From positions 1 through 64,000 of the forward strand of contig KV918980.1 of NCBI GenBank assembly GCA_002049455.2: DNA of 64,000 nucleotides, read 5' to 3'. Below, one piece after another: positions 1 to 64,000 of the stretch. Position numbers and translations under genes: made by a program. This stretch comes from Porphyra umbilicalis. Taxonomy: Eukaryota > Rhodophyta > Bangiophyceae > Bangiales > Bangiaceae. Each line of letters begins with the position of its first letter. Positions within the stretch are counted from its first letter, which is position 1. A model generated the notes under the pieces. That model saw only the letters and a program-made list of their open reading frames with translations. It ran no database searches and was not told the DNA's origin.

Positions 1-846
1 GGCGGCGGCACCGCGTCCGCAACGGCGGGGGCACCGCCGCACGACGCTGCGGTGGTGGGGGGGCGGCGTGGCACCCGTGGCGGCGGCGGGTGCGGCGGTG
101 GCGACCACGCGCCGCGCGCCGCGGGCGCGGCGGGCCGACGGTGCGGCAGCGCCGCCACGGTCGGCAGCGGCGCGGGTGCGCGCTGCGGCGCGCACTCCCG
201 AAGGCGTGGCGGGGGGTGGACCGCGCGCGGTACGCCGGCGGTCGGGGGGTGGGCGGCGGCGGGAGCGGGCGCGCGCCCCCGTGAACGGCACCCGCACGGC
301 GTCGTGTCACCGACGCGGCGGCGGCGGCGACCGTCGGCGGGGCCGTGGCCGCCGCGCCCGCCGCGCCTGGGGGGGTGGCTGCCGCGGCCGCGGCCGGTAT
401 CGTCGGCGGCACAGCGGTGCGTGGCGCAGCAGAGGCTGTGCCGCCGCGGCGGGCGGTGGAATGGCGCGGGGGGGTGGCTGCCGCCGCAGCCGCGGGTGCG
501 GTCGCCCCCCGCCGGCCGCGCGGCGGGGCGGCCGCTGGTTTTCCGCGCTTTTGCCCACCGCGCCCCGCGGTGGGGCGGCCAACAGGGTCGCGGCGTGGCA
601 GACGCGGCGGTGGATGCGCCAGGCCGACGGCGGCCCGGCACTGGGCGGACATACGCGGTCGGCACATTAAAAGGGGTGGCGTCGCCCGTCCGGCCGTGTC
701 GCTCCATCCCCCTACTCCCCCCTCCGTCACGCACGCACCCCAACGGTGCTGCGCGGGCACCACCCCCCCGCCGCCGCGGTGGCGGCGGCGCCTCCCGTGT
801 CGGCCTCGCCCTCGTCCCGCGCCCCCCCCCCCCCCCCCCCGCGCGG
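1..846. other. GC-rich stretch without a convincing gene
   Basis: Very GC-rich sequence open in several frames at once on both strands; the translations are Arg/Gly/Pro/Ala low complexity with no recognisable domain. A long C run lies just before the stop codon of the next gene. A lone A/T-rich patch near 666-672 resembles a TATA element on the plus strand but precedes no convincing gene; it may belong to the 3' region of the neighbouring minus-strand gene. Confidence 0.5.
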
Positions 847-2642
847 CTAATCGTGGTGCTTGTAGGCGTCACTCGCCGCCGCCGCGCACTTGCCGTCACC
901 GTTGCACGTCAAGCCCCGCTCGCACGCACTGTCGGTCGCGGCGGCACAGTCGGCGCCGACGCCGACGGGGCGCTTGCACGTGCCCGCGACGCACGCGAGC
1001 TCCGTGTAGCACGTGTGGTTGGCGCCCGCACCGGTGCCGCCACAGGCAACGCCCGGGCCGACATGGACCGTGCCGTCGCCGCCGTCGCCACCGTCGCCAC
1101 CGCCGTCGCCGCCGCTGGTGAGGCCCGCAGGGCCGTCGGTGTCCCGACCACCAGAGCCGCCGGGGTCGCCCGTGCCGCCGCCAGCATTGCCGCCAGCGTT
1201 GCCATCCGTGTTGCTGGGTGGCTCGCCCGAGCCCCCCGCGGTGCCGCCCGCCCCGCCCGTGTTGGTCCCCGCCGACGCGCCCGCGCACGCGCCCGCGCGG
1301 CAGGTGAGCTCCCTGAAACACACATTGTGTGCGGCGGCCGCCGCCGCACCGCCACACGCGCCACCGACGCCGACGTACCGCTTGCAGACGCCGCCCACGC
1401 ACGCCCGCCCGTCGCCACCACACGGCGCGTCCCCGTCATTCCCGTCGCAGCGGGCACCCAGGCGCGGCGGCCCGTCGGCCCCGCCGCCCGCCCGCCGACA
1501 CGTGCCGTCGACGCACGCCAAGCCGGCGGCGCACCGGGCGGCGGCGCCCTCCGGCCCCATGCCGCACCCCCCCCCCTCTGCCGCCGCCGGGCCGCCACAC
1601 ACCCCGCCCGTACACGTGAGCCCAAACGCGCACACATTGTTGGTGGCGGCCGCGCAGTCGCCACCGGCAGCGACCGTCGCCTTGCACACGCCGCGCGCGC
1701 ACGAGAGGCCCGCCACGCACTGCGCGTTGGACGCCCCCGTTGCGGCGCCGCAGGCGTCGCCCTTGGCGGCGGGCCGCCGCTCGCACACGCCGCCGTCGCC
1801 GCAAGACAGCTCGCGGTAGCAGAGGGTGGCGGCGGCCGCCGCGCACGGCGCGTCGAGGCCGACCCACCGCTTGCACACGCCCCCGGCGCACGTGAGGTCC
1901 GCCGCGCACACGTTGCGCGAGGCGGGCGTGCACGGGGTGCCCTGCTCGACGAGCGTTTTGCACGCGCCGGCGGTGCAGACGAGGCCGGCGTCGCACGTCG
2001 CATTGGCCGCGCCCGACGCGGAGCCGCACGGGTCCCCGACCCCCACGGGGGGGCGCCCGCACACGCCGTCGCGGCAGGCGAGCTCCCGAAAGCACACGTT
2101 GGACGAGGCGGCGGTGCACACGCCCCCGCGGCCGACGTAGCGCACGCAACCGCCGTCGACGCACGCGAGGCCGCGGGTGCAAAAGGAGGACGCCGCCCCC
2201 GTGCCGCACGGGGAGCCGAGGTCCGCCGGCGAGCGGCAAGTGCCGTCGGCACACTCCAAGCCGCGGCCGCACACTGTCGCGGTGGCAGACGCGCACGGCG
2301 TGCCCGGACCGACGGTGCGCTTGCACGTGCCGTCGACGCACGAGAGGCCCTCGACGCAGGCGGCGGGGGATGTCGCCCGGCAGGCGCCGCCCTGCTCGAC
2401 GGGGCGGCGGCAGGTGCCGTCCCGGCAGCCGAGGCCGCGCGCACAGCGTTGATCAGACGTCGCGCCGCACGCGCCGCCGGCGGGCGCGTAGCGCGTGCAC
2501 CGCCGCGCGGTGCAGACGGTGCCGTCTGCGCACGTGGCAAAGTCACCGCAGGCGCCCCCGAGGGCGACGTCGCGGGTGTAGGGGTCCACCGTCGGGGTGG
2601 GGCCAAACGGGTTCGTTGCGGTTGGCGGTGTGCCCTCGCCGT

Positions 2643-2682
<40 letters not shown>

Positions 2683-2959
2683 GCCGCCACCGCCGCCGCC
2701 GCCGCCGCCCATGCCGCCACCGCAGGTGCCGTGCTCGCAGTGCATGCCCGCCGCACAGTAGGCGTACGCGCCGCAGCGCCCGCCCCGACCGACATTGTAC
2801 GAGTAGGGGCTCACAAACGGGCCGCCGAAACGGCTTGGATTCCGCGTCCCGCCGCCACCACCATTGTTGTTGTTGTTGTTGTAGTTGTTGTTGTTGTTGT
2901 TGTTCCCGCCGTTGTGGTAGCTGCCACTATAGTGGTGGTAGTTATGTCCGCCACCATGG

Positions 2960-2994
<35 letters not shown>

Positions 2995-3234
2995 CCCGCG
3001 ATGGTGGTTGTTGCCCCTGTCGCGCTTGTACTTGCCGCCGTGGTACCCCACGCCCCGGTTGCTGTTGACGTTGACGTTGTAGTTGCCGCGCCCGCGCGCC
3101 GCGTACCTGTACTGCACCCCGGCGTGCGTGTACCGACGTGTGGCGGCGGCCAGAGGCGCCGCCACCACGACCACCCCCAGCAGCAGCGGGGGAAGGAGCA
3201 GCTTGGCCACCGACAGCCGGCGGGAGCCCGCCAT
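847..3234 (-). CDS. Secreted Cys-rich tandem-repeat protein with Asn-rich linker
   Basis: A 795-residue protein read from an ATG at 3234. The first ~31 residues form a signal peptide (basic start, Leu/Val/Ala core). A His/Tyr/Asn/Gly-rich segment follows with two poly-Asn tracts coded mainly by AAC (2860-3000), then a poly-Gly tract. From about residue 150 to the end there are about 16-17 diverged units with four cysteines each, in the pattern Gly-x-x-Cys, Cys, Leu-x-Cys-x-x-Gly-x-Cys-Lys/Arg, separated by about 30 residues. One unit is interrupted by a Gly/Asp/Ser-rich spacer near 1050-1290. This points to an extracellular or cell-wall, disulphide-stabilised protein; family and ligand are unknown. 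The frame opens further upstream, but only from 3234 does it start with a signal peptide. No TATA element is visible. Confidence 0.75.
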
Positions 3235-4371
3235 GGCCCACCAGCCGACGCCGCAAGCAACGACGGAACACCGTGCCGCGCGGCGGGCGCGCTCGGCACC
3301 GCCGTCGGCGGGTCGCCGCGAGCCGCCGCGGGCGGGCAGAGAGGGGCGCCAAACCGCCCCGCCGCCCACGCGCCCGGCCGACGACGACGACGCTCCCGGC
3401 GGGCGCACCGCCGTCGCGCACCCACCCCGCCGCCCCAACGGGCGGCGGGGCGCTCTTGTACGCCCCGCCGGCGGGGGGGCGACGTGCCGCGCCCCCGCCC
3501 GCGCGTCGGCCGCCGCCGACGGCGGGGGGCGCCGCCCCGCGCGCCGCGCGCGCATGACAGCCCCGCAACGAGGGGCGGCCGGCCGCCGCCGCCCCACCGC
3601 CGCCGGGGCGGGGGGTGCACGGCGCGGCGGGCGGCCACGCGCCGCGCCGGGGCCGCGTGCACACAAAAAGGGCGCGGCAGGGGCGCGACGGGCGGCGACG
3701 GCTCCATGGGGGGCGACGCCGGCGCGGCGGCGGCGCGCGGCGCGGCCGCCACCCGCGCCCGCGCCCCCGCCGGCGTGCACCCATGGATGGGGTGCGGGGG
3801 GGGGGGGGGGGGGGGAGCACCCCCGCGCCCCCCATCCATGGGCGCGCCCCGGCGCGTGGCATCCCCCCCCCCCCCCCCCCCCCCCCCGTCGGCCCCCGCC
3901 GGCGGGCGTCCGCCCGCCGCGCGCGCGCGCGCCGCGCGGGGCGGGGGGGTGGGGGGCTCACGGCGCCCCGCCGCGTGGGCGGGGCCGCCCACGGCCTCCC
4001 CCCGCGCCCGCCGGCCGCGCCCGCCGCCGCCGCCGCGGGGCGGGGGGGGGCGGCGCGCGGGGCGGGGCGGCGGCGGGGGGGGGCGCCCCCGACCGACCGC
4101 CGGCCTGGCAGACGCCGCGGGGGGGGGGCGCCGCCCGCGGCCGCCGCGCACTGGCGGCGCCGCCGCCGCCGCGGGGCGGGGGGGCGCCGCGCGGGCGTCG
4201 GCGGGCCGCCGCCGCGTGCGCGCGCGCGCGCGCGCGGCGCGCGGCGCGCCGCGGCGCCCCAGCAAAGAGCGCCCACAAGACTGGCTGTGGTCTTTCTTGT
4301 GGAGGCCTTGGCCACCCACCCGCATCCGTTTTTGTTTTTTTTCTTGTTTGGGGCCCCCCGCCCGCGCCCAC
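3235..4371. other. Extremely GC-rich intergenic DNA with homopolymers
   Basis: No gene recognised. It holds long G and C runs (for example near 3799-3815 and 3865-3887), CG dinucleotide tracts, and an imperfect inverted repeat whose arms (about 3778-3792 and 3830-3845) both contain CCATGGATGG or its complement and flank a G run. A less GC-rich island at 4258-4350 is probably the 3' untranslated region of the adjacent minus-strand USP39 gene, whose stop codon is at 4372. Confidence 0.45.
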
Positions 4372-6497
4372 TTACTCCCTCGCGTCGCCCCCTGCGGTGG
4401 GCGGCCGCGCGCCCGCCGGCGGCGGCGGCCGCTTGGCCGCCGGCGGCGGCGTGGCGGGCGGGTCGCGGCGGCGCTTGGCGCCCCCCCCGCCCCCCCCCCC
4501 CCCCCGCCGGCGCTCGTACAAGAGCAGGTGCGCTTCCGAGATGCCGAGGACGCCCCCCCCCTCGCTGCGGCCAACCTCCCCGTCGCCGCCGAGGCGCCAC
4601 CAGTCGTCCCCGCCCCCGTCCCCCGCGTCCGTGCGCACGTGGACGGCGAGGCCGGCGCCGCCCTCCCCAAACACCACCGCCGCGGCAAGGTCGTAGGGGG
4701 GGGGGGGTGGGGCCCGCCGGCGGCGGCGGCGGCGGTACCGTCGCCGCCGCCGTCGACGGGGGGGGGGCGGCCGCGCCGACCGTCAAGCCCGTGACGGGAA
4801 ACGTAACGACGGTGCGGTTGCGGGTCGGCCCCTCGTCGCCGCCGCGGCGGATGGCAATGAGGAGCCACGGGGGGGGGACGGCACACCCACGTAGCGCCCG
4901 AGGAGGTCCGTGAGGGGCGTTTGGGGGAGGATGGACGTGTCGGCGGGGGACGGGAAGAGGGGGCGGGGGGGGAGGCTCGCGGAGAGCAGCCAAAAGGGCA
5001 CCGCTTTGGGGGGGGGGGGGGGGGGGGGGGGGGCGCGCCCCACCATTGCCCCCGCGCCCGTCGGTCGACGGCGACGGGTCGGCGGTGGCGGCGGCGGCGG
5101 CACCCGCCGCCGCCGCCCCGCCACGCGGCGGCGGCTCGCCCGGGGCGCCGCCCGCCGCGCCGCCCGGCGGCGCCACGCGGACCTTGCCGCGGAGCGCGCG
5201 CTTGACGGCCTTGGCGACGGCGGGGGACCCCCCCCCCCCGGCGGCGTTGCGAGCGCGTGGAGGAGCCAGCTGAGGAATGCGGCCGGCGTTGGCGGGGGTG
5301 GCGAACGGCCCTTCCCCCCCCCCCCCCCCCCCCTCCCGCGTCGGCGCGCCATACACGCCCCCCGACGCGGCCGCCACCGCCGCCGCAAACGCCGACGGCG
5401 TGAGGCGCCCGCGGAGCAGGTGTGGGGACCCCATCTTGCGCGCGAGGCGGCCGGCCTCCCCCCGCACGCCCGGCGCAACCGCCCCGTCGGCGCCGTCGAG
5501 CAGCAGCGCCGCCCGCACGGGCGTGACCGCGAGCAGCAGGTGCACCGCCACGGCCATGTAGGCGGTGGTCGCCAACGGCGGCGCCGACGGCGACACGCGC
5601 AGCGGGTGGAGGCCGACGACGCCGACCGGGTGGTCTGCCGACCCGTCCACGGGGTGCACCGTGGACGAGGGGGGGGGGAGGGTGGCGGCCGTGTACGTCG
5701 GCCGGATGTTGGCGGTGATGCGCGCGAGCGTCGGGTGGGTGGCGGGGAGGGGCGTGTTGTCGGGCAGCACGTGGTAGGTGAGGGCGGTGAGGTGGACAAA
5801 CGGGTGGTGGCCGGCGTGGAGGGCGTGCTCATAGGCGGGGGAGGTGGGCGAGCTGTGGCGTGAGGGGGGGGGGGGTGGGGGGGGGGGGGTGGGGGGGGCG
5901 TGCACGCCCCACGGACGTGGAAAAAGGATGGTGGGGCACAGGGCGCCGAGGAGGATGGCCGTTGCACAGGAAACGAGCAGCGCGTCAGTCATCCAGACAC
6001 GGCCGAGCAATCCATCGACAAAAAACAAGTGGGGCCGAGTCGCCGCCTCCCCCCTGCACGCGCCCATCAGTGACTTGCTTTGAACAACCCCCACGCCCAC
6101 GCCGTCCACGCCGTCGCACGGTTGACGCGCCATGCCCGCCGACCCCGCAAGAGCCCCACCCCCACCCATCCGTCAGCCGAGCAGCCGACACTGGAAACAA
6201 ACCATACCGGCCCGCCAAAAAGATGCCGCACACCAGGCACGCATACACGTTGCGGGTGCCGAGCGTCACCGCGCAGGCGGCGGGGAAGTCAAAGTCGAGC
6301 GCCCCGAGCTGCACCGTCTCGACGTACGGGCAGGCGGGGTCGGCGGCGGCGGGCGCCGCGCCAGACCCGCCCATCGTGGTCGCCTGTTGACAGGTGGAGG
6401 CCCAGACGAGAGGGTGCGTCGCCGGCGGGGGTAGGGGCGGGGGGGTGGGCGGCTCCCGACGGGGCGGCGCTCGGCGGACGCACGGCGGTGACGACAT
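4372..6497 (-). CDS. USP39: USP39/Sad1-like tri-snRNP assembly factor (inactive USP), two exons
   Basis: USP39/Sad1 is a catalytically dead ubiquitin-specific protease needed for U4/U6.U5 tri-snRNP function. Exon 1 (to 6208) encodes the zf-UBP start, with CPY and YACLVC motifs. The intron 6207-5853 runs GTATGG to CACAG and joins phase 2 into the HHPF/YHVLPDN segment. Exon 2 then matches USP39 in order: IVGL-like Cys-box region without a catalytic Cys, FLSWLL-ALA, ILPQTPL, PWLLIAIRR, TVVTFPVT, YDLAA, and ISEAHLLLYERR near the stop at 4372. The frame alternates between two registers five times, at runs 5314-5333, 5228-5239, 5010-5032, 4869-4877 and 4696-4707, all pure G/C. Start is 6497 or, equally plausible, the ATG at 6374. 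Identity rests on remembered family motifs; the frame breaks look like consensus errors, though a pseudogene cannot be excluded. Confidence 0.8.
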
Positions 6498-7748
6498 GGC
6501 CGAGGCGGGCGGCGCCAAAAGGCGGCACGCTCGGCGGCGGAGCGAGTTCCTCGAGTGGATTGATCCACCACATTTGGATGGGCAATGTTTGTGTATTCTT
6601 CGTATTGACCCAGCTCTAGTCGAGGTCAAGGTCATGCCGCGATCCAGCGTGTCTCAGCCGTCCATTGGGTCCCACACTTTGGAATGACCAATGGGAATCT
6701 GATGGGGACCTGGCTTGACAATGACCACAACCACATCGGCTAAAAATGATATCAGTAGAAGCCCCCCCCAGTGGCAGGGGGGGCTGTTAGCGAAGCTCGT
6801 GCAAATGCCTTTTGCAAGAACTACACGCCAATGTGAACAGATAAATACTTATTGAGAAGCATCCAAGCACGTTTCTTGTCGCCACGTTGGCTAAAGATCC
6901 GATTTCTCTGTCGGAGCTATCAGGCGCCATCCAAGTCCTTCCCCGCCGTTGTTGACAGTCCCCCGGCACCCAATCCCCCTTTTCTGCCGGCCTTCTGGTT
7001 GAGAAACCGCTTTGATCCAGGACTCTTTTCATCCTGGTCAAACTACCCCCTCACCCCTCATCGCAGCCCGCGGCGCCCCAGCGCCCCCTCCCCACAACCA
7101 AACGTAAAAAGACCACTTTCTGTCATCGTCGTCATCACACACACACCCCACCCAGCCTGAGCCCTCGCAATGGACCACCACACTGGAGGCTCGCTATTAG
7201 CACGAGCTGGGGGTACAGCCGAAACCACACTCTCACTTCTCATTCTAATTCCATTCCCAACACAATACGACAGAGCGACATCCGCAGAATGCAGCGAGGG
7301 GTGTACCTCCAGCAACCACCAATCAAAGAATAGATCGAACAAGTGTCGCTTCCGAGGTAAGAATGGACGGTCAGGAACCCGGAAAGCATCCCACCTGGAT
7401 CAAGGCAGATTGACCAATCAGCGCCCCTATTGGGACAGCTGGAGGGGCTCTTTCCGTGTCCGTCATACATAGAGGAGCTTCGCTAATGACATATATATTA
7501 AAGTATATTCAAGCCTGGATCCGCAGTCACACAGCCAGCCCCGTTTTGCGCCGGCGTGGCCACACGGCTCGCCGCCGCCTTGGCGCCAGCGGCGCTCTGA
7601 CCCGCCCGCCGCCAATCTCTTCCCGCTCCCCCACGCCCTGGACGAGGCGGCCGCTGGCGACACCACAGGCTCGACGAGCACCCCACCCTAGTTAGCTCCC
7701 CACGCCCCCCCTACACCAAGTCGCGGTGGTTGAGGCCCGACGGGGCGC
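6498..7748. other. Lower-GC intergenic DNA, no gene recognised
   Basis: Clearly more A/T-rich than its surroundings. It contains a hairpin at 6760-6785, a 12-bp inverted repeat (TTAGCGAAGCTC at about 6787-6798 and its complement at about 7476-7488) that could mark a small non-autonomous element, and a CA-rich stretch near 7133-7150. Only short unrelated reading frames are present. The left end probably carries the promoter of the minus-strand USP39 gene. Confidence 0.35.
6760..6785. repeat. Short perfect hairpin, C-run arm and G-run arm
   Basis: AGCCCCCCC pairs with GGGGGGGCT across a short loop. It lies in the A/T-richer spacer upstream of USP39 and next to one arm of a distant inverted repeat, so it may belong to a small mobile element or act as an RNA hairpin. 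No function can be assigned. Confidence 0.45.
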
Positions 7749-9874
7749 CTACCCCCCCACGCCCGGCGACGGGACCCCCCCCAGGAGCGCCGCGACGACC
7801 GCGAGGTGCCCCCGCTCCGCCGCGATATCCGCCGCCGACTCGTAGTTCAAGTTGGTGATCCCCAGCGACGCCCCCCCCCCGTGGAGGACCGCCAACACGG
7901 CCAGGTGCCCCCCGTCGGCCGCCAAGTGCGCGGCCGTATCCCCATCCACGTTGGTGCGGTCCGCCCCCGCGCCCGCGTCGAGCAGCACCCCCACAATGGC
8001 CGCGTGGCCCCGCTGCGACGCCATAAGCATCGCGCTCTCCCCGTCGACGGCGTCGAGGGCGTCGACGACCGCCCCCGCGTCGAGCAACGCGCGCACGGCG
8101 GCCGCGTGGCCGGCCGCCGCCGCCACGTGCAGCGGCGTGTCAATGCCCGCGGCGAGGCCGCCCGGCCCGCCGGGCGACGCGCCGAGCGGCGCGCCCGCCG
8201 CAACGAGCGGCGGGATGACGGCCGCGTGGCCGCGCCCCGCCGCCGCGTGGAGGGGCGTGTCGGCCACATCGTTGGGCGCCCCCGCCGACGCGCCCGCCGC
8301 GAGGAGCGCCGCCACCGCCGCCGCCGCGCCGCTCCCCGCCGCCCGGTGCAGCGCCGTGTCGCCCCGCTCATCGTCCGCGTCGACGGGGGCGCCCGCGGCG
8401 GTCAACGCGGCGACGAGCGGCGCGTGGTCCCCTCGGCCGCCCGGTGGAGAGGCGTGCGCCCGCCCCCGTCGGCCGCCCCCGCGTCTGCGCCCGCCGCCAG
8501 CAGCGCGGCGGCGGCGGGGAGGCACCCCGCCGCAGCCGCCATGGCCAACGGCGTCCGCCGCCCCCCATCCACCGCATCAACGGCGGCGCCGGCGGCGGTG
8601 AGCGCGGCAACGGCGGCCGCCGCGCCCGTCAACGCCGCCATGTGCAGCGGCGTGCACCCGTCGACGGCGCGCGCGTCGACGGCCGCGCCGGCGGCGAGGA
8701 GCGCCCGCACCGCCCCCCCGTGGCCGCCCGAATCCCCGTGGGAGACGGCCGCGTGGAGGGGCGTCAGCCCCGCCCCGTCGGCCGCCCGCGCGTCGGCGCC
8801 GGCGGCGAGGAGGGCGGCGACGGCAGACGCGTGGCCGCGGCCGGCCGCCCACGCCAGCGCCGTGGCGCCGCCGCCGCGGCCGGCCGCGTCGACCGACTCG
8901 CCGGCGGCCACGAGGGCGGTGATGACCGCCGTGCGGCCCCGCTCCGCCGCCGCGTGCAGCGGCGAAAAGCCGCCCCCGTCGGCCGCGTCCACGGGCGCGC
9001 CCGCCACAATGAGCGCGGCGACGGCGGGGACGTGGCCGCCCGCCGCCGCCACGTGGAGGGCGGTGCTCCCGCGCGCGTCCGCGGCGGCCACGTCGACGGC
9101 GCCCGCCGACGCGAGCGCCGCGACGACGGACGCGTGGCCCCCCGACGCGGCGTACGTGAGCGGCGCGTAGCCGGCCGCGTCGGCCGCCGCCGCGTCGGCG
9201 CCGCCCCCAACCAACAGCCGCACCGTCGAGGGGCGGCCCGCAGAGGCGGCGCAGTGGATGGCCGCCACGCCCTTGTCGTCGACCGCCCCAACGGCGGCGC
9301 CGCGGCCGAGGAGCGCCGCGACGGCGCCGTCGCGCCCCCCCGACGCGGCCAAGTGCAGGGCGGTCGTGCCGCCGCGCCCCCCCCCGTCCACGTCCGCCCC
9401 CGCGTCGACGAGGAGCCCGACGATGGCCGCGTGGCCGCGCTTGGCGGCCCGGTGGAGGGGCGCCCACCCCGCGCCGTCGACCCCCCCCACGGCGGCCCCC
9501 CCCGCGAGCAGCGCCGCGACGGCGCACGCGTGGCCCGCCGCCGCCGCCAAATGCAGCGCCGTCGTGCCCCCACACACCCGCCCGTCGACGGCCGCGCCCG
9601 CCGAGACGAGGAGGCTGACGACGTCGGCGTGGCCGCCGCGCGCGGCCAAGTGCAGGGGCGTCCACCCGTGGTCGCCCGCCGCGTCGGCGGCGGCGCCGAG
9701 CGCGAGCAGCGCGAGCGCCGCCGCCGAGTGGCCCCCGGCGGCGGCGCCGTGGAGCGCCGTAAAGGCGCACCAGTCGGTCGGCGCCCGCACGTCCGCGCCG
9801 GCTGCGAGGGCCGCTTGGAGGGCGGGCAGGTTGCCGGCCGACGCGGCGGCGGCGAGGCGCGTCAGGCGGGACAT
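7749..9874 (-). CDS. Ankyrin-repeat protein (~20 repeats), one frame break
   Basis: Starts at the ATG at 9874 and is almost entirely ankyrin repeats of about 33 residues with the usual TPLHxAAxxGH and VxxLLxAGAxVxA pattern; about 20-21 units fit the ~700-residue length. The frame changes once near 8430, within a repeat, where the run GGGG appears one base short; reading resumes in the next register and ends at TAG 7749-7751. No transmembrane or catalytic domain accompanies the repeats, so partner and location are unknown. The last two or three repeats are less regular. It is divergent from the DUF3326 gene, with an 846-bp spacer that may serve both. The break is more likely a base-calling error than a natural truncation because repeat periodicity continues across it. 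Confidence 0.8.
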
Positions 9875-10468
9875 GGGGGTGTGTGGGGGGGGGGGGGGGG
9901 GGGGGGTGCGCGACCGCCCCCGCCCAGGCGCAGACCGGGGGGGGTGTGAAGCACCCCGCCGACCGTCACTGCCGTGGCGGGCGCACGCGGCCGCGTCGAC
10001 CGACGGCGGCGGTGGCGCGTGCCGCGCGCGGGGGCGCGGCGGCCGCGCGGCCGCCGACGCGCCTCGACGCGGCGCGTCGACGGCGGCCGAGGCACGGGTC
10101 TGGCGGACGAGAGACACGTCCGGCGGCCGAGAGACGGGTGCGGCGGGCCGAGAGACGGGTCGGCAGGTCCCGCCCGACGTGGTCCCACTCTCACAGCCGC
10201 CGCCTGCGAACAAGACGCGGGGACGGAAGGAGCGGGCGTCGGGGGCGGGGACGCCCGCGGGCGGGCGGCGGGCGGCTCGTGACGCAGACCACCGTCCTCG
10301 GCTGGTAACCGTCGTGCGCGCGCCGCGTCGCACCGCCATTTGGGGCGCGCCGTGGCGGTGATGTGGCAGGCAGGCGCTACCCAAAACGAGCCGTGGCACA
10401 ATTTCATGGTGCATCGCTGTTACGGTTTGGCCACTAGTCCACCACCTTGCATAAATTATGAATTTGAA

Positions 10469-10477
10469 TATAAATAG
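10469..10477 (+). promoter_or_regulatory. TATA box of the DUF3326 gene
   Basis: TATAAATAG in a locally A/T-rich patch (10447-10490) inside otherwise GC-rich DNA, about 250 bp before the proposed ATG at 10721. Transcription would be expected to start near 10500. Confidence 0.5.
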
Positions 10478-10638
10478 TGATAATTGTCTGTGTATTGCGT
10501 CGTGATCCCGAGGCCGGGTATCAGCTTTTCACTCGAGGCGAGGTCACCTTGCCGCCGCTGCGCCACTCTTGTGCTTCCGTGGTCTGTCCTCTGCCGCGGT
10601 CATCCCGGTGCTACTGCACATCGGGCTCCAGTCGAAGC

Positions 10639-10712
10639 GCTTCCCTTGTGCCCATCCCCGAGCGTCTTCCCTTGTGCCCATCCCCAAATCTCTTCCCTTG
10701 TGCACACCCCCG
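10639..10712 (+). repeat. Three ~25-bp tandem copies in the DUF3326 leader
   Basis: The unit CTTCCCTTGTGCCCATCCCC recurs three times with small changes between the TATA box and the start codon. It is pyrimidine-rich and lies in the presumed 5' untranslated region. Confidence 0.6.
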
Positions 10713-10720
10713 CAGCGACC

Positions 10721-12062
10721 ATGGCCTTTGTGCCTGCGATACCCTGCGGCCGCGTCCCTGCCCGTCAACGATTGGAGGCTGCCTGCCGACGCGGCGCCCT
10801 GCCCCACCGGCGCGCCCGCCTTGGGCGGTCGCACGCGCGCGGCACCCCCCCTCCCCCCCCCCCCCGTCCCCCTGCACATCCCCCCCCCCTGTGGCCTCTG
10901 CGTCGGTGGCGACCCCCCCCGGCCACACGACCGTCCTCATCATTCCCACCGGCGTCGGCGCGGCGGTCGGCGGCTATGCCGGCGACGGCCTCCCCGCCGC
11001 CCGCCTCCTCGCCGCCGCCACCGACACGCTCATCACGCACCCCAACGTGCTCAACGGGGGCAGCTTGTACGGCCCCCCCTCCAACGCGCTCTACGTCGAA
11101 GGCTACGCCCTCGACGCCTTTTGCGCGGGCGCCTGGGGCCTCCGCCCCGTGCCGCCCCGCGGCCACGCCGTCGGCCTCCTCCTCGACGCGGGCCTCGACG
11201 CGGACGCCGTCACGCGGCACGTGCAGGTGGCCGACGCGGCGCGGGCGACGCTCGGCCTCTCCATCGTCGGCGTCACGTCGACGGCCGTGCCGCTGGGCGT
11301 GACGCTGACGACCGTGGCGGGCGCGTCTGCCGCCTCGTCGGGGCGCCTCGACCGCCCCGACGCGCTGCTCGACGCGGCGGACCGGCTGGTCGCGGCGGGC
11401 GCGACGGCGCTCGCCGTCGTCGCGCGCTTCCCGGAAGAGTCGGAAGCGGACGCGGTCGCGGGCGACGCGGCGGCGACAGCCGCCGCCGCCGCCGCCGCGC
11501 TCGCCGAGTACCGGTCGGGCACGGGCGTCGACGCGCTCGCGGGCGCCGAGGCGGTCATTTCGCACCTGCTCACCCGCCACACTCGGCTGCCGTGCGCGCA
11601 CGCGCCGGCACTGCCGCCGCTCGACGCGGACGCGGCCGTGGCGCCCAAGGCGGCGGCGGAGGAGCTCGGCTACACCTTCCTCCCGTGCGTGCTCGTCGGC
11701 CTCTCCCGCGCGCCGGCGCTGCTCGTGCCGCCGCCGGGGGGGGGGCGGCGCCGGCGGCCGCCGCCGCCGCGGCGGCGGCCGTGGGCGACGTGTGGGCCGC
11801 CGACGTGGACGCGGTGGTGGTGCCTGCCGACGCGTGCGGGGGGGCGGGGCTGCTGGCGCTCGCGGGCCGCCGCGACCCGCCGCTGGTTGTGGTCGTGGCG
11901 GACAACACGACGTGCTTGGACGTGCCGCCGGCGGCGGTCGGGCTGACCGGCGCGGTGACGGTGGCCAACTACGCGGAAGCGGCGGGGGTGGTGCTCGCGC
12001 ATCGGGCGGGGATTTTGCGGGACGCGCTCGGGCCGGCCGTGCCGCGCATCCCGTGGGTATGA
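10721..12062 (+). CDS. DUF3326 family protein, probably plastid-targeted
   Basis: The core begins with TVLIIPTGVGAAVGGYAGD, then DTLITHPNVLNGG, ALYVEGYALD, LQVADAA-like and TALAVVARFP segments, which I recognise as the DUF3326 family of cyanobacteria and photosynthetic eukaryotes; its function is unknown. The C-terminal part (DAVVVPADACGGAGLL, ADNTTCLDVPP, AHRAGI) follows in a different register after the G run 11736-11745, ending at TGA 12060-12062. The proposed ATG (10721, context ACCATGG) starts a basic, hydroxyl-poor leader resembling a transit peptide, but that leader joins the core only across the C run 10853-10865. Thus two frame changes, both at homopolymers. The cyanobacterial affinity supports a plastid location by inference. 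Confidence 0.75.
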
Positions 12063-12269
12063 GGGGGGGGGGGGCAGCGGATACGCGTCGACGGTGCAGG
12101 GAGGGCGGCGGGGGGGGGTGCATAAGGGGGAGCAGCGCGCCAGCGACGGGAGGTCACGATGAACAAAGGCGGATGAAACGGGAAGTGGTCGCGTGCCACC
12201 AAGCACGGCCGCTCATGTTGGTGCCCGCCGGCGGTACTGCAACACACACAAGTAGAGGCCGCAACACCA
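12063..12269. other. Short spacer between convergent genes
   Basis: About 207 bp between the stop of the DUF3326 gene (+) and the stop of DR1 (-). It must hold both 3' ends; no canonical AATAAA signal is evident on either strand. A G run starts directly after the DUF3326 stop codon. Confidence 0.4.
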
Positions 12270-13976
12270 TTACGGTGGTGGCGGCGGTGCCGGCGGAGGG
12301 GCGGCCGCGGGGCCACTCCTGGCCATCTCGAACAGCTGCTGCTGTCTGTGGGTGGCAATGACGGGGGTGGGCGCCAGGAAGAGTAGTGCAGACGCAATCG
12401 AAGAACGTCAGCGAAACAAGGCGAGAATCCAGCAGACGGTCAGAAACAGGTACAAGCATGGCGTGGAAGCGCAAAGAGCAAAGTCGTGCGCCCGAAGCTC
12501 GACCCGCCGCCGCCCTACGATGCACCGTGGCAGACCACGCACAAACAGGGCGCAGCGAAATCGACAAACGCACTGTCGCTGGAGCTCCTCGTCCGTGACA
12601 CCCGACGCCTTCATGCTCGACCAGCCGCCATTCTTGCCCTTCGGGTGCTGCTGTCAACACGGCGGAACGTAACGGCGCGAGTCAAAGCCAAAGAAGCCCA
12701 AAGCCAACAAGGTGCGCGGCAACCTGTCAGAACGGGCACGTAACGGCGACATCGGAGGAAGGGGTCGTATGGAGCACGTGGATGGTCTCCGGTGCGCAGG
12801 GCCATTCCACCGTGCCAACCGGCTCAGACACAAAACGTACCTTTTCATCTTCCTTGTGCCTGGCAAAATCATCCTGTACATCCTTTTGGTACCCTACAGG
12901 ACGAGCGGCGCACCAATTCCGGTCCACCAAAACGCAACGCAGCACACCGAGCCATCACAAGTGCGCAACCGTCAGCACGATGCTCCAAACGCTCGCCACC
13001 CCAGCACTGGCTCTTCTCCCAGACAGGCAAACGCGAACAGACACCCGCTAGACGAGCACTAACGACACACGCGCAGAGCAACGTACGCTCCAGCCCCAGC
13101 TTCTCCATGGCACGCAGGATGTGCCCCGGAGTAATGGTCTTCTTCTTGTCCGCCTCGCACAGGTCGTTGGCTTCAGCGCTCAGCATCTGGACAAACTCTG
13201 TAGCACCACGACAATATGCAGAAGCAGGTTACCGAGGGCAGGGCCAGGGCAGGTAGGTGTACAGGACGTGTGTTAGCAACTGCCTGACGAAGGGCAGCGC
13301 GTCGACCTAAAGCGGAGGGGCCGCCGGCAGATATCTAGCCCTCGTACACCCAGCCCTCGTCTGGAAACCGAGTACAGCCGCAATACAGGGCCGAGCAGCT
13401 CCGTCGCACGAGGACGGCACGAAACGTACCTGTACACACTTCCGCGAGCAGCTCCCGGGTCTCGGACGTCAACCGCATATCTGTCAGGTAGCAACCGCGC
13501 AGCAACACAGCCAAAGCCACCGGTGCTGCCAGTCAGCTCGTGCAGAAAAAAAACAGAGGGTCGGATATGGACAGACACACCGCACCCGCTCGAGCCGACG
13601 ACGACAGACACAACACAAGCCCCGCAGAGGCCATGAGAATGCGAGCGCACGTACCGAGTCCGCCGGCAATTTCATTGACAAACTTGTTCACCGTCGCCTT
13701 GGGGAGCGCTACCTCCTCGGCTGTGCGCACGCGCGTCCGGGCCAAGGCATGCAGTGCGCCACACACAAAAAAAACACGACATGACAGCTGTCAGAACACG
13801 CCCAGATCAGCAACAGTCTCGCTCTTTCCAAAAGTGCGCACGGCTAGTGCAAAGATAATGCGGCGCGGCGCTGCTCTGTGTCGAGGCGGCATCCGAGAGC
13901 GTGTCGCTCTCATGGCTGGCACCCGTCCCCTACCAAACGTACCGGGACCTCCGCCGCTGCCACCAACATCATCCAT
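12270..13976 (-). CDS. DR1: DR1 / NC2-beta, histone-fold TBP repressor, seven exons
   Basis: NC2-beta pairs with NC2-alpha (DRAP1), binds TBP on DNA and represses TFIIB entry. The coding parts are 13976-13943, 13720-13655, 13480-13430, 13197-13087, 12893-12841, 12650-12574 and 12345-12270: 468 nt, 155 residues, against about 176 in human DR1. Phases join cleanly at all six junctions. Visible motifs in order: MDDVGGSGG start, LPKATVNKFVNEI (helix 1), SETRELLAEVCTEFVQMLSAEAND (helix 2), KKTITPGHILRAMEKLGL (helix 3), then GVTDEELQRQQQQLFEMAR, matching the DR1 tail. Five introns start GTACGT and one GTGCGT; all end in CAG or TAG and are 174-232 nt long. It is much more intron-rich and A/T-richer than the neighbouring intronless genes. 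Divergent from the Smr gene. Confidence 0.9.
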
Positions 13977-14543
13977 GGTGCCTCGGCAGACACCAAGACT
14001 GTCGTGCACAACAGCCGACCGCAATGGACGTTGTGCCCACACCAAGACACGCGGCGGGAGCGAGCGCCTTGGGGGCCAGCACGTCTGGCGCGGCGACAGG
14101 GGCGCGACTAATACGAAGCTGTCGTTGTCTTTTGGTTCAACAAAATCTGAGCGACCTCCAGTGGAGCTTGGCAGTGGGCTGTTGTTTGCCATCTTCCAAT
14201 CGAAAGCCAATTACACGGGGACTGGGACCCATTTCATGTAAGTCAGTCCACCAAGCTCACATGACTGGACGACCGCGTCTGCGCGACGCCCCCACCCCCA
14301 CGACGGCACTCGGACGACTCGGTGCGACGCACCGCCACTGCGGCCATTGCTGTTCTTGGCCAAGGTACGAGCTCTTCACGTCCCAGTGTCTCACACCACT
14401 ACAAAAGGCAAGCTCCCACTCAAGCTTCCGAATTTCGCGCTCTGCACGCCGCCCGCGTGGTGCCCCCTGGTGTCTGGACGATCCCTTTCCGCCCGTGCCG
14501 CCCTGACCGCCCCTGCACACGTGCCGCCCGCCCCGCCCCCACC
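13977..14543. promoter_or_regulatory. Divergent spacer between DR1 and Smr genes
   Basis: A 567-bp region of moderate GC that must contain both promoters. A weak TATA-like TACAAAAGG at about 14400-14408 lies ~140 bp before the Smr start. No repeat or other gene is seen. Confidence 0.4.
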
Positions 14544-14629
14544 ATGGAAGCCGCCATGATGCGCGCCGTGGAGGCCGGCGACACGGAAGAGCTGATGCGC
14601 CTCCTCTCCCTGAGCGGCGCCCCCGACGA

Positions 14630-14677
<48 letters not shown>

Positions 14678-16099
14678 GGCATCCGCGGCGGCCGAGGCGG
14701 CGGCCGCCCCCGCCGCCGCCGACGCGGCCGACGCTGCCGGCGCCGACGCGCCCGCCGTCGGCGCCGCCGACCGTGCCGACGACGACAAGGACGTCGACGC
14801 GGCCGACGGCGAGCCGCCCGACGACGAGACGCCCGCAGAGGCGCTCGCGCGCCTCTACCCCACCTGCGACGCGGAGCTGCTGGCGGCGACGCTCGACGCG
14901 GCGGGCGGCGACGAGGAGCTCGCCGCCCAATCCCTGTCGGACCTCCTCTCTGTCGGCGGCCTCTCTGCCGCGGCGACGCGGGGGGAAACGGACGCGCCCG
15001 CCACCGTCGACGTGGACGCCTTCAACGCCGCCATGGGCGCGTGGAGCGCCGCCTTTCCCGCCCTCGGCGGGCCCGCCGCCAAAAAGGGTCGCCCCGGCGG
15101 CGGCGGCGGCGGCGGCGGCGGCCGGCGGGCGCGACTGGCGGCGCCGCCGCCCCCCCCGGCCGAAGCGGCCGCCACCGCCGCCGCGGCGCCGCTCCTCGGC
15201 CGCCTCCGCGCCGACGCGCTCGCCGCGGCGGTGCCGTGGGCGGCCCCGCGGGCGGTCGCCGCCGCCCTCGCCGCCGCCGCCGGCCACGTGGCGTCGGCAG
15301 AGTCGCTGCTCGTCGGGCGGCACCCCAAGCCCCGCGACTGGGACGCGCGCGTCGCGGCGGCGGCGGCGGCGCGCGACGCGGCCGCCGCCGCCGACCGCGC
15401 GGCGCGGGGCGCGGCGGCGACCGCCGAGCGCCGCGCCGCCGACGCGGCAGCAGCGGCGGCGGCACGGGCGGCGGTTGCCGCGTCGTCACCGGGGGTGGCC
15501 GACGAGGTCGTGGCCGTCCTCGGGGGCCTCTCCCTCGACGGCGACGGCGACGGGGTGGGGGGGAGGGGGGGGGGCGCCGCCCCCCCCGCCGCAACGACGC
15601 TCGCGGCGATTGGGGCGGCGCGGGCCGAGGCGGCGACCGCCGCCGCCGCCCGCAACCGCCTCTTCCAAGCCGCCCTCGCGGCCGCGCGGCGGCGCGACGG
15701 CGGGGGCGCGGCCAAGCGCCTCTCGGCGGAAGCGCACACCCTCAACGCGGCGGTGCGGGCCGCGGCCGGCCGCGCGGCGGCGGCGGCGTTTGCGGCTCAC
15801 AACCCCGCCGGCGGGCGGTCCGTCGACTTGCACGGGCTGACCGTCGCCGAGGCGACCGAGCGCCTGCCCGTCGTCCTGGCCGTCGTTGCCGCAACGGCGG
15901 CGCGGCGGGGGGCCGACCCCCGGACGGCGGCGGTGCGGCTGACGACGGGCGTCGGGCACCACTCGGGGGGGGGGGGGCCCGCCTGTTTCCGGCCGTCTGC
16001 CGGTGGCTCCGGCGGGCGGGCGTGCCGTTTGTCGAGGTGCTCGACGCGGGGGGGGACGCGGGGGGGGTGCGCGCGTTTTACCTCCGGCGCCGGCGGTGA
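14544..16099 (+). CDS. CUE / DUF1771 / Smr domain protein
   Basis: From the ATG at 14544 (context CCACCATGG). A poly-Gly tract at residues ~32-46 is followed by a CUE-like helical segment (~96-135: LARLYPTCDAELL, DEELAAQSLSDLL), then Ala-rich sequence with a second UBA/CUE-like stretch. A DUF1771 helix pair (LSAEAHTLNAAVRAAAGRAA) precedes the Smr domain (SVDLHGLTVAEATERL from residue ~425, then TTGVGHHS). The last Smr part (LFPAVCRWLRRAGVPFVEV) is in another register after a 13-G run at 15965-15977 and stops at 16099. The architecture resembles plant CID5/6/7-type or N4BP2-like proteins; Smr domains can nick nucleic acids, but no activity can be claimed here. Convergent with PCID2. Confidence 0.75.
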
Positions 16100-17907
16100 G
16101 GGGGGGGGGGGGTGGGTGTGGGTGTGGGTGTTGGGGGGGGGGGGGGGTGCCACCGTTGGTGCGGTGGGGCACCCTGGGGGGGCCCGCCGTGCCGGGCGCG
16201 CCAGAGCAGCCTTGTAGCGTAGCGGCAGGTGTTCATGGCGGTCCCGTGATTGCTGTGCACGGGCGTGTCTTTCTTTGCTTGCGCTCCCGCGCCGGCGCGG
16301 CGTGCCGCCTCCCAGTCGACTAGGGGGCGGCGTGCCCATCCCCGCCGCTGCCATCCCCGCGACGGGGCGCCGACGGGCGCCCCACCCCCAGCCCCCATCA
16401 CGAGCGTCCGCACCTGCCCCCCCCCCCCCCCTCGTGAGCCGGTAAACCCCCCCCCCGCCCCGCCCTCACCCCCCCCCCCCGCCGCCAACCGGCGCTGCCG
16501 CATCACCCCCGCGACGGGCGGAAACGCGGTCGTGTTGGCCAACACAATAAACCCCGCCCGATGCGCAATGTACCCCTTGACGAGGCCGAGGGAGATCAAG
16601 TTGGCGGCGACGCACTCGGCTTCGACGGCGTCGACCTCCTCCCCCCCAGCACCCACGGCCATGGCGGCGGCCCACCAGGCGACGCGGAGCCGCGTCTTGC
16701 CGTCGAGTGCCCGCTGCACGGCCCGCAGCAGGGACCGGTGGACGAGGGTGCGGAGTTTGTCGAGCACCAAGTAGAGCGCGCGGCGCATGAAGAGGGGCTC
16801 GTGGCGGGCGAGCGCGGCGCCATACGCCCCGTAATCCCCAACCGTCACGCCCCGCACAATGCCCCCATACGTGTCGGCGAGGCCGTGGCGGCGCAGCAGC
16901 GACGGCGACGGCGCGACGCCGAGCAGCAGCCGCGCGGGGACGAGGTAGAGGAGGATGGCCCGCCGGTGGCCCGCGTAGCGGTCCGCGCCCGGCGCCGCCG
17001 CCGCCGCGCCGGCCGGCGGCTCGGCCGGCAGCCGCGTGAGTGCGTAGGAGAGCGACGCGACAGCGTCCCCATAGTGCTCCTCGTACAACGAGAGGCGCCC
17101 CGTAAAGTACTTGTAGGTAACCCGGTGGGGCGCGGGGAAGCCGTCAAAGGGGAGGAAGGAGGCGGCTTCGACGGCGCGGATGAGGTTGCGGCAGAGGCGC
17201 AGCTGGTTGAGCGAAAAGTAGCAGCGGAAGAGCTGGTTGACCAACCCGAGCGCCGCCCACTTTTTCGTCGCGCCCGCGTCGCCCCGGTCAGAGATGGCGA
17301 GCGTAAACCCCTTTTTGATCGTCCGCTCCGCCGCTTCCAGGGCACGCGGCGGGAGGGGCGGCGGCGCAAAGGCGCCGCCGTCGCCCGCAGGGGGGGCGTC
17401 GGCGGCGCCGCCGCCGGCGCTGCGCGCAGCAACGGCGGCGGCGGCGGCGCGCTCCGCCGCCGCCGCCGCCACGTCCGCCTGCTTGGCCAACACCCGCACG
17501 TCGGTGGAGAGGCGGAGGAGGGCGGCAACGACCCACCGGCCTTCCGTGCGGATGGCGCCGTGAAAGGCGCCGAGCGCCTCTGCGAGGTGCGCAAACGCGT
17601 CTTGCCAGCTGCGCCCGCCGAGCGCCGCCGACGCGAGCAGCCGGTGCTCGAGGAGCACCGACAGCCCCGACTGCCACGGGGGGGGGAGGCGGCCAAAGGC
17701 AGAGCCGCCGCCAAAGCCGCCGCTCGCTTTGGCCGTGTTGAGGTTGGACGCGAGGGAGTGGACGGACGGGCCCCCGCGGGCGAGGTAGTCGGCGGCGGCG
17801 CGGGAGGTGACGGCGCTGTCCAAGCTGAGCAACGCCGCCAGCGTCGTGCCGTCTTGGAGGAGGATGGCATTGACGAGGACGACGGCAAATTGTTGGAGGC
17901 CCGTCAT
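16078..17907 (-). CDS. PCID2: PCID2/Thp1-like TREX-2 mRNA-export subunit (PCI domain)
   Basis: PCID2/Thp1 forms TREX-2 with SAC3/GANP and DSS1, linking transcription to mRNA export at nuclear pores. The ATG at 17907 begins MTGLQQFAVVLVNAIL. Family landmarks follow: QLFRCYFSLNQLRLCRNLIRAVE, TYKYFTGRLSLYEEHYGDA, RRAILLYLVPARLLLG, DYGAYGAALARHE, and the PCI winged helix ending VAANLISLGLVKGYIAHRAGFIVL near residue 470. The normal family C-terminus lies soon after FPPV. Here the frame runs on through Gly/Pro-rich sequence to 16078 and overlaps the Smr gene. A one-base change in the G/C runs near 16466-16500 would instead stop it at about 16466, which I think is the real end. A TATA-like element lies at 18064-18071. 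Confidence 0.85.
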   Translation of the reverse strand: MTGLQQFAVVLVNAILLQDGTTLAALLSLDSAVTSRAAADYLARGGPSVHSLASNLNTAKASGGFGGGSAFGRLPPPWQSGLSVLLEHRLLASAALGGRSWQDAFAHLAEALGAFHGAIRTEGRWVVAALLRLSTDVRVLAKQADVAAAAAERAAAAAVAARSAGGGAADAPPAGDGGAFAPPPLPPRALEAAERTIKKGFTLAISDRGDAGATKKWAALGLVNQLFRCYFSLNQLRLCRNLIRAVEAASFLPFDGFPAPHRVTYKYFTGRLSLYEEHYGDAVASLSYALTRLPAEPPAGAAAAAPGADRYAGHRRAILLYLVPARLLLGVAPSPSLLRRHGLADTYGGIVRGVTVGDYGAYGAALARHEPLFMRRALYLVLDKLRTLVHRSLLRAVQRALDGKTRLRVAWWAAAMAVGAGGEEVDAVEAECVAANLISLGLVKGYIAHRAGFIVLANTTAFPPVAGVMRQRRLAAGGGGEGGAGGGFTGSRGGGGGQVRTLVMGAGGGAPVGAPSRGWQRRGWARRPLVDWEAARRAGAGAQAKKDTPVHSNHGTAMNTCRYATRLLWRARHGGPPQGAPPHQRWHPPPPPTPTPTPTPPPPHRRRRR

Positions 17908-18063
17908 GGTCGGGGGAGACGAGGACAAGGGGCGATGGGGCGCCGACGACAAAGAGGGAAAGGCAGGGATGGATAGCAGCTGCCTGGGGGATTCAGCGGC
18001 ACGCTCCGTGACAAAGCCGGGGCGCCAGCACAGCACGTTGTCAAATTGGGTCACGGAGAACTT

Positions 18064-18071
18064 AAAATATA
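18064..18071 (-). promoter_or_regulatory. TATA-like element upstream of PCID2
   Basis: TATATTTT on the minus strand, about 160 bp before the ATG at 17907, in a locally A/T-rich patch. Confidence 0.4.
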
Positions 18072-18865
18072 TGCGAACCGTGAGAGGTCGTGAGAGAAAT
18101 GTTTTTCCATGCAGCAAACCTCGTGACACCATCCTCGCAAATGTCGCTGTGTCGATCTCTAAAAGGCTCTGTCTGAGAAGGCTTTCTGACACCCCCAGAG
18201 ACCTTCTTACCCCACCCACCTGGTCACCCCTACCCATGTGCGTACTCGTCTACTCCCAATAGCTGCGGGCACCGCCCAACCACGGACACTTGTGCTTGCC
18301 TCCTTTCCTGTCCTCTCCCACTCCTTTCTCCTGCTGGCAGGGGGGGGGGGGCGAGGGGGGCTGCACATACATGCCGAGGGGGTCGGGGAGGATGGGGGCG
18401 CAAACGGTGTCGCTAGAGTGGGACGGCTGCTGGCATTGCCGTGCAGAGCTCTGGCAGGGTCATGGGGCAGGTCCTCCTTGCGCGATCAAACGGCACCCTT
18501 CACACCCAGTTCAAGGCAGACTTGGCGTACACAGTATGCATTCTTGCGGGCACATGGAGACCTCTGCTCGGACGCCTCACCGTCGTAGCTTGTGTCAGCC
18601 AGACTTTGTTCAGTACCTGTTGGCATGATAGTCTGCTACCAATGGGGACCCAGGATGCGCCCCCGGTCAACCGGGCAGCCAACCAGCGGGCTGGAAAACG
18701 TCAAGCCTTGTGCTTGGGGATAGCGGGGCGATTAATAATAATTCGAAGTGCTGGGCGGCGCCAATGCGCGCCCTCGGCATGTGTGCAGGTGACTGCCATG
18801 CTGCCCCCAGCCCCGCTCCTGGCTGCCGCCCAAGTGCACAAGTGCTGCCAACATCCCCGCTCGCT

Positions 18866-19010
18866 CTCCTGGCCGACCGCTCGGCCCACCCTCCTGGCGG
18901 ACCGCCCCGCCCACCCTCTGGTCGACCGCCCCACCCACCCTCCTGGCCGGAAGCCCCGGCCACCCTCTGTTCGATCGCCCCGCCCACCCTCCTGCCGACC
19001 GCCCTCGTTC
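18866..19010 (+). repeat. Degenerate ~25-bp tandem repeat, about six copies
   Basis: Units built on CCACCCTCCTGGCCGACCG, each 24-25 bp with substitutions and one-base indels, six in a row. Probably a noncoding minisatellite. Confidence 0.6.
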
Positions 19011-20129
19011 CTGTCGTATTCTTATCTGCATCCCCTCCATCCCACGCATTCTCTCCAGCTCGCACGGGGGCGGGGGGGAGTCACTCTACGACGGGCCGGA
19101 CGACGTTTGCAGTCGCTGGACTAGTGGTGGTGGCGATTGGGTGGGGATCCACACTGGCGCAGTGTGGATAGTGTGACGCGCGCGGTGGGTGGGTGGTGGA
19201 TGGGTTGGATGAACTGACCACGTACTTCTTTTTCGTGTTCGCTCGCCCGTCCCCCATGTATCCTTACCATGCATATGTGCGATGGCTTCCTCTTTCTTGG
19301 CTTCTGTTTCTTTGCAAACCAATGGGTGTTGCTGACATCGAAGTCGAGTAACTTGTGTCATACGCACATGCATGCGTGGTGTCCGCGAGTCGCTGACATG
19401 GTGAGCTTGCTGTTGTCCGGTGGCCTGTAGCTCTGTCAGAGTTTGCGGCTGTGTGCAGTTAGCTACATGTCTGCGTGACTCTGTAGCACACCGTGGCTTT
19501 CTTATCGATTTCGTGTCTGCTCTGCCACCCGTGCCCGCGCCGAGCAACAATAAAGCGACCGTGTCTTTCAATGCATCTTTGGCATGTATCCTCAATGCTG
19601 GCCGGTGTCACATCCTTTCCTCCGTCAGGGTCTTGCTCCACTTCTTCCCCGAGACCTCCGAGGGATCATTGCGGCGAGTCTCGCAACATATGTCTCGAAG
19701 GATGTGAACTTCTCCTTAAAGATTGGGCAAAGAGGAGTTATGTACTCATTTTCGATCTCTCTCTGAACGCAAAGGGGTCGAGCAGCAATACGGTTCGGCC
19801 TTGTTGCAGATACCTTGGAACCTGACACGAGATTTCATCAACGCGCTGTGAGTTCAATGCCACACGGCAGTCGTCATGGATCGTCGCGAGTCACAGCAAA
19901 GTGGCCCCCGTTCCCTGTAGTCGGACGGCGGGAAACAGCCCCGCGTACACGCTCGTCTGATTGTATTCTACCGTGTCAAGCGCAGCAGCGCAGCGCCGTA
20001 AAACCGACACATAAGGAGCAGGCGGTGACACAGACCGTGGAACAAATAGAAGAAAAAACGACGGGCGTTCTATGAACCCAAAAGACCACACTCGGTCCCA
20101 CCGCCCCCGCCGACGCACGGCGTCGACGA

Positions 20130-21828
20130 TCAAAACGCTTCCTCGGCCAAGTCGATCGCCCGCCCGAGCGCCATGGCCTTGTTGACGGTCTCGACAAACT
20201 CCGCGTCGGGGTCCGAGTCGGCCACAATCCCCGCCCCCGCCTGCAGGTAGTACACCCAGCTGCGGTCCCCCGACGCCGCGTCGACGTGCGGCTCGGACGG
20301 GAGCACCATCGTCCGCAGCGCGAGCGCAATGTTCATGTCGTCGTGGAAGGAAATCCACCCGACGCCCCCCCCGTACGGACCCCGGCGCGTCGGCTCAATC
20401 GCGTCAATGATCTGCATGGCGCGCACCTTGGGCGCCCCCGACACGGTCCCCGCCGGCAGCGTGGAGCGGAGGGCGTCCCACGAGGCGAGGCCGTGCCGCA
20501 ACTCCCCGACGACCGTCGACGACAGATGCATGACGTGGGAGTAGCGCTCCACCTCCATGAGCCGCCGCGGCTTGACGGTGCCGTACCGCGCGACGCGGCC
20601 AACGTCGTTGCGCCCGAGGTCGACGAGCATCACGTGCTCCGCGCGGTCCTTCTCGTCGGCGAGCAGCTCCGCCGCGAGCGCCTCGTCTTCGGCCGCGTCC
20701 TTGCCCCGCCGGCGGGTGCCCGCCAGCGGCCGGTTGGTCAGCGTGCGGTCGACGACGCGGCAGAGGATTTCCGGGGAGGAGGCGACGAGCACCACCTCGT
20801 CGCTCTGCATGTAAATCATGTACGGGGACGGGTTGATGATGCGGAGGGCGCGGTACACGGAGAAGGGGTCCGACCCGGAGCGGCGCTCAAAGCGCTGCGA
20901 GAGCACAATCTGAAACGCGTCGCCCTCAATGATGTGGTCCTTGCACCGGCGGACGCCGTCGAGGAACTCCCCTTTGGTCATGTTGCTCGGGTTGACGGCC
21001 GTGCGCGCGGGCGCCTCCACGTCGAGGTCGACCGCGCCGGGCGTGAGCGGCGACAGCGGCGTCGCGCGGGAGACGACCGCCGCCAGCTCGGCGAGCGCCG
21101 CCAGCGCCGCCGTGTGCGCCGCGTCAACGTTGCCGTCCGCCTCGGTCACGTCGGCCCAGTGGACGACGTAGGCCATCTTGCCGACGTGGTCAAAGACGAT
21201 CACGTCGCGGTAGAGGCCAAAGTGGAGGTCTGCAAACTGCCGGTCGTCGGGTGGGGCCGTCTCAAACGACAGCTTCTTGGCTTCCGTGTACCGCACCGTG
21301 TCGTAGCCACCATAGCCGACCCACCCGCCCGCAAACGTTTGGCCCCCGCCGGGGAGGTGCGGGGTGACGGCGGCCTTGAGCTCCCGCTCCGTCATCTCCC
21401 GCAGCAGCGCCCACGGGTCGTCCACATGGTCCACGGTGCGCACGGTTGGGGCGACGCCCCCACCGGCGGCGCCGTCGCCGCCGTCGCCCCCGCCGACGCG
21501 CCCCGCCCGGTGGTCGACAATCCGCACCGCGTGGGCGGTCGCGGACACCTCCACACACGGCCGCGCGCCGACAAAGGAGTAGCGCCCGACCGTTCCCGTC
21601 GTCGTCACCGACTCGAGGAGGAAAGACGGGGTGCGGATGTCGTCTGCGGCAACGAGGCAGCGGTAGGCGAGGACGGGGGTGAGGGCGTCGGAGAAGATGC
21701 GGCGCCACACGGGGACGAGCCGCACGCCGGGCGCCGACGCCGCCAAGGCGCGAAATGACGACGCGCTCGTGCCGACAAAGGGGTTTTCGGGGCCGGGGCA
21801 GGTGACGCCCGACTCGACCGCCGACGAC

Positions 21829-21870
<42 letters not shown>

Positions 21871-22076
21871 GCGGGGGCGGGCGCGCCGCTCGGGGTGGGC
21901 GTCGTTGCCGTCGCCGTCAGGGCAGACCGCCGCCCACGCACCAGCCGGGGGTGCGGGGAGAGGGGCGCCCGAGCGCTGTCCCGACGGAGCGCCGCACGCC
22001 GCGCGCCGCCGCCGCCGCCGTGGCAGAGTGGCAGGGCGGCGGGCAAGGCCGCAAAGGCGGCCGTCGGGGGCACCAT
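20130..22076 (-). CDS. trpE: Anthranilate synthase component I (alpha), plastid type
   Basis: Converts chorismate (with ammonia or Gln via component II) to anthranilate, the first tryptophan-specific step. 648 residues, uninterrupted. Residues 1-~85 are Ala/Arg/Ser-rich with a poly-Ala run and look like a plastid transit peptide. The N-terminal domain carries FLLESV followed by GRYSFVG, the LLES-type motif linked to tryptophan feedback. The chorismate-binding domain shows EGDAFQIVLSQRFER, YMIYMQ, LVASSPEIL, NRPLAGTRRRG, DEKDRAEHVMLVDLGRND, HLSSTVVGEL, PAGTVSGAPKVRAMQIID, YGGGVGWI and QAGAGIVADSDP, all in the usual order. No component II (glutaminase) domain is fused. Alternatives such as PabB or isochorismate synthase fit less well because of the LLES motif and overall spacing. 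Confidence 0.93.
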
Positions 22077-24681
22077 CTCGGTTGCAGGAAGGCAGAGAGG
22101 GCCCGCTCGTACGGCGTCGGGAGGTGGATGGAAAAGAGGCGCCAGTCAGAGGCAAGAGGACAGAGGGCACTGTGGGGGGGGGGGGCCGCGCCGGGGGCAG
22201 TGCGCTGCAGTGACGGCGGGGCGGCGGCGGCGGGAAGCGCGGGGATGACGGCGGCGCCGCCCCGGCCTTGCCCCCGACGCCCTCCCATTTTGAGCCAGAG
22301 GCGTCGGAAACAAGTGCGTACTTTGTAAGCAAGTCGGGCGCTTCCCTCAATGCCTGATCCCGCCATCCAAATCTGCCTCGGCTGAACTGTGCGCGCAGCG
22401 TTGGGTGCAGGCCCCGCCCCTTTCGCCGCCCGCCAAAGCCCCCACCCGCCGCGCCCGCGCGACGCGCCCGCCGACCGCGTCGGCGGCCGCGCGCGGGCGC
22501 CCTCTCGGCACCCGGCACGGGGGGAGAGCACTGGCGGCGGCGGCGCGGCCGCCGCGTCGGTGCGTGACGTGGCGCTCTGCCCGATCAGCGGCGGCGCGGC
22601 CGGCGCCACCGACGGGCCCCGTGGCGGGGCGGCGGCGCACCCGCGCACCGACGCGGGCGCCGCACCGCCGCCCGCCCGCCCGCCCGCCCGCCCGCCCGTC
22701 GCGGCGGCGGCGCCCCCGCGCCGTCGGCGGGGCGGCGGTGCCCCGCGGCGGGCGCGGTGCACGCACGCACCCGCCCCCCCGCCCCTCCCCGCAAGCGGCG
22801 GGGGTAGCGCGGAGACGCTGCCGCCGGCGCGGCGGCAGACCGACCCCCACGGCGGCACGCGCGGCGGCGGTGGCGGCGGCGGCGGCTCAAGTGGCCGCCC
22901 TGTCGGTCGGCGTGCGGCGCCGCCCCCCCGCCCGTCACGGCGGCGCGTGCGGTTTGCGCGGCGCCGCGGGCGGCGGCGCGGGCGCGCTGCCGCAGGCGCG
23001 GCGCGGCTCCATCGTGCAGACGGCCAAAAGGGGCGGGTGCAGAGGCTGCGTCGTGGGTGTGCGGGAGTGGCGGTGGTGTGTGTGACGAGGGGGGGGCCCC
23101 GCGGCGGGGGCGGCTGGCCGCCGCGGTTTTTGCCACTCCGGGGGTGCACGACGGTGGGGGCGACCGCGTCGCGGGCGCCATTGACGTGGGGCGCGGCGGC
23201 GGCGCCGACCGGGTGTGGGCGGCGGGTGGCGGCGGCGGGGGCGGCAGCGCCGGCGGCCGCCGTCGCCGTCCCTCACCCCCCGTCCCCCAGCGGCCTTTGG
23301 CGCCACGCCCCGCCCGACACGGCGGCTCCGCCGCGCCTTTTTGGACGTGGGCGCAGGCGCCGCCGCCCGACGGCCCCCGTCGGCGTCAGCGTCGGCGGCC
23401 GCCGCCGCCGCCGCGGTGGGGGCACCCCGGCCCCCGTGCCGGGCGGCCGCTCCCCCCCGACGGGCCGGCGGTGGCGGCGTCGCCGCGCCGCGCGCGTCGC
23501 AGCCCGGCGCGACGCGCCCCCGTGTGTGCGGCGTGGGTGGCGCGGGCGGGCAGGGAACAAAACGACGTGACGCTGCCGCCCGCGGCGAGGGCGTCGGGGG
23601 TGACCGCGCGCGCGGGGGGGGTGGGGCGCGCTGCGTGGGTGAGGGGGAGGGGGGGGGGCGCCAGCTGTGGCCGAGGGCACAGCGGGACGGCGGCGGGACG
23701 CGCACGTGGTGGGGCGCTGGTGGACGCCCTGCGGCCGTGTGGGCGGCGGCGACGCGGTGCGGGTGCCATCCGTGCTGCGGCCATTGGTGGGCATAGAGAG
23801 CCGCACCGTGCCGCCGCGGCCGCCGCCGCGGCCGCTGCACCGATTTTTTTTTTTTAAAAAACTTGGGCGTCTGCGGCCGACCCCCACGGGGGTGCGCCGC
23901 CGAGACCGCTACCGGCTTGCGCGTCGCACCACGCGGTCGGGGTCGACGTGCGCGGCCGCGCGGCGCCGTTTCGCCGGCTCCGGTCTTGGTTTTTGGGGGA
24001 ACGGTGCACGCGGGAGCGCGAGTGCCGTGGACGTTTTGGAGGGCGACGTGCACCACCGTGGTTCCCGCTGGTGGGCTTTGTCTTGGCGGCGCGGCTCGTG
24101 GCGGACGCCATAAAAGCCCCCCCGCGCGGCGCGGCCCCGCTGCGGCGCACCGTTTCGTGACGACCTAGTCACGCGTGCGCGCCGGCGCGGCCGCGCGGGT
24201 GTCAATCAACGGGGCGGTCCGCCGCACGCGGCCGCCGGCCCGCCGCCGCCGCGGCGGCGCGCGCGGGGGCAGGTCGGCCGCGCGCACGCCCGGCCGGGGC
24301 TCGCCCCCGGCGCCGACCCGCCGCCCTGCCGGGCCCGCGGGACCGGTCGCGAGGGTGAGGTGGGGGCCCGGCCACCGCACCCACCCGGCCGCCACCCCCC
24401 CCACTCCACCCCGACCGAGGGTGCCCGCCTCCACCCCCGCCGTCTGCCGGCCTCGACCCCCGCCGTCTGCCGGCCGCCCCGGTGCGGCGGCGGGCGGCGC
24501 GCGTCCGCGGCGGGCGCGCACCAACCCCCGACCGGCGGCGGCCGATGTGGGGGTGGGGGTGGCCGCCGCCGACGCACGCCGCCGCCGCTCGGGGCGCACG
24601 ACACGCCCCCCCCCCCGCCTCCCCCCGCCCCCCCCCCCCACCCGCTCCGCATCGCGTTTTGGTTTTTTCAAACCGGCGGCC
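22077..24681. other. Extremely GC-rich intergenic tract
   Basis: About 2.6 kb open in most frames on both strands, giving only Arg/Gly/Ala/Pro sequence; I see no domain and no codon-position bias that singles out one frame. It holds a GCCC-repeat tract near 22670-22700, an A/T island made of a T run followed by an A run at 23847-23865, and a TATA-like CATAAAAGCC at about 24109-24118 on the plus strand that precedes no convincing gene. Confidence 0.4.
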
Positions 24682-25246
24682 GCCGCCGACGCGCCGGCGC
24701 GCCACCCCGAAACGACCACGCGCGGCCACCACCCCGCCGGGGGGGGGGGGGAGAGAGGCGCCGTCGCTGCGGGTGCAAGGGTGCAGCCGCACTCGTCATC
24801 CCCCCTCCCCCCCCCCCCTCCCCCCCACCCCGAAACCGTTTCGGGACGCTGCCGTTGCCAATGGCGCGCCGGCCGCCGCCGCCGCCGCCGCCGCCGCTGC
24901 CGCCGCTGCGCGGCGCGGTGCACCGGCGGCGGGGAGCGGGCGGGGTGTGGGCGGCGCCCCCAGGCCGCCGACGCGCCGGCGCGCCGCCCCGAAACGACCA
25001 CGCGCGGCCACCACCCCGCCGCGGGGGGGGGGGGGGAGGCGCCGTCGCTGCGGGTGCAAGGGTGCAGCCGCTCTCGTCATCCCCCCTCCCCCCCCCCCCT
25101 CCCCCCACCCCGAAACCGTTTCGGGACGCTGCCGTTACCAATGGCGCGCCGGCCGCCGCCGCCGCCGCCGCCGCCGCCGTCGCTGCCGCCGCTGCGCGGC
25201 ACGGTGCACCGGCGGCGGGGAGCGGGCGGGGGGTGTGGGGGGCGCC
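24682..25246 (+). repeat. 282-bp tandem duplication (two copies)
   Basis: 24682-24963 is repeated at 24964-25246 with an offset of 282 bp. Both copies share CGAAACGACCACGCG, the poly-G/poly-C segments, CCCGAAACCGTTTCGGGAC and the following GCC-repeat block; they differ in run lengths and scattered substitutions. CCCGAAACCGTTTCGGG is itself an imperfect palindrome. Confidence 0.8.
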
Positions 25247-25756
25247 CCCCAGAGGGCGCCGCCGGCGGCGCGCACGGTGCCGCCGCCGGTGCGGCGGGTG
25301 GGGCGGGGGAAGCGCCGCGGCCGCGGCGCAGGCGGGCGCGGCGCGGGCGCCTACTTGACGCCGCCGACGGGACGGCCGGGCGGCGGGAGCCGCACGCCGA
25401 CGGGCAAGGCGGGCGGCGGGGCAACGCGCAAGGGGGCACGTTGGCGGGGGCGCACTGCGTCGGGCGCCTCGGCGGGGGACGGGGGCGCCGCGTCGGGCCC
25501 GTGGGCGGGCCAAGCGCGCGGCGCGTCGAGCATCACAACGGGGCACTCGGGCGGGAGGTCGGGCACCTGAGCGGCTATCATCGACGGGCGGTCGGGTCCC
25601 TACCCCTCCTGAGGGTTTTGTCCCCTTGTTGGTTGTCCGCGGGTGCTTTCTCCTGCGGTTTGTCCCTGTTCCCCCCGCTCGTCTTCTCTCTCCCCCCCCT
25701 TCCCCCTTCCCCCTTTCCTGCCTCTTGGCTGAACCCTATCAGGCGCACCCGACGTC
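25247..25756. other. Spacer upstream of the 80-residue-repeat gene
   Basis: GC-rich on the left, pyrimidine-rich on the right. The stretch from about 25640 to 25740 is a long C/T tract ending in CTATCAG, which resembles a 3' splice site, so a 5' leader intron is possible. No TATA box is visible. Confidence 0.3.
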
Positions 25757-28291
25757 ATGGACGGCGGCGACCGCGGCGGGGGCTCGCCCGGTCGGCATCA
25801 CCACCACCACGCAGCAGCCCGCGGCGACGCTCCGCAGGGTGCCCCGGCGGCGGGCGCAGACGCGGGCGGTGGGGGAGGCGCAAGTCGACCGGGGGCAGGC
25901 GGCGGCCACATCGACGGGGAGTCGCGAGTGTCCCCCATGGGTGTGCCCATGTCGTGGCCCATCCCTGCGGGCTTGGCGGACGCGGGGGGCTTCCTGCCCC
26001 TTGGCCCCCGACCGACGCAAGGCGTGACGGACCAAGAGATCATGGCGGCGGCGATGGCAGCGTCCGACGCTCCGCAGGGTGCCCCGGCGGCGGGCGCAGA
26101 CGCGGGCGGTGGGGGAGGCACAAGTCGACCGGGGGCAGGCGGCGGCCACATCGGCGTGGAGCTGCGAGTGTCCCCCATGGGTGTGCCCATGTCGTGGCCC
26201 ATCCCTGCGGGCTTGGCGGACGCGGGGGGCTTCCTGCCCCTTGGCCCCCGACCGACGCAAGGCGCGACGGACCAAGAGATCATGGCGGCGGTGATGGCAG
26301 CGTCCGACGCTCCGCAGGGTGCCCCGGCGGCGGGCGCAGACGCGGGCGGTGGGGGAGGCGCAAGTCGACCGGGGGCAGGCGGCGGCCACATCGGCGGGGA
26401 GTTGCGAGTGTCCCCCATGGGTGTGCCCATGTCGTGGCCCATCCCTGCGGGCTTGGCGGACGCGGGGGGCTTCCTGCCCCTTGGCCCCCGACCGACGCAA
26501 GGCGCGACGGACCAAGAGATCATGGCGGCGGCGATGGCAGCGTTGGAGGCCGCCTGGGCCGAGGCGACGGGTTGGACGGCCCCTGCTGCTCCCGTGGCGC
26601 CCGCGGCGTTGCCGCCCAGACCGTGGGCGCCGAACGTGGCGCCCGCAGCGGCGCCCGAGGCGCCCGCGTGGTGGGACACCTATCCGTGGGCACCCGCGCC
26701 GTGGTCGGCGGCCGACGCACCGGTACTGGCACAGGCACCGGTATTGGCAGATGATCCCTCCTGGGCCGCCCCTCCCGCCCCGGACGCGGCGTGGACGCAC
26801 GCGGCGGCACCGGGAGGTGTGGCGGCCAACGCCCAGATGGCGGCCGACGCCCAGACGTGGGCCGCCCCTCGTGCGGCGGGTGAGCCTCGCATGCCACCGC
26901 CGGCACCTGCCCCGGCGGGGGTTCCTTTGGCGGTGCAAAGCGGCGCCCCTGGGTGGAACCTCGGCCCGACAGGGAGCCCTGGGGCCACGGCGTGGGGGTG
27001 GTCGCCCACGCCGTGGCCCCCGGACGCGGCGTGGACGCACGCGGCGGCACCGGAAGGTGTGGCGGCCAACGCCCAGACGGCGGCCGACGCCCAGACGTGG
27101 GCCGCCCCTCGTGCGGCGGGTGAGCCTCGCGTGCCACCGCCGGCACCGGCCCCGGCGGGGGTTCTTTTGGCGGGGCAAAGCGGCGCCCCTGGGTGGAACC
27201 TCGGCCCGACAGGGAGCCCTGGGGCCACGGCGTGGGGGTGGTCGCCCACGCCGTGGCCCCAGGGGGGGCACGCACCGCCGGCAGCACCGCCGGCAGCGGT
27301 GGCGAATGCTCCTCCGTTGGTCGTCCCCCCTGCGGCGGGCGCGCCGTCGTCGTCGACGCCGTTGCCCCAAGCGTGGGCAGCCTCGCCGTGGGCGGCGGCC
27401 GACGCACCGGTACCGGCATGGGCACCGGCATTGGCAGACGATCCCTCCTGGGCCGCCCCTCCCGCCGCGGACGCGGCGTGGACGCACGCGGCGGCACCGG
27501 GAGGTGCGGCGGCCAACGCCCAGACGGCGGCCGACGCCCAGACGTGGGCCGCCCCTCGTGCGGCGGGTGAGCCTCGCATGCCACCGCCGGCACCTGCCCC
27601 GGCGGGGGTTCCTTTGGCGGTGCAAAGCGGCGCCCCCGGGTGGAACCTCGACCCGACAGGGAGCCCTGGGGCCACGGCGTGGGGGTGGTCGCCCACGCCG
27701 TGGCCCCAGGGGGGGCACGCACCGCCGGCAGCACCGCCGGCAGCGGTGGCAAATGCTCCTCCGTTGGCCGCCCCGCCCGCGGCGGACGTCCCGTGGCTGC
27801 CCGAGGGGGCCCCAGCGGCTGCGGCGGCCGACGCCCCGGCGCGGGCCGTCCCTCGTGCGGCGGGCGCGCCTCCGACACCGGCGGCGGCACCGGCGGTGGC
27901 TCCCGTGGCGGTGCCAGGCAGCGCTCCCGGGTGGGCCGTCCCCCCTGCGGCGGCGGCGCCGTGGTCTTCCGTTCGGTGGCCCCAAACGGATGCGGCGGCG
28001 GCCGAGGCGGCGGGAATGGAAGGGGGTGCCAGCGGGGAGGGCCCTGCCGCCCGCGGCGGTACGTTACCACCTGCTTCACCGGCCCCACCGGCGGTGCCGT
28101 CGTCGGGGCCACCCGCCGCTGGGGAATGGAGGGCGGGGGAACAGAGGCCCTTCATGCAGCCGCAGCAGCGTCGTGCGGCCGAAGAGGCGGCGGTGGGGGC
28201 GGTGGCGGCGGCGGTGGCGGCGGGCGAGGGACGGGGCTCGGAAGGGCACAGCGGCTCGGGCGCCCGCGACAGCCGTCGAGACGCGCGCTGA
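25757..28291 (+). CDS. Low-complexity protein with 80-residue tandem repeats
   Basis: An uninterrupted 844-residue frame from ATG 25757. Five His residues (14-18) are followed by three nearly identical 80-residue repeats (25826-26545) containing APQGAPAAGADAGGGGG, RVSPMGVPMSWPIPAG and LPLGPRPTQG. A second region carries three copies of another ~80-residue unit (starting near 26781, 27021 and 27478) with DAAWTHAAAP, AADAQTWAAPRAAGEP and APGWNLGPTGSPGATAWGW. It is rich in Ala, Pro, Gly and evenly spaced Trp, and has no signal peptide or membrane segment. Other frames are also open because of the base composition, so the coding frame is a judgement: this one begins with an ATG and gives the most regular repeats. 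Family unknown; a structural or disordered scaffold is possible. Confidence 0.5.
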   Translation: MDGGDRGGGSPGRHHHHHAAARGDAPQGAPAAGADAGGGGGASRPGAGGGHIDGESRVSPMGVPMSWPIPAGLADAGGFLPLGPRPTQGVTDQEIMAAAMAASDAPQGAPAAGADAGGGGGTSRPGAGGGHIGVELRVSPMGVPMSWPIPAGLADAGGFLPLGPRPTQGATDQEIMAAVMAASDAPQGAPAAGADAGGGGGASRPGAGGGHIGGELRVSPMGVPMSWPIPAGLADAGGFLPLGPRPTQGATDQEIMAAAMAALEAAWAEATGWTAPAAPVAPAALPPRPWAPNVAPAAAPEAPAWWDTYPWAPAPWSAADAPVLAQAPVLADDPSWAAPPAPDAAWTHAAAPGGVAANAQMAADAQTWAAPRAAGEPRMPPPAPAPAGVPLAVQSGAPGWNLGPTGSPGATAWGWSPTPWPPDAAWTHAAAPEGVAANAQTAADAQTWAAPRAAGEPRVPPPAPAPAGVLLAGQSGAPGWNLGPTGSPGATAWGWSPTPWPQGGHAPPAAPPAAVANAPPLVVPPAAGAPSSSTPLPQAWAASPWAAADAPVPAWAPALADDPSWAAPPAADAAWTHAAAPGGAAANAQTAADAQTWAAPRAAGEPRMPPPAPAPAGVPLAVQSGAPGWNLDPTGSPGATAWGWSPTPWPQGGHAPPAAPPAAVANAPPLAAPPAADVPWLPEGAPAAAAADAPARAVPRAAGAPPTPAAAPAVAPVAVPGSAPGWAVPPAAAAPWSSVRWPQTDAAAAEAAGMEGGASGEGPAARGGTLPPASPAPPAVPSSGPPAAGEWRAGEQRPFMQPQQRRAAEEAAVGAVAAAVAAGEGRGSEGHSGSGARDSRRDAR
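25826..26545 (+). repeat. Three tandem 240-bp repeats inside the gene
   Basis: Copies begin at 25826, 26066 and 26306 with only a handful of differences among them, and keep the reading frame (80 codons each). The near-identity suggests recent expansion or ongoing homogenisation. Confidence 0.9.
26781..27717 (+). repeat. Second 240-bp repeat family inside the gene
   Basis: Units start at about 26781, 27021 and 27478, all containing CGGACGCGGCGTGGACGCAC and a TGGGGCCACGGCGTGGGG segment. The first two are adjacent (offset 240 bp); the third follows a ~220-bp spacer that itself partly resembles 26690-26770. Confidence 0.8.
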
Positions 28292-30027
28292 GCCGCGGCG
28301 TTTTTTTCGCCAGGACGGGCCGCAGGCGCGGGGCCACCGCACGGTCACGACGGGCTCGGCCGGCTGGGGAGGGTGGGAGGGGGGGGGGGCAACTGCCGCG
28401 AGCCGCGGCGGGCTGCCGAACCGCCGCGCTCCCCCGCGAGCGGGCGGCCAGTAGAGTCGATAAACAGCGCCGGCACCCCGCCCGCGTCGCCGCGGGTGCG
28501 CGCGAGGCCCCCACACTATCGATTTTGTCTCTCAGCTCTGGTGCGCCTAGCTTGGACGATCCCGTCTCGACCACCCTCACACCCACGGACGCCCCACGCG
28601 CGCGCTCGTGCCTGCTGCTCCCGCCCGCACGCGCATCGACTTGCCCCGCCGTTGGCGTTCGAGGTTTTTGAGAGAACGGCTCTGGTCGTACGTGCTCGCA
28701 TGAAGTGTTGTCGTCAATCAATTGGAGAGAACACCGCACACACTTATCTCTTGGAGTTAGGTACGACACAAGCCCTGTCTTACTCATGGCTAATCGTTGC
28801 AAGTTCTTTCTTTGACCCACAGAGAAACAATGTAACGGGTTGTAGTTGAGTTGGGATTCTCGTTGGTGCTGTCACGATTCGTTATCATGTCCCCGATGAT
28901 CCGGCCATCGCCTCTCGTCCATTGGGCCAGCCGATTGATGGTGTTGTAGGCAGTCGTTTCATGCCCGTGTGCATCATCTGTCGTCCGGGACCAATCGACG
29001 CGCGCCAGCCCATCGGCCATCACTTCCACACAGTCTGCCTGCCGGCAGTCTGTGGGCCTGGGCCAACCATCTCTGCCAGCGATTGCCATGCGCTGACTTG
29101 GTCTGTGTTGGCGCGGACCTGTGTGAAAGCTGGTCCTGCCACCTCGTCAAGGCTTCTCCCATCATGGGAGATGGGCGCCTGCCAACGCAGCGCGATTACG
29201 CTCGACAGGGGGTGTCGACAGCTCACACAGGCTGCGATCCATGGCAGCAGGAGGAGAGAAATCCGGTTTGGTCCGACCGAGATGCCGTACACCGCGCAAC
29301 AAACCCTGGCACACGGACCAATCACACGCGTGAGACGTGCCTCCAAGACCACGGCACGGCTGCCAGTGCACCTTGCTTTGAATGGCTGGTGAGTCAGCGG
29401 CGCTCGGCTCCTGTGGCCGCACGGGGATTCGAAACCATGCCGCGTGCGCTTGCATCGGTGGCGTGGCATCGGTGGACCGGCGCTCCTTGCTGGTGCCCAG
29501 CGCGGGACGCGTGGCCAATCCGAGCGAGGTCCACTGGATCCTGCGCCCCTTGACAGGCCCCTCTGCTGCGGAGCAGGCCTGCTGCTGCAGGCGCGTCCCC
29601 CTGCCACTGTGTGAGCAACGCGGGCGCGCCGGCTGCCGTGGACGGGTCCCCCCCCGTCTCTCCCCCCCCGCGGTGCGCTTGCATACCTGGCGCTCACCGA
29701 TTGTCAAGCGTGTCAGGGTGTGGCGACCGAGGTCCCCCCGCGCGTGGTCCTCATGCCGGCGCTGTCACGCGCGCGCGCCAGGTATCAGGGCCTGATACCA
29801 GATGGCCACGCGCTGCTGCGGCGCCCGTCGAGGCGCAGGAGCCGCCCCGGTGATCTGGCGGAGCGGCTGACTCATCCGCCGTTTGAGCCGCGGCCGACCG
29901 ACAGCGATTATGGCGTGTCGGCTTGGGGCGGCTCGGAGGGTCCGAGCTCACGCGCGGGCAGAGGCGGCAGCAGCCCCACTGCTCTGACAAGCCAGCCTTT
30001 GTCGCCGGTCCCACACCCCTCACCTCC
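28292..30027. other. Intergenic region upstream of Asn-rich gene 1
   Basis: GC-rich to about 28480, then mixed composition. No gene recognised. From about 29240 it resembles 57780 onward (shared GACGCGTGGCCAATC and GGTGCGCTTGCATACCTGGC, among others), so the right part belongs to a duplicated block that includes the promoter of the Asn-rich gene. Confidence 0.5.
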
Positions 30028-30035
30028 TATAAAGG
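30028..30035 (+). promoter_or_regulatory. TATA box of Asn-rich gene 1
   Basis: TATAAAGG, about 150 bp before the ATG at 30187. The same element with the same flanks (CACCTCCTATAAAGGCG) precedes the second copy at 58498. Confidence 0.7.
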
Positions 30036-30186
30036 CGTTAGCGAGAGCCCCGTTCGTCTCCATCTCTCACTCATCATCCCACCTCCTCAGCAGCACACCA
30101 GCCGCCTACACTCTCCTTCTCCTCCGCCCTTCCACTTCACCCCCGCTTTCTCGCTCTTCCTCCACTCCCACTCCCCCCTCCTCACC

Positions 30187-30493
30187 ATGGGTGCCTTCAA
30201 GACCACCGTCGCCGCCGTCGCCGCTGCCACCCTCATCGCCTCTGCCGCGGCCGCCCCCACGTCGGTGCGCACCGCCCTGAAGGAGGACACCAAGTTCGTC
30301 CCGTGCCACTACGGCTACAAGGAGGGCTACGCCTACGGCTACTACGACTACAACAACAACAACAACAACAACAACGCCAACAACAACAACAACAACGACA
30401 ACCAGCAGCAGGTGGCCATTGGCAGCCGCCAGGCCGAGTCGGGTTCGGGCTTTGGCGACGGCTACGCGGCGGGCTACTCGTTTGGCTACTATG

Positions 30494-30539
<46 letters not shown>

Positions 30540-30633
30540 CCAGAACCAGCAGAGCGTCGTGATTGGCCGCACGTCGCGCACCGAGGCCGAGAAGCGCCCG
30601 GGCTTCTGCCACTACAAGGTCTACTGGTACGAT

Positions 30634-30683
<50 letters not shown>

Positions 30684-30720
30684 CCAGCAGAGCGTGGTGA
30701 TTGGCGGCGGCCGCAAGTAG
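30187..30720 (+). CDS. Asn-rich secreted protein, copy 1
   Basis: 177 residues from an ATG in ACCATGG context. Residues 1-23 are a signal peptide. The mature part alternates Tyr/Gly-rich segments (HYGYKEGYAYGYYDY, GYAAGYSFGYYD, CHYKVYWYD) with four poly-Asn tracts written almost only with AAC, each followed by QQ-containing, Val-Ile-Gly-ending linkers (QQVAIGSRQ, QQSVVIG). Two Cys residues sit in CHY motifs. It is likely an extracellular matrix, cuticle or adhesive protein by inference; I recognise no named family. TATA box at 30028 and a pyrimidine-rich leader. Its 171-residue paralogue at 58663 differs mainly in Asn-tract length and a few residues (for example GRTSRTEAEKRPGF against GGTSRTEAEKHPDF). 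Confidence 0.85.
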
Positions 30721-31200
30721 ACGAGCGGAGGACGGGAGCGGCGGCCGCGGGCGCCGCCGACTTTGACTCGCCCGGCCCAAACGGGCGAATAACTAGCAAC
30801 GGTGTTTTGGCTGTGGGCTGTTTCGTGGGGAGCGGGTGTGCGCGTGTGTGGGGGTCGATAGCGCGTGTACAAAGCGCCCATCAACACTTGTCTTTCATTC
30901 ATTGTTGTTGCCATCCCGCGGGGATGCCACCCGCCGCGTGCCGGCTCGACAGGCTCGATACGCACCCAACCAGCGAAAGACAGCGCGGACATTGGCAAAA
31001 GCACCGCGGGGGCGCACCCCCGCCGCCCGTGACCGCGCGCCGACACCACCGCCAGTGCCGGACACACCCGGCGGCGCGGCGACGCCGACCACTCGCGGCG
31101 ACGGCGGGCGCCGCGCCCCCCCGCCTCGCGCGCCCCACCCACCCGCTCCCTCGTTCGTGCCGCCCACCGTGTGTCGGCTACCTCCCCCCCCGCTTCCACT

Positions 31201-31245
<45 letters not shown>

Positions 31246-32473
31246 CGACGCAACGGCCCGGCAGCCTCACCGGTGGGGCCCCCCCGCCGCCTCCCCCCCC
31301 CCAAACCGCCCGCCCCCACACCCACGGCGCGCCCGTCCATGGCGCGCCCACGGGTGCAGTCCCGCCCCCACAAAGCCAATGCCCCCCCCCCCCCCCCCAG
31401 CGGCGCCTCCCCCCCGACCACCCCCCCCCCACCCCCCCCCCCCCACCCCCACCATGCGGCAACGGCTCGGCGGTCGCGCGCCACGCCGGCCGCCCACCGC
31501 CCCCCCCACCGCCGTCGACGCCCCCCCCCCCCCCCCCCAGCGACCGCCGCGTCGGCGGGCCCCGCGGCCGCGCGTGGGTCCGCCCGTCGGGCGCCCGCGG
31601 CGGCGGCCGCAACGGCGGCGGCGGGCGACCGCGCGCGCGCGCCGCGTCCGCACCGCCGCCGCCGGCACGGGCGCGGCCGCCGGGGGCGCCCGCCCGCGCC
31701 GCCGCCGCCGCGTCGCCCGCCGCCGCGGCGCGGCGCGCCGCCGCGTGCGCGCGCGCGGCCGGCGGCGGCGGCGGCGCGCCGCCGCCCCGCCCGTCGGCGC
31801 CGCGGTCGGGGTGCGTCTGGCGGGCGTCACGCGGGGGGGGGGGGGGGGAGGGGACGACTGGAGGGGGGGGGGGGGGAGGAGGGAAGAAACGAAGAGAGGA
31901 GGGGGGGGGGGGGCACCGCCCCGCCCCGCCGCCCCCCCCGCGCCCCACCCGCCCGCCCGCCGCCGCCATCGCCGCGGCGCCGCGGCGGCGCCGCGCCCCC
32001 CCCCCCGCCGCGCGGCGGGGGTGCGCGGCGGGGCGGGGCGCGGCGGGGGCGGCCGGCGGCCACCGCCGGGGGGCCCCGCGGCGGCGCGGCGCGCCGGCGG
32101 CGCGGCGCGGGCGCGCGGGGGGGCGGGTGCGGCGCGGCGCGCCGGCGCGCGCGCGCGCGCGGCGGTCGCGCGGCGCGGGGGGGGGGGCGGCGCGGGCACC
32201 CGCGGGGGGGGCAGAGTCGGTGCGCCGTGGCGAGGCGGGGGGGGGGGCCGCGCGTGGCGCCGGCCGGGGCGGGCGGCCACGCCGCAGCCGCCGGTGGCGG
32301 CGGGTGCGGCGGCGGCGCTGTTGGTGGGGTCGGCGGGGGACGGGGCGGCGGGCGGCACATCCGCCCGACCGGCGGAGCGCACGGCGGCCGCAGGTGAGGG
32401 CGCACACGGCCACCCGCATGGGGGGGGGGGGGGGCAGTGGGAGGGGCGGCAGCGGTGCCCGCCCCGCACCTGC

Positions 32474-32508
<35 letters not shown>

Positions 32509-32880
32509 CGCGGCGGCGGGCGGGGAGGCGCGGCAGCGGCGGGCACCGCCACGCGGCCGACCGCGCCGCGCGCGTCGTCGGCAGCGTCCACGGCGCATGC
32601 GCCATGCAGCACCACGCCGCCGCTGAGCGCGTCCGTGGCGTCGACGGGGCGGCCGGGGTAGACGCGCAGCGGCGCGCGGGCGCACGTCCGTCTCGGTGCC
32701 GACGCCGCAAGGGCGACGTCGCCCAAACCACGACCGCGTCGCGACGCGGGCGTGGTTTGAGTTTGACGGGTGAAAAATAAGCCACGTGTTATCATTCGCG
32801 GCGCAGCTCAAAATCGCGACGGACTGAGGCCGACTCTTGACGACGCGCTCTCCTCGCTCAGCGTGCACGCACGCGTGTGA
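30721..32880. other. GC-rich tract downstream of Asn-rich gene 1
   Basis: Long C and G runs and GCC repeats; several frames open on both strands. A ~100-bp segment (about 32560-32660) matches 60675-60790 without indels, and on the minus strand both copies translate similarly around VDAxDxLxGGxVLH. However, the differences are mostly non-synonymous and similarity fades outside, so I do not call a gene. Confidence 0.35.
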
Positions 32881-34636
32881 TCCAATGACAGAGCTGCGGT
32901 CCAATCACGGCTGCTTCATATACAGAAATCTGCGTCGAACGGCAGTTCCGCTCACAAAGAACAACAGGCTCCTTTTGGGACGGTTGTGGTCGGAACGTGA
33001 GCGTGTGCGAGATATTCTGGAATATTTCGCACACCAACACGCGTGGCGAGGCCGTTAGACGTGGCGCCTTACGATAGACGTCTCATTTTCCTTGCATTAG
33101 AACATTTTATTGCTGTCTTCCCAATTCTGGCCGATGTGTTCAAGGTCAAGAAGGGGTCTGGGTCAACTGCCCATTGGTCAATCGACTTTATCCGGCTGAA
33201 TGGATGGCTGAGACGCTGTTTCACATTGTTGATCACCCCTCTCGACATCGACGGGATCGGCGAAAATTGGGAAGACAGCAATAAGGCGCCTCTGCAGCGC
33301 GCTTGACCTCTTTGAGATCTCCCTGTCGCCGTCGTTTTCATCGCTCTGTGCCCACTTCCTCCTTCGTGCTTGTCCGAGTAGAAAAAAATGACCATTTTTG
33401 CGACTTTACACAGGAGCGAGAAAATAGCTTCGACTTTGGCAACCGACGAGTGGGTTACTCTCAGACCTTGGCGGTTGCACCAACGCCCGCAGCCCTGGGC
33501 GGGAAGCACATCCCGCCGTGGGTGGCGGCTCAGATCCCGCTCTGTTCCTTGGCGACCGTCATCTGCAACTGGCTTTGGAGGACGCCCGCTGCCGTGTTCC
33601 TTCTTCCTGGTTGACGTGTTCGTGAGCACGGTGGTGCCCGCTCACCCCCGCCGCCGGCACACGCAACACTGCAGATGGTGGCGCCCGGTAGCGCGCCCTG
33701 CGGCACCGCGCCACTGGCACCTGTTGCTGGCGATTGCGAGCTGCAGCGAGGCCAAGCCGCTGGACCGCTGCTCACCCCCGTCGGCACGACTCCTCACCTG
33801 CTCGATACGTGTGCTGCAACGGGTGGACTACCAGCGCCTTGGGGTATCCCCTCCCGTGTGCCTGCCGCCCAATGGGGTGGCTCCCACTGCGGCTATGCTC
33901 TGTTTGCTCCTTCTTCCGTGCTAGCTTCTGCCCGTTGGGCACGGTCTTCCGCCAGCGACTGCGGCCTACTGATAAATGGGGGCGTCGCTATTACCGTCGG
34001 GCTCCCGCGGCGTGGTAAGGCCGGAGCGCGAACCGTCCCACTGTTCTCCTCTCGCGTGCTCCCCCCACAGTCGGTGCCGGCGACCCCGCCCCTGCGGTTA
34101 ACTACCTCTCGAGCTGCCTCGTCGGTGCCGCGCGTTGGAGATGCTCGGTGGACCGCGGCGACTGTTGCGGAGCCTACCCAGGGTGCTGCTTCTGATGCAA
34201 GCGTGTATTGTCCTCATCCCCCGGCTGACGAGGCTTCCACGATTGACCCTCAGTCGGTCGAGGGTCCAGCGGGGTCCAATGGATACACCGCAGCGATGGT
34301 GGACGTCTCCGACAACCGCGGCGGCACTTGTGCGCAACAAGAATAGACCTGGAGCACCGGTAGACATGGTCTGACGCTGCACCCGCGCGGTGGGCCTTGC
34401 AGAGCGGCGGATCCCCCACCCGCTCAATCGGCGGCGTGCGCCCCCGCCTCTGTCACACCCCCTGCCCCGCGATGTCCGTGGAAAATGCAAGAGAGCCCCA
34501 TTTGTGCATAGAGAGACGGTGTAGCCACGGCCGCCACCACGCCGCTTGGCCACACCCAGTTAAGCCGGCTTTTATGGGTCTGCGCATTACATCTGCCCAA
34601 TGAAAAGGAAAGCTGAAACGTGCTAAATAAAACATA
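32881..34636. other. Moderate-GC region, no gene recognised
   Basis: Starts with two CCAAT boxes (near 32881 and 32902) and a TATATAC-like element (about 32917). Short frames at 33303-33614 and 33675-34346 are both in one register, separated by a single TGA, and a plausible 59-nt intron (GTAAGG to CCCCACAG, 34014-34072) lies in the latter. No domain is recognisable, so an unrecognised spliced gene or an old transposon remnant are both possible. Confidence 0.25.
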
Positions 34637-34768
34637 CAGCCGTTCTCCCAAAAATCCCGAACTCCAACTGTTGCAAAAGATTTCCAAATAGGCCTCTACG
34701 ACCCCACAGAGGCCGATTTGAAACACTTTTGGAACAGTTGCAGTGCGGGATTTTTGGGAGAACGGCTG
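34637..34768. mobile_element. 132-bp palindromic MITE, copy 1 (TA target site)
   Basis: Begins CAGCCGTTCTCCCAAAAATCCC and ends with the near-exact inverse GGGATTTTTGGGAGAACGGCTG; the whole element folds back on itself. Flanked by TA on both sides (34635-34636 and 34769-34770), as for Tc1/mariner-type elements. A second 132-bp copy is at 56101-56232. Confidence 0.85.
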
Positions 34769-34770
34769 TA

Positions 34771-36467
34771 AGTGGTCGAGAGAGATTAAACCTCTGACAC
34801 AGACCGTAAACGACGAATTGGGGACGCGTCCCCGTTTCTGCCTCTCTGACCCCTGTGAGAGGGCTGGGCTGCACAGCTGACGCTGTGCTTCTGTTTCACG
34901 GCCCAGTGTGGGCATGCCTGTACGTCGACTGTACATCCTCCTCCTCAAACGGTATGGGCGCGCGGTATGGCCGCAAGTTCTTCGGACGCCCTCCGATATG
35001 CACAGCAAGCTACCGCTTGGTCCCCGGCCGGCGGGTGGTGGCGCCGCGTGGTTGTTGCCGGGAAGCTTCAGACGAGCATTGGGCGACACCGATAAAAGGG
35101 AGCGCTCCGGAGCCGCCACGTTGTTTTTGATGGCAAATCTATCACAGAATCGCAAAATGTTATCTTTCAATCTGACCGAATCGATGTCAGCCAATGGAAT
35201 GTCAGAACTCTTGATGTCGACCAATGGATTCCAGGCACGTGCGTGCAATACCCTGACCTTCAAGGCGAAGGCGTGCTCGGCGACGCATCGACACTGGGCA
35301 CGCTGGCCGGCTTCACAGCCGCGAGCGCGCACGGGGGCACGTACAGCCACGCTGCCGTGGCGAGGGGAAAGTGGGGCGGGGAAAGGGGTGCCGCCGCCGC
35401 CACCGCAGCGGCGGCGGCCCGCCGGCGTCGCACGACGCCCCCGGGCGGGGCCGTCACTCCGCCGCGCAGCGCACCTACGCACGGCGGGCGGGGCGGCCGA
35501 CACGGCGCACAAGCGGGGGGGTGGGATCGACTGCCGCGCGACGAGGCGCCTCTAACCGCGCCGCTAGACGGCGTCAGAAACTGCCGACGAGTCGCTGCAA
35601 CAGAAGCCGGCGCGCAGGCGCGATCACCCGCGGGTCATCGTGGGCGCGTCGAACCCCGGAAGTTGCTGTGCGCGGTCGCCGCGCGCAACTCGGGGCGGTG
35701 GGGGGGGGCAGAGGGGCAGGCGCCGTCCGGGCCCAGTGACCCTTGTGGCAGGACAGTCCCTCTCAGCCACATAGCTATATTCGCTTGTAGCGTCATCGCG
35801 ACCCTTCCAACGCTGACACGCCCTCAGATCCCTGAGGATAGGCTTGGGACGAGCGCCCGGGGCACTATTGAGGAGCGTTGTTAAGGCGCTGTTAAGGCAC
35901 TGGTAGGGCGCTGTAAACGCCCCGCGCCCCTCGACGCCGAGGCGTGGATAGGGCGCGCGTAGAGCACGGATACTTCCACAATATCACGTTCATGATTGCC
36001 TGGTGCCCAGCACGCAGCTCCGGGTGATGGAGGTGGGAGTGAAACGCCCTGTCAAGGGGCCACAGCCTCTGCCCTACGGAGCAAGCCGGAGTCAAAAACC
36101 GGCATACTCCTATCGAGAACTATGCCAGTTTCCTAAAGTTTGGGACGCACCACAGGGCCCGCCCGGGTACCCAAGTATTCCGGAAAAAACTGGCATCAGT
36201 GAGACAATGACCGGTGTCTCAGACCTCCTCACGACGATAAACCGGCATACCTGGTCTCATGACGACCGCAGAAGCGAGGGAATGCGGCAGAGCTCTGTCA
36301 AGTTCATCCATTCATTTCACCACCGACCAATAGATATGGAGAGCGTTGTTGCATCCAAACCACAGGCTGGTGCACAGCCCGGGACAGGATCTCACATTGT
36401 ACTGATCCGTGAATATTCAACGTAATCATTCACCATTTTCGGCAGTCATGGCTTACTGCTGACCTCC
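34771..36467. other. Intergenic region with duplicated block and small repeats
   Basis: No gene recognised. It contains the dispersed repeat 35160-35780 (see its own entry), repeated GGGCGCTGT motifs near 35885-35970 that recur near 55020-55110, and several short palindromes built on CCGGCATA and TATGCCGG-like words (36095-36245), also seen near 54630-54660. Confidence 0.35.
35160..35780 (+). repeat. Dispersed repeat, copy 1 (partner 62500-63130)
   Basis: Shares long runs with 62500-63130 in the same orientation, for example TTCCAGGCACGTG, GGCGACGCATCGACAC, GGGGCACGTACAGCCACG, GCGCGATCACCCGCGGGTCATC and GTGGCAGGACAGTCC. Both copies lie a few kb downstream of an Asn-rich gene, so this is probably the right end of the same ancient segmental duplication. 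Confidence 0.75.
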
Positions 36468-36893
36468 AAAAAATGGCGGTTGCAGAGTGGTTGCAATCAT
36501 TCAACAGCGTACGTGGACCAATAGAAACGCTAGGAATCATGTGAGTTCCTTACGCAGTCTCCTCATGCAGCTCTGCGCACTGGAAACGCACATCAGGATC
36601 TCAAGAAATCGGAAAAAATTTGTTGATCTCATGAGAAATCACAGGTCGGGCCCAGAACCCTCTCGCTGCCCTCTTCAGGCCCAAGCAAGCGGCCCAAAAT
36701 TTACAGAAAATCACATTGTGGGTTGCAATGGCTCTGAGTGACTCCTGCAAGACACGTTGATTGGCTTGCAAGATTAACGGCGGCAACTCTCAGCCAATAG
36801 TACGATTATGGCTCATCGTACAGCCACTCCGACTACGTTTCTATGCTGCGTCGTCGGCTCTGCCTCCATTCTCTCTGCAACCGCCATTTTTTT
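36468..36893. mobile_element. Candidate non-autonomous element bounded by 20-bp inverted repeats
   Basis: AAAAAATGGCGGTTGCAGAG at 36468-36487 recurs inverted and exact at 36873-36893. The ~430 bp between are non-coding and A/T-richer. It lies directly before the decayed pogo-type transposase, so it could be a MITE or part of that element's end. No clear target-site duplication was found. Confidence 0.45.
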
Positions 36894-36929
36894 CAGGTTA
36901 GTATCATTGCTAACCTCCAACCTCCAAGG

Positions 36930-38517
36930 CGGACGCGGCCGTCTACCGGGCAATGCCTAACGACGCACGCATGATGAGGCGCAACAACCGCAAGGCGGGC
37001 ACATGGCCAGAACTTGACGCCGTCGTATACGGCTGATACCTGGCTATTTACGCCCTCGGTCACCGCCGAATCCCCAAAACCACTGCGCTGCTTCAAGAAG
37101 GCGCAACAATGATTGCAGGTCGCCTCAACATCACGCAGTTTTCAGCCAGCCACGGTTGGGTCCGGGTCTTCCTCAAAAGATTTGATACATGCAATGTGAC
37201 GATGCACGAGCAGGCGGGGGAGGCGAACTTGGCGTTGGCCGCCACTACCATGAAGAATATCCGGCGCAAGCTGGAGGACTACCCCCCCGACCGAATATAC
37301 AGCATGGATGAGACCGGGCTGCTGTACCGGTGTCTGCCCTCGCGTTCCTGTGTGCCACGGCGGGACCGGCCACACGCGCGCGGGACAAGGGCCACGCGTC
37401 ACATGGACCGCGTCACCCTGGTGCTCTGTACGAACGCGACAAGCACCCACAAGCTCCTGGTGGCGATGATCGGCGAGCCCGTCAACCCGCTGTGCTTCCG
37501 CGGCGAGGGCAACGAGTGCCCGCTGCCCTACCTCAACCCAGAGAAGGCGTGGATGGACAAATACGTGTACGCAAAATGGTGCAATACGGTCTTCCTATCT
37601 GCGGGACGGGACCGCCACAGGGACGCCAAATGTGCTTTGATTATGGACAACTCATCTACATACGACTCTGCGCTAAGTGCTGACGATGTGAAATTTTGGT
37701 TCCTTCCCCCAAACGTTACGGCCATCTACCAGCCGATGGACGCCCGGGTGATCGCGGCTCTCAAGCGGCGCTACAAGTGACGCTTTTTGGCTGTCCTCGT
37801 GCGGTGGTCTTCGTTGTCGTCGCAGTTGCAGACCCACCCTAGCCCCCCTGACCCCCCCCTTGCAATGCCCGCAACTCCGCCCACCCCCCCACCGGCTGAC
37901 CCCCCGCCGCCGCCCCCGCCGCCGGCTCCTTGCCGGTTCCGCGCCGGGAATGATGTGTCATGGGTGCACCCGACGACCGAAGTGCCACAGAAGTATGGAG
38001 CCCCGCGGATGGCGGGGCTGGAGGTCATGGACGACAATGCGGACGCTGCGGCGCAGACGGAGCTGTTGATCGCCCTCCTCCCCCCGCCGGACCAAGGGCC
38101 CCGCCCGCGGAGAAACTGTGGACTGACGGGGTGCGGCCAGGCCCACCTCATGGACGCCGCGACGTTTATTTTTGAGGAGTGGGAGCAGGTACCGCGAGAG
38201 TTGATTGTGCATTGCTGGGTGAAGTCGACTATTTTCCTGCGTCTATGGATGAGTCAGTCGTGTCGTTACACGCTGAGTATAGACAGGGATTTGCCAGTGT
38301 GGAGGGGTATGTGGATGAGATACTTCCTCTGTTGAGGGGAAAATCTCTTTGACGGGAGGTGGTGGGTGGTGAGAGCGAACATGACGCGCGCGAGGGTATG
38401 CGTGCTTGGCTGGCTGCGGAGGATGAGAAGGAAGCCATCGTGGACACTGCTGATTTGATTGTCTTTCCTCCTGACGAGGCCTCAGGGGACGAGGATGAGC
38501 CCTCTGGTGATGACTAA
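36930..38517 (+). pseudogene. Decayed pogo/Tigger-type DDE transposase
   Basis: Order of features fits Tigger/pogo transposases: an N-terminal HTH region (GTWPELDAVV, ALGHRRIP), a CENP-B-like second HTH (SASHGWVRVFLKRF), then the DDE domain with YSMDETGLLYR, VLCTNATSTHKLL, LIMDNSSTYD (second Asp) and LPPNVTAIYQPMDARV (third Asp), then FIFEEWEQVPRELIVHCWVKS and an acidic tail ending near 38517. The frame is broken by TGA at 37034-37036, TGA at 37778-37780 and a shift near 38230. A Pro-rich insertion at ~37850-37930 is unusual. Terminal repeats were not identified with certainty. It is presumably inactive. Confidence 0.8.
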
Positions 38518-39723
38518 TAAACTAAGTCATTGTATTCAATTGTCTGACACAGGTAGTCGCGACGACGCCTCGGGCGGGACGCGCCGGTGTAGGCAACGAA
38601 CGACAGTGACGACGCTGTTAAAGTGGCAACTCGGGCTGGGCCTGTCGTGACATGTGGTTGGCCGAGTTGGTGGGTGTTGACACTAGGACGGAACACGTTG
38701 TTGCGTTTGGTTGGATGCGGAAGAACCCTGGTGGGTAATGTCACTCGGGCGGCGCTCGCGGTTTCGTGTCAGCTGACGGGGGTGGAGGTAGATGGCAGTG
38801 GAAAAAGAACCAACACGAGCAGCATCCATGGTTTCGCTGAGGCGTGGGTTGAGCCAGAAGCGGGTCACGCCTCGGGCGGGGCTCAATACTTTGCTGGATG
38901 GGTGGGTTGGATGCGAAGCGGGTCGCGCCTCGGGCGGGACTCGCCTCGTTGGGTGGGCGGTGCTAGCGGGGAAGGGTGTTTCGCCTCGGGCGTCGCAGCG
39001 CTTCTTGTGGGGGGGGTGGACGGTGTTGGTACGGGGAGGAAGACAGTAGCAGGGAGTCGCTGGCTGCCTATAAGGTGAAGACACATGTAAATGCGTACAG
39101 GGAAAGGGGCGCAAGGTACATGTGGCAACAACAGAAAATGCAGCACTACAGGAGCCAGAAGCGACTCTGCTTACCCCCCCTGCTTCACACCAGCCCACCC
39201 ATTGACCTTGGTGCACGTCACCGCTACGTCTCAAGGCCAACCTTCTTTACAGAAGCTATCCTCACTCAGCCGCCGACGAACAGCCCCGCCTCCCACCCCC
39301 GTCCCCCCCCCCTCTCCCACCCCACCCACCTTGCGCCGCTACCGACCGCGATAGAAAGTACAGAGGCGCATGCTCAAGCCTTACTTGTACCCTAGAGAGA
39401 GAGGCAGGCTGTAGACACCCACACACATGCATGCATGCACACAGTCATACAGGTACAGGTAAAAGGATCGAGCCATCAGGGACAACAGGGGTCGGCATCG
39501 TGTTCGTGCAGCTTATCCACCACCATCTGTCCACCACCTCGCCCCCCCAGTATCGCTCCACGAGCTCCTAGAAACCAGAACAGAGACACGCACCAGCGTG
39601 CAGGTGTACTCGTACGAGCGCAAAATAATGTAGAGCACAAGAGCCATACAGATAAGAGAAAGCGAGTGTGGGAGCCGTGCAGGAAAGGGTGATCGCTGGC
39701 GGGCGGGGGTGAGGGGTGGCGGG
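38518..39723. other. Intergenic region left of the LTR element
   Basis: No gene recognised. The word GCCTCGGGCGGG (or a one-base variant) recurs about five times between 38565 and 38990, partly as GCGGGTCxCGCCTCGGGCGGG units. Short CA and ATGC microsatellites lie near 39415-39445. Confidence 0.4.
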
Positions 39724-40090
39724 TGTGGCAACAAAGAAGGCGCGAACAAATACCCTAGAACCACACTGACAGTACAAAAGAGAAGGACCTAAAGGGTCAA
39801 CCTACCGAGAGGACCTAGACGGCGCAAAGGCGCTCAAAGGCTAGGACTCGAGAGGGACGCCAAGATTTAGATGGCGAGCAAGACGGGGCGGCGCGGGGCA
39901 AGGCCGGCGCCGTAATAACAAGACGAAAACAGACGAAAAAGAGAGACGTAAGAGTAGCCCCTGGCCCGAATAGGGGGGGCTACTTAGGGAGGGACAGCCG
40001 TCCCACAGGCCGCATTCCGAAGTACGGAGAGACGGGCGCAAGTCCCGGCAGGGGCATAAGTACTGGACTTAGCCCCTGCCGAATGCAACA
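39724..40090 (-). repeat. 3' LTR (left end)
   Basis: 367 bp, TGTGGCAACA at one end and GAATGCAACA at the other on the plus strand. Preceded on the element's sense strand by the purine tract at 40091-40098. Confidence 0.95.
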
Positions 40091-40098
40091 CCCCCCTC
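40091..40098 (-). other. Polypurine tract
   Basis: GAGGGGGG on the minus strand abutting the 3' LTR, the expected plus-strand priming site for reverse transcription. Confidence 0.6.
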
Positions 40099-40156
40099 GG
40101 GCCAAGACCTGGCGGTCACCCGCCAGCAAGGACGGATGCGGGGACGCTCGGGGGTC

Positions 40157-40553
40157 GCCAGCGCGAGGGCGCAGGGCGGGGCCACCAGGCGACGCGGGTC
40201 GCGTGGAAGCGCGCGCGCGGGCAGCACGCGGCGGCGAGCGGCGCCAGCGCGCAGGCGCAGGGCGGGGCCACCAGGCGACGCGGGTCGCGTGAGGGCGCGC
40301 GCGCGGGCCGCGCGCGGCGGCGAGCGGCGCCAGCGCGGGCATACCGCCGTGCGGGGGCCGGCGGGGGCAGCGTTGAAGAACGCGGGGCGCCGGCGACGGG
40401 GGGCGGCACGCGCGGACGCCATCGGCGTGGGCGTGCTGCGGGTGTGCCGCTCGGGCAGACGTTGTCGCCGACGGAGGCGGACGACGCGGTCGGCGGCGGC
40501 GGAGGCGGCACGCGCGGACGCCATCGGCGTGGGCGTGCTGCCGACTTGGTCGG
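40157..40553 (+). repeat. Tandem repeats upstream of the antisense ORF
   Basis: An ~86-bp unit containing GGGCGGGGCCACCAGGCGAC occurs at about 40171 and 40257, and a 36-bp unit containing GCGGCACGCGCGGACGCC at about 40404 and 40505 (offset 101). These GC-rich repeats sit between the LTR and the plus-strand ORF and may be its promoter or leader. Confidence 0.6.
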
Positions 40554-42959
40554 ATGGCGGCGACCGGGGAAGCGGCGGCGATGGCCTACATCGCGCCGTC
40601 CTTGCGGGACGCATTGAGGGCGGGGCTGCGGCGGTACGCCGAGTGCGTATTGGCGGAGCACGACGAGGTGCCGGAGCGGGAGCGGGTGCCGGGGCCAGAC
40701 CCGCGGAACCAGCCGGCGGTCGAGCGCATGCAGCCCGGCGTACGCATGGCGTACTGGCACGGCGGCATCCACGAGGTGCACTCGCAGCGGTGCGATGGCG
40801 AGTTGGCCGTCCGCTTCAGCCGCGAGGTGGCGCGCTTCGGGACGGCGTTGCCGTCGTGGTTCGTCCGGACGGCGTACGCCTTCGTGAGGGAGCACGAGAA
40901 CGAGACTGTCCTCCGCGATTGGGTGCCGTGGGTGGCGCACTGCTGGGGCCGTCTGATGAGCCTCATGCCGGACGCGGTGACCCCACCGGCGGAGTACCTG
41001 ACGGAGTTGTCGCTTCCGTATCTACGGACGTCGGCGGACCTCGGGTACGTGCAAGCCGCCGAGGCGCAGCACCGGGAGGCGATGGACGCGGCGGCGTACT
41101 ACTACGAAGAGGCGGCGGACAAGAACGCCCGTCGTGTGGACGCGGGGGCGGCGCCACGGGCGGTCCTGCCGTACGAGTGCCCGGCCATCAGCTCCTGGCC
41201 GAAACCCGAGCGGGTTGGGCGCGATCTGACGCTCCTTTTGGCGGAGGGCGACCGCGTGGCGGTAAACCAAGTGCGGAAGGAGGTGGACGTTCGGGCGCGC
41301 AAGGGCGACGACGTCCCGTACCTGATGACGGCGGGCCACCATGCCAAGGGCTTGAACCGAGCCGGCTGGCGGCGCGTGCCGGAGGCGCTGGGCGAGTTGG
41401 AGCTGCCGCGGGGGCTGCACGTGGCGTACCCCACCGTGCTGTCGTCTTATTACGACCGCATGATGGGGGACGACCGCAGCTGCTTGTGGGACATGTACGT
41501 GGTGGAGCGCGTGCAGCTCACCGCCATCGCGATGCTGGCGGACCTCGCCGGCGGGCGGGTCCACCGCATCTCTTCAGCCCTTCTCCACCGGCTGGAGCGT
41601 CTCCGGCTGGACGACATGGCGGCGGGGAGTGCGGACGAGCACGCCCGGCTGCAGCGGCTGCTCCAAGGCATGGCGGTGCTGCTCCCCAAATGGGGAGACG
41701 TGGTGGCGGCTGCGGGTTTGCCGCTCGGGCAGACGCCGTTGCCGGCGGAGGCGGACGACGCGGCGAACCCATACGGGTTTCGACTAGCGTTGGATGCTAG
41801 GGGCGTCAACTTCCCAAGTCGGGCCGAGCGCGCGGCGTCGCAGAGCTCCACGGCGCGGGGGCCGCCGGGGGCGTCCGGGAACGTGGGAGCGGGGCCCACC
41901 CGGGGCGCGGACAGCGACGCGGCCCGGGAGGACGCGGCGGCGGCAGGCTCGGGATCGCCGTCATGGCGGGCCGTGTCGCCGTCGCGGTCGTCGAAGAGGG
42001 GGCGTGCCCGGGACGACGCCCAGTGGGTGCCTTCGCGGTCCCCGTCGCGGTCGTCGCCGAGGGGGCGGGCCCGGGACGACGCCCAGTGGGTGCCGTCGCG
42101 GTCCCCGTCGGCGTCGGCGTCGACAACGCGGACACGGTCGCCCGTTCGGGGGTCGTCGCGTCGGGCGACGGGGTCGCGCCGGACACCGCCGCCGGGACGC
42201 GGCACGCCTCGCCCTCGGCGCGGGCCGACGCCGGGACGGGCAACGCCGCCGCCGGCGGCGTCGCAACGGAGTGGCGCGGCGGGGGAAGCCGCGGGAGGTA
42301 GCCGGCGGTCGTGGTCACCGCCAGCGGCGTCGACGCGCCGGCGGAAGCCGCCGGCGCCCGCTGGAGCGTCAGGGCGGGCGGACGGCGGCACGGCGGCGCC
42401 CCGACCGGGCGACGCGCGGCGCGGCCGGTCGCCGGTCGGCGCCGATGGGGCGGCCCGGTCGACGGCGGGGGCAACCGGGTCGCGGCGGAGCGGGGGGACC
42501 ACGCGGGGGAAACGCCCGAGGTCGTCCGAGGGGCAGGAGGTGGAGCCCCCCTACGCGGCGCACCACAAGTGGTACCGCGTGGGGTCCATTGCGCCTGAGG
42601 GCGACGCGCTCCGGGCGCACCTTTCGGCGGCGGCCGTGAAGCGCTTGGCCGCGGCGGGCGGCGCGCCGGCTGGCGCCGTGGGGCTGGCGATCAGCCGGGT
42701 GCTGCGTAGTGGCGTGGACCGGCTGCACGCGTCCCTGCGGACGTCCAGCGATCGCACGATGGGGGAGGCGATGGACGGCGTCGTCAAGGTCGTCAAAGAA
42801 CTCCGCCGCGCGTCGCACCTGGAGGACGACATTGGTCGTATCCTGGACGAAGTGCGGGCGGCGGACCGCGTGGCCTCTGCTGACGAGCGGTTCGTCTATG
42901 ACGACAGCGACGAGTCGGGGGGTGAGCGTCCCACGGGTCCTCGGCAGCGGCACCGCTAA
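40554..42959 (+). CDS. Antisense accessory ORF of the chromovirus (RS-rich protein)
   Basis: An uninterrupted 801-residue frame on the strand opposite gag-pol, between pol and the 3' LTR. Residues 1-~410 are globular-looking and mixed-charge (AYIAPSLRDALRAGLRRYAE, YYYEEAADKNARR, SYYDRMMGDDRSCLWDMYVV); ~430-640 are Ser/Arg/Pro-rich with tandem RGRARDDAQWVPSRSPS units; the C-terminal ~120 residues look helical and acidic. I recognise no family, and no zinc knuckle or catalytic motif. Its TAA overlaps the TAG of pol within CTAA (42956-42959), so the two are tail to tail. Additional antisense ORFs are known in some plant LTR elements, but their proteins differ. An alternative start is the ATG near 40581. 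It could be a host-derived or regulatory protein; function unknown. Confidence 0.65.
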   Translation: MAATGEAAAMAYIAPSLRDALRAGLRRYAECVLAEHDEVPERERVPGPDPRNQPAVERMQPGVRMAYWHGGIHEVHSQRCDGELAVRFSREVARFGTALPSWFVRTAYAFVREHENETVLRDWVPWVAHCWGRLMSLMPDAVTPPAEYLTELSLPYLRTSADLGYVQAAEAQHREAMDAAAYYYEEAADKNARRVDAGAAPRAVLPYECPAISSWPKPERVGRDLTLLLAEGDRVAVNQVRKEVDVRARKGDDVPYLMTAGHHAKGLNRAGWRRVPEALGELELPRGLHVAYPTVLSSYYDRMMGDDRSCLWDMYVVERVQLTAIAMLADLAGGRVHRISSALLHRLERLRLDDMAAGSADEHARLQRLLQGMAVLLPKWGDVVAAAGLPLGQTPLPAEADDAANPYGFRLALDARGVNFPSRAERAASQSSTARGPPGASGNVGAGPTRGADSDAAREDAAAAGSGSPSWRAVSPSRSSKRGRARDDAQWVPSRSPSRSSPRGRARDDAQWVPSRSPSASASTTRTRSPVRGSSRRATGSRRTPPPGRGTPRPRRGPTPGRATPPPAASQRSGAAGEAAGGSRRSWSPPAASTRRRKPPAPAGASGRADGGTAAPRPGDARRGRSPVGADGAARSTAGATGSRRSGGTTRGKRPRSSEGQEVEPPYAAHHKWYRVGSIAPEGDALRAHLSAAAVKRLAAAGGAPAGAVGLAISRVLRSGVDRLHASLRTSSDRTMGEAMDGVVKVVKELRRASHLEDDIGRILDEVRAADRVASADERFVYDDSDESGGERPTGPRQRHR

Positions 42960-45900
42960 GCGGTGGCGCACGCGTTGACCCGTGTGGTGTGGGCCTTCTC
43001 AAAGCGGAAGATCACGACGCGCCACACGGGCGGCGGGGAGGAGGCGGTGCGGCCTGCCACCGTGAACGTAGGATAGGGGGGGTTGAGTTTCACCCGAGCG
43101 GCGCAGTAGCGCGTCGCTAGCGTCCACCAGGCCTGGTGTTGCCAGCGCGGGGCGACGAGGGTGATGTCACACGGATAGGAGGTGATGCGGGCGAGGACCT
43201 GCGGTAGGAAAGAAAAGGGGGGGTTGGCCCACCCGTTTTCGACCGCCCAGTCGACCGAGAACGCCGCGGCGCAGCCGCGCGCGGCGTCCGCGGGGGACAG
43301 GGGCAGGAACCGGGGCAGATGGGTGGCCGCGGCGGTGGTAAACAGGTCGACCGTATGGGGGCCCCAGACCGCGTCGAGTTTCTCGAAGGCGGGGCGGCCC
43401 AATGCCCAGTGGGCAGCCGGCGGGTTGTCGGGAAACGCCGCGAGGAGGGAGGATGCCCAAAGGGCAGGGACGGTCTCCTCGTGGCTTTTCGCCGGGGACG
43501 CCCAGCGCACATCGACGAGCATGGCACCCGTCTCGTCGGTGTGCTGCTGGACCGCGACGCAGACCCACTGGGGTTGCCGCGGGGGCGGGGCGAGGACGAC
43601 CGGCGTCGTCGGGAAGGCGTCGTCGGGGAGCGTAAACTTCTTCTGCTTCGCTAAGCGGATGACGAGATGTTTCGGTAAACCCGAAATGGGTTCCCACGAA
43701 TCATCGCCCCGGCCATAAGTGGCCCACCGAACTTTCGCCACGATGCCGTTATCGGTGTCGTGGCGAATAGCCAACAGCCGGTCGATTTCCCAGGTCGGAT
43801 CCTCATCGGAGGAATTCACGTCGGGGAGCGGGGTCTGTGTAAGCCGATGCGGCTGGGCATCCGGTCCCGGCACCGGGCGCGGTGCCGGTGTGACGTCGTT
43901 ACTGTTGACCCGTCCTTCGCCATCGCCTTGGTCGATTACGAAGTAGGTGCCGTCCGTATCGAGAATCTCGAACGGGCCAAGGGCCTTGGGCAGCAGCTTG
44001 TGCCCCCCGCGGTGGGAGCGGAGGTAGACGAAGTCACCGACCACCAGGTCCTTGTTCTTCGGCCGTACCCGGCTGTCCCAGTCTCGCTTATAGCGAGCTT
44101 GGTACTTGTCAAGGGAAGCGCGCACCGTCGGGATGAGCTTTTTCAAGCCCTGGATGATGGCGCGTTTCACCATGAGCGGGGAGCCATCGGCGGATGCCAG
44201 CGGGGACGAGCCAGCGAGGCCCTCAACCGTGAGGTTGGGCATACGGCGGGGGATCAGGAGGTCGAACGGCGCCATACCGGTGGCCCTATGCGGGCAGGTG
44301 TTGTACGCCAGGCTCAGGGCGGGGAGGAGGCGATCCCACTGGCGAGGGTGCTCCTCACAGAAGGCCCGGATCTGGTTCAGCAGCGTACGGTTATACCGTT
44401 CCACCTGACCGTTGGTCTGCGGATGGTAGGGCGTCGTGTATTTGCACCTCGTGCCCAACATCTTCATGACGGCGCGGAAGAACGCGTTGTCCATCTGTCG
44501 ACCCTGGTCCGATAGGACGCAGTCGGGGGGCCCATAGGCCGCGACCCATACGGACAGGAACGCCGACGCGACCGTGACGGCGGTGATACGTCGGAGCGCA
44601 ACCGTACGGGTTAGCTTCGAGAAGCGGTCGGACATGACGATCACATACCGGTTGCCGTCAACCGTGTTGAGCAGCGGTCCGAGGATGTCAATGCCAACCT
44701 CGGTCAACGGTTCCTTTGGCGGGAACAGGGTCATGGGGGACGTATGTCGTCGCTCCTGCAGCCGGTTCTTCGCGCACGGCGGGCACTGCCGGACGAAGTC
44801 GTACAGGTCGACAATCATCGACTCCCAATAGAAGCAACGCTTCATGGCGGCGTACATCCGCTGCACCCCAGGGTGACCTTTGGTCGTCGGGTAGTGCTCG
44901 AGGCCCATCACGCGGGAGCGTAGGGCCTCGGGGATGTATACTTGCATAACGTCCGTCGTTGGTTGACGGCGCACGAGGCGGCCTTCCTCATCGAGGACGA
45001 ACCGCGTCGGCTTGCCCGAGTCGATCACGGCGCGTAGCTGCTGGCATCGGCCGTCCGCGCCTTGTGCGCGAAGGAGCTCCTCCGCTGTGAGAGGGGGAGG
45101 CGGTAACGGCGCCGAGAAGTTGTTGGCGTCCGTGCCCCTTGCGGCCTGAGCTAGAAGGAAGCATGGGATGTCGTCGTCCAGCTCCTTCTTGTCCAGACCC
45201 GTCGTGGGTACGCGGGACAGGGCATCGGGGAGGTGGTGGTTCGCTCCCTTCTTGTACTTCACCTCGAAGTCGAACTCCGCTAAGCGGAGGCGCCAACGGA
45301 GCAGACGACCGGTGGCCGTAGTCAGCCGGTAGATCCAACTGAGGCATTCGTGGTCGGTACGCACCGTGAACCGCGAGCCCTCCACATAGTGTCGGAGGTG
45401 GAGCACGGCCCAGACGAGGCCCAGGCACTCCTTCTCGGTGGCCGAATAGTTGCGTTGCTCGGGCTGCAGGGCGCGGCTGTAGAACCGGTTTGAGCTGGCC
45501 GTCCTGCTGCTCTTGGAGCAGGGCGCACCCCAATTGGGTGTCGCACGCATCGACGTCAATGGTGAAGGGCGCTCCGCGGCGGGGGAGCGCCAGGACCGGC
45601 GGATGAAGCAGCGCGTCGCGTAGGCGCGTGAACGCTGCGGCTTGTGTCTCGGTGAACGTCGGGAGCGTGTCGCCGTACGCCTTGGTTGTCAGCTGGTTTA
45701 GGGGCGCTGCGATCCGTGCGTAGTTCGCGACGAAGCGGCGGTACACGTTACACATGCCGAGGAAGCTACGCAATTGCGTCTTTGTTCGCGGGTGACCTAC
45801 CTTCGCGAGCGCCTCCAGGTTCTTGTTGTGCACCCGCATCTCCCCAGGGGATATGATGTGCCCGAGGTACTCGACGGACGTCTGGAAGAACTGGCACTTC

Positions 45901-47714
45901 TTGGCTTTCAACGTGACGCCGGCCCGACCCAAGCGGGTCAGGGCTTCGTCGAGCGCTTTCACGTGGTTCTCCGGGGTGTCGGAGAAGACGATGACATCCT
46001 CGAGGTAGACAAGGCACGTTTGCCAGGTCATCCCGGACAGGATGATGTCGAGGGCACGTTGGAAGGTCGCAGGAGCGTTGGTGAGGCCGAAGGCCATCTT
46101 CAGGTACTCGTACGTGCCCATGTGGCAGGTGAAAGCGGTCTTGTCGATGTCGTCTAGGGCCATGGGTATCTGCCAATACCCGGCATTGCAGTCGAGCGTT
46201 GAGAAGACGCGGGCGTCTCCCAGCGAGTCGATGCAATCCTCCATCCGCGGGATGGGATAGGAGTCCTTCTTGGTCACCGCATTGAGACGACGGTAGTCGA
46301 CGCAAAAGCGTGGCGACCCGTCTTTCTTGGGGACGACAACGACAGGGCTGGCCCATTCACTGGTACTTGGTCGGACGACCTTGGCTTCCAGCATCCGATT
46401 GACCTCGTCACGGATCATGTCACGGGCATGGTGACCCGCGCGGTACGGTTGCTGCCGTATCGGCTTCGTCCCGGGCTGGACCTCCACGCGGTGGACGGTG
46501 GCGTCGATGGAGCCGAGCGTCCCGTCCAGCATATACGCATGGCGGCGGATGAGTGCCTGGACATCCGGGAGTAGCCGGTCGGGTACGCCAGAGAGATCGA
46601 CTTGGTCTAGCACCGCTTCTGCGGTCGCGGTGGGCGATGCCGCGTCGTCAGTGACGAGCAGGCAGTCGACATCGTCGACCGGGCTGACGGTAGCGAGGAT
46701 AGTTCCCTTGCGGAGGCAGACCGGTTTGTCGCTGAGGTTAGCGACTTCAACGCTGAAGCGTTGCCCCGGGACAACGACGGCCAACCCACGCGCCGTTTGA
46801 CAGCGGTGATGCTTGTGAAGGCGGTTGTACGGCGCGACTAGGACCTGACCAGCGAGGTCGGCGGTGACCAGCAGGGCCGTCCGGGTTTGCGGGGGCAGCA
46901 CCCGTCGTTGCGCGAGGTGCACCGTCGCATCCTTCGGGGATCGGCGGCGTTCTTTCTTGCCGCGTGCCGTGCACGATAAGATGGGCACCGAAGCATCGGT
47001 GGACCATCTGACGCGTTGACGGCGTGGGTAGAGCGCCTCGACGTGGCGGTTGATGAAACTGGTGCCGAGCAGCACAGGGACGGCGAGGCGTGGGACGACG
47101 ACAAAGTCGACGTCCGTGGCGAAGCCACCGGAGCGCAGGCGTAGGGTGATCATGCCTCGGGCGGAGATAGGGTTTTTCTTTGCGTCCACAATGTGGGGCA
47201 AATGAGGGCGTCGATGCAACCGCCGCTCCCAACCCTTGGGCAGGGCGTCCACCCGAATGATCGAGGGCCCGGCGCCTGTATCCAGGGTCGGTGTCATCAG
47301 CCGCATGCGAGCCTCGTCAAAGCCGAGGGCCGCGGGGATGGTATACTGCCGGTATACCGGAGCCAAGACACGGTGTATCCGTATCTTTGGACCCTGCGGG
47401 CTGGGGGCGCCACGGGGCGGCCGAGCCGCTAGCGGCACGCCCCGTGTTAGTTTCCCGGCCCGGCAGGGGCAGGTGGGTCCACCGCTTGGACTCGGATCCG
47501 GTTGCGGATCCCTGGGCGAGGCGCCGACCGTCTCGTCTCCGCTGAGGGAGCCGGTGTCGTCCGGCACCAGCGGATCACCCCAGGGGTCCCCGGCGATGGC
47601 GGCCATCGCGTATTGCATACGACTCGGGCGTAAGGCAGGACGGGCCGCGCCAGGGGGCCCGGGGCGACCGCAGGCGGTGCACCTGTCCCCATCGCCCGGT
47701 CGAGCGAAGGACAT
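42956..47714 (-). CDS. pol: Chromovirus Pol: protease, RT, RNase H, integrase, chromodomain, Dam-like tail
   Basis: ATG at 47714 is proposed; it overlaps gag in another register. Protease LDTGAGPSI (Asp codon in 47272-47283). RT: WASPVVVVPKKDGSPRF, DYRRLNAVT, STLDCNAGYWQI, then VYLEDVIVF where the family has YLDD (Glu codon 45999-46001), YLGHIIS and RRFVANY. RNase H: IDVDACDTQLGCALL, then a one-base frame change near 45485 and FYSRALQPEQRNYSATEKE, RTDHECLSWI. Integrase: HH-CC zinc region, GIDILGPL, LSDQGRQ, HPQTNGQVERYN (D, D, E present). Chromodomain WEIDRLLAIR and GDDSWEP (~43640-43790). The last ~200 residues hold VDLFTTAAATHLPRF, NPPFSFLPQVL and LVAPRW, like the Dam/methylase-like domain of DIRS elements. 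Frameshift and YLED suggest an inactive copy. Confidence 0.88.
43020..43420 (-). other. DIRS/Dam-like C-terminal domain of Pol
   Basis: Downstream of the chromodomain. The order VDLF-x-x-LPRF, a DAF-like SVDW segment, NPPF, then LVAPRW-x-x-x-WW resembles the domain that follows RNase H in DIRS-type retroelements and phage N6-adenine methyltransferase-like folds (NPPF as motif IV). The comparison is from memory; methyltransferase activity is not established. Confidence 0.5.
45483..45492 (-). other. Frame change in pol RNase H
   Basis: Up to CAGCTCAAACCG the RNase H reads in one register; from TTCTACAGCCGCGCC it matches in another. One T appears to be missing. Either a true inactivating deletion or a base-calling error. 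Confidence 0.7.
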
Positions 47715-49330
47715 ACGCGGGCGTAGTGACCGAAACCGCGGCAGCGGTGGCACTGCACCTGGCTCAGGTGGACCAGAGCCGGCCGTCCCGCCGGGCCGCC
47801 CGGTCGGGGAGACCATTGGGTTGCCGTTCTGGCCGACGGCGTCCGGGCCGCCGGTGGCGTAGGGTTGAATGCCTGGAACGGCTGCTGCGGTAGAGGCCGA
47901 CCTATGGGGTTCCGGCTCTGTGGCGGCGTGGCCTCCGACGTCGTCGCTGGTGGCGCCGCCCAGAGGACCGGTTCGGCTTTTGCTCCGCTCCCGGCGCCCA
48001 GCTGCAGGACGCTCTTGGCCTTGGCGTACCGGTCGGCTTTGCCGGTGGTGACCTTGACCGAGCGGAGCCCATCGCCGATCTTCTGCGAAAGCGCCACGAG
48101 TTCGTCGAAGGTGGCGCATGTGCGGTCGGCCAGCTCGGCTTGGGCACGTACCGAGGGGTGGAGCCCTTTCAGGAACAGGTACCGTAGCTGCCCCGGGTCG
48201 TACATACCCATGAGCTGTCGGCCGAGCCTCATCAACCGCTGATAGAAAGCGCGTTCGCCTTCGTCTTGGCGCTGCTCCGCGGTGCGGAGGGCCATTTCGG
48301 CGGTGTGCGGGGCGTCTTCGGGTGCATAACGGGTCAACAGATAGTTGATCGTGTGCGGGAAACTGGTACCGACGGCGCTGCCGTGTGGGCCATTTGTTTC
48401 CTGGACGAAGTCGTCCTTGGCCTCACCGCCAATGCGGTAGGCGAGGAGGTACGGGGCCTCGCCCAGAGTGACATCCATTTCGTCCGCGGCTGTGCGGAAG
48501 CGAGTGAGGAGCGCCAGGACGGCCAGCGGATCCGAGCCATCGAAGAGCGTGACGCCGTGGAACGGACCGTCCAGCAGGCGATGGCGCCTGCGGAGTTGGC
48601 TTGCTTGCGACCGGCCATACGTCGGATCCGCATTGCGGACGAGGTAGCGGCGGAAGTCGAGCAGCGACGAGAACGGGCCATGCTTGGACGTCAAGGGGAG
48701 CGGCCAGGGGATGACCGCCATTGGCGTCGAAGCTGTCCGACCGGTGACCCGCGTGCGGGTGCGGCGCCGCGAGCGAACGCGGTGGCGCGCGGGGCCGGTG
48801 CTGTCACTGCTGCTGCTGCTGCTGGGGTCTCGGGGCGGCTTGTCGTCATCGGCAGACCGCGAAGAGCGGGCGTCGGGATCCGATCGTACGCCCGCGCTCC
48901 GCGAGGCCAACGGCGACGTTGAGGCAGCGGACCTGCGCGACCGGGGCCGGTCGCGCGGGGCCGGGGTGTTTGCCGGTGTTGGGTCAGTGGGCCGGGGTCC
49001 ACTGGCGGTCGACATCGGCAACGTCCCAGTTGGGTCGCGCAACGTTGTCACGTCGGCGCGTAGCTCTCGGACGGACGCGGCCAACGTACGCACGATCGTC
49101 GTTAACTCGGCGACCGCCGATTGCTCCGCGCGACGACTAGTATCGCCGGGGGAAGCGCCCGAGCCGCCCGAAGCGGGAGCCGCTGCGGTTGGATCGGGGA
49201 GACCAGAGGCATCGTGGGGAAGAGGGGGAGTCGTAGTCGCAGGGGCTGACCCGTCGGCCGTACGCCGAGCGTCAGCGCCCGTATCATGAGGGGGGGCAAA
49301 GCGCGGGGGATCGGCACCCCCGCTCGCCAT
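47447..49330 (-). CDS. gag: Chromovirus Gag (capsid and CCHC nucleocapsid)
   Basis: 627 residues from the ATG at 49330 to TAA at 47447. A disordered Ala/Pro start and short coiled-coil (VAELTTIVRTLAASVRELRADV) are followed by an Arg/Ser-rich segment. A Retrotrans_gag-type capsid follows (FDGSDPLAVLALLTRF, DDFVQE, NYLLTRYAPED, ERAFYQRLMRLGRQL, QLRYLFLKGLHPSVR). One zinc knuckle CHRCRGFGHYARVC sits near residue 555. The C-terminus overlaps the Pol frame by about 270 nt in another register, so Pol would need frameshifting or reinitiation. The frame is intact. Confidence 0.92.
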   Translation of the reverse strand: MASGGADPPRFAPPHDTGADARRTADGSAPATTTPPLPHDASGLPDPTAAAPASGGSGASPGDTSRRAEQSAVAELTTIVRTLAASVRELRADVTTLRDPTGTLPMSTASGPRPTDPTPANTPAPRDRPRSRRSAASTSPLASRSAGVRSDPDARSSRSADDDKPPRDPSSSSSSDSTGPARHRVRSRRRTRTRVTGRTASTPMAVIPWPLPLTSKHGPFSSLLDFRRYLVRNADPTYGRSQASQLRRRHRLLDGPFHGVTLFDGSDPLAVLALLTRFRTAADEMDVTLGEAPYLLAYRIGGEAKDDFVQETNGPHGSAVGTSFPHTINYLLTRYAPEDAPHTAEMALRTAEQRQDEGERAFYQRLMRLGRQLMGMYDPGQLRYLFLKGLHPSVRAQAELADRTCATFDELVALSQKIGDGLRSVKVTTGKADRYAKAKSVLQLGAGSGAKAEPVLWAAPPATTSEATPPQSRNPIGRPLPQQPFQAFNPTPPAARTPSARTATQWSPRPGGPAGRPALVHLSQVQCHRCRGFGHYARVCPSLDRAMGTGAPPAVAPGPLARPVLPYARVVCNTRWPPSPGTPGVIRWCRTTPAPSAETRRSAPRPGIRNRIRVQAVDPPAPAGPGN

Positions 49331-49551
49331 CGGAGATAGGTTGGCTTCTTGTCTCGAGATAGCACAAACCCGGACACGACGGCACCACGGCCCGTCGGGC
49401 ACCGTCGAGCGACTCCCCCGGCCTGCAACAACAGCCGCCGGGTGACCGGGACCACGAAGTGGTCACGTCACGTGAACCGTCAGGGGCGTCCGCACCGTTG
49501 TCGCCGGGGCTCGCGAGAGGAGAGGCGTCCCTCGAAAGGGACGACGCCCTC

Positions 49552-49569
49552 TCCCCTGCTGCTCCACCA
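49552..49569 (-). other. Candidate primer-binding site
   Basis: TGGTGGAGCAGCAGG begins two bases inside the 5' LTR on the element's sense strand. The leading TGG fits the complement of a tRNA CCA end. I cannot name the tRNA; it does not match the common initiator-Met site. Confidence 0.4.
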
Positions 49570-49571
49570 AG

Positions 49572-49938
49572 TGTGGAAACAAAGAAGGCGCGAACAAATA
49601 CCCTAGAACCACACTGACAGTACAAAAGAGAAGGACCTAAAGGGTCAACCTACCGAGAGGACCTAGACGGCGCAAAGGCGCTCAAAGGCTAGGACTCGAG
49701 AGGGACGCCAAGATTTAGATGGCGAGCAAGACGGGGCGGCGCGGGGCAAGGCCGGCGCCGTAATAACAAGACGAAAACAGACGAAAAAGAGAGACGTAAG
49801 AGTAGCCCCTGGCCCGAATAGGGGGGGCTACTTAGGGAGGGACAGCCGTCCCACAGGCCGCATTCCGAAGTACGGAGAGACGGGCGCAAGTCCCGGCAGG
49901 GGCATAAGTACTGGATTTAGCCCCTGCCGAATGCAACA
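49572..49938 (-). repeat. 5' LTR (right end)
   Basis: 367 bp, two differences from the other LTR. Followed on the right by GCGGG, the same five bases that precede the left LTR. Confidence 0.95.
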
Positions 49939-49943
49939 GCGGG

Positions 49944-50502
49944 GCTGGAACACAGAAGCAGTCAGATGCGGAAGGAAAAAACGTTGGGGTACGACAGGGG
50001 GAGGGGAAGGGAGTCCCGGAGAAGGGTGACAGGGACGACACAAATGTGCGGGGTCGCAGCCGGAAGGCGGCGGTAGCAGAAGATGGCACCTGACTTGGCG
50101 TACGATCCAGACGCTGGGCGAAGGCACTCTTCTCACTTGGTGCTGATTCGAGACGCAAGGCGAAGGCATACCCAGGACCGACCAAAGACGGCGTGTCACA
50201 GTGCAATTTGCTGGGAGGTATTCATCGCGAAGTCCCCATTCGGATGGATTTGTTGCGTTCGCTATCGGATGCTGGAGGCTTGCGAAAGCGAGCGCCGAGA
50301 GTCACCCGTCGATCGATCCCCCGGTTGATGGCTTGCGACCGCTCATCTGAGGCCAACTGGACCACCCTGCTGCTGAAATCTGGGCTCTTCAGAGGGACGG
50401 ACTATCGCCAGAAAGGGTGCCCAGCAATGAAGAAAGACTGTTTATGCAGCAGGTTGCTACATTGAAGAGATAGCTCGCAGATGTGTAATGACACGACGTT
50501 AA
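49944..50502. other. Spacer between LTR element and CACTA-like element
   Basis: No gene recognised; ordinary composition with only short frames. It ends where CACTACATTTGTG begins at 50503. Confidence 0.4.
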
Positions 50503-50532
50503 CACTACATTTGTGCTGGTACACAAAAGGTC

Positions 50533-51294
50533 TCAGACAAGAAAGAAAGCCTCCTCGCCATCGTCGTCGTCCTCGGAGCCGTGGCTCTCGGAGCCGTGAC
50601 CGCTGGCCGTATCTTGGTCATCATCGGCGGGTGTGTACTGCCTCTCCGGTGTCGCCATCTCGGCCGCCTTAGGGGTCTTGTACGTGGCCGCGGATGCGGC
50701 CGCCAGTTCCGCCACCTTGTCCTTGACCTTGCGAGCCTCGGCCTCGTTGCGACGAGGGACGGCGCGTGCGAACAGGGCACACGCCACCCAGCTCCTCTGG
50801 GCGCGGGCTCGCGTAGGGCACGCCGCCTCGACGTCGGCAGAGGCATTAGCGACGTCGCCCGAGCTCTGCCGACAGAACGAGCGGCCGATAAAGAAGTGGT
50901 CGACAACCGCCTTCCGCACGGCGGCGAGGATGAACTTCTTGTCCTTGGGATTGACTCCGCAGAGACCGCCCTGGACGACGTTGATGCCCGTGAGGCTGGT
51001 CTTGCGGGGACGGCGGATGTCGCGGGCAGCGCCGACGGAGAGCGGGACACCGTCAATGCCGCCGATGGCGTCACCGCTCCAGCCGCGGGAAACGACTTTG
51101 ACGACGTCGTCGGCTAAGCGTCGAAAGGTGGGGCCCGCTTTGAAGGCCTTGTCCTTGCTGATGACATATGAGGCCGCTGCACGTGCGAGGATGACAGCCT
51201 CCATAGAGGCGAGCGCCTCTAGCTGCATGAGCCTCGGGCGGTCGGCGTCATTGGTGGTAGTTGTAGGCCATGCTGCGTTCTTCCTCGCCCCCAA
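50533..51294 (-). CDS. Unrecognised ORF at the 3' end of the CACTA-like element
   Basis: 253-codon open frame ending in TGA just inside the element's CACTA end. It may be an exon rather than a full gene, because the sequence upstream (51300-51480) has other coding-like stretches in neighbouring registers (HDMDACRDDSGCLRYVDVLAID, IQEWIGGEEERSMAYNYHQ). Its translation has a helical N-half (ALASMEAVILARAAASYVIS), a conserved-looking RRPRKTSLTGINVVQGGL region, a basic KVKDKVAELAAASAATYKTP segment and an acidic tail (SEDDDDGEEAFF). No known domain. It may correspond to the second (TnpA-like) gene or to the transposase C-terminus; neither can be shown. Confidence 0.4.
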   Translation of the reverse strand: MGARKNAAWPTTTTNDADRPRLMQLEALASMEAVILARAAASYVISKDKAFKAGPTFRRLADDVVKVVSRGWSGDAIGGIDGVPLSVGAARDIRRPRKTSLTGINVVQGGLCGVNPKDKKFILAAVRKAVVDHFFIGRSFCRQSSGDVANASADVEAACPTRARAQRSWVACALFARAVPRRNEAEARKVKDKVAELAAASAATYKTPKAAEMATPERQYTPADDDQDTASGHGSESHGSEDDDDGEEAFFLV

Positions 51295-51828
51295 TCCACT
51301 CCTGAATCCCGTCCAGATCTCGCCAGTGTTCCTTGGTCACACCCCTACAATTGAAAAAGGATACCTCGTGTGAAGGACCACGTGGATGGCTTCCCGCTTC
51401 AGGGTGCCGGCAGTGCTGTCAATAGCCAGGACATCTACATACCGCAAGCAGCCACTGTCATCACGACAAGCGTCCATGTCGTGGAATGTCGAAGGTAGAC
51501 CATATCATCAGAGCTTGACTTGACACATCGAGGGCAGGCGTAGGCCCCAATCTTGCCACCTACGCGGATGAGCAGGAAGGGGTCGATGAGTCTGTGTGCA
51601 GGACGCCCATCCTACCTCTCACCGCCACCGGCTATGCGTACACGCACAGTGCTCCGAGCGCGTACAAAGCTGTTACGTCGTTGGGCTGTACTGTTGTCAG
51701 ACTCCAGTGTTGTGGAGCCAGCTACGGCCCCCGAGGGGGGGACCGCACGAAAGTACTTCTTACCGAAGATCTGGGAAGGTAGAGCGCCTTGCCGGTTGCG
51801 CTCCAACACCTTAAGCAGGCTCTGCAGC

Positions 51829-54388
51829 TCATGGCCAGCCAGCAACGCTGGCCTCTTGCGCGGTGACCTCAAGGTTCTTTGTGGAAGCAGAGGCAAAGGA
51901 ACTGGGCAAGTATTCCGGCTGCGCGCAGGGGTCTCGCCCGCTGGCGTCTGTCCACAGCTCGCAGTGGAAGGAAGACGCGTGCAAGGCAATCAACTGCACC
52001 CTGTACTTTTGCGCCACTGCATTCATCAGCGCCTCGTGCGGGCTGGACCGAGAGCGCATCAGCTCAGGAAGTCTTCCGATGTAGCGCTCCATATGAAACT
52101 GCCAGTAGCTCCATACAGGCCCGCATGCTTCTATGTTGTACGAGATGTCCATTAGTGCCACAGCTATGGAGAGGCACATCGTGATTTTCTTGATATCACC
52201 TCCGTAGGCCTTCTTGTTGAAGAAGCCGCAAACGTTTGGTAGCTCCGTCTTGAGGGTCGCCACATCGCGCACCGGGAGGTTGTCCAGGACAAAGATCATG
52301 CGGCATGCGCGCACGAGGCACATAAACATCGCGTGGGCCTCCGCTGGGATGTGCCAAGCTACAGCAGCAGGGCCTGTGCTCAGCACAAAATACATCCACT
52401 CAACCGCCCTGTACGACTTGTAGTGAGTCTTGGCATTTTGCAGCCCACGAGCTTAAAACAGGGGCACAGTCGCTCGGGCCGCCGCAATCTCGGCACCCAC
52501 GAACTCTGCGACGCTATCCGTCATAGCCTACTTGTGTGCAGCCTTGTTGAAGTCCTTCCACATGCCTGAAAACAGACGTTACAGGTTGGATACGTTGTTC
52601 TGTAGCACCAGGTGCATGACGTCGTACGGCGCGAAAGACGGCCCAATGTTCCATAAGTAGCTCATGTAGGGATAGGCTGCCCTGTCCGCCGGGCTGGGAC
52701 ACGCCATGAGGTAGGAGCCTTTGTACCCGCTGTGCCGCATCAATCGCTCTACACAAGTCTTTGACTGGTTCTGCAATCGGGCCGCTTCAATGATGTCGAC
52801 AGCTTCGGTTCTTGAGGAAGCTGTCCTTCGGTTCTTGTTGTAGTCCTTGATGTCGAACAGCTTGGTACGCGACGCAGGTTTTTCCGACGGGTCCTTGTCT
52901 GGAAAGTAATAGTGGTTGGAGCCCTCGACCCAAGCACCATGGAAGTCCTGGAATCGACTTGGCTGTCGACCACTGCTTCCCTTCATGCCAGTCATGTTGT
53001 TGCCACCGGGCATGTCCGACGTCAATTGGAGCACGAGGACTCGAGCCTCTTTTAGCCCATCCACTCCTGAGACCTTGAACACGGGCACCCCGTGCGCCAG
53101 TAGGTTGAGCTATTCCATGACAGGATGGAGAAAGCACTCTAGATCCTATGGCTCTTTAGGACCCGGGGTGACCGTTACTAGCAGCTGCGAAGCAATTTTA
53201 AACCGCGTCGAGGTGGGCTTACTCATGATAGTGAGCATGATAGGCCATCCTTGATAGCCGTTCTGCTTCCAGGCTTCGTATCCGTCGGCCCCCAAGCTCA
53301 CGAAGATGTCCATAGGCTACTCGATGATGCCCTCCTTGACCAGATCACGGTAGATGTCGCCGTGATAGAAATCCTTGAACACTGCTCGCGCCTTCTCGGC
53401 ATCAGCAAGCGCGTCCTCGTGTAATTTGATCATATCGGTTCCAATGTCCGGGTCCGCGAGCATTATGGACATCCATGGCGCTATCTTCCAGTACCGCGTC
53501 GTCTTGGCTGGTTGCCCTTGAAAGTTGTACCGCTCTACCTTTCCTAAGGGACACGACGTAGCCTGCACGTGCTTAGCCGTGTACGCCATGCAGCCGTTCC
53601 GGCAGCAATGCACGATATTCACCTCAAGACGCACCGCGTTGTTGACAAACTTGTCCAGCTTGTCAGGTGTCCTGTTCTTGAGCCCGCTGTAAGTTCTCTG
53701 AGCATGGTGGCCAGCGCCTCTCGATGTCAGTTGTACTCTTGCGCAAAGCTGAACGTCACAAAGTCTTGGACCATGGAGGCAAAGGCCTCTGGCGACAGGG
53801 CCACCCCGTTTGTGACAACGTCAGCCAGCGTGGACTGCCCGACGTGCTCGTTGTCGAGAGCCCCGTGCTGCGCGTAATCCGGGGGCTCCAGCGCCTGCTG
53901 AAGAAAAAGCCCCGGGTCTTCAGCGTTTTCGCCTTCTTCATGGTCGTCGCCGCCATCAGAAAGCGGAAAGTTCTGCAACGCGTCCAGGGGTAGATCTCCT
54001 TCCTCCAGCGGCTCGCCACCATCACTGCCATCGGACCTGACACTGCCGTCGCCATGTCCGCCACTATATGACACGCGCCCGTCCATGCACCGACGGAGCC
54101 ACCGCCAGTATGGTCGAGCACGCCGCCATCCGTCTGCTCGTCTTGTTCATCTCCGCCGGTGGCATGAGCGCCGTCGCCGACCTCCTTCATCTCCTCGCTA
54201 CTGTCATGGCCTGGGTCCAGCGCGCTTGGTTCTTAGTCCGCAGCTGCGTCATCAGTTCGGCGGCGCTTGGCTCTGCGCAGGGCCGTATTGATACCACCAT
54301 GACGGTAAAAAGTTGCCCCGCTCACGTACTTACCGCCAGATGTGTGACGGGAGCATATCGCGCATGGACACTCGTACATGAGCCCCAT
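51829..54388 (-). pseudogene. Transposase_21 (tnp2)-like transposase with in-frame TAA/TAG codons
   Basis: Starts near ATG 54388 with a Cys/His cluster (YECPCAICSRHTSG), then acidic linkers. The tnp2 core follows: NIVHCCRNGCMAYT, YWKIAPW, VSLGADGYEAW, GWPIMLTIM, TVTPGPKEP, DLECFLHPVME, FKVSGVDG, DMPGGNNMTG, GWPI-type and APYDVMHLVLQN motifs, SYWQFHMERYIGRL. From 53640 to 51829 (about 600 codons) one register is kept, interrupted only by TAG 53317-53319, TAG 53146-53148, TAG 53110-53112, TAA 52579-52581, TAG 52528-52530 and TAA 52453-52455, then TGA at 51829. A 4-bp duplication (TGGCTGGC) just before 51829 shifts the frame, and matching sequence goes on to ~51610. A 50-nt intron (GTACAA to TTACAG, about 53684-53733) would join the acidic exon to the core. 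Ordinary decay is the default explanation. Confidence 0.75.
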
Positions 54389-54640
54389 GATGGCCGTGAA
54401 GTGCCTTGTCGTACAATGTAGCGCGCACCCGCGCCTAACCGCATAAAAATGGATTGGACGTGTGATGTGCTGAGAATGGCCCGCTGGGGACTGACGAAGT
54501 CGAAGAATTGCGCTTCAGGCCACGAAATCTTCACAAATCGAATCTGATCCGGTTTTATGTCAGCAAAGTGATGCGTCAATGAGACGACTACTGTCAGCAC
54601 GACAGTCGATCCCCCATGGTGCCACAAAACCGGAATAGTG

Positions 54641-56100
54641 AGTCAAGTATGCCGGTTTCTCTAAGGAGATGCCGGGTTTCCGCCCGGTTCTTCCTGTAGG
54701 GATGCATGAGATCCGACGGGGGATGGGGGTGCTCACCGCTATCGTCGCGTCTTGCAGCGCAAGGCCGTGGGGCTGGGTGACGTCTTGGACGTGGTGTGGT
54801 ACCTTGCGGTGGTAGAGCGCCTGTTCGGTGAAGAGTGATGTTGTACGTGCGGTGGTAATTGGGCTTCATTGTGACCGAAACAAAGACTGACGGGTACTCC
54901 GCAGTAGCGACCCCAGACTGCCTTGAGAAAATATACCATTGGATCAACTGGCGGCTGCGATTACAGAAGAATCACGGGATAATATGGTGCTACCTGTGAA
55001 AAGCAGTACTTGTGGGTGCTACTTAGCGCGCTTAGGGGGCGTCGCTAGGCTTCAGAAGGGCGCTGTTAGGGCGCCATTAGGGCGTGTGTACGCCACGCGC
55101 CCCTTACACAGGGGCGCTACTGCGAACCCTACCCACGCCTATAGGTTTATTCCATGCATTGAGGCGCATGAGGAATGGGTTTTCCCTGCTGTTTTAGACT
55201 GTTTTTAACCATGAGAAAAAGACAAAACTGGTCTGCGTGACACGGGTACTCAAGGAAAACAGAGTAGGCGCTCAAAGGATCTTGTAGCGCTGAGATACAC
55301 CCAGGTGTTTCTCTGTCCCTACAGAATCGCGCCGTTTTCTTTGTCTTTGCCGATCCGGAACTGGCTCTGACCAATTTCTGATGCAAGACTCGTATTGATT
55401 CGATCTGGCACCCCATGGAAAAGAACCTCCTCTCGGCCGGCTACGAGCGTCACCTGCCCCCGACCGCCACCGCCCATATTTACCAACGGCCTCAAATGTC
55501 GTCTAGACTTCCCCGCAGCACCGATGACACGCTTTTTGTTGCCTAGCCATGTCGAGTTCCCGCCTGCAGCGTCATCAGCGGGCCATTTATTCCACGAAAA
55601 GGTGTTCAAGACAACGGTGGGATGCAAGGAAAAACGTCTATCTCTCAAGCCTATTGTCGTAGCCGCCTGAAAGTGCGTCATCAGAAAGCTGATGAAGTAG
55701 GCTCCAGGATGCGCCCATGCGGAGCACCAACGGTCGTTCCGTTGCCGAGTTCTGTGCGCGCCAGTATGAGTCGCGCTCATGCGCCTTGATGCGTGTAGTC
55801 GACCTTTAGTTAAGACCCAGTGTATCGGCTCTTCTGAGTTTTGACTGTAGTTGTAACGTCCCATTGGGTTCTGTCATCAAATGCGATATTCTATTGGTCT
55901 CTGAGATCTCTGTCATTCTTTTCTTCGTCCGCACAGGCCGGGGTCAGCTTAGATGAATGATGATCAACTAGATAGGTCGAGCACACAGCCGTCATACGTT
56001 GCAGACGAGCCACGTTGGTTGTCTAAGGCCGCGGTTTGCCACTCTGCCAAACCTCTGGTCGGCTTGGGAAAGAGAAGTGCACACACGACACTGGTACGTA
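54641..56100. other. Intergenic region, no gene recognised
   Basis: Mixed composition. Contains GGGCGCTGTTAGGG-type repeated words near 55020-55110 that resemble those near 35885-35970. A 180-codon open frame on the minus strand (55319-55864) has an ordinary amino-acid mix but no family I recognise; it could be a transposon remnant. Confidence 0.35.
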
Positions 56101-56232
56101 CAGCCGTTCTCTCAAGAATCCCTCACTGCAATTGTTCCAAAAGTGTTCCAAATCGGCCTCTACGGGGTTGTAGAGGCCGATTTGGGACTCTTTCGCAACT
56201 GTTGGTGTGAAGAAGTTTTGGGAAAACGGCTG
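56101..56232. mobile_element. 132-bp palindromic MITE, copy 2 (TA target site)
   Basis: Same length and ends as the copy at 34637 (CAGCCGTTCTCTCAAGAATCCC, and at the far end AAAACGGCTG), with TA on both sides (56099-56100 and 56233-56234). Its arms have diverged somewhat; the central GGCCTCTACGG-GGCCGATTTGG part is shared. Confidence 0.85.
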
Positions 56233-56234
56233 TA

Positions 56235-57375
56235 CGATGGACTCCTGCAGCAAAGACCAGGGCCAGGTCCGCCACTGTGGCCCTGAATAGGAACCGAAAA
56301 GCTTCGTGCAGGGGGTCACCACGGGACAAGACAGCTAGAAGGGGGTGTGCAACGCATCAGAGTCATGCATGGCGGTACCTGGTGGTGCCGATACAAAAAA
56401 GTGCTCCCCAGTGTCAAAGTCGGCCCACACTCGCTGCCCATCTCGAGGGGAAAGGGGGAAAACCGTACTTCTCTCCTGCGCCGGTATCAGTCATCGCGGG
56501 ACCCTCCCTAAGGTGATGGTTGCTGAAAACGGACGCAACCATGAAAGCTTTCGGGGACGTCGCTGTGCAAGACGCTTTCAGGGGTGAGAGTGACAAAGGA
56601 TCGCGTGTTGACCCACCGCGGGATTTGTTGTGGTGCCGCACCCCCCTCAGAGTGGCCGTGTGAAACGATGTAGAATTGCGTCGCGACGCAATTCCGTTTC
56701 GTCCTCTCAGGTTCCTGCACGTGGCCGAAAGCCTTTCGGACGGTGTCTGTAAAGTTCCGACCCAGAAGAGGCACCTTGACTAGGCGTGGTATACCTGAGG
56801 ACACGAGTGCAGACTGCCACCTCTGAAACGGAGAGCAAGTCCCGTGATGTAAGTACATGTGTGCAACACTACACTTTGAGAGCACCCTGCGCAGCGGGCC
56901 CACAACCGTCGTCAAAAGCACGTCTGTTTTTGCCTGTTTTGAGCCTCTTGAAGGCCCGTGTTCCTGTTTGATGAAACAGAATTCCTGTGCAAAAAACAGA
57001 TTGACCCCCCTTGACAGGCTCTCAGAGGCCATCCCATGCGAGGTCCTTGCACATTTGTGTTTGTGAGAACAGGAATCGTTCCTCACTCCACACATTGCGC
57101 CTGCTAGCAGGGCCATAGATGCTTCTCCGTCTCTCTCTCTTTCTGGAAGGGTGAAGTGTATACGTCTTATGCTGTGTCTCTCTTTTCACGAGTGGAGATG
57201 CATCTATCCCGGCGACCAGATGATTTTGGCGCCCTTTCTGGAAAAAAGCAGCCCTGACAGAGCCCCAGGGCGGTTTGCAGATTATCTGTTCGTTCCTTGA
57301 CGACGGTTTTGAGCCCGCTGCGGTGTCCTGAAGGCCAGGGAATAGATCCGTTACGAATGTGGATCCAACGCAGCT
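56235..57375. other. Intergenic region with a perfect 22-bp palindrome
   Basis: No gene recognised. The palindrome GAATTGCGTCGCGACGCAATTC is at 56673-56694, with a further GAAACG and CGTTTC pair around it. A/T content rises toward the NUMT. Confidence 0.4.
56673..56694. repeat. Perfect 22-bp palindrome
   Basis: GAATTGCGTCG followed directly by its complement. No spacer, so more like a dyad or protein site, or the core of a foldback element, than a terminator hairpin. Confidence 0.6.
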
Positions 57376-57690
57376 CTTATCATACCTATGGAGTTTACGG
57401 TTCTACTTTTTTTCTGGCAACAGGATTTCATGGATTTCATGTCATCATAGGTACTATTATTATTGCAATTCGTCCAATTAGATAGCTACAATCGCAGTTG
57501 ACCCAACAGCATCATTTTGGCTCTCAAGCAGCCCCTTGATATTGGCTTTTCGTTGATGTTGTATGACTTTTTTTCATTTATTTCTGTCCATTGCTGAGGA
57601 GGTATATAATAAACGTAATGTTTAATTAACAGGTTATCATGAAACCACCAAACTTAGCCACTACAAGTTTCACATTTTTGCATTTTCAGC
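57376..57690 (+). pseudogene. cox3: Nuclear copy of mitochondrial cox3 3' end (NUMT)
   Basis: The frame [22 protein letters not shown] is typical of cytochrome c oxidase subunit III. After it come TQQHHFG, then AAP-TGA-YW, FVDVV-TGA-LF, ISVH and a final TGA-GG before TAA, which match the cox3 C-terminus only if TGA (57537, 57564, 57595) is read as Trp, as in red algal and most mitochondria. A TAG (about 57481-57486) and a one-base excess in the T run at 57566-57573 break it. The A/T-rich flank to ~57690 is probably mitochondrial too. It cannot be expressed as a nuclear gene. Confidence 0.85.
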
Positions 57691-58497
57691 TTTCTTTATT
57701 GTAATTTGTCATTATAACATGAACACTTCGACAGCCGGTACACAGAACAGGCGCATTTCCGCTCGACAACTGGACACGCGGAGAGAAATCTGGCATGGCC
57801 CAACCAGGTGCAGCAGCAACAAACCTTCCCCCACGGACCAAGCAGACGCGCGGGGCTGGCCTTCAAGGCAGCTGCGTCACGGCCAGACTGCCAGTAGTGT
57901 CGACAGCTCCTGCTTAGCTCGAGCCACGGGCACCGGATTTCGTCGCAGGGCATCACGACACGTTGTGTGCGTTTGCATCGGTGGACTAGCATGGTTGCAA
58001 TGGCACGCTCTGCTGGTGCCCGCCAGACGCGTGGCCAATCTGGCGCGGTCCGTTGGATCCTGCGCGCTCAGAGGGCCCCCCTGCTACACACGCGCCCTGC
58101 CGCGGTGTCGTGAGCAACGCGGGCGCGACGGCTGCCGCGGGCTCGTCCCCCCCCGCGGTGCGCTTGCATACCTGGCGCTCACCAGTTGTCAAGCGTGTTC
58201 CCACCCGGCGCGGACCTCGTGCTGGCGCTGTCACGCACCCGCGCCAAGTCTCAAGGCGAGTTACCTCATATGGCCACGCGCCGCGGCGGTGCCCGTCGAG
58301 GCACGGGAGCCGCACCAATGACCTGGCCGTGCGCGGCTGACTCAGCCGGCGTTCGTGCCGCGGCCGACCGACAGCGATTATGGAGTGTCGACTTTGGGCG
58401 GCTCAGAGGGTCCGAGCTCACACGCGGGCAGAAGCGGTAGCAGCCCCACTGCTCTGACAAGCCAGCCTTCGTCGCCGGTCCCACATCCCTCACCTCC

Positions 58498-58505
58498 TAT
58501 AAAGG
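58498..58505 (+). promoter_or_regulatory. TATA box of Asn-rich gene 2
   Basis: TATAAAGG with the same flanks as at 30028, about 165 bp before the ATG at 58663. Confidence 0.7.
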
Positions 58506-58662
58506 CGGCAGTGAGAGTCCCGTTCGCCTCCAACTCTCACTCCTCATTCACACACCACCTCCTCAACAGCACACCAGTCGCCTACACTCTCCTCCTCCTC
58601 CGCCCTTTACTCCACTCCCGCCTTCTCGCTCTTTTTCCACTCCCACCCCGCCCCCCCTCACC

Positions 58663-58974
58663 ATGGGTGCCTTCAAGGCCACCGTCGCCGCCGTCGCCGC
58701 CGCCGCACTCGTCGCCTCTGCCGCGGCCGCCCCCACGTCGGTGCGCACCGGCCTGAAGGAAGACACCAAGTTCGTCCCGTGCCACTACGGCTACAAGGAG
58801 GGCTACGCGTACGGCTACTACGACTATAACAACAACAACAACAACAACAACGCCAATAACAACAACAACAACGACAACCAGCAGCAGGTGGCCATTGGCA
58901 GCCGCCAGGCCGAGTCGGGTTCGGACTTTGGCGACGGCTACGCGGCGGGCTACTCGTTTGGCTACTATGACAAT

Positions 58975-59015
<41 letters not shown>

Positions 59016-59107
59016 CCAGAACCAGCAGAGCGTCGTGATCGGCGGCACGTCGCGCACCGAGGCCGAGAAGCACCCGGACTTCTGCCACTACAAGGTCTAC
59101 TGGTATG

Positions 59108-59141
<34 letters not shown>

Positions 59142-59178
59142 CCAGCAGAGCGTGGTGATTGGCGGCGGCCACAAGTAG
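58663..59178 (+). CDS. Asn-rich secreted protein, copy 2
   Basis: 171 residues from ATG 58663 (CACCATGG). Signal peptide of about 23 residues, then Tyr/Gly-rich blocks alternating with poly-Asn tracts and QQ-Val-Ile-Gly linkers exactly as in the 30187 gene. It differs in Asn-tract length (shorter last tract), some AAT among the AAC codons, and a few substitutions (TALKED to TGLKED; RPGF to HPDF; final GRK to GHK). Both genes end in TAG at the same place, and the sequence after the stop is also conserved for more than 60 bp. The conserved reading frame outside the Asn tracts suggests both copies are functional. Confidence 0.85.
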
Positions 59179-61394
59179 ACGAGCGGAGGACGGGAGCGGC
59201 GGCCGCGGGCGCCGCCGACTTTGACTCGCCCGGCCCAAACGGGCGATTAACTAGCAACGGTGTTTTGGCTGTGGACTGTTTCGTTGAGAGCGGGTGTGTG
59301 CGCGTGCGGTGGTCGATAGCGAGTGTACAAAGCGCACATCAACAGTTGTCTTTCATTCATTGTTGCCATCCCGCGGGGATGCCTCGCACCCCCTGTCGGC
59401 TCAACGGGCTCGCCACCAACACAGCCCACAGAAGCGACGCGGACGATGTGCGAGAGCAACTCGAGGGAGCACCGCCGCCGCCCTTGTCCGCGCGCCGGCG
59501 CCACCGCCAGTGTCGGACACACCCGGAGGCGTGGCGACGCCAAGGACTCGAGTCGGCGGCCGCCGGGCCCCCCCCGGCCGCGCCCACCCCACCCGCTCGC
59601 TCCCCAATACCGCCCACCGCCAGACGGACACCCCCCCCCCGCATGCATTCAGGCACCTGCTGCCACCGCCGCGCCCGCCGCCGGCCGACGAAACGACCCG
59701 CCAGCAGCACCGGTGGGGACACCCCCCCCACCCACCCACCCCCCCCCTGGACAATCCGCACACGGCCGCACCAGCGTCCTCCCACGGCACCCGCGGGAGC
59801 AGTCCCGCGCCAGCGTTTCCAAAGCCGCCGCCCCCCCCCCCCCCCCCCCAGCGGCGCCTCCCCCACGACGGCGCCCCCCCCGCCCCCCCCCACCCACCCC
59901 CACCACGCGGCACCGGCTCGGCGTGCGCGCGCCGCGACGGGCGGCCGCCGCCCCCCCCCCCGCCGCCGACGACGGCCCGCCCGCAACGACCGCGGCGTCG
60001 GCGGGCACAGCGGGCGCGTGGCGCCGCTCGTGACGGCAGCGGCGGCGGCGGCGACGGCGGCGGCGGCGGCGACGCGGGCGCGCCGCGTCGCCCAATGGCG
60101 TCGTCGGCGCGGCGGCGGCACGGACGACGCACGCCGCCGAGCCGCCGCTGGCGGTCGTGCCGGTAGGGGCCCCCCCGCACGGGGTGCCGGCACCCTCTGC
60201 GGGGGTGCCCCGTCGTGCTCCCGCGACGGCGCCACAGCGGCACGTCGCGGCGGGCCGGCGGCCTCTGGTCGGCCGGCTGCTGCCCGGCGGTCGCGCGCGG
60301 TGAGCGGCGGGAGCGGCTCCGCAACGCACAGGAGGGAGCGTGGGTGCACCACGTCGAGGCGGTGGGGGACCACGAAAGAGTGGCGCCGGTCCTCGCTGCC
60401 AGGCTGCACCTACCGGCGGCGGCGGCGGCAGAGGCGGCGGCGGCGGCGGCGGTCGGGAGCGTCGGCGGGGGAAGGAGCGGCGAGCTCCATCCTCCCGACG
60501 ACCGAGCGCACAATGGCAGCACGTCAGGGGGCACCTTGACATCCGTCTTAGGTGGTGGCACCGGTGGGAAGGGTGTACGAGGCGCTCCGTCGATGGGCGG
60601 CGCCGGCAGTGCCGGCGGCCATGACACCCACGCCGGCAGGCGGCGAGCCGCGGCAGAGGTGGTCACCGCCCAGAGGCCGACCACGCCGGTCCCGTCGTCA
60701 GCAGTGTACACGGAACATCCGCTATGGAGCACCAATCCGCCGGTGAGCGTGTCCCTGGCGTCGACGCGGCGGCCGGGGCAGCAGCGCAGCGGCTCGGGCG
60801 CCGGTCGGGCTCTGTGCCGACGTCCCATGGGCAACATGGCCGTGGAGCGAGATTGGGTGAGAGAAATACGCCACGTGTCACCATTCGAGACGCAGCTCAA
60901 AATCGCGACGGACCGCACCGGCAGGCGCTGATTGACCACGGGGCGGCTGGAGGTGCCGGTAGCTCGCGGAGCTCGCGGTAGACCGCGGTCGCCGTCAGAG
61001 TGTGTCATCTCTCTTGCTCGGCGCTGGCCCAATACATTTTCTGAGAGCTGTTGTAAACGAACAATGCTGTACTTTGCTGTTGGCAGCCATCATGGGTCCG
61101 CATTGTCCGTGATAGCTTCGTCGAGTCAAGTTCTTGCTTCCTCGGGGACCCCACAATCACCTCGGCCCATACCAAAAACAGGCGCTGAGAGGTGCCCATG
61201 AGTGTCGTTGCCACAAACAGAAAAACGTTCTTTGTATTCCGATAACCCCGCGACACAGCTTGCAGTTCTATACACAGAGATGCACCAACAAGCGATGGCC
61301 CACCAGGCCGGGCAGGGCCCCCCTTGACCTGGACCACCTGAGCAAGTTGGCCACACGGCCACCTCCCCCGCCACCCACATCCCATCTCAACCAC
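59179..61394. other. GC-rich downstream tract and spacer, no gene called
   Basis: The first part mirrors 30721-32830, with long C runs and several open frames on both strands. The longest minus-strand frame (59401-61032) resembles the copy-1 translation only in a short part near 60680-60790. From 60930 the composition becomes ordinary; nothing recognised. Confidence 0.35.
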
Positions 61395-61778
61395 CTACAG
61401 AGGCCCGTTGTAGCGCAGCACCGTGCGCACGTTGCCCACCTTGCACGGGCACACGCCATTGTTCGCCACCGGCCCGGTGCACTCGTGGACAGCCTCGACG
61501 CACTGCAAGTCACAGTTGCCCTTGCCCTCCGCGTCGCAATAGTAGATGCTCGTGTCCGGGGTGGTGACCTTGCACCACGGGTCGTCGCTATTCGCCGTGA
61601 AGGTGACCACGTCGCGGGGGGCGGTCATGACCGAGCAGCGGCACCAGCCGAGGAAGCGCCCAACGTCGGCGGCGCTGGCACACGTCTGCTGGGCAGTGAC
61701 GGGGGCGGCGGCGATGCAAAGGAGGGTGGTGGCGGCCATCAGGAGGGCGGCGGGCGCCACGGTGCGGAAGCCGGCCAT
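61395..61778 (-). CDS. Small secreted Cys-rich protein
   Basis: 127 residues from the ATG at 61778. A signal peptide (MAGFRTVAPAALLMAATTLL to about APVTAQQ, residue 28-30) is followed by a mature ~98-residue domain with ten cysteines, including GWCRC, PWCKV, IYYCD, GNCDLQC, HEC and GVCPC. Even Cys number and spacing suggest a disulphide-bonded extracellular domain; I recognise no family with confidence. The frame opens another 126 codons upstream, but that part is Arg/Pro low complexity, and the signal peptide settles the start. The leader is pyrimidine-rich without an obvious TATA box. It lies between the two duplicated blocks and has no counterpart in the copy-1 region (33000-35100). Confidence 0.75.
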   Translation of the reverse strand: MAGFRTVAPAALLMAATTLLCIAAAPVTAQQTCASAADVGRFLGWCRCSVMTAPRDVVTFTANSDDPWCKVTTPDTSIYYCDAEGKGNCDLQCVEAVHECTGPVANNGVCPCKVGNVRTVLRYNGPL

Positions 61779-62499
61779 CGTGAGGGGAGGGGGAGCCGCG
61801 AAAAAGCAACGACGGGCGGGGGTGAGGGTGTGGAGGGGCTGGAGACGCGGAACGAGAAGGGGGCGTGGAGAGTCAAGAGGAAAGGGGAGGAGAAGAGGCA
61901 GTAGATGGAGGAGCGGGCGGGTGGTGTGGGTGTGTGGAGATGACTGGCCGAGGTGGACGCTCTCGACCACCGCTGGCCGCTTCTTGTACACACTCTGGCA
62001 ACAGATGCAGCGCGTCGACGGCCATGGCCGGCACTGCAGCGGACCGACCGCATCCCGAATGCAGGCGCCTCGCGTCTGCCTGACGACGCGGCGACGGGCT
62101 GGGCGGCCTTCCGAGTGGCGACGCCGCCGCCGCCGCTGCACTCGCGTGCATGCCACGGCTGTGAGCGTGCCCGCCCGCCGCGACCGCCGGCCGGCGCACT
62201 TGCCGCCGTCCCCGTGCGCGACGTGCGCAGCGCGGCGAATCGGTCGCTGCCACCGCCGCGGCCGCTGGGCGGGCGGGGGGGGGTGGTGGCACGCCGGTCC
62301 GGCTCATGCGCGGCGCCTGCACGGCCCCACCGGGAATGGGGAAGCGCCCGACCGCCAACGTCAGGTCAGCGTTTGTATGTACGGTCTGAATTGGGCACGA
62401 GACGTGACGCCGTCTCCCAGATCAGGCAAGTCCCTGCCTGCGTCGGAAACAAGCATCAAAGCACAAAAACTAAAGTTTGATGACACCTTTCACCCCAAA
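61779..62499. other. Upstream region of the small secreted protein gene
   Basis: Holds the presumed promoter and C/T-rich leader (61790-61960 read on the minus strand), then GC-rich sequence to about 62350. No other gene recognised. Confidence 0.35.
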
Positions 62500-63130
62500 A
62501 TGTGTGCAACGTGGCCGAAGTCTGACTTCGTCGGCCGCCGCCCCTGCACAGTGCGGTCTAAACCAGATTCCCTGAATGGTAAATTCCAGGCACGTGTGTG
62601 CAATACCCTGGCCTTCAGGGCGGTGGCGCGCTCGGCGACGCATCGACACCGGGCACGCCGGCCGGCTCCATGGCCGCGAGCACGCACGAGGGCACGTACA
62701 GCCACGTTGCCGTGGCGGGGGGGGGCGTGGGGCGGGGAAAGGGGTGCCGTCGCCGCCACCGCAGCGGCGGCGGCCCGCCGGCGTGGCGCAACGCCCATGG
62801 GCGGGGCCGTCACCCCGCCGCGCAGCGCACCTGCGTGCGGCCAAAACGGCGCATGGGCGCGCGGGTGAGATCGACCGCCGCGCGACGGGGCGCCTCTAAC
62901 CGCGCCGGTAGATGGCGTCAGCAACCGCCGACGCGCCGCCGCAGCAAAAGCCAGCGCGCAGGCGCGATCACCCGCGGGTCATCGTGGGCGCTTCGAACCC
63001 CGGAAGTCGCTGGGCGTGGTCGCCGCGCGCAACTCGAGGCGGTGGGGGGGGGCAGGGGGGCACGCGCCGTCCGGGCCCTGTGACCCCTGTGGCAGGACAG
63101 TCCTTAGCAGCCACGTAACTTCATTCGCTT
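62500..63130 (+). repeat. Dispersed repeat, copy 2 (partner 35160-35780)
   Basis: Matches 35160-35780 over about 600 bp with substitutions and small indels, same orientation. Open frames cross it, but they are not conserved between copies, so it is probably non-coding. Confidence 0.75.
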
Positions 63131-63898
63131 TTAGCGTCATCGCGACCCTTGCAACACTGAGGCCCTTTCTCAGCAGTTCCTTCGTTCATGTGACTCTTCG
63201 TGTGGCGAGCTCTCAGCTTAGAAAGGTCGCAGTGGGTTGTCCCTTCATGTGACAGTGTGAGGCGGAAAATTTTCGATGAATTTAACGTAAGTGATAGTCG
63301 GTCAAAGGGCTGACTTCGAGCGCTCGGTTGCTGGGCTCGGCACGGGCGCACACCGATGCGGTAAAACACCGTGGTTCAACATATGCTATGAGGGCGACGC
63401 CTTCGTCGCCCTCGCCTCGTTGCCGGCGCCTCGTTGCCGAGCCAGACAGCCTGAAATTGAACCCTTGGCGCCACGTTCGCCGCACCAGGATCGCCTCGCT
63501 GGATGGTCCATGCAGCAGGCTGTGCAGAGCCGGAGCAGAAGTCCGTTGGGGGGTCACCTTGGGCCCGCCATGATACCTGCAGCGTACGCTCATATCGCGC
63601 TGTGGGCGTACTGAGGAATCCTCGAATTTATGTTGTCGTACAGAAACGGGGACGGAGAGGCGGCCATCTGCCACAGAGCAGCATAGGGGGCCAGCTGGTC
63701 GTTCGGACAAGGCTGGGGGGCGTGGGGCGTCGCCGACGAAGGGGGAAGACGTGGCCCGACTCGACTGTGGCGTCGCTTTCGGCTGCAGCCAGCAGGAGCC
63801 GACGGACTCGAATGTCCATCACACCAGTCGATTTGGAATTGGTTGTTTCCAAATTCGCACTTAAAACCGTTCCACAAGACCAGGACGCCGCAAGGTCG
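63131..63898. other. Right-hand intergenic sequence
   Basis: Ordinary composition; short overlapping frames only; no gene recognised. Confidence 0.35.
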
Positions 63899-63959
63899 AT
63901 GTGATCACATGAAGCAACGTCGGAAAGTTCTTTTCCGACGTTGCTTCGTGTGATCACAT
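63899..63959. repeat. Foldback (inverted repeat) with ~29-bp arms
   Basis: ATGTGATCACATGAAGCAAC and GTCGGAAAG in the left arm are mirrored on the right by CTTTTCCGAC, GTTGCTTCGTGTGATCACAT, with only one or two mismatches and almost no loop. A further TGTGATCACAT copy follows at once. Possibly a terminal repeat or MITE tip continuing outside the window. Confidence 0.7.
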
Positions 63960-64000
63960 GTGATCACATTGTTTCGCGTTGCAGCCAATAGCTGGCCGCC

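What the first reader, a model, noticed from the sequence alone, without database searches (positions are those of the whole stretch)
40554..42959. Chromovirus carrying an 801-codon antisense ORF tail-to-tail with pol
Seen: a 2.4-kb uninterrupted plus-strand frame sits inside an otherwise standard minus-strand Ty3/gypsy element, with its own repeat-bearing leader, and its stop codon overlaps the pol stop in CTAA. The product has a globular half, an RS-repeat region and a helical tail, with no known domain. Known: extra antisense ORFs occur in a few plant LTR elements. Inference: an accessory or regulatory protein, possibly RNA-binding or splicing-linked because of the RS repeats. This is the strongest candidate for an undescribed system in the window.
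Basis: partly seen in the sequence, partly recalled or inferred. Interest (0 to 1): 0.85.

Follow-up and report, generated by a model that had tools for sequence, protein, structure and literature searches.

The report
Conserved antisense gene in retrotransposon family
A retrotransposon family in this genome carries, backwards relative to its other genes, an 801-codon gene that natural selection has kept as a protein-coding gene, and a related backwards gene occurs in a larger sister family; what the protein does is not known.

Summary
In detail: 40554-42959 (+) is an 801-codon frame, tail-to-tail with minus-strand pol (CTAA overlap), in a 10.2-kb chromodomain-bearing Ty3/gypsy element with 367-bp LTRs. 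Length alone is weak evidence in GC-rich DNA (4 of 1000 Markov sequences reach it). Selection decides: across 36 copies dN/dS is 0.52 (pol 0.40). Widely shared variants have N/S at 0.32 of a context-matched expectation (0 of 1000 simulations), while singletons are near neutral (0.91), as in pol. The clean shared indels keep frame. In 39 of 40 pol-tail rows an ORF piece lies beside the tail. One divergent element (integrase 79%) and a sister clade (integrase about 52%) have an antisense ORF at the same place. In the sister clade only the middle block is shown to be homologous (hhalign P 2e-5), with dN/dS 0.18-0.29 in three open copies. No known domain was found. [quoted passage not shown] this is a different protein of that class in chromodomain elements. 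Best guess: a nuclear, nucleic-acid-binding accessory protein. Transcription and function are untested; the host lineage was not established.

The parts
39724..40090 (-). 3' LTR of the element (367 bp)
   Evidence: 2 mismatches of 367 to the 5' LTR; TSD GCGGG at 39719-39723 and 49939-49943
49572..49938 (-). 5' LTR of the element (367 bp)
40091..40553 (+). leader between the 3' LTR and the antisense ORF; polypurine run of the minus strand at 40091-40096; 86-bp tandem repeat 40156-40337; about 82% GC
40554..42959 (+). antisense ORF (aORF), 801 aa, the subject of the finding
   Evidence: purifying selection
41424..41795 (+). aORF middle block (aa 291-414), homologous to the sister-family antisense ORF; aa 314-423 conserved in the C460 element
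41829..42473 (+). RS/P-rich basic linker (aa 426-640, pI 12), with a 63-nt tandem repeat and the shared frame-keeping indels
42483..42899 (+). aORF C-terminal block (aa 644-782), 44.6% identical in the C460 element; holds the basic motif KRPR, kept in C460
42956..42959 (.). CTAA overlap of the two stop codons
42956..45559 (-). pol, 3' part: RNase H, integrase, chromodomain-like segment, Dam-like tail (867 aa open frame)
43667..43792 (-). chromodomain-like segment (Pfam Chromo E 0.0014, below cut-off here; above cut-off in the sister element)
43115..43411 (-). Dam/methyltransferase-like pol tail (weak Pfam hit, below cut-off)
   Evidence: relatives in tyrosine-recombinase elements
44988..48119 (-). 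pol, 5' part: protease-like, reverse transcriptase, start of RNase H; in this copy separated from the 3' part by a private 5-nt deletion
47447..49402 (-). gag-like frame with a CCHC-like knuckle (all Pfam hits below cut-off)

Best explanation
It is an antisense accessory gene (of the 'aORF-3R' kind) of a chromodomain-bearing Ty3/gypsy element. Shown: it is protein-coding by its substitution pattern, was kept by purifying selection while the family spread, evolves together with pol, and has counterparts at the same place in a divergent element (C460) and, homologous at least in the middle block, in a larger sister family. Inferred: an antisense transcript starting in the 3' LTR or the repeat-bearing leader makes a basic protein that enters the nucleus (KRPR motif, RS-rich linker) and binds nucleic acid, acting in trans to help the element, most likely by regulating its expression or countering its silencing. 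Mechanistic part about 0.4 likely; coding and selected part about 0.95.
For: dN/dS 0.523 over 36 copies and 0.465 over 9 copies with an open frame (one, L037, cut by a contig end), against 0.404 for pol over 27 copies; other five frames 0.61-1.34. Context-matched test with the window as background: variants with minor count >=5, 46 N/57 S against 73.9/29.3 expected (ratio 0.32, 0 of 1000); counts 2-4 ratio 0.66 (0 of 1000); singletons 0.91 (61 of 1000); pol 0.22, 0.39, 0.86 (0, 0 and 20 of 1000). Clean shared indels of 75, 63 and 6 nt are multiples of 3. ORF and pol distances agree, Mantel r 0.95, 27 copies, 0 of 2000. 39 of 40 pol-tail rows have an aORF piece abutting (within 22 nt). C460 element: middle block 40.5% over 110 aa, C block 44.6% over 139, about as conserved as the pol tail, 44% over 158. 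Sister clade: hhalign P 1e-4 and 2e-5 for the middle block, dN/dS 0.18-0.29 in three copies, and 54 of 116 scored rows in an open frame of >=700 codons with no stop in the match.
Against: No transcript, peptide or localisation data. No domain match and no usable fold. The ORF region is more variable than pol (mean distance 0.046 against 0.033) and its constraint weaker. The wobble-matched minus-strand frame also shows reduced N/S (0.39), although it has 7-8 stops, most of them shared, in the six intact copies examined. Four copies (L034, L038, L040, L044) have many small, partly shared linker indels in an ambiguous alignment that are not single multiples of 3 (their listed linker lengths sum to +9, +30, +30, +18 by my addition). 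The N-terminal half and the C block do not reach significance against the sister protein (P 0.23, 0.12; 128 of 1000 shuffles reach the local score over aa 1-430, 21 of 1000 for aa 56-170). The two extra sister copies were picked from rows without stops.
Confidence: 0.78

Rival explanations
1. The open frame is a by-product of GC-rich composition (a spurious ORF), with no coding role.
For: In Markov sequences of this composition the longest open frame averages 415 codons and reaches 801 in 4 of 1000. A 554-aa frame in another phase overlaps the ORF, and minus-strand frames of 180-350 aa exist.
Against: Frame-specific purifying selection in shared variants with near-neutral singletons, frame-keeping shared indels, and protein-level conservation with the C460 element and the sister family.
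Confidence: 0.03
2. The real gene is on the minus strand (an env-like sense ORF after pol), and the plus frame is its wobble-matched shadow.
For: The wobble-matched minus frame has N/S ratio 0.39 for widely shared variants and contains a 350-aa open stretch, 41450-42502.
Against: That frame has 7-8 stops in the six intact copies examined, most of them shared, while the plus frame has only its terminal stop. The N/S ratio is lower in the plus frame (0.32 against 0.39; 0.66 against 0.76). In the sister block the antisense frame is open in the three copies read (two of them picked for having no stop), its wobble-matched partner has 3-6 stops, and omega is 0.18-0.29 against 0.29-0.51.
Confidence: 0.03
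3. What matters is the antisense RNA (for example dsRNA feeding self-silencing or copy control), and the protein is secondary.
For: Antisense transcription of LTR elements can make siRNA (discussed in PMC7264820). Nothing here excludes an RNA role in addition.
Against: RNA function alone does not predict codon-level constraint or amino-acid conservation of 40-45% between diverged elements.
Confidence: 0.1
4. A transduced host gene or another mobile element's enzyme (such as a tyrosine recombinase of a DIRS-like element) sitting backwards in the element.
For: The pol tail is related to the tail of tyrosine-recombinase elements, so exchange between element types is plausible. Antisense recombinase genes in some DIRS-like elements are recalled from memory, not tested.
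Against: No Phage_integrase or other Pfam hit in the aORF. Profile comparison of the aORF N part with two local tyrosine recombinases gives P 0.18. No match outside such elements was recognised, but not every row was checked for a neighbouring pol; three of the eight weak rows were fetched and are not homologues.
Confidence: 0.06

Closest known systems
Maize Grande gene23 / rice RIRE2 antisense ORF (aORF-3R class; PMC7264820, parts 1 and 2 of 3 of the text read)
   Same: ORF between pol and 3' LTR, antisense to gag-pol, in most copies, conserved at protein level; gene23 is reported there as nuclear with its own promoter.
   Different: No sequence comparison with gene23 or RIRE2 was made here; this element has a chromodomain and a Dam-like pol tail; transcription and localisation are untested.
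Retand lineage antisense ORFs with Transposase_28/TRP28 (PMC11963269: abstract, Discussion and part 1 of 2 of section 11 read)
   Different: Retand is described there as non-chromovirus and found in eudicots and Liliopsida only; 97% of clusters have TRP28. The window ORF has no Pfam hit at E <= 1, the sister ORFs and the C460 piece none at E <= 0.5.
HTLV-1 antisense gene HBZ (recalled; antisense HTLV genes are mentioned in the papers read)
   Same: Works-like analogy only: an antisense regulatory protein made from the 3' side of a retroelement.
   Different: No sequence relation tested; that HBZ is a bZIP protein is recalled, and no bZIP domain was found here.
ParB/methyltransferase accessory gene on the opposite strand of Sola1-1 in Ectocarpus (PMC12477816, passages only)
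   Same: Accessory gene on the opposite strand of a transposon in an alga, thought to act on chromatin.
   Different: DNA transposon; known domains; no domain match here.

Membership tests
aORF-3R class (antisense ORF between pol and 3' LTR) | ORF lies between pol and 3' LTR, antisense to gag-pol | tested here: met
aORF-3R class (antisense ORF between pol and 3' LTR) | present in all or most copies of the family | tested here: met
   39 of 40 pol-tail rows abut an aORF piece (40 of 43 candidates scored); intact in 8 of 29 full-coverage copies
aORF-3R class (antisense ORF between pol and 3' LTR) | protein conservation comparable with gag-pol | tested here: met
   omega 0.52 against 0.40 for pol; 40.5-44.6% against 44% for the pol tail in C460, but far below the integrase (79%)
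aORF-3R class (antisense ORF between pol and 3' LTR) | antisense transcription from its own promoter; nuclear protein | not testable with these tools
   no RNA or localisation data
Retand TRP28 antisense protein | Transposase_28 domain PF04195 | tested here: not met
   no Pfam hit at E <= 1 for the window ORF, none at E <= 0.5 for the sister ORFs and the C460 piece
Chromovirus (chromodomain Ty3/gypsy) | chromodomain C-terminal to integrase | tested here: met
   window pol: Chromo E 0.0014, 19.0 bits, below the 25.1 cut-off, so met only weakly in the window itself; sister pol: E 1.3e-6, 28.6 bits, above it
Chromovirus (chromodomain Ty3/gypsy) | RT phylogeny inside the chromovirus clade | not tested
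   no reference RT set was used
SR splicing factor | RRM plus RS domain | tested here: not met
   RS-rich run present but no RRM or other Pfam hit
env-like third ORF | same sense as gag-pol | tested here: not met
   antisense

The most novel reading that the evidence does not exclude
An old, undescribed antisense protein family, present in well over a hundred copies in two chromodomain Ty3/gypsy groups of one small genome, acts in trans on the element's own chromatin or RNA (an anti-silencing or copy-control protein), its leader tandem repeats perhaps being its binding sites. It would make antisense accessory genes a shared strategy of chromodomain elements rather than a peculiarity of angiosperm Retand/Grande elements.
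Probability: 0.25. Interest if true: 0.75.

Novelty: new variant of a known kind. Interest (0 to 1): 0.55.

Why it matters
Antisense ORFs between pol and the 3' LTR have been described since the 1990s without known function, mostly from flowering plants in the two papers read here. In this genome the codon-level signal is clean: widely shared variants are constrained while singletons are near neutral, beside a pol control, and an antisense gene sits at the same place in two element groups about half identical in integrase. That points to an antisense gene that the elements themselves keep, in a small genome with many open copies, so its transcript and protein could be looked for directly.

Tried and rejected
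Structure: AlphaFold2 on the N part (17 sequences) and C part (29 sequences) gave mean pLDDT 36 and 47, so no fold search was run. Domain searches: Pfam, PHROGs and PDB sequences gave nothing usable for the aORF (sister and C460 Pfam only); the only PDB line was E 0.18 to a chlorophyll a-b binding protein. Outside the genome: the N part (aa 1-425) gave no match in phage records at E 0.01 and no confirmed relative in viral contigs (221 pattern matches, none confirmed); plasmids and prokaryote genomes were not searched. Weak genome hits: of the eight weak rows (C35, C203, C474, C26, C94, C253, C54, C18) only C94, C474 and C203 were fetched; none is a homologue (L049 looks like a piggyBac-type transposase and L050 like a copia RT by eye, no family search). 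Recombinase origin: no profile match. Length as evidence: rejected as weak. Window aORF against the sister protein: HMM search not significant; local alignment over aa 1-430 not significant (128 of 1000 shuffles); the global alignment (3 of 500) and the middle-block profiles are. Rows dropped before counts: ORF dN/dS used 36 of 39 copies (L043 and L046 by hand for insertions, L045 for coverage). Pol used 27 of 39: L021, L029, L032, L033, L043, L046 dropped by hand for indels or insertions, L035 and L044 for short coverage, L036, L037, L039, L040 without a pol match. Literature: the listings showed no title or abstract start on this ORF; the library holds open-licence papers only.

Full report
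OBSERVATION. The frame 40554-42959 (+) is real: ATG to TAA, 801 codons, no internal stop. Its stop shares CTAA (42956-42959) with the stop of minus-strand pol. [quoted passage not shown] Pfam finds reverse transcriptase, RNase H, integrase zinc finger and core, a sub-threshold chromodomain (E 0.0014) and a weak Dam-like tail in pol. This copy's pol is broken by a private 5-nt deletion; all 28 copies aligned that cover the place differ from it (27 by a clean 5 nt, L021 less cleanly).

IS IT MORE THAN CHANCE? By length alone, only modestly. GC content is 0.74 in the ORF, and first-order Markov sequences of the region reach 801 open codons in 4 of 1000. The substitution pattern settles it. The DNA search listed 58 matches, some of them pieces or short leader repeats (60 candidates, 40 scored), and 38 loci holding the ORF and, where present, the pol end were fetched. 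With 36 of these 39 copies (window included; L043, L045 and L046 dropped) dN/dS in the ORF frame is 0.523, or 0.465 for the 9 copies with an open frame (L037 is cut by a contig end). In the five other frames it is 0.61, 0.93, 1.06, 1.21 and 1.34. The pol part, 27 copies, gives 0.404.

Splitting variants by how many copies share them separates selection in active elements from decay after insertion. With the window as the only background and substitutions re-dealt among sites of the same trinucleotide (1000 simulations), the ORF shows N/S at 0.32 of expectation for variants with minor count 5 or more (46 N, 57 S; expected 73.9, 29.3; 0 of 1000). The ratio is 0.66 for counts 2-4 (0 of 1000) and 0.91 for singletons (61 of 1000). 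Pol shows 0.22, 0.39 and 0.86 (0, 0 and 20 of 1000). The clean shared indels are 75, 63 and 6 nt, all multiples of three, while most private ones are not. Four copies (L034, L038, L040, L044) have an ambiguous linker alignment with many small indels, some shared by L038 and L040, whose listed lengths add up to +9, +30, +30 and +18 by my addition. The one other frame with reduced N/S is the wobble-matched minus frame (0.39), as a shadow must be; it has 7-8 stops, most of them shared, in the six intact copies examined.

DECAY AND LINKAGE. Of 29 copies with full coverage (window included) 8 have an intact ORF; of 28 other copies with full coverage of the pol part 10 are open over at least 850 of 867 codons. 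Among 23 covered for both, 3 have both intact, 4 only the ORF, 5 only pol and 11 neither. ORF and pol distances correlate at 0.95 (27 copies, Mantel 0 of 2000). The 941 bases next to the ORF (the pol tail) gave 40 rows (43 candidates); 39 have an aORF C-terminal piece abutting (within 22 nt), and the 40th looks by position like a detached part of the C271 element already counted. At least five of those pieces are short or broken remnants (C328, C143, C45, C271, C35). Conversely, some ORF copies have lost the pol beside them: L036, L039 and L040 match only up to near the end of the ORF, and L037 ends with its contig. A search with the LTR was not run.

DEEPER RELATIVES. A protein search found one divergent place, C460 (L047). 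Its plus-strand frame matches aORF aa 314-791, with a further scrap (aa 296-312) in another frame; the pol tail lies opposite it, again tail to tail and overlapping its end. Identity is 40.5% over 110 aa in the middle block and 44.6% over 139 aa in the C block, against 44% over 158 aa in the pol tail and 79% in the integrase. So the aORF and the pol tail evolve at a like pace, much faster than integrase. dN/dS of window against C460 is 0.42 and 0.52 in the two blocks, with dS near or above 1 and so unreliable. The earlier part of that copy's antisense frame is not recognisable.

The integrase search also listed a large group at 50-53% identity (125 rows scored of 1448 candidates, main family included). 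One copy (L053) has a pol with a chromodomain above the Pfam cut-off. After pol it has an antisense frame of two pieces, 393 and 351 aa, separated by an in-frame stop in this copy. Searches with the two pieces show that the frame is continuous elsewhere: of 116 scored rows (473 candidates) 93 have no stop in the match and 54 lie in an open frame of 700 codons or more without a stop in the match. In ten rows that I compared by eye between (C195, C117, C30, C81, C37, C231, C452, C204, C105, second C63) integrase and antisense match lie on opposite strands with the same gap of 841 bases; the remaining rows were not checked for a neighbouring pol. Profile comparison of the window family with three sister copies aligns aa 291-414 over nearly its whole length (P 1e-4; P 2e-5 with the block alone). 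Other comparisons gave P 0.12 to 0.23; of these, searches are the N-terminal half and the C block of the same proteins, so homology beyond the middle block is not shown. A global alignment over aa 1-430 beats 497 of 500 shuffles, but the local one does not stand out. In the sister block dN/dS is 0.18, 0.22 and 0.29 for the three pairs, against 0.84-1.94 in the four frames that are not wobble-matched and 0.29-0.51 in the one that is; two of the three copies were picked from rows without stops.

WHAT IT DOES. Shown: a coding, selected, element-borne antisense gene, older than the split of these element groups as far as the middle block goes. Inferred: the basic RS-rich linker (aa 426-640, pI 12, 16 RS/SR dipeptides) and the KRPR motif kept in C460 point to the nucleus and to nucleic acid. 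[quoted passage not shown] By analogy with gene23 of Grande, reported as nuclear and transcribed from its own promoter (PMC7264820), a regulatory role on the element's RNA or chromatin is the most likely. No domain or fold supports a particular biochemical activity.

KNOWN OR NEW. PMC7264820 (parts 1 and 2 of 3 read) describes antisense ORFs between pol and the 3' LTR in Grande, RIRE2, Retand, PvRetro13 and the fungal Boty; PMC11963269 (abstract, Discussion and part 1 of 2 of section 11) describes them with tandem repeats in Retand. So the arrangement is a known kind. New here, as far as tested, are the protein (no PF04195, no other domain), the chromodomain elements that carry it, and a direct measure of selection with a pol control. 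The listings of searches of the held open-licence library showed no paper on this ORF; that does not show absence from print.

Noticed in passing
43115-43411 (-); L051, L052: The pol C-terminal tail after the chromodomain (weak Pfam Dam, E 0.01) is 38-39% identical to tails of two elements that continue into a tyrosine recombinase (Phage_integrase hits, one at and one below cut-off), i.e. DIRS-like elements; 150 rows were scored of 377 candidates, own family included. Dam domains in DIRS elements are mentioned in PMC6338049 (passages).
   Followed up: partly
37109-37780 (+): Fragment of a DDE_1 transposase (pogo/Tigger-type by recall) with a Tc5-like HTH trace, next to the element.
   Followed up: no
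near 45486 (-): Private 5-nt deletion frameshifts pol in the window copy although its antisense ORF is intact.
   Followed up: yes
40136-41800 (+): A 554-aa frame in another phase starts in the leader and overlaps the antisense ORF; over the ORF region neither other plus-strand phase shows purifying selection. Its upstream ATG would matter if the transcript starts before 40136.
   Followed up: partly
L053 3824-4012: 39-bp tandem repeat (4.8 copies) at the 5' side of the sister antisense ORF, a parallel to the 86-bp repeat in the window leader.
   Followed up: no
34632-34773: Inverted repeat with 66-nt arms, 88% complementary, 10 nt between.
   Followed up: no
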